DNA of 64,000 nt from Larkinella terrae (lineage in GTDB: Bacteria; Bacteroidota; Bacteroidia; Cytophagales; Spirosomataceae). Position 1 is the first letter of the stretch. Each line of letters starts with the position of its first letter. The notes under the pieces are model-generated. The model searched no databases. It saw only the letters and a program-made list of their open reading frames with translations, and had not been told where the DNA came from. A program made the translations under genes and the position numbers. Shown here in pieces: positions 1 through 64,000 of this stretch. The DNA lies in the NCBI RefSeq assembly GCF_009668025.1, contig NZ_WJXZ01000009.1:434001-498000 (forward strand). Direction: 5' to 3'.

Positions 1-212
1 ACTTTCCGCCGGGATTGAATGATTTCGCGGCTAAACAGAAACTGAACATTAGCCTGCTCTTCAATCTGCTTAATGGTGGTCTCCACGTCCTGATTTTGAA
101 TCGAAAGACTGATGCGCCGGTTCAGCAGTTCCTGAGCTTTACCATCAAACGCAAAGCTGATGTTCATCAGGGTGAGCGCAAGCAGGATTTGTAAACTCGA
201 AATTTTCATCAT
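1..212 (-). CDS. TonB-dependent receptor, SusC-like, N-terminal part only
   Basis: Only the first 70 codons are inside the window; the gene continues past the left edge. The start is an ATGATG pair at 212/209. The product opens with a basic, hydrophobic signal peptide ending near FDGKAQ, followed by the start of an STN (secretin/TonB short N-terminal) domain: SLSIQNQDVETTIKQIE, then a stretch containing VQFLFSRE. STN domains are found on outer-membrane receptors that signal to a FecR anti-sigma protein, and fecR and sigma genes lie directly upstream on the same strand. I infer an outer-membrane importer of a sugar or siderophore that is also the sensor of this regulatory unit. The substrate cannot be told from this fragment. 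Confidence 0.85.
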   Translation of the reverse strand, partial: MMKISSLQILLALTLMNISFAFDGKAQELLNRRISLSIQNQDVETTIKQIEEQANVQFLFSREIIQSRRK

Positions 213-436
213 CCGGATCCAAACGCTGCGATTGGTTATAAAATAGTGCATTGGTGTTGGCGTTTTTGTCTTCAAAAAATTGCAAAATAATTCCCAGCCC
301 CCGGTTGGAAGGGGAAAGTGTGCCTACGATAAATAGGGCCGTAAAACGGAATGAGGTCGGATAAATACCCGTTTAGAGGAGGAAAGAGAACATTTTTTCG
401 ATCATAGGATTAGGATGGTTAAGAATGGAAATTCGA

Positions 437-1507
437 TTAATCACAGCTCCGGCTGTGTATAATTATCCGGTTGTCGACCAGTTCATAGGTTGACTCAATG
501 GTCAGACAGATCAACCGGACTTTTTCAAGAAAAGGGACGTCATTCAGTTGGCCGGTGAACGTGCAATTCTTTAATGAGTCCCGTTCATATTGAATCGGCA
601 TGTGGTAACCCGCTTCCAGTTGATCAAAAATTTCCGTTACCGGTTTATAATTAAACGCATAGTGTTGCGCGACAGGGAAGAATGCGGGTTCTTCGGCCAA
701 CAGGTTTTTCCGCTTCACGACTTGTCTGGAATGTCCACTAATGTTAAGTTCTTCATTCACCGTCAGCAAAACCGGTTTTTCCGGTGCTTTAGCAGTCATA
801 ACCATTACTTTGCCCGTTTTCACTTTGACAAATGCGGTTTTCTCCTGATCGAATGAACGCACCAGGAAACTGGTTCCCAATACCTTGGTAGTCAGATTGT
901 GGGTGTAGACAACGAACGGCCGGTCCGGATTTTTAGTTACTTCAAAAAAGCCTTCTCCTTCCAGATAAACTTCCCGCAATCCTGCGTCCATCTGTTTCCG
1001 AAACCGCAATTGACTCCCTGACGACAGCAAGACCGATGAATGATCCGGCAGGAAAACGACCCTGCTCTGATTGGTTGTATTCTTCACCAGTTTCCAGCTT
1101 ACTGCCCGCGTTGCTTGCTCTTCGACGGTTCGGTTTATCGTAGCTGGCAGAAAAATGGTTTTGCCGAACTGCCACCAAACCAGCAGACCTACGACGGCTG
1201 CTGCCGACAGCCATTGCCCCCACACCCTGGGAATTTGGAGCCTGCGCGCGGGAGAAGCAGGCAGTTGATCCAGAATTTCGGCGGTTTTTTCCCGTATTTC
1301 TTTCTGCGTAACGTCAACCCTTTTTCCCTGGATCACCCAAAAGGTCGCCACGGCTTCCTCATAGATTTCTCTCCGTTCGGGATGCAGCGCTAACCAGGTT
1401 TGCCAAAGGACTTGATCTTCCGGTCGTCGTTCCGTGACCCAGATCCGGAAAGCCTGATTTCCCAGGAAATCGTCAACGCTCGAAAGAGTTTCATCCGGAA
1501 GCTCCAT
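437..1507 (-). CDS. FecR family anti-sigma protein
   Basis: A 356-residue inner-membrane signal transducer. It has a cytoplasmic N-terminal part (about 1-95) that should hold the sigma factor, one membrane segment at about 96-115 (SAAAVVGLLVWWQF), a periplasmic FecR domain (about 150-240, including the segment LEGEGFFEVTKNPDRPFVVYT) and a C-terminal DUF4974-type domain (about 283-350) that typically contacts the receptor STN domain. It lies 73 bases downstream of the ECF sigma gene and 224 bases upstream of the receptor gene, the usual sigma-fecR-receptor order of Bacteroidetes cell-surface signalling. By family knowledge it keeps the sigma factor inactive until the receptor binds ligand. Family assignment is firm; the signal is unknown. 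Confidence 0.93.
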   Translation of the reverse strand: MELPDETLSSVDDFLGNQAFRIWVTERRPEDQVLWQTWLALHPERREIYEEAVATFWVIQGKRVDVTQKEIREKTAEILDQLPASPARRLQIPRVWGQWLSAAAVVGLLVWWQFGKTIFLPATINRTVEEQATRAVSWKLVKNTTNQSRVVFLPDHSSVLLSSGSQLRFRKQMDAGLREVYLEGEGFFEVTKNPDRPFVVYTHNLTTKVLGTSFLVRSFDQEKTAFVKVKTGKVMVMTAKAPEKPVLLTVNEELNISGHSRQVVKRKNLLAEEPAFFPVAQHYAFNYKPVTEIFDQLEAGYHMPIQYERDSLKNCTFTGQLNDVPFLEKVRLICLTIESTYELVDNRIIIHSRSCD

Positions 1508-1580
1508 TGGTACTTTTCGCTTAATAGTATTGATAGTATGAAGAATGCACCCAACGATACCCTTCTGAAAGGAAATTTTT

Positions 1581-2162
1581 TTAAAAAATAATACAACTCA
1601 GGTAGGCCAGTGGGACCAGCCACCGGGTACGTAGCTTGGTGAGTGCCTTTTGCAGAAAATTAGAAACAGATTGCCGATTAACTTGCATCGTTTCGGCAAT
1701 CTCGGGAATGGACAAATTCTCGTAGTAGCGAAGATATAAGGCTTCCCGTTCGCGGGCTGGTAAGGCAGCCAACTGGGCCTGTATGGTTTTGGTCAGGCTA
1801 GCGAACGATTCCTGATGAATCAATACTGTTTCGGAATCAACATCTTCCAGAATGGTAGTATCCCAATCCAGTTCTTCAAAAGCCAGCCGTTTCTGCACCC
1901 GAACATGCTGCAGGATGTGGTGCCGGAGGGCTTTTAATAAATAATGTTTAACCGACTCGGTTTCATTGATTTGCAGGCGGTTTTGCCAGAGTTGCAGGAA
2001 AAGCTCCTGAATAGCGTCCTCCACCACGGCTTCATCCACCCTGAATTTTAACCCATAGTGCTTCAGCGAGCGATAGTAGCGTTCAACCAATTGACCCAAT
2101 GCCTTTTTTTCTCCTTCACGAAAGGAGCGCCATAACGCGTGGTCGTGAACCTGAAAAGCCAT
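1581..2162 (-). CDS. ECF RNA polymerase sigma factor (Bacteroidetes FecI-like)
   Basis: A 193-residue sigma-70 family protein with only regions 2 and 4. Region 2 (about 18-85) carries ALGQLVERYYRSL and EDAIQELFLQLW, which bind core polymerase and the -10 DNA. Region 4 (about 125-180) contains LPAREREALYLRYYENLS and a helix-turn-helix around IPEIAETMQVNRQSVSNF. The chain ends in a hydrophobic tail (WLVPLAYLSCIIF), a feature shared with the second sigma factor of this window at 22234-22842. It is the first gene of a unit with fecR and a TonB receptor, so it most likely directs transcription of that receptor and neighbouring uptake genes beyond the left edge. Confidence 0.94.
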   Translation of the reverse strand: MAFQVHDHALWRSFREGEKKALGQLVERYYRSLKHYGLKFRVDEAVVEDAIQELFLQLWQNRLQINETESVKHYLLKALRHHILQHVRVQKRLAFEELDWDTTILEDVDSETVLIHQESFASLTKTIQAQLAALPAREREALYLRYYENLSIPEIAETMQVNRQSVSNFLQKALTKLRTRWLVPLAYLSCIIF

Positions 2163-2255
2163 AGAACTTGGTGGATTGTAAACGGATAAAAGCGTAATAC
2201 GAATTGCTAGACTGAATGACCTTCCGCCTGAACGCGGCAGAAGGTAATCCAGAAC

Positions 2256-2489
2256 TCACCGACTGATCGTTTCCACGATGAAGCTGCGAAAGTCTCTTAC
2301 ACTCCGCTGAATGTTTGCCGGCCAAGGGCTGAACGAGGATCGAAACTGCTCTTTCAAAGTTCTTCCACCGATGATCAGATCGGGGTTATACCATTGAAAT
2401 GCCAGCGTTTTCCTGGATTTAGGAAATTCGAAACCGAAGGACTCACTCTCTTTAAAGTACATATTATCCCTTAAGGCAATAGTTATCAT
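2256..2489 (-). CDS. Possible small protein of unknown function
   Basis: A 77-codon open frame upstream of the sigma gene, same strand, ending 93 bases before it. The composition is rich in Phe, Arg and Ser (for example FKESESFGFEFPKSRK), with no signal peptide, membrane segment or recognisable motif. No other gene covers this stretch, so it is not a shadow, but I see no family or clear promoter that proves it is expressed. It could equally be chance or the remnant of a decayed gene. Confidence 0.22.
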   Translation of the reverse strand: MITIALRDNMYFKESESFGFEFPKSRKTLAFQWYNPDLIIGGRTLKEQFRSSFSPWPANIQRSVRDFRSFIVETISR

Positions 2490-2971
2490 AGGATGTAGGT
2501 TGGTTATGCCATGATAAAATCTGTGGCCTGTCGTGAAATTTTAAGCAGGCAGGCCCCGAACGATTGTGTCATTCTGACACTTTTTAATAATTGTAAATTT
2601 GACGCTTATTTTTTAATTGTCAATAAGACAACTAAGAAAAATTTCAAAAATTTTTCTTATCTGAAAAAATAATAGAATTATACCGGGAAGTTGTTCCGGG
2701 AAAATTTCAATTAATTGGAGATAAAATTTAAAACGTATCAGTTCCCTGGTGGTTCTTTGGGTGCTGACTTACTAACTGTACATGGTTTCGGGTATCTCTT
2801 TGGTTTTGCCGCTCCCAGACCCCGGTTTATCGGTTTGATGCTAAAAGAGAAAGTCCGGTATGATATCTGCCTTGACAACAGCCTGTAAGCAAACGGGTTG
2901 GCATGAACATAAAATAATTTCAGGTATTGAAGGCCGGATTTCGGAAATTTGCAGAACCAACCTGCCAAACT
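2490..2971. other. Gene-free stretch with two palindromes
   Basis: No convincing gene is seen. Two inverted repeats stand out. At 2566-2580 a 6-base stem (GTGTCA, loop TTC, TGACAC) is followed by five T on the plus strand, so it could be a weak terminator or a dyad operator. At 2634-2658 an A/T-rich perfect 11-base inverted repeat (AAGAAAAATTT, loop CAA) lies in a very A/T-rich block. Either could belong to regulation of the minus-strand sigma/fecR/receptor unit, but this is not demonstrated. Confidence 0.35.
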
Positions 2972-3310
2972 ATGAAGTACCAACCATTGCCTGCTCCTGA
3001 AAAGTATCGCCTGTTAGATCATTCCGTTCGCCTGGTCTGGGACCAACTTGAGTTGGAACAAATCAACTGGCTGGTTCATCAGTCTTTTTATTTCAAGAAT
3101 TTCCTGTTTGCGGACCTCTCCTATTACGGCCAGGTCTTTAGCCTCGACATAAAAATTGGCCCGGATGAGGTCACGACGCTGTTTTTCCCCAAGTCTGAGA
3201 TTGGAACGATGACCGATGAAATGATTCGAATCATCATTGACTGCCTGATGACGGTTTCTGAAAACGTGGCCAAAACGAATAACCTGGAAGTGCCGGAGCA
3301 CCTGGCTTAG
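2972..3310 (+). CDS. Hypothetical protein
   Basis: A 112-residue cytosolic-looking protein starting MKYQPLPAPEK. An upstream extension to 2927 in the same frame is possible, but it begins in sequence that looks non-coding, so the ATG at 2972 is preferred. No signal peptide or membrane helix is seen. The chain has mixed acidic, aromatic and hydrophobic residues (LVWDQLELEQINWLVHQS, then IKIGPDEVTTLFFPKSE), consistent with a small folded alpha/beta protein. I do not recognise the family. It is followed 83 bases later by a lipoprotein gene on the same strand, which may be co-transcribed. Confidence 0.6.
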   Translation: MKYQPLPAPEKYRLLDHSVRLVWDQLELEQINWLVHQSFYFKNFLFADLSYYGQVFSLDIKIGPDEVTTLFFPKSEIGTMTDEMIRIIIDCLMTVSENVAKTNNLEVPEHLA

Positions 3311-3393
3311 CGAAGGAACGAAGATCGCAAACATTCTATCGTTCATTCCAACCGGTTTTTCGCTTTCAGGGTCATTTGGGAAATGTCTCTTTT

Positions 3394-3780
3394 ATGAAAA
3401 AACTGAAAGCTTTCTGGTGGATTACGGTACTGATCGTTTCCGGCTGTCAGTCCCAAACCGACGTTTTTCCAACCGACACCTGGTCAGAAGGCTGCGTCGA
3501 ATTAGCCACTAATCAAGGCGAATACCGTTTAAGCGGTATGTGTTGCGCCTATGCCGTCTTTCCATTGATCGACAAGGCCCCAAAGGGTTCCTTTAAGGTG
3601 AGCGGAAGGTACTATTCCTTCAATGGAGTTGAGTATGCCTCCATTCCCATCGAAATAACCGGTGAACTGACTTCCAAAGATCCAACGCTTATCCTGAGCT
3701 ATACTGTCGGTTCACAGTCCAAGGTACATCGATTAAAGCCCGGGCGTGCCACCATGTCTTGTTATTGCGGCTGTTTTTGA
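3394..3780 (+). CDS. Small lipoprotein of unknown function
   Basis: A 128-residue predicted lipoprotein. The start at 3394 (MKKLKAFWW) gives a typical signal peptide ending in the lipobox VSGC with the lipidated cysteine at residue 18; the in-frame ATG 18 bases upstream would put extra residues ahead of it. The mature part is rich in beta-type residues (YRLSGMCCAYAVFPL, then GSFKVSGRYYSFNG) and ends in a cysteine cluster (SCYCGCF). Family unknown. It presumably sits in the periplasm or outer membrane. Confidence 0.65.
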   Translation: MKKLKAFWWITVLIVSGCQSQTDVFPTDTWSEGCVELATNQGEYRLSGMCCAYAVFPLIDKAPKGSFKVSGRYYSFNGVEYASIPIEITGELTSKDPTLILSYTVGSQSKVHRLKPGRATMSCYCGCF

Positions 3781-3962
3781 GGTTACAGCCCCAAAAGTGA
3801 TTACACGAGTTAACAAGGTAATGTTAGCCAATCCGATTGATACACAAACAAGCTGGGCGGAAATCAAAACTGTGAATAAGCCATGTAGCGCCCTAAAATT
3901 CAATCGCTCAGCAGGATCAAAAAGCGAATTCGTGGTACTAATAAGTCCTGATTTCCTTTCTC

Positions 3963-4478
3963 TTATTTTTGTACCGAATAATGCAGTTGAACGGAGTTGT
4001 TATTGATTTTTTTAATATCCAGCAGATTTAGCTTAAAATCAGTCTCCACTCCTTTTAGCAGGGACAAGCCATTTCCAAAAAGGACGGGCTCGAAGACAAA
4101 ATAAATCTCATCCACGAGTCCTGCCTCGAAAAAGTTACTCATTGTCATTGCCCCTCCAATGATAACCGCTTCGGTGTGTCCTCTGTCCGTAAGCATCCGG
4201 ACTATTTCAGCGGGAGTCACCTGGGTGAAAACGACGGTTGAGTTAGCGGTTTTGGCCTGTTGGTCAGTGGTCAGGACAACCGTTGTGCCCTGCTCTTTCA
4301 GGGGAAGATAATCCGGTGCCAGAATATCATAGGTGGTCTTACCCATGATAACGGCATTACCTTGTTGGCAGATTGCATAAAGTCCCTGCCCGTATTCTTC
4401 CGACAACCAGTCGGGAACGTTTCGTGAGTTAGAGATAAAGCCGTTTGTCGAAACCGCTATATATACGCTGATTTTCAT
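3963..4478 (-). CDS. Dihydrofolate reductase family protein (RibD C-terminal fold)
   Basis: A 171-residue protein with the DHFR/RibD reductase fold. It begins MKISVYIAVSTNGFIS, the first strand and substrate loop, with an AVIMGKTTYDIL nucleotide-site segment near residue 42-53 and the NADPH-binding motif VIIGGAMTMSNFF near 125-137. C-terminal strands follow (VDEIYFVFEPVLFG). Members of this family are NAD(P)H-dependent reductases, mostly uncharacterised and often mislabelled as riboflavin-specific deaminases. It is not true folA-type DHFR by length or motif. It is a single minus-strand gene with no obvious operon partner; 192 bases separate it from the hydrolase gene upstream. Confidence 0.85.
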   Translation of the reverse strand: MKISVYIAVSTNGFISNSRNVPDWLSEEYGQGLYAICQQGNAVIMGKTTYDILAPDYLPLKEQGTTVVLTTDQQAKTANSTVVFTQVTPAEIVRMLTDRGHTEAVIIGGAMTMSNFFEAGLVDEIYFVFEPVLFGNGLSLLKGVETDFKLNLLDIKKINNNSVQLHYSVQK

Positions 4479-4670
4479 TTTTTTAGTGGTTAGTTTTTTA
4501 CATCTGTCATTAAGACTGTCTCTTTAATAACCGTTTTCCTTCCTTGGCTGACGGTCAACAGCAGCCTGATTTTCCTATTTCGACAATAACCGGTTTTCCA
4601 CAGCTGAAAGCAATGGAAGACTGGCTTCCCTAAAAGTGGGTTTCAATCCTGTACACTTTCCCGTAGAAGT

Positions 4671-5225
4671 TCACACCGAAAGGATATCGTTCGCAACAAT
4701 CCGGAGATCGTTATTCAGTTGATGGCCACCGTTGTCGATTTCGCGGAAAGTGGCCCAGGGAATCTGCTGTTTATACATAGCCAGGTGGTCAAACGGCACC
4801 TCCTCATCATCCCGGCAATGGTAAAAAAAAATGGAAACGTTTTTGGGCAATGTTTCAGCAAAATCTTCACGCAGTTTAAATCCATCTTTCCAATCTTCAT
4901 CACCGCTCCAGAACGGCGTAGAAATTAGAAAAAGGGCCGACACCTCTTTCCTGACTTCATTTTCAGAACAATATTTCAGCAACATGGAAGCGCCTAAAGA
5001 GTGTCCCACCAGAATCAGCCCGCCAGCCATCCGGGAAATTTCCCGGCCAATCTGCTTCATTCGACCAAAGTCGGGGGTAGACTCAGTCGGTAAGCGCGGA
5101 TAGTGCAGGCTATAGGCTTTCCCTAAACCGGCCTGTAACGAATCAACTAGCTGTTTATCAGCTTCATAATCTTGTTTATCTCCCCCTCCCTGAATAAAAA
5201 GCACCTGTTTGTTGGTCCTGGTCAT
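4671..5225 (-). CDS. Alpha/beta hydrolase (RBBP9/YdeN-like)
   Basis: A 184-residue single-domain alpha/beta hydrolase without signal peptide. The nucleophile elbow is GHSLGAS with Ser76; the likely acid is in the DDEEVP segment (Asp139 or Asp140) and the base is His168 in NGGHQL. The short length and N-terminal VLFIQGGGDKQDYE match small serine hydrolases of the RBBP9/YdeN type rather than full esterases. The substrate is unknown. The gene is monocistronic, transcribed divergently from the serine hydrolase gene at 5583. Confidence 0.82.
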   Translation of the reverse strand: MTRTNKQVLFIQGGGDKQDYEADKQLVDSLQAGLGKAYSLHYPRLPTESTPDFGRMKQIGREISRMAGGLILVGHSLGASMLLKYCSENEVRKEVSALFLISTPFWSGDEDWKDGFKLREDFAETLPKNVSIFFYHCRDDEEVPFDHLAMYKQQIPWATFREIDNGGHQLNNDLRIVANDILSV

Positions 5226-5582
5226 GAACGTTGAGTTTCAGATTTGTGTCGGGTAAAATTAACGCAAACGCTCAGGTTACGGCAGGTGCATTTACGTCAA
5301 AAAGAAGGGTAGTTTGCGACTTTTTAACCATTTTCTGAGTCAATAACCGGCCTCAGGGTGAAACTCTTTTGGGAGTTGAAAAAAGACAGTGTCCGAAAGC
5401 CGGAATTCCGACCTGATTGCATGCCTTTCTCCCTTTCCAAATTCTGAAAAGTCTTCATTCGGTGAACTTGAAAAAGTGTTACATTTCGCATCAGATGTTG
5501 GCAGGATCTACGATAGGATCGCTCCTACGCTGGTAGTGATTGACGCGTGTCTATAGTTATCTCTTTTTTGACAATTCCTCCT
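5226..5582. other. Divergent intergenic region
   Basis: This stretch separates the minus-strand alpha/beta hydrolase from the plus-strand serine hydrolase and should carry both promoters. A near match to the Bacteroidetes -7 box (TACATTTC, 5480-5487) lies about 95 bases before the plus-strand ATG, but there is no well-placed -33 TTG. No small ORF or hairpin stands out. Confidence 0.3.
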
Positions 5583-6887
5583 ATGAACCGCTACCGAATC
5601 GTACTGCTTAGTTTATTTTCATCCGTCATGTTATCAGGCGCGGCCCGGGCCCAGGCAAAAATCCTGACAGAAGCGGCTCCGGAAGCAGGCGGTTTTTCGG
5701 CATCCCGACTGGCTCGATTGGATTCGGGAATGCATCGCTGGGTCCAACAGAAATGGGTGAACGGTTCCGTTGTCCTGATTGCCCGCCATGGCAAAATTGT
5801 TTTCTACAAAGCGCACGGGTACAATGATCCAGCGACCAAGACACCTCTCAGCAAAAGCGGCATCTTTCGGGTTGCCTCGCAAACCAAAGCACTCACGACG
5901 GTTGCCGCCATGATGCTGTGGGAGGAAGGTAAATTTTCGCTGGAAGATCCGGTTTCCAGGTTCATTCCCTCTTTTGCCAATCAAAAAGTGCTGGCGACCT
6001 TCAATCAAAAAGATACTACGTACACGACCGTTCCGGCAAAACGACCCGTCACCATTCGCGATCTGCTGACTCATACATCGGGCCTGGGTTACCCGGCGAT
6101 TGGTTCCCCGGCAGAAAACGCCATTTACGCGAAAGGCAATTTAACCGGAGGAGTTGGTGTAAAGGATCAAACCCTTTCCGACGCCATGACGCGGCTGGGC
6201 AGTCAGCCACTCTTTTTTCAACCCGGGGAACAATGGAAGTATGGGTTGAGTACGGATGTGTTAGGGTATCTGGTTGAAAAGTGGTCTGGTCTGACATTGG
6301 AGGATTATTTTCTGAAGCGGATCTGTCAGCCCCTTGGAATGAAAGATACGTATTTTAACGTGCCACCCGAAAAGGCGACCAGGCTGGTCAATTTTTTTCT
6401 CGGTGATTCGACCGGGCGAATCCAGAAGCAGAGTGCGGTTTTTGGCGGAGCGCTCAACATGAACTACCCCATCCAAAAACACGATTATTTTTCTGGAGGA
6501 GGTGGTTTGTCGACTACCATTTATGACTATGCGGTTTTTCTCCAGATGCTGTTAAATGGTGGAGAATATAATGGCGTGCGGCTGTTGTCTCGCAATACGG
6601 TGCGGCTAATGACCATGAATCAGATTGGCGACCTGAACCCCAACGTTGGTGAGCATGCCCGCGATAATAAATTCGGGTTTGGGTTTTTAGTCATTTCTGA
6701 AAAGGGGAGTCCGTTCACGCCCAGTCAGGTGGGCACGTATTCCTGGGGTGGCGTCTTTTCAACCTCCTATTGGGTTGATCCTAAAGAAGATATGCTGGTT
6801 TTAATTTACCGGCAAATGTGGGGACCGTACGTAACGAATACCGATAAAGCTTTTAAACCGCTGGTTTATCAGGCAATCAACGATTGA
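5583..6887 (+). CDS. Secreted serine hydrolase, beta-lactamase/PBP4* family
   Basis: A 434-residue exported protein. The ATG at 5583 is chosen because it gives a clean signal peptide (MNRYRIVLLSLFSSVML to about ARAQA); an upstream in-frame start at 5547 would add a non-signal tail. The class C beta-lactamase/DD-peptidase fold is shown by the SxxK motif SQTK (Ser99, Lys102), a YGLS motif standing for YxN, HTSGL near 165 and GGGGLSTT plus the late SWGGVFSTSYWVDP segment. Such proteins cleave peptides or esters in the periplasm; many are not true beta-lactamases. It lies alone between divergent and convergent neighbours. Its substrate cannot be predicted. Confidence 0.9.
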   Translation: MNRYRIVLLSLFSSVMLSGAARAQAKILTEAAPEAGGFSASRLARLDSGMHRWVQQKWVNGSVVLIARHGKIVFYKAHGYNDPATKTPLSKSGIFRVASQTKALTTVAAMMLWEEGKFSLEDPVSRFIPSFANQKVLATFNQKDTTYTTVPAKRPVTIRDLLTHTSGLGYPAIGSPAENAIYAKGNLTGGVGVKDQTLSDAMTRLGSQPLFFQPGEQWKYGLSTDVLGYLVEKWSGLTLEDYFLKRICQPLGMKDTYFNVPPEKATRLVNFFLGDSTGRIQKQSAVFGGALNMNYPIQKHDYFSGGGGLSTTIYDYAVFLQMLLNGGEYNGVRLLSRNTVRLMTMNQIGDLNPNVGEHARDNKFGFGFLVISEKGSPFTPSQVGTYSWGGVFSTSYWVDPKEDMLVLIYRQMWGPYVTNTDKAFKPLVYQAIND

Positions 6888-7298
6888 TGAATAAGCTGAA
6901 TTCGTTAGCCAAAAAATATATTGACAACCCGTAAAATTGTTTACCAATCAATCGATCTTTCCTCAGCGATTACAATTCAGGTAAACGCCTGGATGTATTT
7001 CTCAAATAGTATTGGTTGCCGCCCCACAAACGCTGATCGCGGCTGAATAAGATTTGAAAATAATGGTTTTTACAGAACCGCCAGTTACAAAATGAAAGCC
7101 TCAATGTCTTCAAAGACTGACGGGGAAGATGATCGCGAGTTAGACCGGTTTTAACCTCACAAACACTCGCTTTATGGATAGGATTGAATGCCGCAAATAA
7201 GTTAGTGTTAGAGTAACGGTATTCGCCAGGCTCTGCTGACATACTGTTGTCAGCGGACGTCGTTTACTTTGCCGACTCAACTCAAACGCTAATACGCT
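6888..7298. other. Intergenic region without a convincing gene
   Basis: A 90-codon minus-strand frame (6970-7242) exists but is highly basic and cysteine/tryptophan rich and is not accepted as a gene. Near the plus-strand VOC gene, TTACTTTGCC at 7264-7273 resembles a -7 box with one base missing. No hairpin or repeat is clear. Confidence 0.3.
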
Positions 7299-7703
7299 AT
7301 GAATTTTGTCTCCGTTCGAATTATTACTGCGGATATCAAGCCCCTGGTTCGTTTTTATGAGCAGGTTACGGGCCTGCCGGTAAGGCAGTATACGGAAGAT
7401 TTCGCTGAATTACATACCCCCTTAGCCACGCTGGCCATCGGCAGCACACGCACCTTGCAACTCTTTGGAGGTGACGACGTAGCCAGGGCGGCCAGTAATT
7501 ACTCCGCGATTATCGAATTCCGTGTTCAGGATGTGGACGAAGTGTATCAAAGGCTGGCCGACATCCTTGGCGACACGATCATCCAGAAACCGACCACCAT
7601 GCCCTGGGGAAATCGTTCGTTACTGTTCCGGGATCCGGATGGCAATCTGGTGAATTTCTTCACCCCGGTTAGCCCGGAAGCACTTAAAAAATTTGATGAC
7701 TAG
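7299..7703 (+). CDS. VOC family protein (glyoxalase/bleomycin-resistance fold)
   Basis: A 134-residue cytosolic protein with two beta-alpha-beta-beta-beta units of the vicinal oxygen chelate fold. The first runs from FVSVRIITADIKPLVRFYE to the LATLAIGSTRTLQLF strand; the second is AIIEFRVQDVDEVYQRL followed by LLFRDPDGNLVNFF, the typical C-terminal metal-ligand motif. Family members are metal-dependent lyases, dioxygenases or antibiotic-binding proteins; sequence alone does not tell which. The gene stands alone on the plus strand, convergent with the DUF2461 gene downstream. Confidence 0.88.
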   Translation: MNFVSVRIITADIKPLVRFYEQVTGLPVRQYTEDFAELHTPLATLAIGSTRTLQLFGGDDVARAASNYSAIIEFRVQDVDEVYQRLADILGDTIIQKPTTMPWGNRSLLFRDPDGNLVNFFTPVSPEALKKFDD

Positions 7704-7821
7704 GATATCATCTCTCGTGCTCCGATTCATGACCTTTTGATGGTTGAATACCGATTAATATCAATGGTGTCGTTGAGGCTGTGTTTGAACATTCAGAACG
7801 CGACCAACGCAATTCAACGCA

Positions 7822-8496
7822 TTAGTCAGATTGAGGCAAAGACCGGTTCAGATATTTCACCAAAGGCTGCAGGCTGGCAAAAGCCGCCTGCACCGTGGTG
7901 GACAGGCCTGGCGTCGTCAACATGGAATCTGGAATAGAATGGCTGACGGTAAAGCTTTTGAGCTTTAAGTATTCAATGCCCGGATTGTTCACGTCATACC
8001 CCTTGGGCGGTCGCTGCAGGGCGGTTTCCCGGTTTAGGCCACTGAAATAGGAACGGAACGCGGGTTGTGTCAGAATACTCTCAAAAGCGGGCAGATTATA
8101 ATCAATTTCCTGGCGAATGGCGGCCAGAACGTCCGTGTCGGGCATATACATACCGCCAGCCACAAACGCGTTTCCGGGCTCAACATTCAGGTAATAGCCC
8201 GCTGATCGGCTGTTTTTACCACCGGCATTAAACCACGCTCCAAAATTGGTTTTGTATGGAGATTTGTCGGTGGAGAAACGAACATCACGGTTAATGCGGA
8301 ATACGCATGATTTTGGTTGCAGTTGTGAGGCAGCTATTTCCCGGTCGGTCTGTTCGAGGCCGACTAGCGTTCGTTCAACCAGGCTTAGAAAATCGGCGCG
8401 GGCGGCTTCGTAAGCTGGTCGGTTTTGATCAAACCACTGCTTATTGTTATTGCTTCTGAGGGAAGAAAGGAACCTAATGGTTTCGGGCTTGAGCAT
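7822..8496 (-). CDS. DUF2461 / TIGR02453 family protein
   Basis: A 224-residue protein. The start is placed at 8496 (MLKPETIRFLSSL) because family members begin with this motif; the in-frame ATG 60 bases upstream would add unrelated residues. Typical family blocks are visible: NNKQWFDQNRPAYEAAR near 16-32, the CVFRINRDVRFSTDKSPYK block near 65-83, and SAGYYLNVEPGNAFVAGG. DUF2461 proteins are widespread in Bacteroidetes and have no established biochemical role. The gene is monocistronic, convergent with the VOC gene. Confidence 0.9.
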   Translation of the reverse strand: MLKPETIRFLSSLRSNNNKQWFDQNRPAYEAARADFLSLVERTLVGLEQTDREIAASQLQPKSCVFRINRDVRFSTDKSPYKTNFGAWFNAGGKNSRSAGYYLNVEPGNAFVAGGMYMPDTDVLAAIRQEIDYNLPAFESILTQPAFRSYFSGLNRETALQRPPKGYDVNNPGIEYLKLKSFTVSHSIPDSMLTTPGLSTTVQAAFASLQPLVKYLNRSLPQSD

Positions 8497-8680
8497 AAGA
8501 TTGTCAGTCGGTGCGGTAAAGCTAAGGATAATTGAAGGAGTCGCCCTACCAGTCAATCAACTTTTGCAGTGAATTTAGGATGGGCGGCAACACAACAATT
8601 GGCCCTTCCGGAAATCATTTTTGCCACTTGTAACGTTTAAGGCGGTTTTGGGTTTACTGTAGAGAGCCCGCTGACTCCCA

Positions 8681-8917
8681 TTAAATCTCATCCGTTAATT
8701 TGCGAACCTCCAGAAGCGCCATTTCCATTAATTTCTCTCCATGTTTTTCAATCAATTGCTGCTGCTCTTGCATGATTGCGCTGTAATCACTGTTGGTTAG
8801 CAACGAAAGCAATCGAACCTGGTTGGACAAGATAACTTGTTGGGAAGCCGCGGTTTGACACACCAATGGAAGGATCGTCTTCAGCAGGGCATTTGTCATA
8901 TGTGATTGCATGGGCAT
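8681..8917 (-). CDS. Small hypothetical protein, helical
   Basis: A 78-residue protein with long predicted helices (SQQVILSNQVRLLSLL, then IMQEQQQLIEKHGEKL) and an acidic end. It has no signal peptide, membrane segment or known motif. The helical, Gln/Leu-rich composition looks like a genuine small soluble protein rather than chance. No other gene overlaps it and 184 bases separate it from the upstream end of the DUF2461 gene. Function unknown. Confidence 0.5.
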   Translation of the reverse strand: MPMQSHMTNALLKTILPLVCQTAASQQVILSNQVRLLSLLTNSDYSAIMQEQQQLIEKHGEKLMEMALLEVRKLTDEI

Positions 8918-9224
8918 GTATCAATTTTGATGATGTAATTTATTAGCAACGCCCGCAATCTGGAGTTATTTTCAGGAAACTTACAACCGGGTTTAAACTT
9001 ACAGTAAAAACCTGGACAGTCAGAACTGGGGGATTTATTTTAAAAATGACCCGCTATTTGGCAATCGTTGAAGAAGGGTTAACAAGATAGTTTATGTGGC
9101 CATTCGCCCTTCATCCAATCTTAATCTCAGTTAAGAGTCAGTTAAAAATTTCTGACAATCAATAAGTTATAACAAGAAAACCTACCTTCGAAAAAGCGAA
9201 TTGCTCCAGCTAGTAAATGCCCTG

Positions 9225-9485
9225 ATGTATCTCTATTATTCCGTCATTACCCCTAAGCAAGAACTACTCGAACTCAGTGTGATTGCCTTTGACATTGAAG
9301 TTCTCCTGGATATTTTGAACCAATACATTGGCTCAGGACACGAACTCCTGTACGCCTTTCTACTGGATGAGAAAGGAAGCCGGACGCATTTACCCGTTGA
9401 AGTCTTTGATGGTATCAGCATTTCGAAGCAGCTAAAGACGATTGAATTGGAATACCAGCGATTACTGTCGGCATCAACCGAGTAA
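9225..9485 (+). CDS. Small hypothetical protein
   Basis: An 86-residue protein. The frame is open from a TTG at 9201, but a -7-like box (TACCTTCG) at 9183-9190 would place the transcript start too close to that TTG, so the ATG at 9225 (MYLYYSVITPK) is preferred. The sequence has a helical, acidic character (QELLELSVIAFDIEVLL, then SKQLKTIELEYQRLL) with no signal peptide. I do not recognise the family. Sequence after the stop (9486-9687) looks like decayed coding DNA. Confidence 0.5.
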   Translation: MYLYYSVITPKQELLELSVIAFDIEVLLDILNQYIGSGHELLYAFLLDEKGSRTHLPVEVFDGISISKQLKTIELEYQRLLSASTE

Positions 9486-9687
9486 AATAACGGTGAAAAG
9501 AGGCTGCAAAATGCCCCACAGCTGATTATCCCGCTGAATATGAGCGTGGATAAGCGCCCGGTGACCAAATGTTTTCAAAAATGCAACTTACCGGCTCTCC
9601 GATGTCCGGGAGATGCTGGCGCAGCTTACGGATTTGGCCAAACAGCACGAAGCCCCGCCGATTGGCGGAGCAGAACCCCATCCGGCT
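9486..9687 (+). pseudogene. Possible decayed gene fragment
   Basis: No intact gene lies here, yet two short plus-strand stretches in different frames read like protein. The first, in the frame of the preceding gene, includes QNAPQLIIPLNMSVDKRPVTK (about 9507-9569); the second, from about 9565, includes LSDVREMLAQLTDLAKQHE then PPIGGAEPHPASFF. Joining them needs one frameshift near 9570. This would fit a truncated, frameshifted remnant whose end meets the stop of the minus-strand DJ-1/PfpI gene. The family is not recognised, and chance open frames cannot be excluded. Confidence 0.3.
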
Positions 9688-10257
9688 TCATTCTTCAACG
9701 AGTTCCGCTTTTTTGAGACAGGCAAAGACTTCCCGATAAAATTCGGGATGTGATTGCCAGGTCTGGGCCGTTACTATATTACGGTCGCGGACGGCCTGCT
9801 GGGTTGAATACGTACCCCCACCCATCTCAATTTCGGCGCGCACATGCTCATACGCCGTTAGCGTGCGGTTATTGGCTAATCCGGCCGTGACCAGAATCTG
9901 GATGCCGTGGCAGATGGCAAAGACCCATTTGCCTTGTCGGTCAAACTCACGGACCACTTCCAACAGTCCGGCATGATTGCGCAGGTATTCGGGTGCGCGG
10001 CCACCCAGCAGCAAAATGGCCTCATAGTCGTCTACGACTACCTCGCCAATAGTGAGGTCTGAAGCCAGACAATAACCGGGTCGCTCGATGTAGGTGTCCC
10101 AACCGGGTTCAAAATCATGCATCACCAGGTTCAATCGGCGTTTGCTGGGGGCGGCAATCACCGTCAGGTCGCCTTCTTCCTGAAAGCGGTGGACGGCATA
10201 GAGGGTTTCGTAACTTTCGCCACCATCGCCGGTGACGATCAAAATTTTGCGATTCAT
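9688..10257 (-). CDS. DJ-1/PfpI family protein
   Basis: A 189-residue class I glutamine amidotransferase-like protein of the DJ-1/PfpI superfamily. The nucleophile elbow is FAICHGIQ with Cys116 and adjacent His117; Glu14 in GGESYE corresponds to the conserved acidic residue that tunes the cysteine. A GGRAPEYLR segment near 85-93 precedes it. Members act as glyoxalases/deglycases, proteases or chaperones; sequence alone does not decide. No signal peptide, so cytosolic. It is a single minus-strand gene. Confidence 0.9.
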   Translation of the reverse strand: MNRKILIVTGDGGESYETLYAVHRFQEEGDLTVIAAPSKRRLNLVMHDFEPGWDTYIERPGYCLASDLTIGEVVVDDYEAILLLGGRAPEYLRNHAGLLEVVREFDRQGKWVFAICHGIQILVTAGLANNRTLTAYEHVRAEIEMGGGTYSTQQAVRDRNIVTAQTWQSHPEFYREVFACLKKAELVEE

Positions 10258-10567
10258 GGACTCAGGAATTTAAAACAGGCGTGTTAAGGTAGCCATTTTC
10301 ATCTGGTTTAAGCCATTAACCCGCCGAGAATAATTAGACCCTAAATTGGAACAGCCATTCAATATCAATTGTAATCCGATAAGAAGAGCTCAAAAACCGG
10401 CCAATTGATGGAATTAAGGCCGGTGGACGAAATTCAGAAAATTTTTTCACCAAAATTTTAAACAACTTTCCGGTATTGCCCGTTATGTATTTATAAATCG
10501 CTGATGCGTGGGGATACTGTGAAAGGTACCTGATTGAAAAAATAACCACCCATTAAGCGGTAACAAG

Positions 10568-10603
10568 AGCCAGGTGACTTCGGTCGTCTGGCTTTCTTTT
10601 TTT
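10568..10603 (+). terminator. Strong intrinsic terminator with no assigned upstream gene
   Basis: An 11-pair stem (10568-10578 with 10583-10593, two G-U pairs) closed by a TTCG tetraloop is followed directly by TTCTTTTTTT. On the plus strand this is a textbook rho-independent terminator. There is no plus-strand gene ending upstream; the nearest gene at 9688-10257 is on the other strand. The rest of the 10258-10826 gap shows no convincing ORF. It may end a small RNA, or act as an attenuator in the leader of the gene at 10827. Confidence 0.7.
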
Positions 10604-10826
10604 CTGGAATGCCCGCAGGCACAATGGCGTATGAAGGAAACATCCATTTCCAGTCGCTACTTTTACGGATAAAACCGGGCGGTTAGTTGGTCGTCAGTAA
10701 TACACTGCAATGAAAACAAAAGCCTTTGATGAATCCCTGCTTAGCATTTTAGCATTAGAGACTTGCAGAGTAATATGGGCGATTTTTTGTTTTGGAAGCA
10801 ATATTGTGAAGAGTAATCTGCAGAAT

Positions 10827-11318
10827 ATGAGAGTGTTACTATTCATGATGGCTGGTTTTTTTCTTACCTGGGATTCTTGTTGGGCTCAGGAACAGTTTTT
10901 GGGCCGGACATTGAAAGAAGTTCAAACCCAATTGAGCAGAGACCAAATCCGGTATGAGGAGCAATCATCGCCGATGGGTGATGCGACGACCCTTTCCTAC
11001 AGTCCTCCGGAGTCGAACCGTAAGCGGGTCGATTTGTATATCACTCATTTTTTACGCTTTCGCCAGGATAACAAAAATGCCTGTGACCTGATCATGAGTT
11101 ATCCCATGATGCAACAAAATTGGGTGGCCGATACGCTGAAAAATAGGCTGATTCAGACCGGATTTAAAATGATCGATCCGTCAAGATTCCGGCACGAATC
11201 CCGCAGTTGCCTGGCTCAACTGGAATACGTGACGGACCTGAATCCCTACACCCAGCAACCGACAAAAGTTAAAATGCTCCGCCTTACCTATACGCCCAGT
11301 TCGAAACAACCTGAATAG
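10827..11318 (+). CDS. Secreted hypothetical protein
   Basis: A 163-residue exported protein. The start at 10827 (MRVLLFMMAGFFLTWDSCWAQ) gives a good signal peptide ending at about WAQ; the frame is open further upstream to 10710 but that part looks unlike protein. The mature chain is a small alpha/beta sequence (GRTLKEVQTQLSRDQIRYEE, later DLIMSYPMMQQNWVADTL) with no known motif. I do not recognise the family. A near -7 box (TACTTTTA, about 10660) and an intrinsic terminator at 10568-10603 lie upstream, so the leader could be regulated. Confidence 0.65.
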   Translation: MRVLLFMMAGFFLTWDSCWAQEQFLGRTLKEVQTQLSRDQIRYEEQSSPMGDATTLSYSPPESNRKRVDLYITHFLRFRQDNKNACDLIMSYPMMQQNWVADTLKNRLIQTGFKMIDPSRFRHESRSCLAQLEYVTDLNPYTQQPTKVKMLRLTYTPSSKQPE

Positions 11319-11372
11319 CCAGGAACATGGTGCGTTAACTGTGGTCTTGCTTAACCCGGTTCAGGCCATTGC

Positions 11373-12482
11373 TTACTGCTTATAATTGTAAGGTTTCACT
11401 CCAAAACAGGCAAATAAAGGATCCTGATAATCAAGGCCAATTTTCACCAACCTTTCGGCAATTCGTAAACCCTGGTTGGCGATGTTGACAAAATAGATCA
11501 GGGCCTTTTTTTGTGTCAAAGAGCCAATTACATAACCACTGGCGGAGGGGCTTTTTGCCCATTGACAAAAAAAGTTGCCGGTTGCGGTATGTTGGATGGC
11601 CAACCCGGCCCCCCAGGAAACGGCACCAGGTTGACAGATATCGGTCGGAATCTGAGGCTTAACTATTGCACGGGTTGCGGTATCTGGTATGCCATTCATA
11701 TCCATTAAGGCGACTACGAAACGGGCGTAATCTTCGGCGGTGGTACGAAGCGTATGCGCCACATTAGCAGCTTCTACCTCATCAGGAACCCGCTTCCCCG
11801 CCTGATCATACGAACTGGCATAGGAAAGTGAATCGGCAGGATGATACACATAACTGGAACTGTTCATGCCCAGGGGCTTGAAAACTATCTTCTGCATAAA
11901 GGTTTCAATCGCTTCCTGCGTAACATATTCAACGACATGCTGCAGGAGGTAATACCCTTCCCCCGAATAACTATATCGACTGCCCGGGGGAAACATGGTC
12001 GTTATCGGTTTGCCTTCTGATCGCCAGTTTGGTAAACCACTGGTGTGACTCAAAACCATTCGAGCTGTAATGAGCTTTATTTGCTCATCACTCATGTGAC
12101 CCTTGAAGAATACTTTTTCCAAATGCGATTGAGGTACATAAGTGAGTAGTGGGGTATCTAACGCCAGTTTACCGGACTGACAAAGTTGCAGGACGGCATA
12201 AGCGAAAATGGGTTTTCCCAAGGATGCACCCCGAAATATAGTTGTTCTAGAGATGGGCTGCTTCTTCTCTTTATTTTTTACTCCGATCCCGTCGGTCCAG
12301 GTCACCTTGCCGTTTTCAATGAGCGCTATGGAAATGGCGGGAATGCCCGTACTGTCCATCATAGAGGGCAGAGCGGCTTTAAGCTGCCCCATTTTTGATT
12401 GTGCCAATAAAGAACTTTCCAAAAAGGAAGCTAAATACAGCATCAGGAAGCAGGCAGTGAACCGAATTGGAATTAATGCCAT
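11373..12482 (-). CDS. Secreted serine hydrolase, beta-lactamase family
   Basis: A 369-residue exported enzyme. It has a signal peptide ending near SSLLAQS, then the class C beta-lactamase-like fold: SLGK active-site motif (Ser87, Lys90), LSHTSGLPNW near 143-152 and YSYSGEGYYLLQ, where the usual YxN is YSG. The C-terminal part has an atypical WGAGLAIQHTATGNFFCQW segment instead of the common HTG..G loop. It is distinct from the serine hydrolase at 5583 and only distantly similar. Substrate unknown; likely periplasmic. Single gene on the minus strand. Confidence 0.88.
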   Translation of the reverse strand: MALIPIRFTACFLMLYLASFLESSLLAQSKMGQLKAALPSMMDSTGIPAISIALIENGKVTWTDGIGVKNKEKKQPISRTTIFRGASLGKPIFAYAVLQLCQSGKLALDTPLLTYVPQSHLEKVFFKGHMSDEQIKLITARMVLSHTSGLPNWRSEGKPITTMFPPGSRYSYSGEGYYLLQHVVEYVTQEAIETFMQKIVFKPLGMNSSSYVYHPADSLSYASSYDQAGKRVPDEVEAANVAHTLRTTAEDYARFVVALMDMNGIPDTATRAIVKPQIPTDICQPGAVSWGAGLAIQHTATGNFFCQWAKSPSASGYVIGSLTQKKALIYFVNIANQGLRIAERLVKIGLDYQDPLFACFGVKPYNYKQ

Positions 12483-13087
12483 TGCATGTCTGGATTAAAG
12501 TAACTTAACTATACTTCAGGAAGACGGCCTGTTTATCAGCTAAATAGAGATACATATATTTCAAGCTTCACTAAAAGTTTTATGACCTTTCCTATTTCAT
12601 AAACCGCTCTGATGTTTTGTTTCCATCCAGCTGGTTAGATGACTTCAATCAAACCGCTGTCTCAATCGATAATTAATGGTTGGTCGATGAAATTACCCAA
12701 ATAAATCAATGAAACAACGATTGCTGGGGTCGGAATCACAGTAGCGACAAAAATCACCGAAAAAATCCCCGTTAAGAAGTCGGTATGGCTGGTAAGCCAT
12801 ACCAATTCAGTAAGAATGATCCGATGCAGAAGGTGATAATTGCGGAGGAAGATTGCCGCTTGATGGTACATCAACGCCCGGACCTCTTGGTTTTAAGAGA
12901 ACCGGGCGCTAGTAAGAAATAGCCAATTTTCAATTTTTCGTCGTGCTTTTACTGAATACGGTTTTCAATGACCGACCCAACACCTGGTGATTACCTTTTC
13001 ATAGGAAATCTCACCGAATGTGTACCAGTGGTTTGATTTCACTTAATCTTCGAAACGGTTTCATGCAAGATTGCAAGCCAATCGATT
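12483..13087. other. Gene-poor gap holding two hairpins
   Basis: No convincing gene. A perfect 9-pair hairpin with a GGTA loop lies at 12782-12803, and a second hairpin with 14-base arms (two mismatches) lies at 12875-12908. Neither is followed by a T run on either strand. They lie downstream of the minus-strand operon that ends at 13088, so they may protect the 3' end of that transcript or help termination. Confidence 0.4.
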
Positions 13088-14458
13088 CTACACCTTGTTC
13101 ACTTCCTTCCATTGTACTTCATGCGCCAGGCGATTCGTGAGCGATGCCTTTGCCGCTACTTTTCCGGCGGCCTCCCCCATCGCGACGGCGTTGCCCGTTA
13201 CGCGGTAGCTCGCATGGGCAAAAAAATCACCGCTGATGCAGCGCCCGGCCATCATCAAACCGCCAACTTCACTGGCAATCAGTGAGCGCAACGGGATGTC
13301 GTAAGGCTGAACTTTAATGCCCTCGCTGCCATAGCCTTTATCGCCTTTGCCATCGACTGAGTGAATGTCCACGGCAAACTTCACCCGGCAAACTGCATCC
13401 TCAAACCGTGATCCTTTAATAAGGTCTTCCCGATTGACCGTATACAAGCCCTTGATCCGCCGACCTTCCCGCAGCCCAATTTGCTCCGAGGTGGCCACAA
13501 TTCGTAAGTCACTCCAGATTCCACCTTTTTTTCGCAGCTTGTCCACCATGTTATAGACCTCCGACCGCGACTCCATCGTGGCCTGCGTAATATCCTGGGC
13601 ATCCAGCGAATTCATGTTGTACTGGTGATTGGCCATCATCGCAAACAGGTCATCACGAATCAAAAACAGGGTGGGCATACCGTACGAGGGGTCCATGCCA
13701 ACGCTCCGGATTTCTTCACGAAGGTTGATTTTGTGCTGAGATCCCTTCACCCCGGCCTGGCTAATCAGATTATGGCGCACCATGTCGTACTTGGTAATTC
13801 CGGTCAGAATGGCCATCATGGATGCGGGCTGCGCCAAACCGGTGGTGGGATGCCCCTTCACAAAGCTACAACCGGCCTGGGCTGCCAGGTCGCCATTGCC
13901 GGTGGTGTCGATGAAGGTCTTGGCCCGCCAGGCTTCGCGCCCCGACTGACTTTCGGTCACGATCGTTTCCAGCCGTTTTTTGCTGTTGGTATAAGCCGCT
14001 ACGACGCGCGTGTGCAACCGGACATCCACTCCTGCATCCTTGCAAAGCTGGTCCAGAATCACCTTCATCGCTTCGGCGTCGTAATTGGTGGCCGACACCT
14101 GCGCCCCGGAACGGTTCAGGGCGTCGAGAATTTCCTGCATAATACCGCCCTTGTTCTCGTGTTCGATCAGGTTGCACAGCAAACCCGCCGTCCAGATCCC
14201 GCCCAGACAACCGTGGAACTCGATCAGCCGCGTTTTTGCGCCGTTCCGGGCCGAGGCAATGGCCGCAGCCACACCCGCCGGTCCGCCCCCGCAGACGATC
14301 ACGTCGACATCTTCCACCACGGTCAGTTTTTTGGCGGGTTCCTGGAAAACAGACGCACCGCGTCTATTCGATTCGTTGCCCCAGGTTAGCCCGGTTGAGG
14401 AGGCTACCGGCAAGATTGAACCCATGATTCCGAGGCCCAACAATTCTCTTCTTTTCAT
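13088..14458 (-). CDS. FAD-dependent oxidoreductase with Tat-like leader
   Basis: A 456-residue FAD_oxidored-type enzyme. The N-terminus (MKRRELLGLGIMGSILP) has a twin-arginine-like start, suggesting export in folded form. The Rossmann motif CGGGPAGVAAAIASARNG (about 56-73) binds FAD, followed by EFHGCLGGIWTAGL, typical of the family. The substrate is unknown; relatives are linked to carbohydrate or alditol breakdown in Bacteroidetes. It is the last gene of a sigma-fecR-susC-susD-dehydrogenase-oxidoreductase run, 13 bases after the Gfo/Idh/MocA gene, so the two oxidoreductases probably work on the same imported molecule. Confidence 0.88.
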   Translation of the reverse strand: MKRRELLGLGIMGSILPVASSTGLTWGNESNRRGASVFQEPAKKLTVVEDVDVIVCGGGPAGVAAAIASARNGAKTRLIEFHGCLGGIWTAGLLCNLIEHENKGGIMQEILDALNRSGAQVSATNYDAEAMKVILDQLCKDAGVDVRLHTRVVAAYTNSKKRLETIVTESQSGREAWRAKTFIDTTGNGDLAAQAGCSFVKGHPTTGLAQPASMMAILTGITKYDMVRHNLISQAGVKGSQHKINLREEIRSVGMDPSYGMPTLFLIRDDLFAMMANHQYNMNSLDAQDITQATMESRSEVYNMVDKLRKKGGIWSDLRIVATSEQIGLREGRRIKGLYTVNREDLIKGSRFEDAVCRVKFAVDIHSVDGKGDKGYGSEGIKVQPYDIPLRSLIASEVGGLMMAGRCISGDFFAHASYRVTGNAVAMGEAAGKVAAKASLTNRLAHEVQWKEVNKV

Positions 14459-14471
14459 GCTTTTAAGCTGT

Positions 14472-15713
14472 TTAGTTATACGAATCAGACCAGTTTATCA
14501 TTGCTTTTTTTTGAATGGCCTCATTGGCCATATCGACCGAAACCGCAGACAGGTGCCCGGTTTCGGCGTTGGAGAACGGTTTTCGGTCCTCCCGGATGCA
14601 CGCTGCAAAGTGCGTCAACGCGCCTTCCGTTGGAAGCACATCGTCTTTGGCCGGATTTTTTACCCGGATGGGCACGCCCTCGTGGTTATCCCAGGCCAGT
14701 TTGGTAGCACCCGACACCCCGTCGACGGCTTTTTCTGTCTCAGTATTTTCGGCATAAATCTTCGCCCGGTGGCCATTCTCGCCCATCACTTCCACCGATC
14801 CTTTATCGCCCAGAATCCGGATGGAATAGCCCTGCCAGGCATTCGTCGTCAGGGCCGTAAAGCTGGCTTTCACCCCTTTTGCATACTGCACCAGCAAATG
14901 AACATTATCGTAGGTGTCGCGACCATCTTTCCAATGATCGATGCCGCCCAGGCCGGTTATCATCTCCGGTTTGTCGTCGAGCAGCCAGTTGAGAATGTCC
15001 AGTTGGTGCGAGCAAAGTTCCGCCACCAGCCCTCCCGAGTATTTTTGATACATTCGCCAGTTGACCAGGTGTTCGAGGTCCGGATAATCGGCATTGCCCC
15101 GAAACGTCACGCCAGTCGGCAACGGCCGTCGCCAGTCGCCGTGACGGTTCCAGGTGCATTCCACCCGTTCGATCCGGCCACAGTACTCCTTCTCCAGCAG
15201 GAACTTGATCTCGGTATAAATCGGGTTGAATCGGTGCTGATAACCGACCTGAAAGACGTTCCGCGAGTTGGTTGCCAGTTGTCGCAGGGCCCGCGAATCG
15301 GCCCGGTTATGCGTCATCGTTTTTTCGCAATACACGTGTTTCCCGGCCTGTAAAGCGGCTTTGGCCATAGTGAAATGGAGAAAAAGGGGCGTCGCGATGA
15401 TCACGGCCTGCACCTGATTGTCGTCCAGCAACCGGCGGTAGTCGTCATAAAACGCCAGCTTTTTCCCGATTTCGTTCTGACAAGCCGCGCTGTTGGTTTC
15501 CAGCAGATCGCAGCAGGCAACGATGTCGAAAACGGGCAAAGTTGAAGCGATTTTAGCCAGCCACTTCCCCCGGGCGCCCGCGCCGATGAGCCCCACCCGA
15601 ATCGGATCGTCCGCGATCGGAACGACGAACGGGTGAGCGGACGGCCACGGTTGGGCCAACAGCCCGGCCCCCAAACCCATTTTTTTGACAAATGATCGCC
15701 TGTTCAATTCCAT
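14472..15713 (-). CDS. Gfo/Idh/MocA family oxidoreductase with Tat-like leader
   Basis: A 413-residue NAD(P)-dependent dehydrogenase. It opens with MELNRRSFVKKMGLGAG, a twin-arginine signal pattern (RRSFVKK), followed by a cleavage-like region near SAHP. The Rossmann fold motif VGLIGAGARGKWLAKIA (about 39-55) binds the dinucleotide, and VYCEKTMTHN contains the conserved EK pair with the catalytic lysine. Tat-exported members of this family act on sugars or inositols with a bound cofactor. It stands between the SusD gene and the FAD oxidoreductase gene on the minus strand. The exact sugar is unknown. Confidence 0.9.
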   Translation of the reverse strand: MELNRRSFVKKMGLGAGLLAQPWPSAHPFVVPIADDPIRVGLIGAGARGKWLAKIASTLPVFDIVACCDLLETNSAACQNEIGKKLAFYDDYRRLLDDNQVQAVIIATPLFLHFTMAKAALQAGKHVYCEKTMTHNRADSRALRQLATNSRNVFQVGYQHRFNPIYTEIKFLLEKEYCGRIERVECTWNRHGDWRRPLPTGVTFRGNADYPDLEHLVNWRMYQKYSGGLVAELCSHQLDILNWLLDDKPEMITGLGGIDHWKDGRDTYDNVHLLVQYAKGVKASFTALTTNAWQGYSIRILGDKGSVEVMGENGHRAKIYAENTETEKAVDGVSGATKLAWDNHEGVPIRVKNPAKDDVLPTEGALTHFAACIREDRKPFSNAETGHLSAVSVDMANEAIQKKAMINWSDSYN

Positions 15714-15825
15714 CGTGAAGCTGTTTTATCCTTTCGACAAAAGGTGTCCGCCCGTTTCACCGACCGGTTTTTGGAACACGACCCACTCGACGCTTCGGGT
15801 CAAAACCGTATCCCAACCCTTTGAC

Positions 15826-17280
15826 TCATTTGGCCCAGAACAATTTGGTAGTTGGATCAAAAAGCGTCGTGAGTGTCACATTCTTAGGCACTTGCGGATT
15901 TCTGGTAATTTCCGAATCCGGATACGGCACCCGGTTGGCTAAACCGCTGGGGTCCGTGATGGGGATGAACAGCTCCCGGCGAACGTCGTTATAGGCCTCC
16001 AGCGGTTGGTCGTAAAACAGGTAAATGTACTTCTGCAACAGGATGTGCCGGAGCGTCAATTGCGCGGCCGTCGGCGAGACCTTCGGCAACGCCAGGTACG
16101 CATTGATCTTTTCGGTTGAAAGAGCGACAGCAGGATTGAAAAGTGCGGCCTGTTTCAGAGCCGTCTGCACGGCGGTTTGGTAAGCCGCATAAGCCGCTGT
16201 CCGGTTGTTCAGGCGAAACTGGGCTTCTGCTTCGATGAATTTCAGTTCCGCGTAGGTGGCAAGCGGCTGCGGGGAATTCAGCAGTTTTAAAACGGCGGGC
16301 TTTGAATAAAACCGCCCATCCAGCCGGGGTTCTCCAAAATCGCCACCGGCCAGTCCGTTCGGGGCCGGTTTGATGGCTCCGCTGATTCGCGAAAACCAGA
16401 TCGCAGTGCGCGGATCATCTTCCACATTCGTGCCCGAACTGAACCACGCCAGCGCGTTGTAAATCCCGTTGCCCATCGCAAATTCGGGTTGGGCTTGCTG
16501 GGCCCCGGAATAAGGATTTTCGTAGTTGCGGTTATCGGCATACTGCTTAAACACAAACCCTTCCGTGTCGTTGGCAAACGACTTGTCGAGAAGACTCAGC
16601 ACATTGTTCGCCGATCCGGCCGGGTCAACATTGCTCAGGCGATTGAACAACCTGATTTTTAAGGCATGGGCGTTTTTTTTCCAGTTGGCCAGGTTACCGG
16701 CAAAAACCAGGTCGTCGCTGCCCGGTTTGACCGCTGCGGTAGCTCCTTTGTCTAGGTTACCGATGGCTTCGTCCAGCATACTTTGCAGGTTTTTATAGAC
16801 TTCTTGCGCATTGTCGAACTTCGGCTGCCGGATGACACCCGCCTGCAATGCTTCGCTCATCGGAATTTCGCCGTACAAATCGACCAGATTGGCGTAAGAG
16901 TAGGCCGTTAGAACGTCCGCGATACCCGCGTAGCCCCAGGCTTCGGCGGCAAGGGCCTTCTCCTTCATCAGTTTCATGTCATTCAGGGCCGCGTACGCCC
17001 CCGACCAGCCCCCCGAATTGTAAGAGGTCATGGTGTTATAAATGCCGCCCATGCCAAGAACGTTGGTATGGTGCTCGATGTAATAGGAAGTCAGTCGGTT
17101 GGACGAACTCCCCGCGACGGCTTTGACGTAACCCATCGTGGCCTGCGGCAAACGCGTATTGAGCGGAGCATCGTTCACCTGATTGGGGTTGCTGTCGATC
17201 TCATTCATGATGCTCTCCGAACAGGAACCCATCGTAGCCAGTAACATGGCAAGGGCGATCACTAATCTGTATAATTTCAT
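15826..17280 (-). CDS. SusD/RagB family nutrient-binding lipoprotein
   Basis: A 484-residue outer-membrane lipoprotein. The signal peptide ends in the lipobox ATMGSC with Cys20 lipidated. The mature chain resembles the SusD-like_2 branch: helical TPR-like segments such as WGYAGIADVLTAYSYANLVD and the C-terminal FYDQPLEAYNDVRRE. By family knowledge it sits on the cell surface and captures a ligand for the SusC channel encoded 16 bases upstream. The pair is under control of the sigma/FecR genes further upstream. The ligand is not evident from sequence. Confidence 0.92.
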   Translation of the reverse strand: MKLYRLVIALAMLLATMGSCSESIMNEIDSNPNQVNDAPLNTRLPQATMGYVKAVAGSSSNRLTSYYIEHHTNVLGMGGIYNTMTSYNSGGWSGAYAALNDMKLMKEKALAAEAWGYAGIADVLTAYSYANLVDLYGEIPMSEALQAGVIRQPKFDNAQEVYKNLQSMLDEAIGNLDKGATAAVKPGSDDLVFAGNLANWKKNAHALKIRLFNRLSNVDPAGSANNVLSLLDKSFANDTEGFVFKQYADNRNYENPYSGAQQAQPEFAMGNGIYNALAWFSSGTNVEDDPRTAIWFSRISGAIKPAPNGLAGGDFGEPRLDGRFYSKPAVLKLLNSPQPLATYAELKFIEAEAQFRLNNRTAAYAAYQTAVQTALKQAALFNPAVALSTEKINAYLALPKVSPTAAQLTLRHILLQKYIYLFYDQPLEAYNDVRRELFIPITDPSGLANRVPYPDSEITRNPQVPKNVTLTTLFDPTTKLFWAK

Positions 17281-17296
17281 GGTGTCCGGTTTTTAA

Positions 17297-20200
17297 TTAC
17301 AGAGAAATTTTAAGGCCGCCACCGAAGCTTCTGGTCTGCGGAGTAATACCGCTGCGACCGTATCCTGCGATATTGTTTCCTCCCTCACTGTAATTCACTT
17401 CAGGGTCGGAGAAAGCGTCGGAAATCAGGAATACGTTGCGGGCTGACAAATAGACCGACAGGGATTTCGCCCATTTCAAGCCCAGTTTTGAGACCGGTAC
17501 CGCGTAATTCAGCGTCAACTCGCGCAACCGCACGAAGGAAGCATCCGACAACTGGGACTCATAGTTGGTCCACAACTGGCTGTAATACGGATATTCCTTC
17601 TTGATCTTGATCGTATTAGGGCCTTCCACTACCAATTGGGTGCCGTTCCAGCGTCCCTGCACACCTTCCAGCACGACGTCCTGCTCCCGATCCAGCGTTC
17701 CGACCGAAAGCCCCCGCCAGTTGGCTTCGGCCAAACCGTGGTTCCAGAACACGCCCCCCTGCCGCCAGTCGAGCTGGGCACTAAGGGATAAATTCTTGTA
17801 CCGCAAGCTGTTGGAAATATTCAGTTCAAAATCCGGAACCGTGCTTCCAATTACCTTCAGGTTGTTGTCGGTTAATGGAAAACCGTAGGTCGATGATTTG
17901 GTGTCGTTGTTGATCACGAGCTGGCCGCTGGCCGGATCTCTCAGGTACGACCGGCCATAAATGGAGGGATACGCATACCCGGCTTCGGCCACAATGGGGT
18001 CGGATAAGACGATCCGATTGACACCCTCCGCCAGACTCTGTACCGTATTATCAAACGACGTAAAGTTAATCCCCAAATCCCAGGTGAAGGCCGCCGTCGT
18101 GACCGGAGTGATGCCCAGCACCACTTCATGGCCTTTGGATAGCATCGATCCGGCATTGCGGATTTCGGCCGAAGCACCGGTGGAAAGCGGCACCGGAACG
18201 CTGTAAATCTGTCCGTCGGATTTGGAATTGAAGTAGGTGTATTCCAGCGAAATCCGGTCATTAAAAAACTTCAGATCGGCCCCCAACTCAATGGTTTTCG
18301 TATTCTCCGGTCGCAGGTTGGGGTCAATTCGCGTCGAACTCTGCGTAAGGCCCGTCAGGCCGTTGAAGGGAAACACAAAACCGCCCGGGCTGCCTTTTAC
18401 AAAACCGGCATTGTTGACATACACCGGTCCTACCTGCCCGACTTCGGCGTAGGACGCCCGTAATTTAATCAACGAAACCGTGCGTTTCTGAAAGGACAGG
18501 GCATCCGACAGGATGAAACTGCCGCCGATGGACGGATAAAAAAACGAGCGATTGCCGGTGGGCATGTTGGACGCTACGTCGTTGCGGCCCGATGCATTCA
18601 GGAAAAGAATCTTGTTCCACCCTAGACTCAGGTTGCCATAGAACCCCACCACCCGTTGTCTGGAAATCGAGTTGCTACCGACCACGTTGGTGGCGTTGTT
18701 GAGATTGGCCCAACCACCGGTTACAAAATCCGATCCTGCCGTCCGGTCATTGCTGCTGTTGATATCGTACAGTTCATTCCCCACGATGGCATTCAGATTC
18801 AGCTTTTCGCCGATATTCTTGTCGTAGGTCACAAACAGGTTGGAGTTGATCTGGTTCTGGCTGCTATTATTAATGGTCAGACTACCCCCGCTCGGCGGAA
18901 GGGTGCGCCCCCGCGTCGCCGTTCCCAATTCCTGAAAATCAACCTCTTTGTTGTTGAAATAATCGATTCCGACCCGGTACGTGACCGACAATTCCGGCCG
19001 GATGTCGTACCGCAACAGCAGGTTACCAAAGGTCCGGTTGGTTTTGTTCTGGCGCGAGTTGTGGTTCACCACCCAGTAGGGATTGTTCTGCCCGGCCCGG
19101 TAATACACCTGCTGGAACGGATTGGCAGGGCTTGCATAGCGCTTTCCTTTCAGGTTATAGGAAGGCGGCACGTCGGTAAGTCCCCGGAAATAGTTGTCGT
19201 TGCCCCCCAGCTCCGGGTAATCATCCACCGTCAAGTCCGAATAATTCAGGGAAAGTCCCACCGTTACGTTTTTGATTTTGGTCATTTCCCCGTTGAACTT
19301 GATGTTGTAGCGTTTCAGGCCGGAGCCCTCGACAATCCCGGTTTGGCTGGTTTGCCCCGCTCCGATCAGGAAATGGCCGTATTCCCCGCCGTCGGCCAGC
19401 GACAGGTTGTTGGAAACCGTATGCCCCCGCTGGTAAAAGTCCCGGTCATTGTCGTAGGCCCGGGCCACTTCCTGTTCCCCGAATTCATTGGTATAGGTAC
19501 CGATGTCGCTGATTTTAGCGCCCCAGGTCCAGATCTGGTTCAAATCGAATTTTCCGTTCAAACCCTGGGAGTACACGTCCTGCATTTTGGGCAAACGGGC
19601 CACCTCGTCGACATTGAAATGGCTGTCGAAACTGATGGTTGGTTTGCCCGACCGCCCCCCGCTTTTCGTTTTGATTACCACCACACCGTTCGAAGCCCGC
19701 AGACCGTAGAGCGCCGAGGCCGCCGGTCCTTTTAAAATATTCATGGATTCGATATCGTTGGGATTCAGGTCATTGACCCTTACTCCACCCGCGACGGGCA
19801 GCCCATCGATAACGTACAGCGGCTGGTTATTACCCGTGATGGACCGGTTTCCCCGGATGGTGATCTGGGGTGCTTTGCCGGGCATGCCGCTGTTCAGCCG
19901 GACCGACACACCGGCCACTTTACCCTGCAGGCTATTTAGCACGTTGGGGTTTCCCACCGAGGTGAGCTGGGCGCCCTTTACCTCCTGCGTGGCATAAAAC
20001 AAGGCTTTCTTTTCCCGTTCGATCCCAAAGGAAGTTACCACCACCTCATCCAGCGATTTCGCGTCTTCTTTCAGGGTCAGGTTGATGGCGGTTTGATTGC
20101 CGACGGTTATTTCCTGACTGACATACCCGACGTACGAAAACACCAGAACGGCGTTGCCATCCACCACCGATTGCCGGAATTTACCCTCCGAATCGGTGGT

Positions 20201-20725
20201 CGTCCCCTGCTGGCTTCCTTTCACCAGGATGCTGACGCCGGGCAAAGATTCGCCTTTCTCGTCCGTCACTCGCCCGGTGACGACCCGATCCACCCCCTTT
20301 TCGTGGTCCGGAAATTCAAGTGGATTGATGGATTCTACCTTCCCCTGCTCGCTTTTCAAGTCGCCGATGCGAGTTAAAATAATCTGGTTGGAATTAATAA
20401 CCCTATAGTGTATACGTCGCGGAATCAACACCTGTTTCAGGACGTTATCGACGGTTTCTCCCTGGATCGTCAGGTTTAGTTTCTCGTCTAATTCGATGAC
20501 ACCTTTCTGGTACGAAAACACGACATCGACCTGCTGTTCGAGGCTACGCAGAAAAAGGCGGAGGTTGCTGTTTTTCAGGCTTAGATTAACGCGCTCCTTC
20601 AGTAGTTCCTGAGCCACAACGGGATAGGCTACTGCATTGCCGACAATCACGCCCACTAGGATCAATTGGGTTAAAGTGATTTTCATGAGCGCGAAAACCT
20701 CTTTTTTGGTAAAAGATTTTGACAT
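17297..20725 (-). CDS. SusC/RagA TonB-linked outer-membrane receptor with STN domain
   Basis: A 1142-residue outer-membrane importer. The start at 20725 (MSKSFTKKEVFALMKITL) gives a signal peptide ending near YPVVAQ; the open frame extends 93 bases further but without signal character. An STN domain (about 40-100, NSNLRLFLRSLEQQVDVVFS) is followed by a carboxypeptidase-regulatory-like domain (VVTGRVTDEKGESLPGVSI), the plug with SLQGKVAGVSVRLN and GPAASALYGLRASNG, then the beta-barrel ending in GGGLKISL. The STN domain signals through the FecR at 20901. The downstream SusD gene completes the import pair. The substrate is probably a sugar or related polymer. Confidence 0.94.
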   Translation of the reverse strand: MSKSFTKKEVFALMKITLTQLILVGVIVGNAVAYPVVAQELLKERVNLSLKNSNLRLFLRSLEQQVDVVFSYQKGVIELDEKLNLTIQGETVDNVLKQVLIPRRIHYRVINSNQIILTRIGDLKSEQGKVESINPLEFPDHEKGVDRVVTGRVTDEKGESLPGVSILVKGSQQGTTTDSEGKFRQSVVDGNAVLVFSYVGYVSQEITVGNQTAINLTLKEDAKSLDEVVVTSFGIEREKKALFYATQEVKGAQLTSVGNPNVLNSLQGKVAGVSVRLNSGMPGKAPQITIRGNRSITGNNQPLYVIDGLPVAGGVRVNDLNPNDIESMNILKGPAASALYGLRASNGVVVIKTKSGGRSGKPTISFDSHFNVDEVARLPKMQDVYSQGLNGKFDLNQIWTWGAKISDIGTYTNEFGEQEVARAYDNDRDFYQRGHTVSNNLSLADGGEYGHFLIGAGQTSQTGIVEGSGLKRYNIKFNGEMTKIKNVTVGLSLNYSDLTVDDYPELGGNDNYFRGLTDVPPSYNLKGKRYASPANPFQQVYYRAGQNNPYWVVNHNSRQNKTNRTFGNLLLRYDIRPELSVTYRVGIDYFNNKEVDFQELGTATRGRTLPPSGGSLTINNSSQNQINSNLFVTYDKNIGEKLNLNAIVGNELYDINSSNDRTAGSDFVTGGWANLNNATNVVGSNSISRQRVVGFYGNLSLGWNKILFLNASGRNDVASNMPTGNRSFFYPSIGGSFILSDALSFQKRTVSLIKLRASYAEVGQVGPVYVNNAGFVKGSPGGFVFPFNGLTGLTQSSTRIDPNLRPENTKTIELGADLKFFNDRISLEYTYFNSKSDGQIYSVPVPLSTGASAEIRNAGSMLSKGHEVVLGITPVTTAAFTWDLGINFTSFDNTVQSLAEGVNRIVLSDPIVAEAGYAYPSIYGRSYLRDPASGQLVINNDTKSSTYGFPLTDNNLKVIGSTVPDFELNISNSLRYKNLSLSAQLDWRQGGVFWNHGLAEANWRGLSVGTLDREQDVVLEGVQGRWNGTQLVVEGPNTIKIKKEYPYYSQLWTNYESQLSDASFVRLRELTLNYAVPVSKLGLKWAKSLSVYLSARNVFLISDAFSDPEVNYSEGGNNIAGYGRSGITPQTRSFGGGLKISL

Positions 20726-20900
20726 ACTTTTGACTGGTTTTGTTCTGATCAGGACAAGACAATTTCGATCAGCTACTGGAGCAGTGCTGGTTAAATTCGG
20801 GAGAAGGTGTTGGCGCATCTTCTCTTTTTTTGTTCGTGGGGTTTGAATGCTTTACTGCATAGGATTTCAGGATTTAGGATACAATGGGAAAAACGGAAAA

Positions 20901-21977
20901 TTACGGGCAGCCCGTAGCCTCAATCACTAACTGAGCGTCCATTTCTTTATAGGTAGCCCCAATCGTTTGACAGATTACTTCCAGTTGGTCTTTCAGGGAC
21001 TGGTTACTGAGTGTGGTCGTAATAATACAGTGCGAGAGCAGTTCTTCATCGTATAAAATATGGACGCCATACCGCTTCTCCAGGGTCTTTAAAACCGTGG
21101 TGGCCGGTACCTCCTCAAAATATTGCTTTTCACTGGCAGCAAGGGGTTGAACGGGCAGGGGGTCCGCGACCAGTTGTTTCGAAAGACTTTCAGTCTGGCG
21201 ATTGAAGATAACCTGCTGATTAGGCAGCAGGACAAGGTTCTGCCGTTCATCACTGACTAACCGGATCGGTTTCTGGTTATAAACCGACACACGCCCGGTG
21301 CGTACTTTGACCTCCACCTGCTGATCATCGTCAAAGGCTTTAATGTCAAAACTTGTTCCAAGAACCTGGGTCACCAGCTCGTTGGCGTAGACATAAAACG
21401 GTTTTTTGGGATTGGGCGCAATTTGAAAAAAGGCTTCCCCGCTTAAAAACGTTTCGCGCGATTGGGCCGTAAAATGGGCGGGATAACTGAACCGGCTGTT
21501 CTTTTTCAGGTACACGACACTGCCGTCTTCAAGTCTGATTTCCAGGGGCGTATCATTTCGATTGACCTTCTCAATCAGCGAATTCTTTTCGGCAGCTTTC
21601 GTGACGAGCTTCGTGTAAACGGTTTTTGAAGTGGAATGATCCACCCATTTCCAGACAATAAAGAAAAGGGCGAAGGCGCACAAAACCGCCACGCTGGTCC
21701 ACTGTCTTTTTCGGGGCCATGCCACCGGCGAATTTGCCTCGATGGTCGTTGACCGGATTCGTTGCCAGGTCTTCTCTTCATCGACGGGTAAGGCTCGGTT
21801 GGCCTCCGCCTGGTGAATTTGCTGGATGAGTTGAACCGCTTCCTGAATGATTGGCCGTTTGGCCGGATGATCCGTCCGCACCTGCTGCCAGTAGGCATCC
21901 TGTTCGTGATACAGAACCCACCGGACAAACGCGTCATCGTTCAAAAAATCCTGCAATGTAAACTCGTTGTACTGCAT
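20901..21977 (-). CDS. FecR family anti-sigma protein
   Basis: A 358-residue inner-membrane protein with cytoplasmic part about 1-92, one membrane span at about 94-111 (SVAVLCAFALFFIVWKW), periplasmic FecR domain (about 155-245, with FLSGEAFFQIAPNPKKPFYV) and a DUF4974-like C-terminal domain (about 285-355). It relays ligand binding by the SusC receptor encoded 175 bases downstream to the sigma factor encoded upstream. It is clearly paralogous to the FecR at 437. Unlike that locus, the gap to the sigma gene is 256 bases and contains a palindromic repeat. Confidence 0.93.
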   Translation of the reverse strand: MQYNEFTLQDFLNDDAFVRWVLYHEQDAYWQQVRTDHPAKRPIIQEAVQLIQQIHQAEANRALPVDEEKTWQRIRSTTIEANSPVAWPRKRQWTSVAVLCAFALFFIVWKWVDHSTSKTVYTKLVTKAAEKNSLIEKVNRNDTPLEIRLEDGSVVYLKKNSRFSYPAHFTAQSRETFLSGEAFFQIAPNPKKPFYVYANELVTQVLGTSFDIKAFDDDQQVEVKVRTGRVSVYNQKPIRLVSDERQNLVLLPNQQVIFNRQTESLSKQLVADPLPVQPLAASEKQYFEEVPATTVLKTLEKRYGVHILYDEELLSHCIITTTLSNQSLKDQLEVICQTIGATYKEMDAQLVIEATGCP

Positions 21978-22132
21978 CGTTCACCCTTTAGGTCCCTCTC
22001 TACAATACAGAGTCACGTTTTTTTTGAAATTAATCAGTGAAATTGAAATATTTCTCGCTTTTTTATAAAAATCTTTTTTGGCCGCGAAAAAAGCCGGGGG
22101 TTTGAGGCTGCCTATAAATAGCTCATTTTCTG

Positions 22133-22221
22133 CCTGAAATTACACGCCCCAACCCCCTGAAGGGGGCTTTTGCCCACCGATTAATGCCCCCTTCAGAGGG
22201 TTGGGGGCGTGTAATTTCAGG
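22133..22221. repeat. Long palindromic repeat between sigma and fecR genes
   Basis: Near-perfect inverted repeat: left arm 22133-22167 and right arm 22186-22221 differ by one base and one indel around an 18-base loop. The core (GCCCCAACCCCCTGAAGGGGG) is shared with the repeats at 36551-36614 and 55171-55199, so it is a dispersed REP-like element. On RNA it would form a very stable hairpin inside the sigma-fecR message and could reduce read-through or stabilise the 5' gene. Confidence 0.8.
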
Positions 22222-22233
22222 TTTGACTGCCTC

Positions 22234-22842
22234 TTATGCGTTGGGCAAAGGGAATAAAAAAATCAGGAGAGAAAACACCCCCTTCAGGATAATCCGTAAC
22301 ATCGAATAGGCTTTAAAGAGGAGATTGCTGACGACCTGTTTGGAAACACCCATCAGCTCCGCCGACTGATCCAGGTTCATACCGTGATAAAAGCGAAGAT
22401 TCACAGCCTCCTGCTGCCGTGGGCTCAATCGGGCAATGGCCCCCTGGATTTGGCGGGATCGGTCCAGCGCGGTTTCGTGCTCAACGGCCGCCTGCTCGTC
22501 TGAGAGGTGAACCAGGTAGTCCAGAAATTCATCAATGTCTTCGGCCTCGTCGAAAATGCTGTTGCGGGTATTGCGCTTCAGTTGATTGCGTAAAGCAGTT
22601 AATAAATAAAATTTCGGTTCTGTGATCGCGGCCAATTGAACTTTCCGACGCCAGAGGTACGTAAACAGGTCCTGAATGGCATCTTCCAGTAAGAGCGGAT
22701 CGGGCGTCAATCGGGAACCGTAGCTAACCAGAATTTTAAAATAATGGCGGTAAAGAATCTCAAATGCCTGCTGATCGCCCTGGGCCAAAGCTTCCCAAAG
22801 GGCTTTCTCATTGGCGTTCTTAAACGAATCAGAGGCAGGCAT
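22234..22842 (-). CDS. ECF RNA polymerase sigma factor (Bacteroidetes FecI-like)
   Basis: A 202-residue sigma factor with region 2 at about 20-90 (AFEILYRHYFKILVSYGSRL, then LEDAIQDLFTYLWRR) and region 4 at about 125-185 (LSPRQQEAVNLRFYHGMN and the helix-turn-helix QSAELMGVSKQVVSNL). It ends in a hydrophobic tail (GVFSLLIFLFPLP), as does the first sigma of the window. It heads the SusC/SusD operon and by family precedent transcribes it when FecR is triggered. The upstream 240 bases are very A/T rich, but no clear promoter box was identified. Confidence 0.94.
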   Translation of the reverse strand: MPASDSFKNANEKALWEALAQGDQQAFEILYRHYFKILVSYGSRLTPDPLLLEDAIQDLFTYLWRRKVQLAAITEPKFYLLTALRNQLKRNTRNSIFDEAEDIDEFLDYLVHLSDEQAAVEHETALDRSRQIQGAIARLSPRQQEAVNLRFYHGMNLDQSAELMGVSKQVVSNLLFKAYSMLRIILKGVFSLLIFLFPLPNA

Positions 22843-23084
22843 ACACGTTCCGGTTTAGGGCTGGCCAAACGGCAAAACGCTAAATTAAATAAAATTTATA
22901 TAAAATATAATTTAATTGACTTATTGAAATAAAATGGAACGGCTGCATCGGCATGACCTGCCGGCTAATTTGCCAGATGTGGTTAAGGCGGTTCCTGTAT
23001 TCAGAAGTAAAAAATCAGGAGTCTGTTCACCAAAAACAGGTTAATCTTTTGTGTTAGGCGAGGAAAGCGATCGTTGAAACCCGG

Positions 23085-23543
23085 TCAATTCGTTTTTATG
23101 GGAAACAGCTTTTCGTCTACTTCGGTACCCTGACCGGCTACCCGACACCAACCACCCGCCATCTTGTGATAAACTTCCAATCGTCTTACCTTCAAATTCA
23201 CATCGTGGCCGTCTACCACCAGTTGGACGTTGGCCAGAAAATTAACCACCGCCATTTTGCCCTCGTAGATGCGGATAAATTCATGGCCGGGTATTGGCCG
23301 AACGGATTTAAAAACCACTTTTTCTTTCGTCTGTACCCCCTGCCATTGTTGATGGGAAAACGAAATATCACCTTTAGGGCCAACCGCGATGAAGTCATTG
23401 CAGTCAATAGGAACATCTGGTTTGCGATGACGCATGAGTTCCCTGATTTCCTGCCTTTCTTTCGGATAGCTGGTTGTATCGATCTGGGCAAAGGCATGGT
23501 AGCTGCCCAGCATTACCAGGAACAGGACGAGTATTCGTTTCAT
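23085..23543 (-). CDS. Secreted NTF2-like (DUF4440-type) protein
   Basis: A 152-residue exported protein with signal peptide MKRILVLFLVMLGSYHAFA. The mature part resembles SnoaL/NTF2-like domains: an N-terminal helix region with ERQEIRELMRHRKPDV, a central DISFSHQQWQG, and beta strands ending VYHKMAGGWCRVAGQGTEV, the typical last strand of DUF4440 proteins. Such folds bind small molecules or act as enzymes, and no catalytic set is clear here. Likely periplasmic. Single gene, minus strand. Confidence 0.7.
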   Translation of the reverse strand: MKRILVLFLVMLGSYHAFAQIDTTSYPKERQEIRELMRHRKPDVPIDCNDFIAVGPKGDISFSHQQWQGVQTKEKVVFKSVRPIPGHEFIRIYEGKMAVVNFLANVQLVVDGHDVNLKVRRLEVYHKMAGGWCRVAGQGTEVDEKLFPIKTN

Positions 23544-23737
23544 ACAGGAGTCGTTTTTCTCAAAGTTAAAGGTAACAAGGGAAACCTTTCCTTAAACCGA
23601 CACTTTTTGAACGAATTAATGATTTTACGCCAGAATCTGCCGTCTCTTTTTAGGCCAATTATGTGGATAAGAGCCATGAACAATCCTTCGTCTCGCGTAA
23701 AAGCTTTATTTGAGAACAAACCTCAACGGGAGGCCGC

Positions 23738-24895
23738 TCAGATATAGCGGAGCCAAACCTGCTCTTTACGACGCTCCTTGTAGGCTCCGTACCTTTTACA
23801 AATCGGGTACATCACCAGGACAATCAGAATCCAAATCAAATAAATAGACCATAACTCAAGACCGCTGCCCGTCTTGGGCCGACCGAAGTTTGCGCCGAAT
23901 TCCAGCTCTGAAGGTTTGAATCCCTGCAGAAAGACCATCACAAAAACCAGTGGATGGATCAGGTACCAGTGCAGCAGAAAATAGAACAGTGGCGTTTTTC
24001 CGTACACAATCAAAATTAACGCCCATTTATTTGTCAGACCCTGAAACACCGAAAGTAGCAGAAACATGATCCCCAGAAAAAGAAGGCAGAATTGCAGCGA
24101 TGGAGGATATTTGGTCACGTTGACGAACGATAATAACGTGAAAACCGGATTTTTTTGGGCAGACCAGTTAATCGGATCACCATACAGGTTAGCTACCCGT
24201 AAAAAAGTAAATAAGCCCAATGAGAGTAAACCGGTTTTTAGAAAAACCCTTCGTTGAACCTTCTCGGGTGACGCGAACAGATAGCCCGCTCCGTATCCGA
24301 TTAGCAGAATGCCGAGCCAGGGTATCGGCGGATAGGCGACCAGAAAGAGTTTCCCGGTTGCATAAGGAAAAACCGTGGGGGAGAAAAGTGAAAGCAGCAC
24401 TTTTAAAAGTACGTTTTCCGGAACCGGGATCAAGGTAACTAACCCATGAAGAGCGACGATGAAACCGCCCATCAACCCAATTGTCCGGGAAGGCAATGGC
24501 AATAACATGCTGATAATCAGAAATCCTACGCCAATCGCGGCAATTACCTCAAAAATAAGAACGTTGAAGTTCAGGTCGAACCACAGGCCGAAATTGACTA
24601 CACTGAATTCCAGGAGTATTAGCCAGATGCCCCTTGAAAGAAGGAAGCGCCTGGTACCGGCCCGATCATTTTTAGCCTTCATAGATAGAAAAGCCGAGGT
24701 GCCGGAAAGGAACACAAAAGTCGGCGCACATAAATAGGTGACCCAGCGGGTAAAAAATAACGCCGGTGTGGTGGTGGTCAGGTCCGTAGGTGACTGCGAT
24801 AGCGAGCTTGTATGCAACAAATCCCGAACGTGATCCAATGCCATGATGATCATGACCAGACCGCGCATCACATCAATGCTGTTATTTCGTTTCAT
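23738..24895 (-). CDS. Membrane acyltransferase-like protein (DUF1624/HGSNAT family)
   Basis: A 385-residue polytopic membrane protein. The start at 24895 gives MKRNNSIDVMRGLVMIIMALDHVRD, the conserved family opening where the DHVRD segment holds the likely catalytic histidine. About ten hydrophobic segments follow (for example FEVIAAIGVGFLIISMLLPL). Relatives include heparan-alpha-glucosaminide N-acetyltransferase and bacterial proteins that move acyl groups across the membrane onto sugars. Its start overlaps the end of the upstream gene by 14 bases, so the two are translationally coupled. Confidence 0.82.
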   Translation of the reverse strand: MKRNNSIDVMRGLVMIIMALDHVRDLLHTSSLSQSPTDLTTTTPALFFTRWVTYLCAPTFVFLSGTSAFLSMKAKNDRAGTRRFLLSRGIWLILLEFSVVNFGLWFDLNFNVLIFEVIAAIGVGFLIISMLLPLPSRTIGLMGGFIVALHGLVTLIPVPENVLLKVLLSLFSPTVFPYATGKLFLVAYPPIPWLGILLIGYGAGYLFASPEKVQRRVFLKTGLLSLGLFTFLRVANLYGDPINWSAQKNPVFTLLSFVNVTKYPPSLQFCLLFLGIMFLLLSVFQGLTNKWALILIVYGKTPLFYFLLHWYLIHPLVFVMVFLQGFKPSELEFGANFGRPKTGSGLELWSIYLIWILIVLVMYPICKRYGAYKERRKEQVWLRYI

Positions 24896-25742
24896 GTTTC
24901 CCGGTAGTTCGTTGATCCATCCGATGGGTAGATTCATTGCCCCAGTGTTCAATGTCCTCTACCCATTTCTGCCGCTTCATCGTAAGGCCGATCAGGAGCG
25001 CCACCCCGCTGTAAGCCAGCGCATCAAACGCACTGGCCAGGAGATTGCCCCGGTTACCAACCGGATCCGAATGAGCGCCGGGGACATGCACCAGCCAAAA
25101 CCATAAAAAGATCATCAGCGAGAGCAACAGGGCGATGATCCGGATTCGTATTCCCAACATAATGGCTATGCCGGAAGCGACTAAGGCTATTCCCGTCAGG
25201 TTGACCCAGAACAGGGGGTTGGCCATCCAATCGGGAACGGTTTTGACCAGAAACTCCGCATAAATAATATGGGAGACCCCGAAGCTGGTCATGGTATAGA
25301 GGAAAAACAGATTGCCATAGGGCATGATTTTTTCTAAAACTGCCAGCCGCCCATTTAATGGCGTCTCAAACGAATAGGCGACCACAAAGGCTCCACCAGC
25401 CAGGGCCAGCTCCTTCAACGGGGCCGTCCACAAGCCCAGGTGATACAGTTTATTGGGTTCCGAAATGAGCTCGTAGGTCAGATGGGTTCCCAGGAAAAGC
25501 GTCAGCCAGACAGCCCCCAGCAGCAAAGCCGCTTTTTTTCCACTTCCAGATCCAACCACGAAAGCGCCCGTGATGATCAGATAGAGTCCGAAAAGGGAAG
25601 CGAGCATACGCAGGAAAGGAAGGTGATGCTGATAGACCGAAAAAAATACATCCCGGAAGCTGCCAAAATAAACTTGTTGACAACCGTACACAAAAAGAGC
25701 AATCGCATAGAAGGCCCGGCCGATCCGTACCAGTAGTCTCAT
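24882..25742 (-). CDS. DoxX-like polytopic membrane protein
   Basis: A 286-residue membrane protein; the start at 25742 (MRLLVRIGRAFYAIALF) is preferred over an in-frame ATG 42 bases upstream because it opens with the usual family motif. About seven to eight hydrophobic segments are visible, including LASLFGLYLIITGAFVVG, YTMTSFGVSHIIYAEF and IIALLLSLMIFLWFWLVHV. The GVSHIIYAEF motif and the VHVPGAHSDP loop resemble DoxX/DUF417-type proteins in Bacteroidetes. Function is unknown, possibly redox or small-molecule related. It is co-transcribed and overlapping with the acyltransferase-like gene. Confidence 0.72.
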   Translation of the reverse strand: MRLLVRIGRAFYAIALFVYGCQQVYFGSFRDVFFSVYQHHLPFLRMLASLFGLYLIITGAFVVGSGSGKKAALLLGAVWLTLFLGTHLTYELISEPNKLYHLGLWTAPLKELALAGGAFVVAYSFETPLNGRLAVLEKIMPYGNLFFLYTMTSFGVSHIIYAEFLVKTVPDWMANPLFWVNLTGIALVASGIAIMLGIRIRIIALLLSLMIFLWFWLVHVPGAHSDPVGNRGNLLASAFDALAYSGVALLIGLTMKRQKWVEDIEHWGNESTHRMDQRTTGKHETK

Positions 25743-25934
25743 GGTGATTCGGGTAGTTATTGAGGTAGGCTCAAAAATAGCCACAAGTCGTCACCCGCCG
25801 ATTTATTGTCTGTACACAACCCCATTCATCTGTATTCACCGTTTACCGAAAAAAAAGGTCGTTGATCGAAAATCGAGAACCGCATCCGCTCTCCAACCGT
25901 TAAAACGCTTACCTTGGTTCGAGATGGCGAACAA

Positions 25935-26987
25935 ATGAACTTCAATCGGGACCTTGCATTTAATACCGTTTTCTGGCTGCTGTATTTTCTCTACCAGTGG
26001 CTAGGTCTGGCGTCTTTGTATGGCGATTATGACAGCTACTTTATCAACGCCTGCATGGCCCTGCCCGTCGCCTTCCTCTTTTCCTGGCTGACCGTTCATT
26101 TTTTCATTAAGAAGCGGTTGGCCCAAACCGGTAAAGCAACCGAATGGGTGTATCTGGTTCTCGGCTCTCTTTTTTTGCTGGCAATCAGGCGGTGTATCAA
26201 TTATTATCTTATTTATCCGAAATACTTTCCCCAGGCCCAGCATATGCCGTTGCTTTCGGCGGGAAAAATGCTGGTCGAGCTGGTCAACCTCTACACAATT
26301 ACCGGTTTATATGCTTTGTACTATTTTATCCGGTCCTGGTATGAGGAACGTTTTCGGGTTCAGCAGTTGGTACAGCAGACAACCAAGGCGGAACTAGACC
26401 TGCTGAAAGCGCAGGTTCAGCCCCACTTTGTGTTCAACACCTTGAATAACATGTATGCAACTGCTTTGAAAACCAGTCCGGAGATGGCATCGCTGATTGC
26501 TCATCTGTCGGGTTTTCTGGCGTACAATTTGTACGAATCCAATCAGGTGACGGTGCCCTTAGCGACGGAGGTTTCCTATATTGAACATTACATCGAACTC
26601 CAAAAAAACAGGTTTGGTCCTAAACTGGATGTAGCCATTAATATTTATTCCCCCATCGATGATCTCCGGATCGCCCCATTACTCCTGTTGCCTTTGGTGG
26701 AAAACAGCTTTAAGCATGGCGTAGCCAGCTCGCCGGGATTCAGCTGGGTTCGGGTCGATATTTCCAGACGGCCCGGCCAGTTTTCGGTTAAGATCGCCAA
26801 CAGCAAGGACGAACAGGGCCCGATTCCGGCATCCGCTAACGGAGGCATTGGCCTGGCGAATGTAAAAAAGCGGTTGTCATTGATTTATCCCGATGGACAT
26901 GATCTCGCGATTATTGACGAGTGCCATTCGTATCTGATTAGTTTAACGATAAAAACGTTGAAAAATGACGAACTGCTTAATCGTTGA
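25935..26987 (+). CDS. LytS-type sensor histidine kinase
   Basis: A 350-residue membrane kinase. The ATG at 25935 (MNFNRDLAFN) is chosen because an upstream TTG would overlap a -7-like box (TACCTTGG, 25910-25917). Four membrane segments fill the first 135 residues, then a coiled linker leads to the His_kinase domain with AQVQPHFVFNTLNNM (His164 is the phosphorylated residue) and the ATPase motifs LLPLVENSFKHGV and GGIGLANVKKRL. It overlaps its response regulator gene by 23 bases, so the two form a coupled two-component system. The signal is unknown. Confidence 0.92.
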   Translation: MNFNRDLAFNTVFWLLYFLYQWLGLASLYGDYDSYFINACMALPVAFLFSWLTVHFFIKKRLAQTGKATEWVYLVLGSLFLLAIRRCINYYLIYPKYFPQAQHMPLLSAGKMLVELVNLYTITGLYALYYFIRSWYEERFRVQQLVQQTTKAELDLLKAQVQPHFVFNTLNNMYATALKTSPEMASLIAHLSGFLAYNLYESNQVTVPLATEVSYIEHYIELQKNRFGPKLDVAINIYSPIDDLRIAPLLLLPLVENSFKHGVASSPGFSWVRVDISRRPGQFSVKIANSKDEQGPIPASANGGIGLANVKKRLSLIYPDGHDLAIIDECHSYLISLTIKTLKNDELLNR

Positions 26988-27684
26988 TGATGAAGCCCCG
27001 GCCAGGGCGCTCCTCATCCAGCACCTTTCAACGCTGAGCGGTTTTACAGTTTTAGCCGCCCTGGACAACGCGGTCGACGCGTTCACCTTTTTGCAGACAC
27101 ACCCGGTTGACCTGGCTTTCCTGGATATTCAGCTACCCAAACTGTCCGGGCTTGATTTGATACGTTCCTTGAAGACCCGCCCGAAAATCATTCTAACGAC
27201 GGCCTACCGCGAGTACGCGGCCACCGCCTTTGACCTGGATGTTTTAGATTACCTGGTGAAACCGATCACCCAGGAACGATTCATGCGGGCCGTTTCCAAG
27301 TATATGCAGCTTCAAAATATCCCGGATATTCCTGTCCAGATTGCCAGCCGTTATGAGGAGACATATATGTTTTTTAAGGTTGGCCGCGATCAAACAAAAA
27401 TTTTCCTGAAGGACATCATTTTTATGGAAGGGTTTGCCGATTACATCAAGGTGCATACGAAAGACAAGGCGTACATAGCGTCCGAAAAATTAGGGTATAT
27501 GGAGGAGAAACTGCCTGAGGACAAGTTCATTCGGGTGCATAAATCATTTATCATTGCCTGGGATAAACTCATCAGTTACAACGCGGATCAGGTAAATCTC
27601 GTTAACCAAACTCTTCCGCTGGGCCGCTTATACAAAGGTGCATTTTTCCGAAAGATCCAGAGTGGCCATATACGTCTGTCTTAG
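26965..27684 (+). CDS. LytTR-family response regulator
   Basis: A 239-residue regulator with an N-terminal receiver domain (about 1-115; phospho-acceptor Asp54 in LAFLDIQLPK, conserved Lys in DYLVKPI) and a C-terminal LytTR DNA-binding domain (about 140-235, with FMEGFADYIKVHTKDKAY and FIRVHKSFIIAWDKL). It is the partner of the overlapping LytS-like kinase. LytTR regulators typically bind pairs of short direct repeats ahead of target promoters; targets are not evident. The DUF4377 and outer-membrane genes downstream could be co-regulated, but this is conjecture. Confidence 0.93.
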   Translation: MTNCLIVDDEAPARALLIQHLSTLSGFTVLAALDNAVDAFTFLQTHPVDLAFLDIQLPKLSGLDLIRSLKTRPKIILTTAYREYAATAFDLDVLDYLVKPITQERFMRAVSKYMQLQNIPDIPVQIASRYEETYMFFKVGRDQTKIFLKDIIFMEGFADYIKVHTKDKAYIASEKLGYMEEKLPEDKFIRVHKSFIIAWDKLISYNADQVNLVNQTLPLGRLYKGAFFRKIQSGHIRLS

Positions 27685-27838
27685 CACTTTCTGCATTCCG
27701 TTTGCTGGTCGATGAACTGCCGAATTGGCGAAATCGGTAGTGGCTTCCCGTTTTAGATTAATTAACTTATTTAAACCGGTTTTGCCAACGAATTGCGTTA
27801 GTTTGGGGTCGTCAGAAAAAGCAAGCTACCTCCCACTG

Positions 27839-28168
27839 ATGAAAAACATGGTTCGTCTCTATTCGCTCGTTCTGATTACGCTTTTTTCAGCTTGTTCCAA
27901 AGACAGTCTGAAACCGGATTTTATTACCATGCAGGTGGCTGACCATCAGCAGGATTGCGTTGGCGTTGGCCCTCAAAAATGTTTATTGGTAAAAATTGAC
28001 GGGGAAGCGAACTGGACCTATTTTTACTCCGGAATTGAGGGATTTACGTACAAAAGCGGTTTTGAATACAAACTCAGTGTCAAACGCGAGCAGATCAAAA
28101 ATCCGCCCCAGGACGGGTCCAGCCTTCGTTACACGCTGGTGAGGGTCATTGAAAAGATCAAAACCTAA
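27839..28168 (+). CDS. DUF4377 domain lipoprotein
   Basis: A 109-residue lipoprotein. The ATG at 27839 (MKNMVRLYSLVLITLFSAC) gives a lipobox with Cys19; upstream in-frame codons to 27725 lack signal character. The mature chain has the DUF4377 pattern: ITMQVADHQQDCVGVGPQKC, LLVKIDGEANWTYFYSGIEGF and a YKLSVKREQIKNPPQDGSS strand. The family occurs in META/HslJ-like contexts and has no proven function. It ends 9 bases before the outer-membrane protein gene, suggesting one transcript. Confidence 0.82.
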   Translation: MKNMVRLYSLVLITLFSACSKDSLKPDFITMQVADHQQDCVGVGPQKCLLVKIDGEANWTYFYSGIEGFTYKSGFEYKLSVKREQIKNPPQDGSSLRYTLVRVIEKIKT

Positions 28169-28177
28169 ACAGCTTTT

Positions 28178-28834
28178 ATGATGAAAACCGCTACCGTTGT
28201 AGCTCTTTTGCTTTTCGGCACACTGGTCGCGAACGCCCAACGCTGGCAGGGGCAGGTCGGCACCAACCTGGCGACATGGCCAGGCCGCTCGCTGGAACTC
28301 ACGAGTGCCTGGAGCCCCAATTTGAATCGCTGGGCGCTGACCTTCCACGCGGGTTATTCCTACAAAAACGCCTGGAGTGCCATGCCTTCCGGTTTAATGT
28401 GCGACTGCGGAATAGAAGACCTGAAGACATCGGGGGCGTTTTTCAAAGCCGGTTACCGGTTTGACCCGATTCGCCAGTCCGGGCGAGCCACCAAGGTTGG
28501 TTTCCCGATTGGCGTCAACCTCATCGGCTCGCAGTATCGGCAGGAAGGAACCATCGAGTCGTTTCCGAGTGGCACTTCGATTTATCGATCCGAATCGGTT
28601 AGCGGTTTTCTGATGGGCCTCGGGCTGACTGCCGCCATGAATATCCGGTTTTCGGACCGCTGGAACCTCGATCTGGGCATCCAGAAATTCTTCGCTTTTC
28701 GGAATCGAACCGATTATTTTCTTTTCAAATCCTTCAGGTCGCACCAACCAGGTGTCGGTTTGCTAAACTCGAAAAATTCCTGGCCCGGTTTGCAGGGAAT
28801 TGTCGGGCTGAATTACCGGCTGGGGCGGTTGTAG
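28178..28834 (+). CDS. Outer-membrane beta-barrel-like protein
   Basis: A 218-residue exported protein with signal peptide MMKTATVVALLLFGTLVANA. The mature chain alternates polar and hydrophobic residues in strand-like segments (LTFHAGYSYKNAW, GAFFKAGYRFDP, FLMGLGLTAAMNIRFSDRW) and ends GLQGIVGLNYRLGRL, the usual terminal strand pattern of small Bacteroidetes outer-membrane barrels. A CDCG motif near 74 is unusual for a barrel. Function is not predictable. It follows the DUF4377 lipoprotein by 9 bases. Confidence 0.72.
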   Translation: MMKTATVVALLLFGTLVANAQRWQGQVGTNLATWPGRSLELTSAWSPNLNRWALTFHAGYSYKNAWSAMPSGLMCDCGIEDLKTSGAFFKAGYRFDPIRQSGRATKVGFPIGVNLIGSQYRQEGTIESFPSGTSIYRSESVSGFLMGLGLTAAMNIRFSDRWNLDLGIQKFFAFRNRTDYFLFKSFRSHQPGVGLLNSKNSWPGLQGIVGLNYRLGRL

Positions 28835-28866
28835 AGACAAATGACTGGTTTTCTGTGTTGTTAAGC

Positions 28867-28874
28867 TATCTTTG
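28867..28874 (+). promoter_or_regulatory. Candidate -7 box for the toxin-antitoxin operon
   Basis: TATCTTTG matches the Bacteroidetes -7 consensus TAnnTTTG exactly and lies 20 bases before the antitoxin ATG. No TTG is seen at the ideal -33 distance, only T-rich sequence, so the promoter is likely but not certain. Confidence 0.45.
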
Positions 28875-28894
28875 TTTAAAATCAGCCATTCGGT

Positions 28895-29095
28895 ATGAAA
28901 ACGACTATTGAGTTAAACGACAAGCTGGTGCAGGAAACTATGCAACTCAGCCACATTCATACCCCCGAAGATTTGATCCGTACAGCTTTGTATGAATTCC
29001 TGCGAAAATTAAAAAAACGCGAATTAGCGGGCATGCGCGGAGCCATACAATGGGAAGGCAATTTAGATCAGATGCGCACCTCCGTTGATGAATGA
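28895..29095 (+). CDS. VapB-like antitoxin (DUF2191/ribbon-helix-helix type)
   Basis: A 66-residue antitoxin. The N-terminus KTTIELNDKLVQETMQLS followed by TPEDLIRTALYEFLRKL is the standard VapB_antitoxin/DUF2191 pattern: a DNA-binding strand-helix-helix unit, then a toxin-wrapping tail (GMRGAIQWEGNLDQMR). It overlaps the PIN toxin gene by 11 bases, which ties their translation. By family knowledge it neutralises the toxin and represses its own promoter. Confidence 0.88.
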   Translation: MKTTIELNDKLVQETMQLSHIHTPEDLIRTALYEFLRKLKKRELAGMRGAIQWEGNLDQMRTSVDE

Positions 29096-29507
29096 TTTGC
29101 TGTTCGATAGTTCGGTGTGGATTGATTATTTCAGAAAAATCGAAAGTCCGCAAACGGACCTGCTGCATACCGCCCTCCTTTCGGATTGGACGGTTTGGCA
29201 TTGTCCAACCATTCGGCAAGAAGTTTTGCAAGGTGTAAAGCTTCCTGAAGAATTATCCCGTGTTCAGGATAATTTCGATTTTTTGGAACGATTGGAAGTT
29301 GATCCTTATTTAATGGCCGATAAAGCTGCCCGAATATATCGGTTTCTCCGCAAACAAGGCGTAACCATTCGTAAACCAAATGATTGCCTGATTGCTGCCT
29401 ACGCCATTCAATTCAATCTCAAAGTAGTTCATAGCGACGTCGATTTTGACCGGATAGCGCAGTATTCGTTGGATCAGGATGGGATTTTGCAGATCTGGTC
29501 TGAATAG
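29085..29507 (+). CDS. VapC-like PIN domain toxin
   Basis: A 140-residue PIN-domain ribonuclease. The acidic metal-binding set is visible: Asp7 in LLFDSSVWIDYF, Glu in TIRQEVLQG near 46, Asp in KPNDCLIAAYAI near 102 and Asp residues in HSDVDFDRI near 121. VapC toxins cut tRNA or rRNA when the antitoxin is degraded. It is the second gene of a two-gene operon with an 11-base overlap. The length and motifs are complete, so the toxin looks functional. Confidence 0.9.
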   Translation: MMNDLLFDSSVWIDYFRKIESPQTDLLHTALLSDWTVWHCPTIRQEVLQGVKLPEELSRVQDNFDFLERLEVDPYLMADKAARIYRFLRKQGVTIRKPNDCLIAAYAIQFNLKVVHSDVDFDRIAQYSLDQDGILQIWSE

Positions 29508-29571
29508 TTACCACCCCGTTTTTTTATTTCGTCATCCTGTCCCAACTTGCCGCCCTTAATTCCATTTATTC

Positions 29572-30654
29572 ATGTCAACTTCAAATTCAACGGTGCGGGT
29601 GCTTGTGATCGGCTGCGGCAACATGGGCGCATCGCACGCGATAGCGTATTCAACCCTCGACGGTTTTGAAATCTGCGGCATTGTTTCGACCGGGAAAAGC
29701 AAGGAAGTGCTAAACGAGCGGCTCGGCGGTGGTTATCCCCTGTTCTCCGACGTCGCTCAGGCATTGGCTGAAACGAAACCCGACGCGGTTTGTATCTCCA
29801 CCTACCCCGACACGCACGAAGCCTTCGCTATTCTGGCCCTCGAACACGGCTGCCATGTATTCATCGAAAAACCGCTCGCCGACACCGTCGAAGGTTCCGA
29901 GCGCGTAGTGGCTGCGGCTGAAAAAGCCGGTAAAAAAGTTGTTGTCGGGTATATTCTGCGCCAGCACCCTTCCTGGGAGAAGTTTATCGAAGTAGCTCAG
30001 GAAATGGGAAAACCGCTCGTGATGCGCATGAATCTCAACCAGCAAAGCCACGGCGGGATGTGGACCGTTCACCGGAATCTGATGAAAAGCCTGAGTCCGA
30101 TCGTGGATTGCGGAGTGCATTACATCGACGTCATGTGCCAGATGACCCGCTCAAAACCGCTGCAGGTCAACGCCATTGGCGCCCGGCTGACGGAGGAAAT
30201 TCCGACCGGGAACTACAATTATGGCCAGCTCCAGATCCGGTTTGAAGACGGGTCGGTGGGTTGGTACGAAGCCGGTTGGGGACCGATGATGAGCGAAACC
30301 GCCTTTTTTGTCAAAGATGTGATCGGTCCAAAGGGCTGCGTTTCCATCGTGGCCAAAAACGCCGGAGCTGCCGGAAAATCCGATAACGTGGATTCGCACA
30401 CCAAGACCGAATCGCTGCGCGTCCACTACGCACCCCTCGACCAGAACGATCAGTTTGTGAGGGAGGACACCTGGATCGATATGCAGGACGAACCGGATCA
30501 CCAGGAACTTTGTAATCGCGAACAGCGGTATTTCCTGAAAGCCATTCGGGAGAACATCGACCTGAGCGACCATTTGCAGGACGCGGTCAACAGCCTACGC
30601 ATCGCTTTTGCCTGCGACGAATCCGTGCGAACCGGGCAGCCCGTGATGCTCTAA
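29572..30654 (+). CDS. Gfo/Idh/MocA family oxidoreductase, cytosolic
   Basis: A 360-residue NAD(P)-dependent dehydrogenase without a signal peptide. The Rossmann motif VLVIGCGNMGASHAIAYS (about 10-27) and the FIEKPLAD block near 99-106 (EK pair with catalytic lysine) are intact; the C-terminal alpha/beta domain includes DCGVHYIDVMCQM with a conserved histidine. It probably oxidises or reduces a sugar or cyclitol. It starts a plus-strand run with a thioredoxin-like gene, the frameshifted gene and a propeller-like gene, but a hairpin follows it at 30660-30696. It differs from the Tat-exported family member at 14472. Confidence 0.9.
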   Translation: MSTSNSTVRVLVIGCGNMGASHAIAYSTLDGFEICGIVSTGKSKEVLNERLGGGYPLFSDVAQALAETKPDAVCISTYPDTHEAFAILALEHGCHVFIEKPLADTVEGSERVVAAAEKAGKKVVVGYILRQHPSWEKFIEVAQEMGKPLVMRMNLNQQSHGGMWTVHRNLMKSLSPIVDCGVHYIDVMCQMTRSKPLQVNAIGARLTEEIPTGNYNYGQLQIRFEDGSVGWYEAGWGPMMSETAFFVKDVIGPKGCVSIVAKNAGAAGKSDNVDSHTKTESLRVHYAPLDQNDQFVREDTWIDMQDEPDHQELCNREQRYFLKAIRENIDLSDHLQDAVNSLRIAFACDESVRTGQPVML

Positions 30655-30659
30655 AATTC

Positions 30660-30696
30660 GCTGGTCGTGGTTCCAATGGATTGAATCACGACCAGC
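30660..30696 (+). terminator. Hairpin after the Gfo/Idh/MocA gene
   Basis: Perfect 10-base inverted repeat (GCTGGTCGTG with CACGACCAGC) around a 17-base loop starts six bases after the stop codon. There is no T run, so it may be a weak terminator or an mRNA-end stabiliser ahead of the thioredoxin-like gene. Confidence 0.5.
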
Positions 30697-30710
30697 TAAA
30701 TTCCATTGTC

Positions 30711-31217
30711 ATGAAAAAGCTTCTTTTCATCAACCTGCTATTTATCTTTCTGGTAACCAGCGCGAAAGCTCAGGAAACCGCCAAACCGCACCTTTACGAC
30801 CCGAAAGCGGATGCACAGCAGGACATCAAAAATGCCGTTGCCACAGCCGCAAAGGAAGGCAAACATGTTTTGCTGCAAATTGGTGGTAACTGGTGCGTCT
30901 GGTGCATTCGGTTTCACAATCTGACCCAGAGTGACACGACGTTGCGCCGGTTGCTCGCCGAAAATTATGTGGTCCTGCGGGTGAATTACAGCCCCGAAAA
31001 CAAAAACGAAGCGGTGCTGGCCCAACTGGATTATCCGCAGCGGTTTGGATTTCCGGTTTTCGTAGTTCTGGACGGAAAAGGAAAACGGCTGCACACCCAG
31101 AACTCTGGTTATCTGGAGGAAGGCAAAGGTCACAGCCCGAAAGTAGTAGCCGGTTTTCTGAACGACTGGTCGCCCAAAGCGCTCGATCCGGCTTCGTATG
31201 CTCCGAAAAAAAAGTAA
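30711..31217 (+). CDS. Secreted thioredoxin-like protein
   Basis: A 168-residue exported protein; the ATG at 30711 gives a signal peptide (MKKLLFINLLFIFLVTSAKAQ). The thioredoxin fold follows, with the redox motif WCVWC (Cys62, Cys65) in LLQIGGNWCVWCIRFH, and the cis-Pro region RFGFPVFVVLDGKG. It belongs to the thioredoxin_7/DUF255-like group. It should act in the periplasm as a disulphide reductase or isomerase. It lies between a dehydrogenase gene and a frameshifted secreted-protein gene on the same strand. Confidence 0.87.
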   Translation: MKKLLFINLLFIFLVTSAKAQETAKPHLYDPKADAQQDIKNAVATAAKEGKHVLLQIGGNWCVWCIRFHNLTQSDTTLRRLLAENYVVLRVNYSPENKNEAVLAQLDYPQRFGFPVFVVLDGKGKRLHTQNSGYLEEGKGHSPKVVAGFLNDWSPKALDPASYAPKKK

Positions 31218-31225
31218 ATAATCGA

Positions 31226-31233
31226 TATTTTTG
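31226..31233 (+). promoter_or_regulatory. Candidate -7 box
   Basis: TATTTTTG fits TAnnTTTG and lies 61 bases before the ATG at 31295. No clear -33 TTG is present, so this is a weak candidate for an internal promoter in the plus-strand run. Confidence 0.3.
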
Positions 31234-31294
31234 TCTGGCAGTTAAATTTCCCAGAAACCGCTCCCGATTCGAAATCAACGAAAGCCGGATTGTT

Positions 31295-32692
31295 ATGAAA
31301 ACCACCGTTTTTCTTGCCCTGATGCTGCTTCCGGTCCTTCCATCCCTGGCCCAGCTATCGGCGGAACAACGCATGCAGGACAGTGTTGTTGGCTGGTGGA
31401 GCAATCCCCGGTACGATAAATTAAAGCCCGCTACCGATGCGCTGGGGAAACGGAAAACCGAAAATCTCAACCGGTTTGTCGAGTGGATGAAAAAAAGTTA
31501 CACGCCCGTTGCCGGACTGGGAACATCGAGTCGATACATCGGTAAAAACGGTTACGGAGTCAGTTTTCTGGTCTGGAACGTCAGCCATGACAAACGGTGG
31601 CTGGACGAAAAGGGACACTTTCGCCCGATTCCGGAAGAAAACACACCGTTTTGGGTAGCAACCAATATGGTATTTGGCGCTTTTACCATCGAATTCATCC
31701 AGAAAAGCGGCAAAAACATGTTTACCATGCAGCCCGATGGTTACGCCAAAGGCGACTGGGTGGTGAAAAAACGCAAGGGTACCGACCCACGCATTCATCC
31801 GAACGCGCATAATTACATTACCTGGCTGAACGAATGGAATACGGTTTACCTGGCCCCCGGTAACAAAATGCCTCTCGTGGCCGTCACCAAAGGCGAATTG
31901 CTACAGGCGGCTGAGGATGCGCTTGAAAGCGTAGCCGCCGAAGAAAAAAAGACGATCGCAAGCCAGTGGCCCAATAATCTGAAAGCGCAGGAAGAGGCTT
32001 TTGAATCGCGCAAAAAAAACATTGACAGCTACCGGGTCAAAATTCAGGCATTGCGCGATAAACACCGGGCGACGCTGAACGAACCCGCCGTGGTCCGGGA
32101 CATGCAGGTGAGTATGTACAGCTTCGGAACGGACCCGGATATTTTTACGCCCGATAAACTCCAGTTAGAACAGAAGCACTACTACCCGGTTTATAAAATT
32201 GACCCCACCCTCGAAAGCAGGTTGGGCGACGAAAAACCGCTCTGGGTAGCCATTGCCTTTCCGCCCGAGACCAAAGAAGATGGCAACCAGCTCTACGAAA
32301 TGTACACCGCACTGTCGCAAAATTTCAATTACGAATACGTCTACAACTATTTCTTCGATCCCGAGAAAGTAAAGGGGAAACCGTATGTTCCGGCCAATGA
32401 AGAACAGCTGAAAGCCCGACTGAACGCATTCCGGGAACGGGGCAAAGCCGCCATTCAACCGGTTTCTAACGCATCCAAACTAACTGGAAATCAGGTCTTC
32501 TTCGATGATTTTTCGGCCGGGGCCGCGGGCGGAGATCCGGTCAACTGGTTTTTCCGCAAGCAGTCGGCCCACGCCGTTCTCACCAAAATCCCCGGACAGT
32601 CGGGGAATTGGTTGCAACTGGGGTATTTCAACCCCATCTGGCCGACCCCTGATGCCCTACCCGCTGCCGCCCAACTTTATGCTGGAATTTGA
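31295..32692 (+). CDS. Secreted protein, 5' part of a frameshifted gene
   Basis: A 465-codon frame with signal peptide MKTTVFLALMLLPVLPSLAQ. The first 380 residues form an unrecognised exported region with charged, coiled stretches (AAEDALESVAAEEKKTIA). From about residue 405 (FFDDFSAGAAGGDPVNWFF) a concanavalin-like/DUF1080-type beta-sandwich begins, but the frame stops in its middle. The second half of that domain continues in the +1 frame (to 33194). The last real residues are about YFNPIWPT; the tail after that is out of frame. One shift near the CCCC run at 32646-32649 would restore a protein of about 632 residues. Function unknown. Confidence 0.7.
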   Translation: MKTTVFLALMLLPVLPSLAQLSAEQRMQDSVVGWWSNPRYDKLKPATDALGKRKTENLNRFVEWMKKSYTPVAGLGTSSRYIGKNGYGVSFLVWNVSHDKRWLDEKGHFRPIPEENTPFWVATNMVFGAFTIEFIQKSGKNMFTMQPDGYAKGDWVVKKRKGTDPRIHPNAHNYITWLNEWNTVYLAPGNKMPLVAVTKGELLQAAEDALESVAAEEKKTIASQWPNNLKAQEEAFESRKKNIDSYRVKIQALRDKHRATLNEPAVVRDMQVSMYSFGTDPDIFTPDKLQLEQKHYYPVYKIDPTLESRLGDEKPLWVAIAFPPETKEDGNQLYEMYTALSQNFNYEYVYNYFFDPEKVKGKPYVPANEEQLKARLNAFRERGKAAIQPVSNASKLTGNQVFFDDFSAGAAGGDPVNWFFRKQSAHAVLTKIPGQSGNWLQLGYFNPIWPTPDALPAAAQLYAGI

Positions 32693-33194
32693 CCTGGCGA
32701 CGGACGGGAATTTCACCCACATGACCGGCGGTTCAGCCATGCTGACGCTCAACTCTCGGAAAATGCTGACGCGGGGCGCCGAAAACACCAGTGGTCCCGG
32801 TGCCGTTGTCACGATCAATCTGATATCGGGCAATGAAGCGAATTATGCGAGCAATTACCGGGGCCTCATCGATATTGACCTCAATACCAGCCCTTCGCAG
32901 AACGTGCAAAACTTCAACGAAGGCGCGGTGAGTGATATTCCACTGAAGGAATTTACCAACAACAAGACCAAAATTCACGTAGGAGTAAAAGTCCTCAACA
33001 ATACCATTTCCGTATTCATCAACGGCCAGCAAAAATCCACCAGCACCGACTGGAAGCTCAAGTACGGCGCACCCTGTGTTACCTGCGGTTTTCCCGAAAA
33101 TACCCGCATCCAGTCCATTAGCTGGAAAGGCACAACCGATAAATCGGATGAGATCAAGGTGTATCTGGGAAATATAAAAATTGAAAAACTCTAA
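32646..33194 (+). pseudogene. 3' part of the same frameshifted gene
   Basis: This frame continues the beta-sandwich domain begun upstream: PLPPNFMLEFDLATDGNF, then SAMLTLNSRKML, FINGQQKSTSTDWKLKYG and a final IKVYLGNIKIEKL strand. It has no start with signal peptide of its own. Together with 31295-32650 it would make one secreted protein of about 632 residues with a C-terminal lectin-like domain. The shift may be a true mutation or a sequence error in the C run at 32646-32649; both halves are otherwise well preserved, pointing to a recent event. Confidence 0.65.
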
Positions 33195-33209
33195 ATTCCA
33201 GCCCGGCTC

Positions 33210-34001
33210 ATGCGGTTTTCTTTTCTGGCATTGGTAACATTCTGGCTGCCTCTTCACACGGTTTTTGCCCAGCGGGCTCAGGAAATCCGGCGGTTTCAGC
33301 TAAAGGAAGTGAAACAGGGCGTCGCGGTTGATGCGACTCATTTTTACGTCATCAATAACCACTCGCTGACGAAACACACCAAAGCCGACGGGAAACAGGT
33401 TGCGGCCTGGAACGACACCACCGGTTTGTTAAAACACATGAACAGTGGCGTGGTGCTCGACCGGAAACTTTACTGCGTGCATTCCAATTACCCGGAGGTG
33501 CCGATGGTGAGCTCCATCGAAATTTTCGATACCGCAACGCTCCAGCACATTGGCACTCACAGCTTTGGGTTATATCCCGGTTCGGCCACCTGGGCGGATT
33601 TTTTCCAGGGCTACTGGTGGGTTGCATTCGCCAATTATTCCGACAAAGCCTCGGCCGAAGGTCGCGATAACCGCTGGACGATGCTGGTGAAGTTTACGAA
33701 AAGCTGGGAGCGGCTGGAATCCTGGCAGTTTCCGGCGAATATTTTACAGGCCTTCGCGCCCAAAAGCACCTCGGGCGGCACCTGGGGAAAAGACGGCTCG
33801 ATCTACTGCACCGGCCACGACAAACCGGAACTGTATGTCCTGCAATTGCCCGATCGCGGGTCTACGCTGAAATACCTGAAAACGATTCCGACCGTCAGCG
33901 AAGGCCAGGCGTTTGCCATCGACCGGAGTGTGAAAGACAAAGTGATCCTTTACGGAATTACCCGGAATGATAATTTTGTAATTGTGTCAGAAATCAAGTA
34001 A
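33210..34001 (+). CDS. Secreted propeller-like protein
   Basis: A 263-residue exported protein with signal peptide MRFSFLALVTFWLPLHTVFAQ. The mature chain has repeating strand units such as VKQGVAVDATHFYVINNHS, VLDRKLYCVHSNYPEVPM, GTWGKDGSIYCTGHDKPELY and AFAIDRSVKDKVILYGI, spaced like blades of a beta-propeller (SMP-30/NHL-like). No catalytic residues are obvious. It begins 15 bases after the frameshifted gene and was probably co-expressed with it. It is followed by a long inverted repeat that likely ends transcription from both sides. Confidence 0.7.
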   Translation: MRFSFLALVTFWLPLHTVFAQRAQEIRRFQLKEVKQGVAVDATHFYVINNHSLTKHTKADGKQVAAWNDTTGLLKHMNSGVVLDRKLYCVHSNYPEVPMVSSIEIFDTATLQHIGTHSFGLYPGSATWADFFQGYWWVAFANYSDKASAEGRDNRWTMLVKFTKSWERLESWQFPANILQAFAPKSTSGGTWGKDGSIYCTGHDKPELYVLQLPDRGSTLKYLKTIPTVSEGQAFAIDRSVKDKVILYGITRNDNFVIVSEIK

Positions 34002-34035
34002 GCAGGAAATGAAATAGGAATGGAAATAAAATATC

Positions 34036-34114
34036 GAATATTGAACACTGAATATCGAATTTCGAAGGTTTACTAAATTTTATTTCGAAATTCGATATTC
34101 AGTATTCGTTATTC
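34036..34114. terminator. Long A/T-rich inverted repeat between convergent genes
   Basis: A perfect 20-base inverted repeat (34047-34066 with 34084-34103) extends with a few mismatches to 31-base arms. It lies exactly between the stop codons of the convergent genes at 34001 and 34123, so a bidirectional terminator role is likely. There is no dedicated T tract. Confidence 0.6.
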
Positions 34115-34122
34115 ATCAATCC

Positions 34123-35352
34123 TTACAACTTAAATATCCCGGTTACATACTTCGCATCCACTTTGGCGGCTTGTTTGGCGGTGGCGGTGGCGATGTCGAT
34201 TTCCCAGATGTAGGTGCCATCGGTGTAGCTGGTGACGGGCAAATAGGCTTTCCCGTTTTCGACCAGGACCGAAAGCATTATACCGCCCTGACCCGCGTGG
34301 GCCGGGATTCCACCCGTGACATCTTTAATGGTCTTGGCGTTCAGGTCGATAATAACCGCGCTCAGATTAACGTCTTCGAAAGCCCACTGCCCTCCTACCG
34401 TCGGAAACCGCCCCATTTCGGCCAGCACCAAGCCGTTGCCGAGGTATTGGCTGAAGTAGATTTTCCGGTTATTCGAAATCTCGTCGAGGTTGAAGAAATA
34501 CGAAGGATCGAAAACCGTTTCACCATTTTTGATCCGTAAAATACCGGCTGGTTTGGTCCGCTGCGAAAAGGTATATCCTGAGGATGAAACCGTATAAATA
34601 TCGCCATTTTCGGTTTTTATAAGTCCGCTGCTGCTGTTCGACGACCCCGCCGGACCGGTCCGAACATCCTTGATCACCTTTTCCAACGCAAATGCCGGAT
34701 AGGTGTAAATGGCTACATAGGCCGTATCCGTGTTGGGTGTCAGCAGGTCGGTGCGGTTCTGGAGGTAATAGGAAACGTAGGCTTTGCCGTCGCGAACCCG
34801 CATACCCGAAGGCCAGACCTGATCATCCTTGTAGAGCGGAGCCAGGGAATTTTTAACCTGAGCAGTCAGCGCGCTGGCGGTAGCGGTGTAAAAAATGGCA
34901 CCCCGGTTTTCGGCCGCCGTTCGCGGAATCTGAACACCGCCGATCGTATTGTCGTCGATGGCCGTCAGAACGTCAAAGTATTTGTCGAAGGTAAAGTTTC
35001 CCTTCTGAACCAGCTTGTTAGACGCATCCAGACCGTACGCAACCGCCGACGGCGAGCCCTGGTTTGTCCCACTCCCACCGATACTAAAAATTGTTTTTCC
35101 CGCCTGAATATACGAGCGGTTGCCCGTTTGTTCGATTCCTTTTCCCGCAACGGAAAGCGTACCGCTCGAAACCGCGGTGGTTTGCAGGAGGTAATCCGTT
35201 GATTTTGTGGCACCCACATCCCGAATGGCGACGACATAACCGCCAACAGTAACCGGTGGATCAGTGGTACCGGGGTCCTTATCCTTGCTGCACGAACTTA
35301 GCGATGCCCAGCAACCGAAAGCTGCAATAACCAGTAGTGATTTGTTGTACAT
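34123..35352 (-). CDS. DUF4374 domain lipoprotein
   Basis: A 409-residue surface or periplasmic lipoprotein. The signal peptide ends in SLSSC with Cys21. The mature chain matches the DUF4374 pattern: VGGYVVAIRDVGATKSTDYLL at the start, then propeller-like blades (SYIQAGKTIFSIGGSG, KLVQKGNFTFDKYFDVLTAI, AYLPVTSYTDGTYIWEID). Family members are often encoded near iron or metal TonB-receptor genes in Bacteroidetes, but here no such neighbour is adjacent. The role is unproven. Single gene, divergent from the lipoprotein at 35605. Confidence 0.87.
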   Translation of the reverse strand: MYNKSLLVIAAFGCWASLSSCSKDKDPGTTDPPVTVGGYVVAIRDVGATKSTDYLLQTTAVSSGTLSVAGKGIEQTGNRSYIQAGKTIFSIGGSGTNQGSPSAVAYGLDASNKLVQKGNFTFDKYFDVLTAIDDNTIGGVQIPRTAAENRGAIFYTATASALTAQVKNSLAPLYKDDQVWPSGMRVRDGKAYVSYYLQNRTDLLTPNTDTAYVAIYTYPAFALEKVIKDVRTGPAGSSNSSSGLIKTENGDIYTVSSSGYTFSQRTKPAGILRIKNGETVFDPSYFFNLDEISNNRKIYFSQYLGNGLVLAEMGRFPTVGGQWAFEDVNLSAVIIDLNAKTIKDVTGGIPAHAGQGGIMLSVLVENGKAYLPVTSYTDGTYIWEIDIATATAKQAAKVDAKYVTGIFKL

Positions 35353-35542
35353 ATTGATACGATTTACAGGTTCTAAGTTACCGATTTAACGGAAGAATGC
35401 ATGAATTTGGCATGGGTAAGATGCCCAATATTGGGTAAACGGTCCTTCACGCTTCGTTGTCACCAGATTTACGCGTTTCCTCAAATCAGGCAGGCATTTG
35501 TACAATTCAGGCATGGCTTCCCGCTGCCCATACCACACCTGG

Positions 35543-35574
35543 TTGAATGATAGACGCCGAAAGAGCTAGTTTTG
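35543..35574 (+). promoter_or_regulatory. Candidate promoter of the lipoprotein gene
   Basis: TTG at 35543-35545 and TAGTTTTG at 35567-35574 fit the Bacteroidetes -33/-7 pattern with 21 bases between. The ATG at 35605 follows about 25 bases after the expected start of transcription. Confidence 0.55.
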
Positions 35575-35604
35575 TTCATCTAAAAACAAACGACAAACAC
35601 GACG

Positions 35605-36414
35605 ATGAACATTTTAACTACCATTTCCCGCATCAGCTGCGCAGCGCTCATTCTCATGGGCAGCTTGACTTCCATGACGTCCTGTAAATCAAATTCGCCG
35701 GGACCCGATACGGAAAATCCGGGCGGACCAACGGCGGGCAAATCAGGCTATTTACTCGGAAAAGTGACTGATCCACAAGGCAATCCGTTGCCCCGCGCCA
35801 CGGTTTATACCGAAAACGATGTCTTTAAGGGCCGGGGTGTGGAAGTTTCCTCCGGCGCGGACGGAACGTACAAAATCCAATTGGTAAAAGACCTCGGCCA
35901 ATGGAATGTGCGGGGATATATTCTCAAACAATACAACGGCAAAGTATATAAAATCCAGTTGGATCCCGAGAATCCCGATAGCTTTACGGAAGCCGAAAAA
36001 CCGGTCCGAAATTTCCAGTGGAAACTCACCGGCCACATTCCGGATCTGAGCCTGGATTTGTACTATGGCGGGACAATGGAAATGTTTCGCGACCTCAATG
36101 CCAACGAGCTGTACGATAACGAAAATGTTGAATTCACTTTCAAGCCGGAGGGAAAACTGATTGACGGGTCGACCGGGAAAACGCTGAAAATTCAGGCCAA
36201 AAAGCGGTACAACACGATCATCAAGGACATTCCCATCGGGCGTTATACGGTGACGGCCATTTACAAACCAACAGGCGAGCAACTGCTGGTGTCCGACGCC
36301 TGGGGCGATGATTTTGTCAATTATAAACCGTCCGTCACGATGGATTTTCTGGGCACCGAGTCCGCCGTACGCTCCAACAGCATGGGAATTGGGTTCACGA
36401 ACCGGAAAAAATAA
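35605..36414 (+). CDS. Lipoprotein with carboxypeptidase-regulatory-like domain
   Basis: A 269-residue lipoprotein with lipobox TSMTSC (Cys27). After a Pro/Gly linker a carboxypeptidase-regulatory-like beta-sandwich is visible (GYLLGKVTDPQGNPLPRAT, then SSGADGTYKIQLV). The rest is beta-rich with an acidic loop (MFRDLNANELYDNENVEF) that resembles a calcium-binding segment. Such domains usually mediate surface binding. It is a single gene with its own promoter, convergent with the NRPS gene; two inverted repeats separate them. No functional link to the NRPS is evident. Confidence 0.75.
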   Translation: MNILTTISRISCAALILMGSLTSMTSCKSNSPGPDTENPGGPTAGKSGYLLGKVTDPQGNPLPRATVYTENDVFKGRGVEVSSGADGTYKIQLVKDLGQWNVRGYILKQYNGKVYKIQLDPENPDSFTEAEKPVRNFQWKLTGHIPDLSLDLYYGGTMEMFRDLNANELYDNENVEFTFKPEGKLIDGSTGKTLKIQAKKRYNTIIKDIPIGRYTVTAIYKPTGEQLLVSDAWGDDFVNYKPSVTMDFLGTESAVRSNSMGIGFTNRKK

Positions 36415-36451
36415 GGAATGATGGGTAGATAATGAAAAATGTAAAATGATG

Positions 36452-36508
36452 AACGCCGAATGTAAAAGTGATTGCTCCGCCCCCGGTTTTACTTTTACAT
36501 TCGGCGTT
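36452..36508. terminator. Perfect 18-base inverted repeat
   Basis: Arms 36452-36469 and 36491-36508 (AACGCCGAATGTAAAAGT and its complement) are perfect around a 21-base loop. The element lies 38 bases after the lipoprotein stop, between convergent genes. It probably serves as terminator or 3' stabiliser; no T tract follows. Confidence 0.55.
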
Positions 36509-36550
36509 TGAGTGGCTTTCTAAAATTCAGAATTTTCCTTACTTCGCTTT

Positions 36551-36614
36551 GCCCCCAACCCCCTAAAGGGGGCTTTAACCGGTGTACCAAAGCCCCCTTT
36601 AGGGGGTTGGGGGC
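36551..36614. repeat. REP-like C/G-rich palindrome
   Basis: Perfect 26-base inverted repeat (36551-36576 with 36589-36614) around a 12-base loop. Each arm contains the smaller palindrome CCCCCTAAAGGGGG. Same family as 22133-22221 and 55171-55199. It lies between the stops of the lipoprotein and NRPS genes and can form a hairpin in both transcripts. Confidence 0.85.
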
Positions 36615-36670
36615 GATCTGAGAACAGTTGTAATTTCTTTTTTAAACAGGCTCTTATATATTACCATTCC

Positions 36671-39600
36671 TTAAACCGCGCTTTTCAAATAAGCTGTCAA
36701 AACCGCGCCCATTTTTGCAATCGTGCCTTCGTCCGCGAAGAGTGTTTCATGCAATCCGGGGATGAAGTGGACATCGACGCCTTGCCGGGCGTATCGGTCC
36801 CAGCCAAATTTGACGGTGTGACGGTGGTTGACCAGGTTGTCATTTCCGGCAGCCCGCAGCAGCACAACTTTCCCATCATATGGCTTAAACAGATACTTAC
36901 TATACGCTAATAAACTACTGGCTACCAAACGGTTACCTAATTGAATCGATTTAATTTTTGAGGCATCAATTGAGGAAATTGAAGCCCCAACCGGTAGCGA
37001 ATTTTTCAACCGATTCAGAAAATAACGGGTTGCCAGGGGGGCTTTTTTTTGAAAAAACCGCCAGAGTAAACCGGGATGTTTTGGCAACGAACGCCAGTAA
37101 TGGTAATAATACGTCAGCAACTGTCCCATCGGAATCTGATTCGGATTGTCGGCATGAGGGTTAACCGGATAACTATCGATCAGCGCGAGCAGATCGACAT
37201 CTTTCCCGATTTTTTTCAACTGATGGGCCATTTCAAAGGCGACAATTCCGCCCATCGAATACCCGCACAGCCGGTATGGGCCATTGGGCTGCTGCTCCAG
37301 AATCAACTTGACATAATAAGCAGCCATGTCTTCCAGTGATGTAAAAGGCTCCGTGCGGCCATCGAGACCAACGGCTTGCAAACCGTAAACTGGTTGATCG
37401 TCAGAAAGGTACGGCACAAGCTGGTAAGCATAACCAATGTCGCCGGAAATGGGATGTACGCAATAAAGCGGAGGGCGTCGGCCCTTTGGCTGGACGGCCA
37501 CCAGCGATTGCCAGATCCGTTCGGGATGAGCAGTTTCTAAATGAATGACCAGTTTCCGAATCGTCGGATTAGCAAAAACTGCTCCGACCGAAACGGCATG
37601 GCCCAACTGCCGCTGGAGTTCGGTGGTCAATTGAAAAGCCAGCAGTGAATGACCACCAATTTCGAAAAAATCATCGTCCAGACCCACGTCCGGCACTTTC
37701 AGCAAAGCGGACCAAGTGGTTCGGAGCCATTCGACCAATGCTTCCGTCGCGGTCGGGAGGGGCGGTTTTTCCTCAGAGACAAGGTTTTCGGAATTTGGCG
37801 ATTCCGCCAGCGTTTCGAAAACCGCTCCGGATTTTCCTTCCAGCTTACTAAACGGCACATCCGCGTACAAAGCCAGCGTCTCCAGCAAGGCAGTAAAGTC
37901 AAGAGAAAACTTCTCAATCGTCACAGAATTAAACAGATCGGTTCGGTAATTGAACGTTCCTTCAACGCCACCGGCCAGTTCCCGAAACGAAAGATGGAGA
38001 TCAAATTTTGCTGTATGCTGCACAAAAGGCAGCGGTTCAACCTGCAAATCGTCCAGTTGCCAGTCTTTTGAATGCTCATCCTGAAAGTCAAAAATGGCCT
38101 GAACGAGGGGCGTATGTGCCAGCGTTCGGGGCAGCTTCAGGGCTTCCACGACCTGTTCAAACGGCAAATCCTGGTGATCGAACGCTTCCAGCATCCAATC
38201 GCGTACTTTTCGCAGAAGTGTCCGAAATGAATCCTCGGCCTGAATTTCGATGCGCAGAGCCAGCGTGTTTACAAAAAAACCGATGTTATTCACCAACTCT
38301 GACCGATTCCGACCTGCTACCGGAATACCCACCACGACGTCCGGATTTCGGGTAACCCGGTACAGCCAGACCGAAAAAACCGTCAACAGCCGCAGAAAAA
38401 CCGTCGTTCCCGGCTCCTGTAAGCCCTGCCGAATCAGCGGCCAACGGTCGGCCGGAATGTGAAATGAATAATCGGCGCCTTCGAACGACTGAACCGCCGG
38501 ACGCGGTTTGTCGATGGGTAAATCCAGCAGATACGGCGCTCCCGCCAGGCGATTTTTCCAGTAAACCAGTTCCCGTTGCAGCATCGAAGGTGTAAAATGC
38601 GCCAGCTGCCAGCGGGCAAAATCGGCGTATTGCAGCGGGAGTTGTAGCAAAGCAACGGGTTGACCCTGCCTGAGCGACGAATAAATCCGGCTCAGTTCAT
38701 TCGCCAGAACGCGCGTCGACCAGCCGTCGTAAATAATATGGTGAAAAACCAGCAGCAAAAACCAGGAATCGTCGCCCAGACTGGCCACCCGAACCCGCAG
38801 CAGTGGACCGGTTTCCAGATCGAAAGGCTGGTAAGCTTCCGTATTGAGCCATTGATCTAGCCAATCAGCTTCCCGTCCGTTCCACTCACTGACCAAAACC
38901 GGTACGGAATCCGAAGCCGAAATGCGCTGAAAAGGCACGCCATCCGAATGACTGAAAGTGGTCCGCAAAATCTGGTGCCGACGAACCACTTCTTCGAGGC
39001 TCTGCTGCAAAACCGGAAGGTCCAGCAAGCCGTTGATTTTCAGAATAATCGGCACGTTATACGTTCCCCGCAGCTCGTGGAGCTGGTGAATAATCCAAAG
39101 TCGGGTCTGGGCAAACGACAACGGAATCGCCGATTCTGAATTGCCAAAATCGGCGGTTTTTAACTCCATCAGGTGCGGAAAACCGGGCTGTGAATTCTGG
39201 TCCAGAAACGCGCTCAGCCGCTGAATCGTCGGAAATTCAAAAAGATCTTTCAAACTCAGCAATCGGCCGAATTGCTGGTGAATCCGGGCAATCAACTGCA
39301 TCGCCAGAATCGAACTGCCGCCGAGTTCGAAAAAGTTATCTTCCCGGCTGCTGTCCGGCTGGTTCAGCACGGCGCTCCACAAAGGCAGCAGGGCGGTTTC
39401 GGTCGGGCTCAGTTCAGCGTCCGGATGGGCTTTCCGCAGCAAAACCGGGGGCAGACGTTTTTTGTCCAGCTTGCCATTGTCGGTTAACGGCAGCTCTTTC
39501 AGCAAGCAGAAAGCCGTCGGAATCAGATAGTTGGGCAGGCGGTTTCGCAAAAATGTCCGCAGCACTTCTGCGTCAGGATTGGCACCGGGCCGGGGCACAA

Positions 39601-42600
39601 CATAAGCGGCCAGCATCTTTTGCCCCGGTGCCGGTTCAATTGCCAGCACAACCGCTTCCGCAAGTCCCGGATGTTGAAGAAGCGCATGCTCGATTTCCCC
39701 CGGCTCGATCCGAAAACCGCGCATTTTGAGCTGATCATCCAGACGTCCCAGAAACTCGATGGTGCCATCGGATTGAAACCGCGCCTGATCACCCGTTCGA
39801 TAAAGCCGCTGTTCGGGCTCGTTACTGAACGAATGAAGGACAAACTTTTCGCGCGTCAATTCCGGTTGAAACAGATACTCCCTCGCCAATCCGTCTCCGC
39901 CGATGAGTAACTCGCCGGGAACACCCGGCGGAACCGGATTGAAAAACGAATCGACAACGTATAACCGGGTGTTACTGAGCGGTTTTCCAATCGGAACCGA
40001 GCGGTTTTCCCAGGTCGATGCCGATAAATTAAAATAGCTGGCAAACGTGGTGCTTTCGGTTGGGCCATAGCCGTTGATGAAGGTACAGAACGGCATCTGG
40101 CGTTGGGCCCGACGGACGTGCTCGGCCGAGGCCGCTTCCCCGCCCATGATGATTTGGGAAAGGGTAGTCAGTTCCTCAATTCCCGTATCGATCAGGACAT
40201 TAAAGAGGGCAGTTGTAAAAAAAGCACTGTTAACCTGATGATTCTGAACGGTATGTTTAATTAATTCGAAAGTCGGACGATTTTCGGTGATCAGGACCAG
40301 TTCTCCACCATTCGTCAGACTTCCCCAAATTTCCAGCGTCGACGCATCGAACGAAAGGGGAGCCAGTCCCAGCATAACCGTATTTTCATCCAGTTGAGCA
40401 TAATTAGCTCCTTTCACCAGGCGCACAATACCCCGGTGCGGAATGGCCACGTTTTTAGGTTTTCCCGTTGACCCGGACGTAAACAGGACGTAAGCCAGAT
40501 GGCCCGCGCCGACCAAAACCGCCGGATTGCCGACACTTTCGCTCTCCCAGGGAGCCTCTTCATTGTCCAAAATCAGGTACGTGACACCTGTTGTTGGCAG
40601 GTGGTCCAGCCACTTTTGCTGCGTCAAAATGAACGAGATGTGGGTCTGCCTGCACAGCTCCGCGAGACGAGCGGGCGGATACGAAGGATCGAGCGGAACG
40701 TAGGCGCCACCGGTTTTCAGAATAGCTAACAGGCTGATAATCATTGCCGGAGAACGCTCGGCACAAAGTCCGACCAGCGTACCCGGCTCAACGCCCTGTT
40801 TTTGCAGATACCGCGCCAACTGATTAGCACGTTGATTTAACTCCCCGTAGGTCAGCGTGTTGGGGCCACAACGCAACGCAACGGCCTGTGGTCGCTCCTG
40901 CGCCTGTTCTTCCACCAGGTAATGCACCGGCTGGTGACGGGGATAGGGAACATCCTTGGCATTCCAGTCAACCAGCATGCGGTTCCGTTCCTCCGACGTC
41001 AGCAGATCGACGGTTTTCAGCGGTTGTGTTGGAACCTGGAGCAACTTTTCCAGCAAAATCAACCAGCGGTTGATGAGTTCCGCAACCTGATCGGCCTGCC
41101 AGCTTGCCGGGCTGTAAGCGATCCGGCAGGTAGCATCGTCGGAAACGACTAGAACAAGCGGCTGATTTTCAAAGACTAAGACCTCTTTATCCGTTGAACG
41201 GCAAATAATGATAGGAAATAGCGATTCGGCATCATCCTGCATTCCGACTGACAAAACCGATTCATTCCAAGGCCGATCGGAGGAAACGGTTTGCCGGTTT
41301 TCAACGGTCGATTGTTCCCGTCGAAAAACCGCAAGGGCGTGCTCAAAACCGGTTTCCCAATCAACAGTCAGGACGAACGGAACGCAATCGGCAAAAAGAC
41401 TACCGGTTTTTCGGGCGATCTCACGGCTTTCCGGTCCGGCATAGCCCACTGCAATCGTTTGCTGACTGGCCAGACGACCAACCGTTAGCAGAAAAGCGGT
41501 CAGCAGCCGATCGGTTTTATCCGAAACCGTCGGAAGCGAATCCAGCAGCGTTTCAATAGCGGTATGCAAACAAACATGGACCCACTCCGTTTCTCTTTTG
41601 GCCTTATTTTCAAGCTGTTGAGAAGGCGATATGGAAACCGTGCTCGGTGAAAAAGTACGGTATTTCTCCAGCCAGTATGCCTGATGCCGATTCAATTGAC
41701 TATCCGCCCGAAGGTATTCCCGCCGAAACGAATCGTCCGGCTGAGTCAGCACCAGACCGGTTTTCAGATTGAACTGGTTAGTGAGTTCGGAGAAGGAAAC
41801 CGGTTTTCCGCTCAGGGTGGTCAGCGATCGAATACACAGTAAACCGCTGCCGGTGGCGACCCTTAACTCGTTGGGTTCGATGGCGGTTATCGTTCCAGGC
41901 GGATTGGCTGAAAAATCACCCGCTTCATCGATCATTATCAGTTCTTTAACCTGAAAAAAGTCGTTACCTAACCTGATTTTCAGGAAGCCAAACGGACTGG
42001 TATGAAATCCAAAATTCAGCGCCCGAACCAAGCGGGCGGTCTCGGCGGCCGGTTTGCGAAAATCAAATAGGGTGTCGGGGCGGTTTTTCCGACCAAAATA
42101 CGTCCGCCGGGAAAGGTCCTGCGGCTGGGCTACCAGTTGATCCGATGCCAGTTCGTCGGCCAGTTCCCGAAAAGCAGCCAGCGCTGCCGAGTAACACTTG
42201 ATATTCAGCCCAATCGAGGTTTCGTCGGGCTCAACTGGAAACCAGTGTTGTTTCAAAATCGGGCCGGTATCAATGCCCGCATCCACGATATGCCAGGTAA
42301 TGGCGTGTTCTTTTTCCTGATTGATCAGCGCCCAGAAAGTGGCATGCACCCCGGCGTAAGCAGGCAGCGGGCCGTCGTGGTAATTAATCGTGCAGCGCCG
42401 GGGCAGGTCAAGGATCGACTCAGGTAGAATATAGTCGTTGGAGATACTGAACAGATAATCAAAGGGTTCTACCGCCAAAACCGCGTCGAATGGTTGTTGA
42501 GCATCCAAAAACCGTAAACCGGTTTCGTTGCAAAACCGGTTTACCAGACGATCGTCAGCAATTATGCCTTTAATAATAAAACCATTCTGTTGGAGAATTT

Positions 42601-42655
42601 TTGCGCATTCAATCAGTAAGGAATCCTTGCCAATTATAAAGCACGAGTAAGGCAT
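36671..42655 (-). CDS. Nonribosomal peptide synthetase, F-C*-A-T-C-T-TE
   Basis: A 1994-residue peptide synthetase. Domain order: formyltransferase 1-310 (Asn91, His93 in NYHDGPLPAYAG; Asp129 in GIDTG; C-terminal subdomain about 195-300); C-terminal half of a condensation domain about 320-545, without the HHxxxDG half; adenylation 575-1075 (FTSGSTGKPK at 725-734, GYGPTE at 862-867, Lys1062 in NGKLDK); carrier with Ser1115 in LGGSS; full condensation domain 1177-1600 with HHIIYDG at 1305-1311; second carrier with Ser1670 in IGGHS; thioesterase 1725-1994 (Ser1800 in GYSMGG, Asp1827, His1969). The specificity residues, aligned by hand to GrsA, read D-A-L-F-I-G-G-T-F-K, close to valine codes. The second module lacks its own adenylation domain. 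N-formylated initiation is known from LgrA. The product is unknown; no accessory genes are near. Confidence 0.95.
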   Translation of the reverse strand: MPYSCFIIGKDSLLIECAKILQQNGFIIKGIIADDRLVNRFCNETGLRFLDAQQPFDAVLAVEPFDYLFSISNDYILPESILDLPRRCTINYHDGPLPAYAGVHATFWALINQEKEHAITWHIVDAGIDTGPILKQHWFPVEPDETSIGLNIKCYSAALAAFRELADELASDQLVAQPQDLSRRTYFGRKNRPDTLFDFRKPAAETARLVRALNFGFHTSPFGFLKIRLGNDFFQVKELIMIDEAGDFSANPPGTITAIEPNELRVATGSGLLCIRSLTTLSGKPVSFSELTNQFNLKTGLVLTQPDDSFRREYLRADSQLNRHQAYWLEKYRTFSPSTVSISPSQQLENKAKRETEWVHVCLHTAIETLLDSLPTVSDKTDRLLTAFLLTVGRLASQQTIAVGYAGPESREIARKTGSLFADCVPFVLTVDWETGFEHALAVFRREQSTVENRQTVSSDRPWNESVLSVGMQDDAESLFPIIICRSTDKEVLVFENQPLVLVVSDDATCRIAYSPASWQADQVAELINRWLILLEKLLQVPTQPLKTVDLLTSEERNRMLVDWNAKDVPYPRHQPVHYLVEEQAQERPQAVALRCGPNTLTYGELNQRANQLARYLQKQGVEPGTLVGLCAERSPAMIISLLAILKTGGAYVPLDPSYPPARLAELCRQTHISFILTQQKWLDHLPTTGVTYLILDNEEAPWESESVGNPAVLVGAGHLAYVLFTSGSTGKPKNVAIPHRGIVRLVKGANYAQLDENTVMLGLAPLSFDASTLEIWGSLTNGGELVLITENRPTFELIKHTVQNHQVNSAFFTTALFNVLIDTGIEELTTLSQIIMGGEAASAEHVRRAQRQMPFCTFINGYGPTESTTFASYFNLSASTWENRSVPIGKPLSNTRLYVVDSFFNPVPPGVPGELLIGGDGLAREYLFQPELTREKFVLHSFSNEPEQRLYRTGDQARFQSDGTIEFLGRLDDQLKMRGFRIEPGEIEHALLQHPGLAEAVVLAIEPAPGQKMLAAYVVPRPGANPDAEVLRTFLRNRLPNYLIPTAFCLLKELPLTDNGKLDKKRLPPVLLRKAHPDAELSPTETALLPLWSAVLNQPDSSREDNFFELGGSSILAMQLIARIHQQFGRLLSLKDLFEFPTIQRLSAFLDQNSQPGFPHLMELKTADFGNSESAIPLSFAQTRLWIIHQLHELRGTYNVPIILKINGLLDLPVLQQSLEEVVRRHQILRTTFSHSDGVPFQRISASDSVPVLVSEWNGREADWLDQWLNTEAYQPFDLETGPLLRVRVASLGDDSWFLLLVFHHIIYDGWSTRVLANELSRIYSSLRQGQPVALLQLPLQYADFARWQLAHFTPSMLQRELVYWKNRLAGAPYLLDLPIDKPRPAVQSFEGADYSFHIPADRWPLIRQGLQEPGTTVFLRLLTVFSVWLYRVTRNPDVVVGIPVAGRNRSELVNNIGFFVNTLALRIEIQAEDSFRTLLRKVRDWMLEAFDHQDLPFEQVVEALKLPRTLAHTPLVQAIFDFQDEHSKDWQLDDLQVEPLPFVQHTAKFDLHLSFRELAGGVEGTFNYRTDLFNSVTIEKFSLDFTALLETLALYADVPFSKLEGKSGAVFETLAESPNSENLVSEEKPPLPTATEALVEWLRTTWSALLKVPDVGLDDDFFEIGGHSLLAFQLTTELQRQLGHAVSVGAVFANPTIRKLVIHLETAHPERIWQSLVAVQPKGRRPPLYCVHPISGDIGYAYQLVPYLSDDQPVYGLQAVGLDGRTEPFTSLEDMAAYYVKLILEQQPNGPYRLCGYSMGGIVAFEMAHQLKKIGKDVDLLALIDSYPVNPHADNPNQIPMGQLLTYYYHYWRSLPKHPGLLWRFFQKKAPLATRYFLNRLKNSLPVGASISSIDASKIKSIQLGNRLVASSLLAYSKYLFKPYDGKVVLLRAAGNDNLVNHRHTVKFGWDRYARQGVDVHFIPGLHETLFADEGTIAKMGAVLTAYLKSAV

Positions 42656-42904
42656 ACGTTGACGAAAGCTGCTGAAAAGACAACTGCAATATACCCTAAC
42701 TAACTGAAGTTAGCCAATCGGTTACAAAATACAGTCATCGGCAAGCGCAACGTTTACCCAAATCTACCCGGTGTTCATTCGACTTCGCTCCTCCTCCGTA
42801 TTCCTTCTCCCTTTCAAAGCAGGATCAGGCATTCTAGCGGCTTAGTGGAATGTGGCAACCCTCTCCCCCGTTGATGCGGACTAATTATCGGGTGCAATGC
42901 GGTT

Positions 42905-43282
42905 TTACTTCTGCTTTCGACGCTCCTTCAGTTCGGCTTTCATTTCTTCCTTAACCGTCTGATATTGCTTGTATTGATCGGCGGTCAGCACTTTTTTCAA
43001 TTCTTTATCTTTCTCTTTCATAGAGCTCTGAACCTGACGGGCGGTGCGCAGGTTACGTCCGCCGGTTTCCATCAGCGACTGGTTTTGCCGCGCGTATTTC
43101 AGGTTGATTTCGGCCACGGGGGTTTCCTGATCGGCGGTCAGATTCAGTTTTTCCTTCATGCGGGCCGTTAGTTTGGCAGCCCGTTCTTCGGGTGTACCGA
43201 GGGGAGCGCGCTGGGCAAAGGAGGCAGAAGCGGCTAACAAAACGATAAGGAACAAAGCGGTTTTTAACAGGTTGGTTTTCAT
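42905..43282 (-). CDS. Spy/CpxP-like secreted protein
   Basis: A 125-residue periplasmic protein with signal peptide ending SASFAQ. The mature part is highly charged and helical: GTPEERAAKLTARMKEKLNLT, a QETPVAEINLKYARQNQSL helix and a C-terminal LTADQYKQYQTVKEEMKAEL. This LTxxQ-containing helical pattern is typical of Spy/CpxP-like (DUF4890-type) proteins thought to act as periplasmic chaperones or stress sensors. It is a single gene upstream of the LytS/LytR pair's end, with a good promoter match at 43325-43357. Confidence 0.78.
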   Translation of the reverse strand: MKTNLLKTALFLIVLLAASASFAQRAPLGTPEERAAKLTARMKEKLNLTADQETPVAEINLKYARQNQSLMETGGRNLRTARQVQSSMKEKDKELKKVLTADQYKQYQTVKEEMKAELKERRKQK

Positions 43283-43324
43283 ACGAACAAATCGGTAATG
43301 GAATTAACGGGTTGATTTACGCTC

Positions 43325-43357
43325 CAAACCTACTGAATCCCAAAATCTGTCGCCCAA
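43325..43357 (-). promoter_or_regulatory. Candidate promoter of the Spy-like gene
   Basis: On the minus strand, TTG (43357-43355) and TAGGTTTG (43332-43325) are separated by 22 bases, matching the Bacteroidetes -33/-7 pattern. The ATG at 43282 lies 42 bases downstream. Confidence 0.5.
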
Positions 43358-43415
43358 AAACCGCACCGAACGAGCCAGATTCGGCAGTGAAAACGCCGGA
43401 AAAGCGGGTGAAGTC

Positions 43416-44183
43416 TCAAAACTCCTCCAGCCATTTTTTAAACTGCGGAGCGCGGTCTTTGCTGATCACCACCGCTCCGCCGGGCATGGGATTGAGTTGA
43501 AGCTGCAACCGACCGTTAAAATACAGCTCCGCTTCCAGAATGCTTTTCCGGGCAATGATAAACTGCCGGTTGGCCCGAAAAAAGTCCCGTGGATTTAACT
43601 GATTTTCCAGTTCATCCAGCTTCAGATCGATCGGATAACGGATTTTCGTAAAAAGTGTGGCTGAAACTACCCCGCCTTCAATCTCGAAATAGGCAATGTC
43701 ACTCGCCTTGATCGGCAGCAGTTTATCCCGAAACTGAATCAGGAAATTAGTCCGAAAGGTTCGCGGCTGAAAGATTCGGCTGCTCAGCATTTCCTGCATC
43801 TGGCGCACCAGATCATTCCCAACCGGGCGGTTCAGGGAGCGGTATTTTTGCAGGGCGGTGTTGAGGGATTCTGGTTCGATGGGCTTCAGCAGGTAGTCGA
43901 TGCTGTTGTGCCGAAATGCCCGAATGGCATATTCATCGTAGGCCGTGGTGAAAATGATCGGGCAGGGAACTGCCACCTGTTCCAGCAGTGTAAACGACAG
44001 GCCATCCGCCAGTTGAATGTCCGAAAAAATCAGGTCAGGCTCAGGGAAGTCCGCCCACCGCTCCAGGCCTTCGGATACGCTGTCGATAACGCCCAAAACC
44101 GTCAGCGACGGCTCGATTTCGCGCAGCAGGGCGGATAAGTGCGAAGCCGCCGTAACTTCATCTTCAATAATCAGAACACGCAT
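43416..44183 (-). CDS. LytTR-family response regulator
   Basis: A 255-residue regulator. The receiver domain (about 1-120) has the acidic pocket IIEDEV, phospho-acceptor Asp55 in LIFSDIQLAD and Lys100 in DYLLKPI; the LytTR DNA-binding domain (about 150-250) contains FRDKLLPIKASDIAYFEIE and FFRANRQFIIARKSI. Its start shares one base with the stop of the kinase gene (positions 44183), so the two are tightly coupled. Targets are not evident from the sequence. Confidence 0.93.
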   Translation of the reverse strand: MRVLIIEDEVTAASHLSALLREIEPSLTVLGVIDSVSEGLERWADFPEPDLIFSDIQLADGLSFTLLEQVAVPCPIIFTTAYDEYAIRAFRHNSIDYLLKPIEPESLNTALQKYRSLNRPVGNDLVRQMQEMLSSRIFQPRTFRTNFLIQFRDKLLPIKASDIAYFEIEGGVVSATLFTKIRYPIDLKLDELENQLNPRDFFRANRQFIIARKSILEAELYFNGRLQLQLNPMPGGAVVISKDRAPQFKKWLEEF

Positions 44184-45211
44184 CAGATGGCAGAAATGAT
44201 GGGTAAATGAACGCTGAATTCGCTTTCCGAACGCACTATCTCAATGGGTTTTCCGGTCAGCAGTCGGAAACGGTTTTCCAGATTTGGGAGCCCCGTTCCG
44301 GTGCCGTCGGCGGGTTCCGGTTTGGGTTGATTTCCGTTGCTGACGCGAATCGAGTTGCGGAGCGGATCAATCGTCAGGTTAATACGGAGCGGTTTTGCGC
44401 CGGAAACAATGTTGTGTTTAACGGCATTTTCGATGAGCATTTGCAACGACATGGGCGGAATCAGCCAGGACGCCTGGGGCGGCAAGTCATTCACAATCTG
44501 TAAATTATTCCCGAACCGCATGGTCAGCAAAAACGAATAGGCGTTTGTAAACTGCATTTCTTCCGAAAAAGGCACCAGTTCCCGGTTTTGAACCTGCAAC
44601 GAATACCGTAATACCTGCGACAATTTCACGAGATAAGGCTGCGTATTGGCACTTCCCTCCCGAATCAGCGAGCTGAGTGTATTGAGCGAATTGAAAAGAA
44701 AATGAGGGTTCAACTGGGCGCGAAGACCGTCGAGCTGCGCTTGCAGACTCTCCTGTTTCAGCCATTCGTTTTCGGCCTGAATCAACCGGTTTTGATGCAA
44801 AACCGTCAGGAAATTCGCGACGAGCAAGGCTGTTCCCCAGACGAAAAATGTCCGGAAGTAGGTTGTAACCAACAGCAGAATGGGCCGTTCGGGATACCAG
44901 AGCAACATGATTGCAACGAAAAGGGCGGTCGTGATCAGAAACAACAGGAAATTGACGCCGTACCAACCCAGCAGATTTAACCGGGACTGGTAGCGTTTAT
45001 GGAGCAGCGCGTACCGGTTTAGCTCGATGAAAAAAAAGGTAAAGGCAACGTGAAAAACCAGTCGGGACAGCAGGAAAACCGCATCCGGCAAACCGGGAAA
45101 AATTGCTAGTTGAGATCGGTTCGCCAGCCGGATTAAAGGCAGGTTCACCAGCAATGCAATGATGACTGACGCAATTCCGGCAATCTGACGATAGGAAAAA
45201 CGGGCGTTCAT
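44183..45211 (-). CDS. LytS-type sensor histidine kinase
   Basis: A 342-residue membrane kinase with four N-terminal hydrophobic segments (about 8-140) and no large sensor domain. The kinase core has LRAQLNPHFLFNSLNTL (His170 phosphorylated), the N-box-like PPMSLQMLIENAVKHNI and the G-box GTGLPNLENRF. It forms a two-component system with the overlapping LytTR regulator downstream. Just before the ATG there is a GCTGCA/TGCAGC inverted repeat (45212-45227) that could be an operator. Confidence 0.93.
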   Translation of the reverse strand: MNARFSYRQIAGIASVIIALLVNLPLIRLANRSQLAIFPGLPDAVFLLSRLVFHVAFTFFFIELNRYALLHKRYQSRLNLLGWYGVNFLLFLITTALFVAIMLLWYPERPILLLVTTYFRTFFVWGTALLVANFLTVLHQNRLIQAENEWLKQESLQAQLDGLRAQLNPHFLFNSLNTLSSLIREGSANTQPYLVKLSQVLRYSLQVQNRELVPFSEEMQFTNAYSFLLTMRFGNNLQIVNDLPPQASWLIPPMSLQMLIENAVKHNIVSGAKPLRINLTIDPLRNSIRVSNGNQPKPEPADGTGTGLPNLENRFRLLTGKPIEIVRSESEFSVHLPIISAI

Positions 45212-45307
45212 GCTGCAAATATGCAGCCTTTGGTGAGCAAAGCGGTGGGAATTAAAGTCAAACTGGAAAAATCAACGGTCAACCGTCCGGTTGGGCAGGT
45301 AAAACCG

Positions 45308-46381
45308 CTACTCGCCCGCACGCTCCAGAATATCGGCAGTTTCTTCCAGATCATCTTTTTCAGGTTCCGGAATGTCGCGGACCACCGCTTCGGGAGCAAA
45401 CGCGAGCGAAACCAGGATCGGGAAATGGTCAGAACCGCAATTGGGCAACCGGCGGATGGATCGCAGGCGGAAGTGATGAGACACGAAGATGTGATCGAGC
45501 GGCCAGCGCAGAAAGAAATACTTCGCATGAAACGTGTTATACAAGCCTCGACCCACGCGCGGGTCAAAAAGGCCGCTGATTCGCTGAAAAAGCCGCGTGG
45601 AATGCGACCAGGCCACGTCGTTGAGATCACCGGCGACAATCACCGGATCTTTCAGTTGGCGAACCTCTTTGCCGACCACCAGCAATTCCGCATCCCGCTC
45701 CGTCGACCGGTAATGTTCCGTTGGGCTGGGCGGCATGGGGTGAATACCGTAAAAATGAATCAGTTGCCCGGATTTCAGTTCAAGCTGAGCGTAAATCGAG
45801 GGTATATCGTCCTGAATCAAAAACCGCAATTCCCGGTGGCGAATCGGCAGTCGCGAATAGAACAACAGGCCGTAGGTATTTTCGAGCGGGTGCAAAATCC
45901 GGTACGGAAACTGACTTTCAATCGGTTCCATCGCTTTCTGCCACCGCTCATTTGCTTCCAGAATCATCACCACATCCGGCTTGTGCTTTTCAACCAGCTT
46001 TAATACGTCTGGGCATTTCGTGTTTTCCATGAACACATTGGCGTTCAGAATCCGGATCGTGTTGAGGTCAGGATGGCCATCCGCCGACGATTTCCGAACG
46101 TATTTTACCTCCTTCCGATGCAGGGGCGTAAACCGGTAAATCAGCCAGGCTTCGTACAGCATGGCAGCCACCAGCCCCGTCATCGACAGCACCATCGGCC
46201 ATTCCGTATTCCGACTGAGGGCGACCCAACCGAGCAGCCCAATGGCCGCCAGCACCGTCAGCTGAAGGTGAGGGAAATCCCAAATGCGAATCCACCAGGC
46301 GTCAACCCGAATGAGGTGGATAAAGGAAATTGTAGTAATCAACAGGGCGTAACCAATCAGGAAATAGTCTACAGGGTTCAT
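45308..46381 (-). CDS. Membrane-anchored endonuclease/exonuclease/phosphatase family protein
   Basis: A 357-residue protein with three N-terminal hydrophobic segments (about 4-85), then an EEP-fold catalytic domain. Visible motifs are IRILNANVFMENT (conserved Asn), VVMILEANERW (metal-binding Glu), VIVAGDLNDVAWS (Asp and Asn) and the terminal GSDHFPILV (Asp-His pair). Such membrane-anchored EEP proteins in Bacteroidetes are thought to hydrolyse phosphodiesters outside the cytoplasm; the substrate is not known. It is a single minus-strand gene between the endonuclease III-like gene and the LytS gene. Confidence 0.88.
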   Translation of the reverse strand: MNPVDYFLIGYALLITTISFIHLIRVDAWWIRIWDFPHLQLTVLAAIGLLGWVALSRNTEWPMVLSMTGLVAAMLYEAWLIYRFTPLHRKEVKYVRKSSADGHPDLNTIRILNANVFMENTKCPDVLKLVEKHKPDVVMILEANERWQKAMEPIESQFPYRILHPLENTYGLLFYSRLPIRHRELRFLIQDDIPSIYAQLELKSGQLIHFYGIHPMPPSPTEHYRSTERDAELLVVGKEVRQLKDPVIVAGDLNDVAWSHSTRLFQRISGLFDPRVGRGLYNTFHAKYFFLRWPLDHIFVSHHFRLRSIRRLPNCGSDHFPILVSLAFAPEAVVRDIPEPEKDDLEETADILERAGE

Positions 46382-46436
46382 TCAGGGTTCAGAACTGCGG
46401 TTACATTGGAACTCAAAACAAGGCAAGTTAATGTTT

Positions 46437-47117
46437 TCAGGATTGTTTTTTAAAATAATCACAATGCGGGTTCAGGACGCACTGCCCGCATCTGGGATAA
46501 CTCCAGGTGCAAACCCGCTGACCGTGCCAGTAAAAGTGCTTGTGGAAATTGAACAAGACTGTTGCGTCCTGCGGTAGATAGGCCAGCAAAAGGCCGTGCG
46601 CCTTCTCTGCGCTCACTTTCGGGCCAATGATTCCCAACCGTTGCGTTACGCGGTGAACGTGGGTATCGACCGGTAAAACCGGTTTTTGAAAATTGAAAAG
46701 CAGCAGAAGGGTTGCGGTTTTCAGCCCGACTCCCGGCAGGGCCGTTAGCCAGGCCATCGCGTCTTCGGTGGTCATCTCGCGTAAAAAATCGACGTTCGCT
46801 TCTCCACGTTCGGCAATGATCCGGGCCAGAATCTGCTTGATCCAGGGCGCTTTTACTTCGGGATAATTCGACGTCTGAATGGCTTCGGTTAGTTCGGCCA
46901 CCGGTGCATCCCGAATCGCTTCCCAGGAACCAAACCGCTCCAGCATCGTGCGGTAAGCCGTCATCTCGTTGGCGTGCGTCGTCCGGTGCGACAAAACCGT
47001 GGCAATCAGTTCATGCATCGGATCCAGCCGACCATAAATGGCCTGAATGCCGTAGTGCTGGTTCAGGATTTCGTGCACCAGCCAGGTTTTTTGGGCGACA
47101 TCAATGGCTGTCATCAA
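46437..47117 (-). CDS. Endonuclease III-like DNA glycosylase
   Basis: A 226-residue HhH-GPD DNA glycosylase. The helix-hairpin-helix is ALPGVGLKTATLLL with the catalytic Lys133, and the conserved Asp151 is in PVDTHVHRVTQRLG. The C-terminal iron-sulphur loop is complete: Cys203, Cys210, Cys213, Cys219 with the standard 6-2-5 spacing. It excises oxidised bases and nicks at abasic sites in base excision repair. The sequence is related to but not identical in style to classical nth (for example LSHRTTHANEMTAY replaces the usual LSAQTTD), so it may be a second paralogue. Confidence 0.88.
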   Translation of the reverse strand: MMTAIDVAQKTWLVHEILNQHYGIQAIYGRLDPMHELIATVLSHRTTHANEMTAYRTMLERFGSWEAIRDAPVAELTEAIQTSNYPEVKAPWIKQILARIIAERGEANVDFLREMTTEDAMAWLTALPGVGLKTATLLLLFNFQKPVLPVDTHVHRVTQRLGIIGPKVSAEKAHGLLLAYLPQDATVLFNFHKHFYWHGQRVCTWSYPRCGQCVLNPHCDYFKKQS

Positions 47118-47179
47118 AAAATGTTAAGTTGTTTTTTCAAGAACAACTCAATGTTTATCGACTTGGTTATTTGTCGTGT

Positions 47180-47187
47180 TACTTTTG
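47180..47187 (+). promoter_or_regulatory. Candidate -7 box of the TonB receptor gene
   Basis: TACTTTTG matches TAnnTTTG and lies 22 bases before the ATG at 47210. The nearest TTG is 14 bases upstream, shorter than usual, so only the -7 box is well supported. It also argues for the start at 47210. Confidence 0.45.
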
Positions 47188-47209
47188 CGGATCAATTCCT
47201 GAATCACAA

Positions 47210-49588
47210 ATGAAGAACACGTCCTTTCGCACTTCTTTTTTCCTGTTTTTATTGGCTTTCCTGGCCTTGACCGGTTTTTCCCAAACGCCCACCCAAACCA
47301 TCCGGGGGATTGTGTACGATGCCAGCCAGAGTCGTCCGCTGGTGGGGGCGTCGGTAACCCTGAAGAATTTGCAAACGGGGAACACCAGTTCGGGCACCAT
47401 TACCGACGATCAGGGCCGGTTTCGTTTTGCAAACGTTCCGATTGGCCGCCATCAGCTCACGGTGTCGTTTGTGGGCTACGAAACCAGTATCATTAACGAA
47501 GTGCTGGTCGAGTCGGGCAAGGAACAGGTGCTGGAAGTGAACCTGCAACCGGGCGTGACGCAACTGGGGGAAGCCACGGCCGTCGGAACCCGAACCGACC
47601 GCACCATCAGCGCCGAACACATCACGATTGAACAGGTATTGCGGTTTCCGGCGAGCTACCTCGATCCGGCGCGACTGGCAACGGCTTATGCGGGCGTGGT
47701 CACGACCAACGACGGCACGAATATCAATTCCGTACGGGGAAATTCGCCCAACAGCCTGATCTGGCGACTGGAAGGCGTTGAAATTGTTAATCCTAACCAC
47801 CAGAGCAACGCCGGAACCATCGGCGACCGGCCCACGGCTTCGGGCGGTGGGGTCAATATTCTGAGCGCCCAATTGCTGGGCACAACCCGGTTTCTGACCG
47901 GTGCTTTTTCGCCGGAATACGGCAATACGGTCGGGAGCGTCATGGACATGAGCCTGCGCCCAGGAAATAACGAACGCCATGAATTCATCGCCCAGGCCGG
48001 TTTGATTGGCGTGGATCTGGCGGCCGAGGGGCCGATTTCGAAGCAGAAAGGATCATCGTATCTGGTCAATTACCGGTATTCGTTTACGGGCTTGCTCGGT
48101 GCGCTGGGCGTTACCTTCGGCGGAGAAGACATCCGGTTTCACGATTTGTCTTTTAACCTGAATTTCCCGACCAAAAAAGGCGGACGGTTTACGGTATTTG
48201 GCCTGGGTGGTACGAGCAGCAACGTATTCAATCCGCTGGCCGAAGCCGTACAGGAACAGGATAAAGACCGGAACTACATTACCTACAAAACACGCATGGC
48301 CGCCGGTGGTCTGACCTACTCCCAACCCATCGGGTCGCGGCTGCTGTGGAAAACCGCCCTGGTGGTTTCGGCCAACAGCAGCAGCCGGAACCAGGAATTT
48401 CCGGGCAGTCCGCGCTTTCAGGCCGATTACCAGATGGACGACCAAACGGGTTCCCGGTCGACCTTAACCTCTTCACTGAATTACCGGATTAACGAGCGTA
48501 ACAGTGTTAAGGCGGGTCTGTTTCTGACCTACGCTGACAATTCGGTCGACATTCTGCGTGGCTCGGCTCCGCTCGTTACCAGTTCGGCCAATAACACCCT
48601 GTTTGCGGGTTCGCTCCACGGCTGGATGGTTCAGCCTTACATCAATTACCAATGGTTACCCGTTGATAAAGTGACGGTTAACGCCGGTTTATTCTACAAT
48701 ACCTTTACCTTCAACAAAAGCCAGTCGCTGGAACCTCGGGCTTCGATCCGCTGGGAAGTCCTGCCCGGGAAAGCCTTGTCAGTGGCTTATGGTTTGCACA
48801 GCCAGCAGCAGCTCCCGCAAGTCTACTTGTCGAAAAGCCGCTTGCCAACTCCGCCAATTTACAACAACGAATCGCTCGGGTTTACCAAAGCGCACCACCT
48901 CGTTGCGGGCTACACCCACCAGCTTTCGCCGGATAGCTACTGGAAGATGGAGGGGTATTCACAAATGCTATTCGATGTTCCCGTCAGCAGCCTGCCGGGG
49001 AGCAACTTTTCGGCTTTGAATCTGATTGAAGCGTACGTCGATCAGCCGCTGATTAACGCCGGAAAAGGCCGGAACCGGGGCGTGGAGCTGACGTACCAGA
49101 AGTATCTATCGAAGAATTATTACGTGCTGGTGTCGGGGTCGGTTTATGAGTCAAAATACAAAGCGGCTGACAACATCTGGCGCAGCACGCGCTTCGACGG
49201 CGGTTTTACGAGTGGCGTAACGGCCGGAAAAGAATGGACCAAAAGCCGGGAAACCCGCAGCCGGATCTGGGGCGTCAACGGGCGGCTTTCGTACCTGGGC
49301 GGTTTGCGCGACCGGCCTATCGACCCGGTTTTGTCGAAGCAGGCCAGCACGACGGTTTACGGCAGCGACGTTTTCAGCGTCCGGTTCCCCAATTATTTCC
49401 GCGCCGATTTGCGGGTGTACTGGAAAAAGAGCAAAGCCCGCTACAGCCGCACGCTCTCCGTCGATCTGCAAAACCTGACGAGTGCCCAGAATGCGTTTTA
49501 CAGTTATTTTGACGCGTTTCAGGGGAAAGTGGTTCAGAAATACCAATTGGGCCTGATTCCGGTGATTAATTACCGCTGGGAGTTTTGA
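47210..49588 (+). CDS. TonB-dependent outer-membrane receptor
   Basis: A 792-residue receptor. The ATG at 47210 (MKNTSFRTSFFLFLLAFLALTGF) gives a signal peptide; the frame is open far upstream but that part overlaps the antisense glycosylase gene. A carboxypeptidase-regulatory-like domain (IRGIVYDASQSRPLVGASV) comes first, then a plug (SVRGNSPNSLIWRLEGVEI) and a beta-barrel ending LIPVINYRWEF. It has no STN domain and no SusD partner, so it is a stand-alone receptor rather than a SusC. The ligand could be a siderophore, metal complex or small peptide. It stands divergent from the glycosylase gene. Confidence 0.91.
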   Translation: MKNTSFRTSFFLFLLAFLALTGFSQTPTQTIRGIVYDASQSRPLVGASVTLKNLQTGNTSSGTITDDQGRFRFANVPIGRHQLTVSFVGYETSIINEVLVESGKEQVLEVNLQPGVTQLGEATAVGTRTDRTISAEHITIEQVLRFPASYLDPARLATAYAGVVTTNDGTNINSVRGNSPNSLIWRLEGVEIVNPNHQSNAGTIGDRPTASGGGVNILSAQLLGTTRFLTGAFSPEYGNTVGSVMDMSLRPGNNERHEFIAQAGLIGVDLAAEGPISKQKGSSYLVNYRYSFTGLLGALGVTFGGEDIRFHDLSFNLNFPTKKGGRFTVFGLGGTSSNVFNPLAEAVQEQDKDRNYITYKTRMAAGGLTYSQPIGSRLLWKTALVVSANSSSRNQEFPGSPRFQADYQMDDQTGSRSTLTSSLNYRINERNSVKAGLFLTYADNSVDILRGSAPLVTSSANNTLFAGSLHGWMVQPYINYQWLPVDKVTVNAGLFYNTFTFNKSQSLEPRASIRWEVLPGKALSVAYGLHSQQQLPQVYLSKSRLPTPPIYNNESLGFTKAHHLVAGYTHQLSPDSYWKMEGYSQMLFDVPVSSLPGSNFSALNLIEAYVDQPLINAGKGRNRGVELTYQKYLSKNYYVLVSGSVYESKYKAADNIWRSTRFDGGFTSGVTAGKEWTKSRETRSRIWGVNGRLSYLGGLRDRPIDPVLSKQASTTVYGSDVFSVRFPNYFRADLRVYWKKSKARYSRTLSVDLQNLTSAQNAFYSYFDAFQGKVVQKYQLGLIPVINYRWEF

Positions 49589-49686
49589 GGGTGATGGTCG
49601 CCAAAACCACCTCCAAGAATGTTTTATTTTTTCGTAAATTGCTGTTAAAACTATATTCTTTGGTTCGCAATTCGCAGTAGAAGTAT

Positions 49687-49911
49687 ATGGAAACAAAAAA
49701 GCAGCCTGAATCCATTCCTCCGCTTAAACGAGGGCAATGGAATAGTTACTCACCGGCCGACATCAAGCGGTGGGGAGTTCAACGTTTTCTGGATGAAGTT
49801 TGTGAAAAAGAGCCCATTCAGATTCCAGATTTAGGTTTTACCGAGGAAGAACAACAACGCATGGATCGAATATTGAAACAGGAAAAGGAAGCTTCAGCGA
49901 ATGGTTTTTGA
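49687..49911 (+). CDS. Probable antitoxin of a PIN-toxin pair
   Basis: A 74-residue acidic, helical protein (GQWNSYSPADIKRWGVQRFL, then LGFTEEEQQRMDRILKQE). It has no strong family motif, but its position directly before a PIN-domain gene with an 11-base overlap and its small charged character make it the likely antitoxin. The N-terminal Pro/Lys-rich stretch is unusual for VapB. No TAnnTTTG box was found close by. Confidence 0.7.
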   Translation: METKKQPESIPPLKRGQWNSYSPADIKRWGVQRFLDEVCEKEPIQIPDLGFTEEEQQRMDRILKQEKEASANGF

Positions 49912-50299
49912 TACCAATTTACTCATCGAACACATTCGTCGGCAGGAAGCACTACCTTCTCGCGCCGTCATTCCGGTTATTGTAGTGGGTGAATTAGAAG
50001 CTTTTGCTTTAAAAGCCGATTGGGGTTATCAAAAAGTTTCGTTCATGCAGAGACTTTTCGAGCGTTTCCCAATCATTGAGGTGAGTAGGGAAATAACAAC
50101 TTTTTATGCCCGAATTGATGCGTATAGCCAGGGCAATCTGCAGGGGCAACCTTTACCGCCCGGCTTATCAGCGAGAAATATGGGCAAAAATGATATATGG
50201 ATTGCAGCTTCTGCCCTTTATTTGGATTTAGAGCTTCATACCACAGACAACGATTTTAATCATTTGCCCCCACTCGGTCTCCGATTGGTTAAGTCTTGA
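49901..50299 (+). CDS. PIN domain toxin (VapC-like)
   Basis: A 132-residue PIN ribonuclease. The four-acid set is visible: Asp4 in MVFDTNLLIEHI, Glu29-30 region in VIVVGELEAFAL, Asp in GKNDIWIAASAL near 101 and Asp in TTDNDFNHLPP near 119. It forms an operon with the small gene upstream. Expected to cut tRNA or rRNA when freed. It differs in sequence from the PIN toxin at 29085, so the window has two unrelated modules. Confidence 0.86.
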   Translation: MVFDTNLLIEHIRRQEALPSRAVIPVIVVGELEAFALKADWGYQKVSFMQRLFERFPIIEVSREITTFYARIDAYSQGNLQGQPLPPGLSARNMGKNDIWIAASALYLDLELHTTDNDFNHLPPLGLRLVKS

Positions 50300-50467
50300 T
50301 TTTAATAATACACTTCGAACATTTTCAGACGTTTAAACAACTCTTCCAACACTTCAACCCGGTTTTTCCTCAATAGGTTAACTCTTTTGTTTTAAGGACT
50401 TTGCCAACGCAGTTAATTTGTGGTGTTCGATCAGCGAACACCACAACCCTTCAAACAACACTTACTG

Positions 50468-51058
50468 ATGAATACCAAATCACTCGGCATCATGGCGCTC
50501 GTTGGCGCGCCCTTTTTGTGCATCAACACGTACATCCACGTCCAGAATCACGGCGGACAGTTGGTTTACCACACCACTCCGCTCAGCGGTTTTTTGGGTA
50601 TTTTGTACATTTCGGGCTGGCTGTGCAGCATCATCGGCCTGCGTCGGCTCGGCGCTACGGGAGCGGATCGTTTCGGCCGGATTATTTCGCCCATTATTTT
50701 GAGTACGCTGACGCTCGCCAACATCTGGAACGTCTACGAGATGGTACTGCCCGAACATAATTCGATCCTCTACCGCCTGTTGGACGCGTTCTGGCCCATC
50801 AGCAACCTTGTCATGATCGGCGTTGGCATTGCCGTTGTCCGCGCCGGAAGACTCAGCGGCTGGAAACGCTACGTTCCGCTGGCCTGCGGCCTGTGGCTCC
50901 CGGTTACGGCCTTGTTATCGATTACGTTAAAAGACGCCGGTTTCCATATCGCCAATGGATACAGCGCCATCACCTGGACGCTGCTGGCCATCGTGGTCCT
51001 AACCGGAAGCGAGTCGATGATCGATCCCAAAGAGCCTGCCGTAGTCACGAATCCGTAA
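50468..51058 (+). CDS. Small polytopic membrane protein
   Basis: A 196-residue protein with about six hydrophobic segments (for example SLGIMALVGAPFLCINTYIH, GILYISGWLCSIIGL, ISPIILSTLTLANIWNVYEM, NLVMIGVGIAVV). The ATG at 50468 is preferred over a possible start at 50420 because it directly precedes the first span. No catalytic or transport motif is seen; family not recognised. A stable hairpin at 51064-51093 follows its stop. Confidence 0.72.
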   Translation: MNTKSLGIMALVGAPFLCINTYIHVQNHGGQLVYHTTPLSGFLGILYISGWLCSIIGLRRLGATGADRFGRIISPIILSTLTLANIWNVYEMVLPEHNSILYRLLDAFWPISNLVMIGVGIAVVRAGRLSGWKRYVPLACGLWLPVTALLSITLKDAGFHIANGYSAITWTLLAIVVLTGSESMIDPKEPAVVTNP

Positions 51059-51063
51059 AAGCG

Positions 51064-51093
51064 CCAATAGCCAGTTTAAAAGCTGGCTATTGG
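51064..51093 (+). terminator. Hairpin after the membrane-protein gene
   Basis: Perfect 11-base arms (CCAATAGCCAG with CTGGCTATTGG) around an 8-base loop begin five bases after the stop codon. The position suggests a terminator, although no T run follows. Confidence 0.6.
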
Positions 51094-51220
51094 AGAAAAT
51101 CGGGAAAGAATACGATAACGGTTGGGCAAACCGCTGATTTTCCTCATAAAATCAGATCCATTCCGGCGGTAGGTTTGTTCGTTATTTCAAACAGACCATT
51201 CGTCAATCCGTTTCCATCGT

Positions 51221-52510
51221 ATGCATCAGGTTCCCATCGTCAGTCCGGAACAGGCCGTAGCGGTAATCCAATCCGGTAACCGGGTCTTTATTCACAGTGT
51301 CGCTCAAACGCCCCATCGACTCATTGCGGCCATGGTGGAAAGGGCCACGTCTTCCCAATTGCGAGATATTGAAGTCTGCCATATGCACACGGAAGGGCAC
51401 CTGCCCTATTGCGAAGAGCAGTATGCGGGCATTTTCAAGCCCAATTCGTTCTTTATCGGAGCGAATATGCGGAAACAGGTCAACGTGGGGATTGCCGATT
51501 ACGTCCCGATTTTTCTGAGCGAAATTCCGTTGCTGTTCCAGCGCAACATCTTACCGCTCGATGTTGCACTGGTGCAGGTTTCACCGCCCGACCAGCACGG
51601 TTTTTGCTCCCTCGGTCCGTCGGTGGATATTTCGTTGAGCGCGGTCAAAACCGCTAAATACGTTATTGCCCAGATCAACCCGAACGTGCCCCGCACCCAC
51701 GGCGACGGTATCATTCACGTCAACACCCTCTACGCGGCCATTGAATGCGACGATCCGCTGTACGAAATGCCATTGAAACCCGCCACGCCCACGGAGCAGA
51801 AAATTGGCCGTTTCGTGGCCGAACTGGTCGAAGACGGTGCCACGCTACAAATGGGCATTGGCGGCATTCCGAATGCGGTTCTGGCCGAATTGCGCCATCA
51901 CCGGCAACTGGGCATTCATACCGAGATGTTTTCCGACGGCGTGATTGACCTGGTAGAGCGGGGCGTGATCACCAACGAGCGCAAAAAAGCAATTCCGTAT
52001 AAACTGGTTTCCTGTTTTGCAATGGGAACCCGCCGATTATACGATTTTATCGACGATAATCCCGGCGTTGTGATGAAGGAAGTGACCTACACCAATGACA
52101 CGGCCATCATTCGACGGAATCCAAAAGTGACGGCCATCAACAGTGCCATCGAGGTGGATCTGACGGGGCAGGTCTGCGCCGACACCATCGGAACGTACCA
52201 GTATTCGGGCGTGGGCGGCCAGATGGATTTTGTGCGGGGCGCATCGCTTTCGGAAGGCGGAAAACCGATCATTGCCCTTCCCTCCGTGACTAAAAACGGG
52301 GAAAGCAAAATTGTCTCGTTCCTGAAAGAAGGCGCTGGCGTAACGACCACCCGCGCCCACGTTCACTACATTGTGACTGAATATGGTGTTGCGTATCTCT
52401 ACGGAAAAAACCTGCGCCAGCGGGCTCAGGCGCTGATCAACATCGCCCACCCCGACCACCGCGAGTTCCTGGCACGTCAGGCGTACGAACGGTTTAAAGT
52501 GTTTGGGTAA
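51221..52510 (+). CDS. Acetyl-CoA hydrolase/transferase family CoA-transferase
   Basis: A 429-residue enzyme of the 4-hydroxybutyrate/butyryl CoA-transferase group. It has two Rossmann-like halves; the motif QMGIGGIPNAVLAEL (about 210-224) binds CoA and HTEMFSDGV holds the catalytic Glu235 that forms the glutamyl-CoA intermediate. The end has VVTEYGVAYLYGKNLRQRA-like residues (EYGVAYLYGKNL) common to the family. It moves CoA between short-chain acids in the cytosol; the acyl partner is not determined by sequence. Its 3' end overlaps the convergent pseudouridine synthase gene by 17 bases. Confidence 0.92.
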   Translation: MHQVPIVSPEQAVAVIQSGNRVFIHSVAQTPHRLIAAMVERATSSQLRDIEVCHMHTEGHLPYCEEQYAGIFKPNSFFIGANMRKQVNVGIADYVPIFLSEIPLLFQRNILPLDVALVQVSPPDQHGFCSLGPSVDISLSAVKTAKYVIAQINPNVPRTHGDGIIHVNTLYAAIECDDPLYEMPLKPATPTEQKIGRFVAELVEDGATLQMGIGGIPNAVLAELRHHRQLGIHTEMFSDGVIDLVERGVITNERKKAIPYKLVSCFAMGTRRLYDFIDDNPGVVMKEVTYTNDTAIIRRNPKVTAINSAIEVDLTGQVCADTIGTYQYSGVGGQMDFVRGASLSEGGKPIIALPSVTKNGESKIVSFLKEGAGVTTTRAHVHYIVTEYGVAYLYGKNLRQRAQALINIAHPDHREFLARQAYERFKVFG

Positions 52511-53243
52511 GTTCAGGTTTTTCCCCGAACAAAACCGCCAGCATCCGTTTAAATTCCGATTGAACCGGGGCCGAAATCACGATTTCCTTTGCCGAAACCG
52601 GGTGGTGAAACCGAATCCGATTGGCGTGTAAAAGCATCGTATTCATCGCGTACTGTTCCAGAAACAGCCGGTTTTGCTTGTTGCAGCCGTGGGGTCGGTC
52701 GCCAATGATCGGGTGAAAAATGTGCGCCAGATGCTTCCGGAGCTGGTGAAACCGACCGGTAGTCGGCGTCAGCTCGACGAGCGAATAGCGGGATGTCGGG
52801 TGTTTTCCGAACGGAACCGGCACTTCCGTGCGCCGAAGTGTTTTTAGTTTGGTAAACGCTTCCTGAACCAGCCCGTCGTCGCGCCGGAGCGGGTAATCGA
52901 TTTCCAGTTCGTCGGCGGTATAGCCCCGCACAATCGCCAGATACGTTTTCTGAATATCTCCCTCGGCAAACCGCTGCTGCATAATCGAATTCATAGCTTC
53001 ACTCAAGGCGAAAAGCAGAATTCCGCCGGTTTTACGGTCCAGCCGGTGAACGGGATACACGCGTTGCCCTAATTGATCGCGGAGCAACTGAACGGCAAAC
53101 GCGCTGGCATCGCTGGCAATCATCGACCGGTGAACGAGTAAACCGTGCGGTTTATTAATTGCCACCAGATCAGGAGATTGGTAACGGATTTCGAGCGGTT
53201 TTCGCTCCTGAATTACTTCCAAAACCGGTTGCTCCTCTCCCAT
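52494..53243 (-). CDS. RluA-family pseudouridine synthase
   Basis: A 249-residue enzyme that turns uridine into pseudouridine in tRNA or rRNA. It lacks an S4 domain. The active-site block is YPVHRLDRKTGGILLF with the catalytic Asp, preceded by VAINKPHGLLVHRS and followed by the RLU motif TGRFHQLRKHLAHI. The short, S4-free form resembles TruC (tRNA U65). The start is the ATG at 53243, whose first base is the last of the GH5 stop (TGATG), so translation is probably coupled to the GH5 gene, though their roles look unrelated. Confidence 0.92.
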   Translation of the reverse strand: MGEEQPVLEVIQERKPLEIRYQSPDLVAINKPHGLLVHRSMIASDASAFAVQLLRDQLGQRVYPVHRLDRKTGGILLFALSEAMNSIMQQRFAEGDIQKTYLAIVRGYTADELEIDYPLRRDDGLVQEAFTKLKTLRRTEVPVPFGKHPTSRYSLVELTPTTGRFHQLRKHLAHIFHPIIGDRPHGCNKQNRLFLEQYAMNTMLLHANRIRFHHPVSAKEIVISAPVQSEFKRMLAVLFGEKPELTQTL

Positions 53244-54388
53244 CAATACTTCTGCAGCAGGTTCAATAATTTGCGATCCAGTTTGTGGCCGTGCCAGTCT
53301 TCGTATGCCACATCGGCGCGTCGGGAATCGAGAATGCCAAAATCGCCGATGAATTCCCAGAGGGAGAAGCCAATGCCGTTGCTCGTCAGAATATCCAGCA
53401 CATCACCAAACCAGGCCAGAAAAACGTCGTGGGGCGTTTTGTTCCAGGCACCACATTCGCCACAATGCACGCCCACCCCTTTGTTGACCAGTTCAATCCA
53501 CGGTTTATAAAAGGTCTCCAGCATCTCACGACTCAGGTAGCGTTCACCCACTTGCCCCGGCCATTTTGGTGTCGGCATATTCTCCGGGTCCTTATTGGCC
53601 CAGGGCGCCTTGAAATGCGAAATGATGCCCGGATTATACCCCCGGCAGCTTTGGGCAATGTCGAGATCCGTGATTTCGGGAATGACCGTCGAGCCCGTAT
53701 TGTTGCCGTCCGCAATAATCAGATGCTTCGGATTCTCCTTGCGAATGGCTTCCGAAGCCGCCAGCGCAACTTTCCGATAAACCGCCCCCGGCACGGGACC
53801 ATGCTTCGAAAGCTGGTCGTTCATGTCTTCGCGCATGCTCGGTTCGTTGAGCAGATCGAAGCTGATTTTCTTCGAAGACACGTTCTTATACCGCTTTGCC
53901 CACATATTCCAGTGGAAGCAAAATGCGTCAAGCGCAGGTTGATCGGTCCAGAGATTATACGGTTCGTGAAAACCGGCATTGACGCAATAGCCCGGTGCGC
54001 GGTGCAGGTTCAGACTGACGTGAATGTTGTGTTTATGGGCCATCTCCACCAACCGATCAATTCGATCAACCGCCTGTTCGTCAATCTGGTAGACTTCGTC
54101 GGGCGTAATGTTCCGGCTCCGGTCAAATTTGAGGTAGGCCGGGTACGCCATCGGTAACCGGACAAAATCAAAACCCCAGTCGCGCATCCACTTGAATTGT
54201 TCCTCCTCGGTGGCTTTTCGACCCTGCGCGGGATTCGGCGAAAAGAAATCCAGCAGATTAAAGCCTTTCCATTTGGGCAGTTTGTTTTTCGCCTTCGCTG
54301 CGGAAGACGACGCCAAAACCGCAGTCCCGGATGCGCTGACAGCCGCAGCCAGTAAACCGGAATGTTGAAGAAACGTGCGACGTTGCAT
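53243..54388 (-). CDS. Glycoside hydrolase family 5 protein
   Basis: A 381-residue exported glycosidase with a Tat- or Sec-like leader (MQRRTFLQHSGLLAAAVSAS). The TIM-barrel has the GH5 signature: ISFDLLNEPS with acid/base Glu182, and VGVHCGECGAWN with nucleophile Glu311; the RLPMAYPAYL motif near 77-86 carries the conserved Arg. It should cleave a beta-glucan, mannan or related beta-glycoside in the periplasm. It is encoded before the pseudouridine synthase gene with one shared base, and has a good promoter match upstream. Confidence 0.91.
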   Translation of the reverse strand: MQRRTFLQHSGLLAAAVSASGTAVLASSSAAKAKNKLPKWKGFNLLDFFSPNPAQGRKATEEEQFKWMRDWGFDFVRLPMAYPAYLKFDRSRNITPDEVYQIDEQAVDRIDRLVEMAHKHNIHVSLNLHRAPGYCVNAGFHEPYNLWTDQPALDAFCFHWNMWAKRYKNVSSKKISFDLLNEPSMREDMNDQLSKHGPVPGAVYRKVALAASEAIRKENPKHLIIADGNNTGSTVIPEITDLDIAQSCRGYNPGIISHFKAPWANKDPENMPTPKWPGQVGERYLSREMLETFYKPWIELVNKGVGVHCGECGAWNKTPHDVFLAWFGDVLDILTSNGIGFSLWEFIGDFGILDSRRADVAYEDWHGHKLDRKLLNLLQKY

Positions 54389-54410
54389 GGGAGTCGGAAT
54401 AGTTTTGCAG

Positions 54411-54443
54411 CAAACTTACTGAAAACCGTACACTAAAAATCAA
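54411..54443 (-). promoter_or_regulatory. Candidate promoter of the GH5 gene
   Basis: On the minus strand TTG (54443-54441) and TAAGTTTG (54418-54411) are 22 bases apart, fitting the Bacteroidetes -33/-7 pattern. The GH5 ATG is 22 bases further on. Confidence 0.55.
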
Positions 54444-54457
54444 TTTCCGAAAACCGC

Positions 54458-54787
54458 TCACTTCTCCGGATTATGTCCCCAGTTTTTGAGCGAATATGCC
54501 CAATTGCTGCCTTTTACTTCTTCGGGGCGCTGGGCCGAGTGGCGCTTGATGTAGCCAACGACCTTCTGCATGTGTTCATAGTCCCGCTCGTCCAGATCCG
54601 ACCGTTTTTTCCGTTTGATTCGGATGATTTTTTCGCCCGATTTATGGCCAACGGATTCGCCATCGCCACTATCCCAGCCGACGGATTTGGATTCGTCCGT
54701 CTCCAGCCATTTTTCCAGTTCCGAGGGTGACATGTTGACCAGATCACCAAATTCCTCAAACACTTCTTTTTTCTTATTATCCTCCAT
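54458..54787 (-). CDS. DUF3140 family protein
   Basis: A 109-residue acidic/basic soluble protein. The DUF3140 pattern is clear: EVFEEFGDLVNMSPSELEKW at the start, GEKIIRIKRKKRSDLDERDY in the middle and VVGYIKRHSAQRPE near the end, with a final NWAYSLKNWGHNP. The family is of unknown function and has been noted near stress genes. It follows the DUF2945 gene by 13 bases on the same strand, a pairing seen repeatedly in bacteria, which suggests they work together. Confidence 0.88.
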   Translation of the reverse strand: MEDNKKKEVFEEFGDLVNMSPSELEKWLETDESKSVGWDSGDGESVGHKSGEKIIRIKRKKRSDLDERDYEHMQKVVGYIKRHSAQRPEEVKGSNWAYSLKNWGHNPEK

Positions 54788-54800
54788 ACTGCTGTCCCGT

Positions 54801-55010
54801 TTACACTTTTTCGACTTCGCTTTGCAGTTTCAATACATGATCTTTGTCGTCCTGTTCAATTACCAGCGCCGGGTTATCGACCGATCCGTTGCGTTTCACC
54901 TTCGTCCCTTTGATGGTTTTTTCAATCTCTTCTTTGTGAATTTCCACAACCTTCCCTTCCGCGTGGCCACCGGCGTATTTCCACCGCACCACATCCCCTT
55001 TTTTAATCAT
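54801..55010 (-). CDS. DUF2945 (hypervirulence-type TUDOR) protein
   Basis: A 69-residue protein matching the DUF2945 TUDOR-like domain: IKKGDVVRWKYAGGHAEGKV, then KTIKGTKVKRNGSVDNPALV and a final DHVLKLQSEVEKV. The family binds nothing proven, although the fold suggests nucleic-acid or peptide contact. It is the first gene of a two-gene unit with DUF3140. Confidence 0.9.
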   Translation of the reverse strand: MIKKGDVVRWKYAGGHAEGKVVEIHKEEIEKTIKGTKVKRNGSVDNPALVIEQDDKDHVLKLQSEVEKV

Positions 55011-55170
55011 GACATTGCTTTGTTAAAGATTACTGCCCATAACCGGGTGTGCAAAAAAAATGTTTCGGCAGGTATTGGAATCGAATTTTGCCTTGCCGGA
55101 TTCATCCGTAGCCTAAAACAAATAAACCTCTCTCCTGGCTTACCAGTTACTTATTCAGGTAGTACGGTTT

Positions 55171-55199
55171 AAAGCCCCCTTCAGGGGGTGGGGGGCGAT
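55171..55199. repeat. Half copy of the C/G-rich repeat
   Basis: AAAGCCCCCTTCAGGGGG followed by a G/T-rich end (55171-55199) is one arm of the same repeat as at 22133-22221 and 36551-36614. The opposite arm is missing, so only a short inner hairpin can form. Confidence 0.7.
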
Positions 55200-55249
55200 A
55201 CGAAAAACGAAAATTCTAAAATTTAGACATTCTAACATTCAAAATCGTC

Positions 55250-55567
55250 ATGTCAACGAAATCGTTTTCTTTTCCGCTCCGAATCGGCAGCCGGAGCATT
55301 GGGCAGGCCGCCGTCGGACGCCTGGCGCTGGGGGCTTTAGCGCTTGGAGCCACGGCCGTAGGGGCGCTGGCGGTTGGAGCGCTGTTTGTTGGTCAGGTAC
55401 GCATCGGACGGGGTTACGTCCGCAAACTGCGCATTGGCGAACTCGAAGTAGATCGGCTCCTAATCCGATCCACCAAACCGGTTTTCGAGTCCGAAGCTGT
55501 AGACGACGCGATTATCCACGTCAATACACCCATAAAACGCAAGAAAAAAGCGAAAAAACACGATTAA
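55250..55567 (+). CDS. Pentad-repeat protein of unknown function
   Basis: A 105-residue protein. Residues 8-72 form 13 consecutive five-residue units, most of the form G-x-x-x-[L/V/I]: GSRSI, GQAAV, GRLAL, GALAL, GATAV, GALAV, GALFV, GQVRI, GRGYV, then RKLRI, GELEV, DRLLI. This regular period of five suggests a square beta-helix like pentapeptide-repeat proteins, though the consensus differs from the usual A(D/N)Lxx. The C-terminal tail is basic (IKRKKKAKKHD). No signal peptide is evident; the Ala/Gly/Leu middle could be mistaken for a membrane segment. Single gene. Confidence 0.7.
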   Translation: MSTKSFSFPLRIGSRSIGQAAVGRLALGALALGATAVGALAVGALFVGQVRIGRGYVRKLRIGELEVDRLLIRSTKPVFESEAVDDAIIHVNTPIKRKKKAKKHD

Positions 55568-55666
55568 CAAAGCGGCCGGTTTCGGCTTATCGTTTTTCTG
55601 TTCTCTTTTTTGTCGACGTACAGTATTTCGAATACATCATCCCTCCGGGATATTTGACACAACGTT

Positions 55667-56059
55667 ATGAAAGTATTGATCATTATTCTGTTGCTGGCAG
55701 GCCTGTCGGCAGCAGCTCAAAACAAGTCTGCATCGACCACGCCACCGGTCATTGTCTCGGCCATTGAAGGTATCACCGACAAGCATTTTCAGCCCGATAC
55801 GACTTACGCGGCCCTGTCGGAAGAAGACGAAACCATCCTGGCGAAACAGCCCGTGGCGAATTGGGGACTGCCGCAGGAATCCGGCGGAATGACGTATTAC
55901 AATCTGGTCATCGGAACCCGCTCCTACCAGTTGCTCATTACCAAATCACCCAAAGCGGTGTACTCTACGGCCATGTTACTGCGTTTTACCGACCCCAAAG
56001 CCAAACCGGAACCGATCGCCCGGGGAACGCTCAAACCGAAAGAAGAAAAGCCCAAATAA
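55667..56059 (+). CDS. Small secreted protein of unknown function
   Basis: A 130-residue exported protein with signal peptide MKVLIIILLLAGLSAAAQ. The mature chain has a Pro/Thr-rich start and a beta-rich middle (GGMTYYNLVIGTRSYQLLIT) and ends in a Lys/Pro/Glu-rich tail (AKPEPIARGTLKPKEEKP) that is probably disordered. No family is recognised. It is convergent with the lipoprotein gene at 56150. Confidence 0.62.
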   Translation: MKVLIIILLLAGLSAAAQNKSASTTPPVIVSAIEGITDKHFQPDTTYAALSEEDETILAKQPVANWGLPQESGGMTYYNLVIGTRSYQLLITKSPKAVYSTAMLLRFTDPKAKPEPIARGTLKPKEEKPK

Positions 56060-56149
56060 GGAGAACTGGCAGACATCCGGTGCCAATCCCTTATTTGGGC
56101 CTTCCCTTTCAAGCATTTCTGCCGGAATTAGCACGGCTTATTTGGGAAT

Positions 56150-56905
56150 TTACCGTTTGGTGAATCCCTCCAGCGCCACATCCTGGCTGCCGTCAGTATT
56201 GGTCCGAATGGTATAGCGGGTTGGGTAGTAACCCGGTTTTTCGTATTTAGTCGGAAGCTTGATCGCTTTGTCCAAGGTGGGAGCGGTTTTCAGGTAGCTC
56301 ATGGTTACCATTTGCTCCCAAAAGGTCACCTTACCATCATAAGAGCCGAATACGAAGGTTTCGGTAAATGGTTGCCCTTTGAACTCCGGGCTGGTGGTAT
56401 CCGACCAGTGTGCGCCCATCATCGGAACCCCGCCCGGACCTTTGGCAAAATCCGTGTGGATGAACCCGCTCGCCGGTAAATTATCAAACTTGGCTATTGC
56501 TTTATCGTACGTCGGAATTGCCATCGTTTCCACCATCGGCTGAATGTAAAAGTGGAAGTCGAAGTGGGGCACGGTGTAGATATTGGCCGGTTCATGGCCT
56601 TGCGGATTCCAGTTGATCATCACGTGCTGAAAAGGCGTTTTAGAAGTGGCTTCGTCGGGCAGTGCCAGCATATAAGCGGTTTCGGGCAGTGTCGTTGGCA
56701 GGTTATCGAATGCTTCTTTACTGCGTGTAAACCCGATGGAGGACGGATTGCCCTGCGCATCCAGCAAAATCCAGGTTTTGACATTGCCATTTCCCATCGG
56801 AACCGAGGGGCCGTAGATTCGCTGCGGTTCGCTCGTTTTGTCGTCGTCTTTTGAACAGCCCAAAAAGACCGTGGCTGCAATTAAACAGATAAAAAGTTTT
56901 TTCAT
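56150..56905 (-). CDS. Lipoprotein, possibly DUF5602/TTHB210-like
   Basis: A 251-residue lipoprotein with lipobox VFLGC (Cys17). The central part has YTVPHFDFHFYIQPMVETM with a His/Asp/His cluster, HVMINWNPQGHEP, and MMGAHWSDTTSPEF: the His pattern recalls DUF5602/TTHB210-like proteins and metal- or heme-binding beta proteins. I consider that family call tentative. A near -7 box (TACTTTTA, 56945-56938 on the minus strand) and a GCACAA/TTGTGC dyad (56946-56965) precede it. Single gene on the minus strand. Confidence 0.75.
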   Translation of the reverse strand: MKKLFICLIAATVFLGCSKDDDKTSEPQRIYGPSVPMGNGNVKTWILLDAQGNPSSIGFTRSKEAFDNLPTTLPETAYMLALPDEATSKTPFQHVMINWNPQGHEPANIYTVPHFDFHFYIQPMVETMAIPTYDKAIAKFDNLPASGFIHTDFAKGPGGVPMMGAHWSDTTSPEFKGQPFTETFVFGSYDGKVTFWEQMVTMSYLKTAPTLDKAIKLPTKYEKPGYYPTRYTIRTNTDGSQDVALEGFTKR

Positions 56906-57000
56906 AAAGTTTGGTTATAGGTAGAAAAATTTAACCCTAAAAGTAGCACAAAAATATTATTGTGCGTGGATGTATCGGTAACATCGAGCTACACACCATT

Positions 57001-57123
57001 TTACCCATTTGGGGAGGGGAATGCTTTTACCGGCTCCTCACCCGGTTCGGAGCAGTCGAGAAAATTAAAGTTGCGCTGACCAAATACAGCCCGAGCCAGA
57101 AGGGATAGGAATAGTGCTTTCAT
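57001..57123 (-). CDS. Possible 40-residue secreted peptide or gene remnant
   Basis: A 40-codon frame starting MKALFLSLLARAVFGQ, which reads as a signal peptide, followed by NFLDCSEPGEEPVKAFPSP and a stop. It lies upstream of the lipoprotein gene on the same strand. It may be a small secreted peptide, or the start of a decayed larger gene. Nothing else supports it. Confidence 0.3.
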   Translation of the reverse strand: MKALFLSLLARAVFGQRNFNFLDCSEPGEEPVKAFPSPNG

Positions 57124-57612
57124 AATTCTGCGGAAGATGTTTAGGCTATTTTGAGAATTCGGTAGATCGATGAAGACCGCTGTTCCTTTTCCGACGACCG
57201 GTTTTCAACCTCTCCCCTTCGATTTAGCCTGGGAGGTTTCAGGGAGGAATTGGCGGGAGAATCCGACCGTATGTAGAATGGATTGCTCAGGTAAACATCA
57301 CACAGAAAACGATTGGCGACTGGCTGGCGGATCAGTCCTTCGAGCCATATCACCGGATAATTCAACCGGTTTCCAGCAAGAAAAAGAATCAGATTGCCCA
57401 GCAGCGGCAGAGCCATTCTGAGGTTGGGCAGAAACCGATTCGGGGGTAGAAACAGGGAACGCATTCGCATGACAGGCGGGTCGGGTTAAAGAATGAATGA
57501 CCAGTATTTTTCCGTGACGTTTCCTGCACAAAACTGCTTCGGCCCGGCCAAAATGCGTTAACTCAAATCCGACATTCTTTTGCCCATTTTCGCCATCGCC
57601 GATTTTTAGGCA
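57124..57612. other. Gene-free stretch
   Basis: Several open frames of 80-120 codons cross this stretch on both strands, but they overlap each other, lack signal peptides or motifs and have atypical composition. I see no gene here; a terminator for the hybrid sensor gene lies at its right end. Confidence 0.4.
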
Positions 57613-57613
57613 T

Positions 57614-57633
57614 AAAAAAAGCCCATTTCGGGC
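57614..57633 (-). terminator. Intrinsic terminator of the hybrid sensor gene
   Basis: On the minus strand GCCC-GAAAT-GGGC is followed directly by seven T. It lies 83 bases after the stop of the minus-strand hybrid two-component gene and is a short but typical rho-independent terminator. Confidence 0.65.
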
Positions 57634-57715
57634 CGGTAGATGGGGATTTAGGCAGAACTGGAGCAAAAACCGGTGCGCTCAATTCGACACATTCAGTATG
57701 CCGGGAGGAGATTAT

Positions 57716-60700
57716 TCAAATCTGGGCGTACGCCGATGGCAAGACGCCAAATCGCTCCTGGAAGACTTTGGTGAAGTAGGACAGGCTTTCGAAGCCCACC
57801 TGATAGGCGACCTCCGACACAGTCAGGGCATTTTGCTGCAAATAGGTTGCAGCCCGTTCCAGCCGCTGATTGCGGATAAATTCTACGGCGGTCTGATCGG
57901 TCAGAGCTTTGATTTTACGGACCAGTTGCCGCTGGCTTAGGTTCAGTTCCTGGCTGAGTTGGTCCACATTGAACGCACTGCTGGAAAGGTGATGGTCGAT
58001 GACCGCCCGTACTTTTTGCAGGAACTCTTCCTCGTGCGGTTTTCCCGCTGCGTTCGCCGGTAACTCCTGCGAAGTCTGAGCACTAAAATATTGCTGCAAG
58101 CGGATTTGTTTCTGAAGCAGGTTTCGCACCCGCGCCCGGATTTCCGACTGGTAAAAGGGTTTCGTCAGGTAATCATCAGCCCCCTGCTCAAACCCTTCAA
58201 TGCGGTTTTCCACTTCGGCTTTGGCCGTCAGCATCACCACCGGAATGTGACTGGTGGCTTCCTGGCTTTTCAGCATCCGGCAAAACGCAAAACCGTCCAG
58301 TCGGGGCATCATCAGGTCGCAGATCACCAGATTCGGCAAAAGAGTCGTCGCTTTTTCCAGGCCGTCCTGCCCGTCAACGGCTTCCAGAATCTGGTAGTCG
58401 GTTTCGAAAATACTTCGCACAAACGCCCGGATATCGGCATTGTCGTCAATAATCAGCAGGATATTTTCGGCAGCGGTCTGACTTTCTGAAACCGGTTGTG
58501 GGTTTTCAACACGTTCTGCTGACACCAGACCCGGGTCGACGTCTGTCAAATACGGCCAATCTAAACCTGGCGGTTTGGCGGTTTTTCGCACCGGCAACTG
58601 AACCGTAAACGTCGTTCCCACGCCTTCCGAACTGACCAGACCGATGCTGCCCTTCAATACCCGGACCAGTTCACGCACCAGTGCCAGACCAATACCGCTT
58701 CCTTCGTACACCCGGTTGAGATTGCCGTCAACCTGATAAAAGCGTTCGAAAATATGGCCCTGCTGGGCTGGGGCAATGCCGATTCCCGTATCCCGAATGG
58801 TAAATACCAGCGATTTGCCTTCGTTCGGAAACATCACCTCCAGGTGAACCTCCTGACCCGCCGGGGTAAATTTTAGCGCATTTGAAAGCAGATTGGTAAC
58901 GATTTTTTCCAGTTTATCGGGATCAAACTCCGCCCAGTATTCCGTTTCGTCCAGTTTATACGAAAACCGGATGTTTCGGTCCTCGGCCAGTGATTCGAAC
59001 GAACCGGCAAGGGTCCGAAAAAACGCGACCAGATCCCCTGACTGGAATTCCGGCTGCAGCTGACCTGCTTCCAGTTTACTCAGATCGAGTAGTTGGTTGA
59101 TCAGACTCAGTAAACGACGCGCGTTTCGTTGCAGCAATGGAAAGCGCGAATCCTGCGAATATTCCTCCACCAGTTGTTCGATGGGCCCCAGAATCAGGGT
59201 CAGCGGAGTTCGGAATTCGTGGGAAATATTCGCAAAAAGCCGGGTTTTGAGGGCGTCCAGCTCCGCCAGACGGCTGGCTTCTTTTTGCTCAAAAACGACC
59301 TGTTGCTGCAAAATCAGCCGTTGCCGCTGAAACCGGTAGAGCTGCCAGCCCAGCAAAACCAGTGCAAGCAGGTAGATGATGTACGCCCACCAGGTCCGGT
59401 AAAACGGTGGATGAACCCGAATCTGTAACGGAACCGGCAAACTCCAGACCTCGCCATCGGCTGAACCCATCATTTCAAACTGGTAATTGCCATCGGGCAG
59501 GTGAGCGTAATTGGCGAACCGGTTGGTTCCGGCCTCCACCCAATCGCGGTCGATACCGGAAAGGCGGTACCGATAGCGGTTTTTGCCCGAATTGGTATAA
59601 TCCATGACGCCGAATTCCAGCGTCACCAGGTTTTGGTCATGAGCCAGATCGAGTCGCGGAGTATATTCGATTCCCTGGGTCAGTAACGAATTTTCTCCGC
59701 CCACCGTAACCGCTTCATTGTTGATTTTCAAGCCAATAATATTGGCGAGTGGTCGTTTAATATTGGCGAGTGGTCGTTGATGGCGCGTTTCCGAAACTTC
59801 TTTTGGTTGAAAACCGGTCAGGCCGTTTACACCCGCAAACAGCAATTCGCCCGATGCGGTTTTAAAGGAAGCCTCACTATTGAACTCATCGTCCTGCAAA
59901 CCGTCGGCTTTGGTGTAGTTCCGAAATTCCCGCTTTGCCGGATTGAACCGGCTCAGCCCGCGGTTGGTACTCAGCCAGAGGTTTTTAAATTCATCCGGCA
60001 AAATGCCATAAATGACACTGTTAGGTAAGCCCTGTGCTTCGGTAAAATGTTCGAATTGGCCGGTTTGCTTATCCAGTCGTTCAAGTCCTCCACCTTTGGT
60101 ACCGATCCACAAAAACCGGTCGGCCTGGTTAGGATCGGCCGCCAGACTCAGCACAAAATCGTTGCTCAGGCTCCGGCGATTGGCAACTTTGTTTTTGTAC
60201 ACCGAAAACGTTGGATTGGTCTGGCTGTTTTTCACCCGAATCAGTCCCTTTTGCGTCCCGATCCACAGCGTGCCATCCGGTTCCAGGTGAAGTGCATAGG
60301 TTTCAATTTCTGCTCCGCTCTGGGGCAAAAGATTCTGATACGAGAATACTTCGAAGGCTTCAGTAACAGGATCGAAGCGTAGCAATTTACCATTGTTTAC
60401 CCCGATCCAGAGACGCCCTCGTGGATCTTCGAGGGTTTGATTCCCCACAAATCCGAAGTTTGTGTTAGACGGCAACGGGTATTTCTTAAGTAGCTTCCAG
60501 TCCGGCGAAAATTTGAAAATATGCTGCTGATGCGTTTGGAAATGCGTATTGGAAACCCAGAAGTTGCCCCGGCGGTCCTGCATCAGATTGCGTTGTCGCC
60601 GATCGGCTTCGGGCAAATTCGGGTCCAGAAAAGGCACGAGTCGATTTGCCTTGCGGTCAAGTTGTTCGTAAGCATATTGAAACCGCACATAGGTTTGACC

Positions 60701-61801
60701 CTGCCGGTCGACATAAATTCTGGAAAGCGAGGTATTGGGCAGGTAAACCTGAAACTGTTTGATGCGGGGATTGAATTTCCGCAGACCGTAACCGCTGGTT
60801 CCGGCCCAGATCGAACCCGTCCGGTCTTTCAGCAAACTCGTAATTGTTGCCAGGTTCGGCGGTAATTTCTCGTACGCCCTGCGAATCGTTAAACTGTCCT
60901 GCCGGAAAAGCTCCGCCGGAGACATCAGCCACAAATGATCCGGTGTGGCAATCGCAAGAGTATGCTTATCAATCGCTTTCAGTTTAACGCCGAAATAATT
61001 TTTTTGGGGTAAGGCAATGGTTTTATGCACACCCTGGTGCCAGCCTTCGATCTGGTTACTGTTGCTGGCAAACCAGTAATCCTGCTGATAATCGCCGTAC
61101 ATGGCATGATAATCACCGGTTTTGGAATGAAACAGCGGCAGTTGGGTGGCCCTGTCCGGTTGCTTCCAGCCGAATTCATACATGCCATAAGCCGTTCCGA
61201 TGTATCCCTTTCCATCCGGTCTGAAACTAAAATAATGCGCTTGCGTATACGGAAATCGCTGACGGAGGTCGATCGTTTTAATCTGAACCGATTTTGTAAA
61301 ATCGGTCTGATCTGGAAAACCGCTTTTGAGTGAAGCGGGTAATTTGATCCGAAATAGTTTATGGGTATCCGTACCCACCCAGATATTGCCTTCAGGATCT
61401 TCGGACAGCAGCCGGATCTCGTAATTCCCCGCGTTGGGGGCCGCCTGGTCGCTGATGGTCAGGTGATAAAATCGCCGGGTTCGATCATCGAACAGGTTCA
61501 GTCCCTGGTTGCCGGTACCAATCCAGAGTCGCTGGTGACGATCGATCAATAAGGCCGAACAGTTATTCTCGGAAATGCTGTAACTGTTGTACGGATCGTG
61601 CGTGAAGATCTTAAAATTCAAGCCGTCGTAGCGATTCAGACCATCTTTCGTCGCAATCCAGATGAAGCCTTTCTGGTCCTGCTTCAGGTCGTAGACCATT
61701 CCCTGCGAAAGGCCGTCGGAAATAGTAATTTCCTGCCAGCCTTTCAGCTGTGCGATAAGGGAAACAGGAAGGAACAACAGAAATAGTAACAGGAATCGCA
61801 T
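57716..61801 (-). CDS. Hybrid two-component system sensor-regulator (HTCS)
   Basis: A 1361-residue one-protein signalling system. Order: signal peptide 1-17; two seven-bladed propeller modules about 20-670 (repeated units such as GFIWIATKDGLNRYDG and RLWIGTGNQGLNLFD); Y_Y_Y domain about 738-797; membrane span 804-822; histidine kinase with His861 in NISHEFRTP, N-box Asn974 and GTGIGIA motif (DTGIGIA 1004-1010); receiver with Asp1162 in VICDLMMPRL and Lys1214; AraC-type DNA-binding domain 1262-1361. By family knowledge it senses a periplasmic oligosaccharide and switches on a matching operon, but none is adjacent. Residues 676-688 contain an in-frame seven-residue duplication. Confidence 0.94.
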   Translation of the reverse strand: MRFLLLFLLFLPVSLIAQLKGWQEITISDGLSQGMVYDLKQDQKGFIWIATKDGLNRYDGLNFKIFTHDPYNSYSISENNCSALLIDRHQRLWIGTGNQGLNLFDDRTRRFYHLTISDQAAPNAGNYEIRLLSEDPEGNIWVGTDTHKLFRIKLPASLKSGFPDQTDFTKSVQIKTIDLRQRFPYTQAHYFSFRPDGKGYIGTAYGMYEFGWKQPDRATQLPLFHSKTGDYHAMYGDYQQDYWFASNSNQIEGWHQGVHKTIALPQKNYFGVKLKAIDKHTLAIATPDHLWLMSPAELFRQDSLTIRRAYEKLPPNLATITSLLKDRTGSIWAGTSGYGLRKFNPRIKQFQVYLPNTSLSRIYVDRQGQTYVRFQYAYEQLDRKANRLVPFLDPNLPEADRRQRNLMQDRRGNFWVSNTHFQTHQQHIFKFSPDWKLLKKYPLPSNTNFGFVGNQTLEDPRGRLWIGVNNGKLLRFDPVTEAFEVFSYQNLLPQSGAEIETYALHLEPDGTLWIGTQKGLIRVKNSQTNPTFSVYKNKVANRRSLSNDFVLSLAADPNQADRFLWIGTKGGGLERLDKQTGQFEHFTEAQGLPNSVIYGILPDEFKNLWLSTNRGLSRFNPAKREFRNYTKADGLQDDEFNSEASFKTASGELLFAGVNGLTGFQPKEVSETRHQRPLANIKRPLANIIGLKINNEAVTVGGENSLLTQGIEYTPRLDLAHDQNLVTLEFGVMDYTNSGKNRYRYRLSGIDRDWVEAGTNRFANYAHLPDGNYQFEMMGSADGEVWSLPVPLQIRVHPPFYRTWWAYIIYLLALVLLGWQLYRFQRQRLILQQQVVFEQKEASRLAELDALKTRLFANISHEFRTPLTLILGPIEQLVEEYSQDSRFPLLQRNARRLLSLINQLLDLSKLEAGQLQPEFQSGDLVAFFRTLAGSFESLAEDRNIRFSYKLDETEYWAEFDPDKLEKIVTNLLSNALKFTPAGQEVHLEVMFPNEGKSLVFTIRDTGIGIAPAQQGHIFERFYQVDGNLNRVYEGSGIGLALVRELVRVLKGSIGLVSSEGVGTTFTVQLPVRKTAKPPGLDWPYLTDVDPGLVSAERVENPQPVSESQTAAENILLIIDDNADIRAFVRSIFETDYQILEAVDGQDGLEKATTLLPNLVICDLMMPRLDGFAFCRMLKSQEATSHIPVVMLTAKAEVENRIEGFEQGADDYLTKPFYQSEIRARVRNLLQKQIRLQQYFSAQTSQELPANAAGKPHEEEFLQKVRAVIDHHLSSSAFNVDQLSQELNLSQRQLVRKIKALTDQTAVEFIRNQRLERAATYLQQNALTVSEVAYQVGFESLSYFTKVFQERFGVLPSAYAQI
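59738..59778. repeat. 21-base tandem duplication inside the hybrid sensor gene
   Basis: Two identical 20-base copies (59738-59757 and 59759-59778) at period 21 encode the doubled RPLANI (RPLANIKRPLANI). The duplication is in frame and sits between the second propeller and the Y_Y_Y domain. Confidence 0.8.
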
Positions 61802-62035
61802 TCACGCTGAGTTTTACCGGAAACTATGCAAAATCTTGCCAAATTGAGGAAGACCCAGCACGCTCCTTTTTACTGCCCTGATCCATTTCGGTACGGTGTT
61901 TCCTACTGGTACATGTTTCCGAAAAACGGGTATATCATTCGAAAAATTCCGACTGAAGCCGGAATTAAAAATGAATCAAAAAGTTATCATACTGTTAAAT
62001 AGGCCCCAATTTTTCCAATCACGCCTGAAAAAAAG

Positions 62036-62043
62036 TACCTTTA
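62036..62043 (+). promoter_or_regulatory. Weak candidate -7 box of the phospholipase gene
   Basis: TACCTTTA differs from TAnnTTTG at the last base and lies 26 bases before the ATG at 62069. No clear -33 TTG precedes it. Confidence 0.3.
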
Positions 62044-62068
62044 CTTACCACTCACTATCCAGCCTGAA

Positions 62069-64000
62069 ATGACAGACAGCCGTAGAGAATTTCTGAAAAA
62101 AGCCGCCCTGCTAGCCGGTGGCACCAGCCTTTTCGAGGTTTTACCCGATTCGATTCAAAAAGCCCTCGCCATCGATCCCCAGCCGGGCAGCACCTTTCTG
62201 GATGCCAAGCACGTTGTCATTCTAATGCAGGAAAACCGCTCGTTCGACCATTGCTACGGTACGCTGCAGGGCGTTCGGGGGTTCAATGATCCGCGGGCGA
62301 TTACGCTGCCCAATAAAAATCCGGTCTGGCTCCAAACCAACGGCGCCGGGGAAACCTACGCCCCGTTTCGGCTGAATCTGAAAGATACCAAAGCCACCTG
62401 GATGAGTTCGCTGCCGCACTCGTGGACAAATCAGGTGGATGCCCGCAACAACGGAAAATACGATAAGTGGCTGGATTCCAAGCGCTCCGGCCACAAGGAA
62501 TACGCCAAAATGCCCCTGACGATGGGCTACTACAACCGCGAAGACATTCCGTTTTATTACGCCCTGGCCGACGCCTTTACGGTTTGCGACCAGAATTTCT
62601 GCTCGTCGCTAACGGGCACAACGCCCAACCGGCTTTACCTCTGGACCGGCACGATTCGCGAAAAACCGGAACGGGAATCCAAAGCCAATGTGCGCAACGA
62701 AGACGTCGATTACGGCGACGCGGCCCGCTGGACGACCTTCCCCGAACGGCTGGAAGACAACGGAATTTCCTGGAAAATTTACCAGAACGAACTGAGTTTG
62801 CCGGTCGGTTTTGAAGGCGAACAGGAAGGCTGGCTGGCCAATTTTACCGACAACCCGATTGAATGGTTCGAGCAATACAACGTCGGTTATTCGGCGGCTT
62901 ATCAAAAATACCTAGAAAAACGGGTTGCTGAATTACCAACTGAAATTCAAGCCCTTACCGCTAAAATCAAATCTCTTCCCGAAGCTGACAGCGAAACCGA
63001 CAAACTGAAAAAAGAACTGACCCGGAAGGAAGAAGAGTTAAAAACCGGTCTGCTGCACCGCGAAACCTTCAGCCGGGAAAACTACGAAAAGCTTTCGCAG
63101 CGGTTGAAAAACCTGCACAACAAAGCGTTTACCACCAACAAAAACGACCCCGATTACCATTCACTGACGTCGCTGAAATACCACGATGGCAGCACGGAGC
63201 GCGAGGTGGAAATCCCGAAAGGTGACGTACTGCACCAGTTCCGGGCCGACGTCAAAAACCGTACCCTGCCGACGGTTTCTTGGGTCGTCGCACCCGAAAA
63301 CTTCTCCGACCACCCGGGCGCGGCCTGGTATGGTGCTTGGTACATTTCCGAAATGCTCGACATTCTGACGCAGAACCCGGACGTCTGGAAGAAGACGGTT
63401 TTTATTCTTTGCTACGACGAAAACGACGGGTATTTTGACCACGTTCCGCCTTTCGTTGCCCCCCACCCCGACCAGCCCGAGACCGGCACCACGTCCAAAG
63501 GCATCGACACGGGAATCGAACACGTATTTATGGAACAGGAGCTGAAACGCAAGGGCATCAACGCCAAACGCGAAGCGCGGGCCAGTTCCATCGGGCTCGG
63601 TTACCGCGTTCCGCTCGTGATCGCGTCGCCCTGGAGCCGGGGCGGCATGGTTTCGTCGGAGGTGTTCGATCATACGTCGATTCTCCAGTTTCTGGAAGTT
63701 TTCCTCAACAAGAAAACCGGTAAAAAGATCGAGGAATCCAACATCAGCGCCTGGCGGAGAACGGTTTGCGGGGATTTGACATCTGTATTCCGGCCCTACA
63801 AAGGCGAGAAAATTCCATTGCCTACGTTCGTGGCTAAAAACGAATTTGTCGAAAGCATCCACAAAGCCCAGTTCAAGCAATTACCGGCTGGTTTTAAAGA
63901 ACTTACGAAGGAAGAAATTTCGCAAATCCGACAGTCGCCGATGGCGTCGCCACTCGTTCCGAATCAGGAAAAAGGCGTTCGGGCGGCTTGTGCCTTGCCG
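62069..64000 (+). CDS. Phosphocholine-type phospholipase C, C-terminally cut by window
   Basis: 644 codons are visible and the frame runs off the right edge without a stop. The start at 62069 gives a twin-arginine leader (SRREFLKKAALLAGG), so the enzyme should be exported folded. The phosphoesterase/PlcN family motif is KHVVILMQENRSFDHCYG (about 47-64), followed by FCSSLTGTTPNRLYLWTGT and, later, ILCYDENDGYFDHVPPF (metal-binding Asp/Glu/His) and SPWSRGGMVSSEVFDHTS. A charged helical insert lies at about 287-350 (AELPTEIQALTAKIKSLPEA). The protein hydrolyses phosphatidylcholine or sphingomyelin head groups outside the cell. It is divergent from the hybrid sensor gene. Confidence 0.95.
   Translation, partial: MTDSRREFLKKAALLAGGTSLFEVLPDSIQKALAIDPQPGSTFLDAKHVVILMQENRSFDHCYGTLQGVRGFNDPRAITLPNKNPVWLQTNGAGETYAPFRLNLKDTKATWMSSLPHSWTNQVDARNNGKYDKWLDSKRSGHKEYAKMPLTMGYYNREDIPFYYALADAFTVCDQNFCSSLTGTTPNRLYLWTGTIREKPERESKANVRNEDVDYGDAARWTTFPERLEDNGISWKIYQNELSLPVGFEGEQEGWLANFTDNPIEWFEQYNVGYSAAYQKYLEKRVAELPTEIQALTAKIKSLPEADSETDKLKKELTRKEEELKTGLLHRETFSRENYEKLSQRLKNLHNKAFTTNKNDPDYHSLTSLKYHDGSTEREVEIPKGDVLHQFRADVKNRTLPTVSWVVAPENFSDHPGAAWYGAWYISEMLDILTQNPDVWKKTVFILCYDENDGYFDHVPPFVAPHPDQPETGTTSKGIDTGIEHVFMEQELKRKGINAKREARASSIGLGYRVPLVIASPWSRGGMVSSEVFDHTSILQFLEVFLNKKTGKKIEESNISAWRRTVCGDLTSVFRPYKGEKIPLPTFVAKNEFVESIHKAQFKQLPAGFKELTKEEISQIRQSPMASPLVPNQEKGVRAACALP

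Follow-up and report, generated by a model that had tools for sequence, protein, structure and literature searches.

A single gene on the minus strand of the window, i.e., the whole 64,000-nucleotide stretch of DNA analyzed here, encodes a complete nonribosomal peptide synthetase (NRPS; 36671..42655) with formyltransferase (F), half condensation (C*), adenylation (A), carrier (T1), condensation (C), second carrier (T2) and thioesterase (TE) domains in the order F-C*-A-T-C-T-TE. We interpret it as a one-gene dimodular formylating NRPS and consider the chances about even that the same A domain charges both T1 and T2. The gene is one intact open reading frame (ORF) of 1994 aa with an ATG start, in which Pfam, NCBIfam and PDB sequence searches concordantly place a single A domain, bearing out the order that an earlier note had read from motifs. 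The A, T and C domains with their core motifs and the release domain identify the protein as an NRPS, and an N-terminal formyltransferase domain with N-x-H...D is present, as in formylating initiation modules of the LgrA, ApdA and kolossin kind. Formylating NRPSs are already known; this one is distinguished by its A-less C-T-TE end in a one-gene form, and a search of the open-access literature found no published description of this architecture.

Domains, their order and the intactness of motifs were taken from the sequence, all on the minus strand. The F domain (aa 1-300; 41756..42655) carries Pfam matches to Formyl_trans_N (76-151) and Formyl_trans_C (194-295), i.e., N- and C-terminal subdomains, with N91, H93 and D129 intact. 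Its PDB scores were 71.4 bits against the methionyl-tRNA formyltransferase 5uai, 55-62 bits against ArnA chains and 30-32 bits against LgrA chains. Based on these scores and the C-terminal subdomain we classify it as the long methionyl-tRNA-formyltransferase/ArnA form and not the form of LgrA, which the earlier note had named as a precedent; in place of a short F directly before A, a long F is followed by C* of ~250 aa (aa 316-571; 40943..41710), comprising the part of a condensation domain after HHxxxDG and the C-A linker. The A domain (aa 575-1070; 39446..40933) matches AMP-binding (582-928) and AMP-binding_C (987-1062). Two PP-binding stretches correspond to T1 (aa 1085-1155; 39191..39403; Ser1115 within GGSS) and T2 (aa 1640-1712; 37520..37738; Ser1670 within GGHS), the latter not preceded by an A domain, as in trans-loaded C-T modules. 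Between them lies the only full C domain (aa 1172-1610; 37826..39142; Pfam Condensation 1175-1605), with HHIIYDG at 1305 and best PDB matches to the Txo1 and Txo2 condensation domains (327.6 and 301.6 bits). The TE domain (aa 1722-1994; 36674..37492; Pfam Thioesterase 1729-1974) likely has the triad Ser1800 (GYSMGG), Asp1827 and His1969. Direct reading of these residues agreed with the earlier claim of intact motifs throughout and, with the F and C motifs intact, gave no sign of a non-functional F or C domain.

The same F-C*-A-T-C-T-TE order recurs in five complete genes, namely that of the window and those of Larkinella knui, L. humicola, L. soli and genome G203, the other four being 41-61% identical to the window protein. 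Two further genes are incomplete: G188 shows the same domain order over two frames, broken within A, and G209, a Spirosoma metagenome-assembled genome (MAG), ends within A at its contig end. L. knui, L. humicola and L. soli are grouped in the genus of the window genome, and G203, G188 and G209 share one genus label. The seven sequences form one clade (support 100/96), with L. soli as its basal member and a Cytophagales MAG as its neighbor in the tree. F residues are kept in 7/7 rows, and the carrier serines and TE residues in all six rows that cover them. Because the five complete genes share order and catalytic residues, and the order is identical in other assemblies, a misassembly or a fusion of two genes is ruled out. 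Neither is a second A domain hidden between C and T2, where the linker in the five complete genes measures just 33-37 aa. As the motifs and this short linker are kept in all five, the A-less state probably predates the clade.

The NRPS gene is a patchy accessory gene. Although 105 of 222 family genomes match an F-C* query at E ≤ 1e-10, matches of full query length occur in only seven, the window genome included; among the matches listed, the partial ones reach no further than query residue 330, within the formyltransferase part or slightly beyond it. In a phylum sample of 395 genomes, two match at 1e-40, the window's own genome and G575. Such patchiness, like the split A domain of G188, is what might be expected of a decaying NRPS that lost its second A domain and no longer yields a product, but the five complete genes have kept their motifs and short C-T linker despite their divergence, and we regard decay as very improbable.

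The ten pocket positions of the A domain read DALFIGGTFK in the window and DALFVGGTFK, DALFAGGTF(K) or DAFFLGVTFK in the relatives, and so remain aliphatic-like across the clade (DALF[IVA]GGTF or DAFFLGVTF). Under the ten-position numbering and the established codes (DAFWIGGTFK or DALWIGGTFK for Val, DAFFLGVTFK for Ile, DILQLGLIWK for Gly), the predicted substrate is Val- or Ile-like. From domains and pockets we infer every chemical step, substrate, T2 loading and product as follows. The A domain would activate a branched aliphatic amino acid and load it onto T1, and F would formylate the amino group of the T1-bound residue with a formyl-folate donor. The full C domain would then join the formyl-aminoacyl group to the aminoacyl group on T2, and TE would release an N-formyl dipeptide, likely starting with a Val/Ile-like residue. 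With T2 most likely charged by the same A domain, N-formyl-Val-Val-like or Ile-Ile-like products would result. The small N-formylated dipeptide-like product proposed in the earlier note thereby stands as the likeliest output, by prediction.

The loading of T2 had been left with three options, i.e., loading in trans, loading by the same A domain, or a cargo other than an amino acid, and each finds some support as an option. The case for a shared A domain comes mainly from L. soli (G139). Its genome contains one condensation match, within the NRPS gene, and only one of its nine TIGR01733 matches lies above the amino-acid cut-off, again within the NRPS gene; as this is a draft of ~80 contigs, 99% complete, with eight AMP-binding matches below the cut-off, a missed A domain is possible. 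A point against a shared A domain is that one of these weaker A-domain matches (189.6 bits) falls within a frame of 824 aa, possibly the A-T-TE protein that also occurs in the window genome. Two phosphopantetheinyl transferase (PPTase)-superfamily genes were found in L. soli, one of them adjoining the NRPS. Since no other A domain exceeds the cut-off and a PPTase gene is adjacent, the L. soli data favor one A domain charging both carriers. G209 (71% complete) likewise has no other A domain above the cut-off. T1 and T2 resemble each other most in L. soli (identity 0.46, compared with 0.28-0.38 in the five others measured), which is a weak hint in the same direction, although an identity of just 28-46% overall speaks against carriers that share an A domain. 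In the window genome, four more A domains exceed the amino-acid cut-off and a free-standing protein reads A-T-TE by eye, so loading in trans is possible there and the L. soli argument extends to the window only by homology.

A different situation is found in L. humicola, where a stand-alone A-domain gene (555 aa; TIGR01733 421.5 bits, above the cut-off) lies on the same strand 44 bp downstream of the NRPS stop codon and has no carrier domain of its own. Its pocket, DIVQMCLIYK, is unlike that of the NRPS A domain and resembles DILQLGM[VI]W, which is the pocket read from two related A domains in the window genome, presumably a Gly-like pocket by the known codes. This arrangement is what trans loading would look like; it suggests that T2 is loaded in trans in L. 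humicola, where the dedicated protein may have taken over T2, and it counts against a shared A domain. If a separate adenylation protein served T2 in the manner of SyrB1 and SyrE, for which the C-T-TE end of SyrE together with SyrB1 is a precedent described in a 2022 review (PMC8949500), the product would combine N-formyl-Val/Ile with a different amino acid. We consider this possible but doubtful, as an adjacent A gene was found at one of seven loci: none lies beside the NRPS in the window, L. knui, L. soli, G203 or G188, of which G188 (broken) is less informative, as is G209, which ends at its contig end. In the six remaining genomes, matches to the L. humicola A protein are either inside large NRPS/PKS frames or weak (≤133 bits), and L. 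soli again offers no alternative A domain above the cut-off.

Carriers of A-less modules can be charged in other ways, and the lack of an A domain in the second module would also fit a T2 that bears a non-amino-acid group, or that stays empty and merely receives the formyl-aminoacyl group before its release as a formyl-amino acid or acyl product. Such a cargo seems unlikely to us: HHxxxDG is intact in the C domain, whose closest matches are the Txo1 and Txo2 condensation domains, the T2 serine is conserved in all six rows covering it, and no acyltransferase family was detected among 30 neighbor proteins scanned, a subset of the neighbors.

With loading by the shared A domain as the preferred reading, the system can be carried one step further, to a proposal that we hold somewhat short of even odds. 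The protein would be a self-contained one-gene N-formyl-dipeptide synthetase in which both carriers are charged by the single A domain and F works on carrier 1 alone. The pathway of L. soli would then consist entirely of the NRPS and the PPTase next to it, and L. humicola would have passed carrier 2 to a captured stand-alone A protein. If true, the two species would represent a natural before-and-after pair for a change of the second monomer in assembly lines. Whichever reading holds, the gene allows the charging of an A-less carrier to be tested within a single protein, and L. soli and L. humicola provide a natural contrast for doing so.

The neighborhood of the gene points to an insertion. 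In the window, which lies on contig C22 of a 7.8 Mb genome, the NRPS is flanked by a lipoprotein-like CarboxypepD_reg gene (35605..36414, plus strand) and, on the other side, by a DUF4890 gene (42905..43282, minus strand). These two genes adjoin each other in three genomes without an NRPS at that place. In G138, a close relative, they are ~100 bp apart and 11 neighbor proteins are 82-94% identical to those of the window; G140 shows the NRPS-free order too, as does contig C11 of L. humicola, a species that carries its NRPS on another contig (C8). G137 has the same gene order in that stretch, without a match to the lipoprotein. The NRPS of L. knui occupies the same interval as that of the window, where the lipoprotein, DUF4890, LytTR regulator and histidine kinase genes gave no match. 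With a G+C content of 52.4% vs. 50.3% for the window, the NRPS looks like a one-gene accessory insertion, and the neighbor scan is in line with the single-gene locus described earlier. No transporter, PPTase, MbtH or tailoring gene was found among 10 neighbor proteins scanned in the window, three of which had no family match, in agreement with the same claim in the earlier note. In L. soli and G209 a PPTase gene adjoins the NRPS. Two PPTase-superfamily genes are present in the window genome, both away from the NRPS, and MbtH had no match in any of the seven clade genomes, that of the window included. A link of the NRPS to the neighboring two-component system, DUF4374 and lipoprotein genes was considered and is unsupported, as these genes occur together without the NRPS in G138, G140 and on L. 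humicola C11. The DUF4374 family includes a siderophore-binding lipoprotein of Bacteroides; comparison of neighborhoods gave no reason to tie this neighbor to the NRPS.

The ~250 residues between F and A are related to the second half of condensation domains. The window C* yields a weak PF00668 (Condensation) match confined to positions 398-455 of the 456-position profile (21.7 bits against a cut-off of 30.6), and those of L. humicola (positions 178-454, 43.3 bits) and G203 (positions 188-456, 42.8 bits) pass the cut-off. A C* profile built from the seven sequences retrieved 24 PDB sequences at E ≤ 0.01, all of them NRPS or PKS-NRPS chains. HHxxxD is absent from C* in all seven sequences, and among five proteins C* shows the lowest conservation of any domain (mean pairwise identity 0.33 vs. 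0.47-0.58 for the others), so it is probably a non-catalytic remnant with a structural role as a bridge between F and A.

A half C domain after F, singled out previously as a special feature, is in fact ordinary and found in many phyla. A scan that used two F-domain peptides as keys retrieved 47 loci in more than 10 phyla, among them Bacteroidota, Cyanobacteriota, Pseudomonadota, Chloroflexota, Acidobacteriota, Planctomycetota, Verrucomicrobiota, Gemmatimonadota, Myxococcota, Bacillota, Campylobacterota and Actinomycetota; an earlier scan of named genomes with the window F-C* alone as query had returned no match, and the alignment gave the 47 loci. In 46 of these the F domain was long enough to be counted, L125 being only a fragment, and 40 of the 46 have C* behind F within one ORF; four of these 40 are the Larkinella/Spirosomaceae clade itself. 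The other six comprise one locus with C* in the next frame and five without a C* call (L113, L115, L117, L118 and L123), though even there F and A are 225-375 residues apart. As the profiles behind the domain calls were derived from clade sequences, divergent domains may be missed, and the C* calls in L114, L116 and L122 are weak (~19-23 bits). Of 54 F domains, a count that includes duplicates, 53 have the N, H and D residues, and L121 is the exception. L047, L048 and L125 were left out of the tree, as were L079, L080, L081 and L083, which are the same records as L041, L042, L045 and L046. F-C*-A-T-C-T-TE in one ORF was not seen among the F-bearing loci outside the clade, several of which end at contig ends without the full order being visible (e.g., L081, L082, L090, L109 and L114) and are uninformative in this respect. 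The A-less C-T-TE end is what distinguishes the Spirosomaceae clade from other F-C* loci: F-C*-A modules occur in many phyla, and one clade shrinks the machine to a single gene.

Among known systems, LgrA, the linear gramicidin synthetase subunit A, shares with the window NRPS an F domain at the start and homologous A and C domains, but its F is of weak similarity, its A domain starts near residue 205, too early for a C* to fit in front of it, and a second A domain lies near 1228-1714. Its order reportedly runs, in part, F-A-T-C-A-T..., with an aliphatic first residue. F-C*-A-T modules of Cyanobacteriota, Planctomycetota, Acidobacteriota, Verrucomicrobiota and other phyla have the same F, C* remnant, A and T order; unlike the clade, some end as F-C*-A-T-TE and others continue with complete modules, and L109 reads F-C*-A-T-C before its contig ends. 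A locus of Bacterium UASB270 (L086) resembles the window NRPS in that an F-C*-A-T gene is followed by a C-A-T-C-T gene with an A-less terminal C-T, but it consists of two genes, places two A-bearing modules before the A-less one and had no TE called in that ORF. The 2022 review counted only three peptides that owe their formyl group to the F domain of an NRPS, which in each case belongs to the initiation module (PMC8949500); since then, F domains have also been assigned to the discodermins and halicylindramides (PMC12858407, PMC11705928). Syringomycin synthetase SyrE, like the window NRPS, has a terminal C-T-TE without an A domain (PMC8949500), but there the residue is supplied by the A-T protein SyrB1, and the window NRPS has no adjacent A gene. 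The mannopeptimycin synthetase, in the order quoted there (C-A-T-E-C-A-T-C-T-E), differs from the window NRPS in having no F domain and a longer line. In it a single A domain is described as supplying two T domains that a C domain separates (PMC8949500), as we propose for the Larkinella enzyme.

Besides the formylating NRPS, the Larkinella terrae genome encodes a stand-alone protein of 867 aa (contig C4; 373-2976 of the extracted locus L078, minus strand), in which adenylation, carrier and thioesterase parts were recognized by eye. Adenylation-domain frames of 824-859 aa are present in L. knui, L. humicola, L. soli and the relative G203. The same L. terrae genome holds two large clusters that resemble each other (L047 on contig C12 and L048 on contig C7). 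Their first gene encodes ~2230 aa, with A-T at the start and, by eye, an aminotransferase-like end, and the next gene encodes ~1750 aa of order C-A-T-TE, its adenylation domain being interrupted by an insertion.

In L. humicola (locus L042), a stand-alone amino-acid adenylation-domain gene (3877-5544, minus strand) lies 44 bp after the formylating NRPS, and its product is 53-56% identical to adenylation domains within large PKS/NRPS frames from the same two genera as the clade of seven related NRPS. Judged by eye, two small nearby genes (2411-3316, minus strand) resemble a RES/Xre toxin-antitoxin pair. The G203 NRPS (locus L044) is flanked by a phage-integrase-family gene after it (4331-5641, minus strand) and, on the opposite side, by an MFS transporter gene (12462-13751, plus strand).

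A Pyrinomonadaceae MAG carries a tandem pair of F-C*-A-T-TE genes (L087:9947-20269), each of which is thus a one-module formylating synthetase. Mid-frame F domains, preceded by C or T, occur in the NRPS of seven loci (L089, 5324-13549; L090; L100; L114; L116; L117; L119), exemplified by the order C-A-T-C-F-C*-A-T obtained for L089 by domain calling. These internal F domains contrast with the statement in a review (PMC8949500) that the F domain is always in the initiation module.
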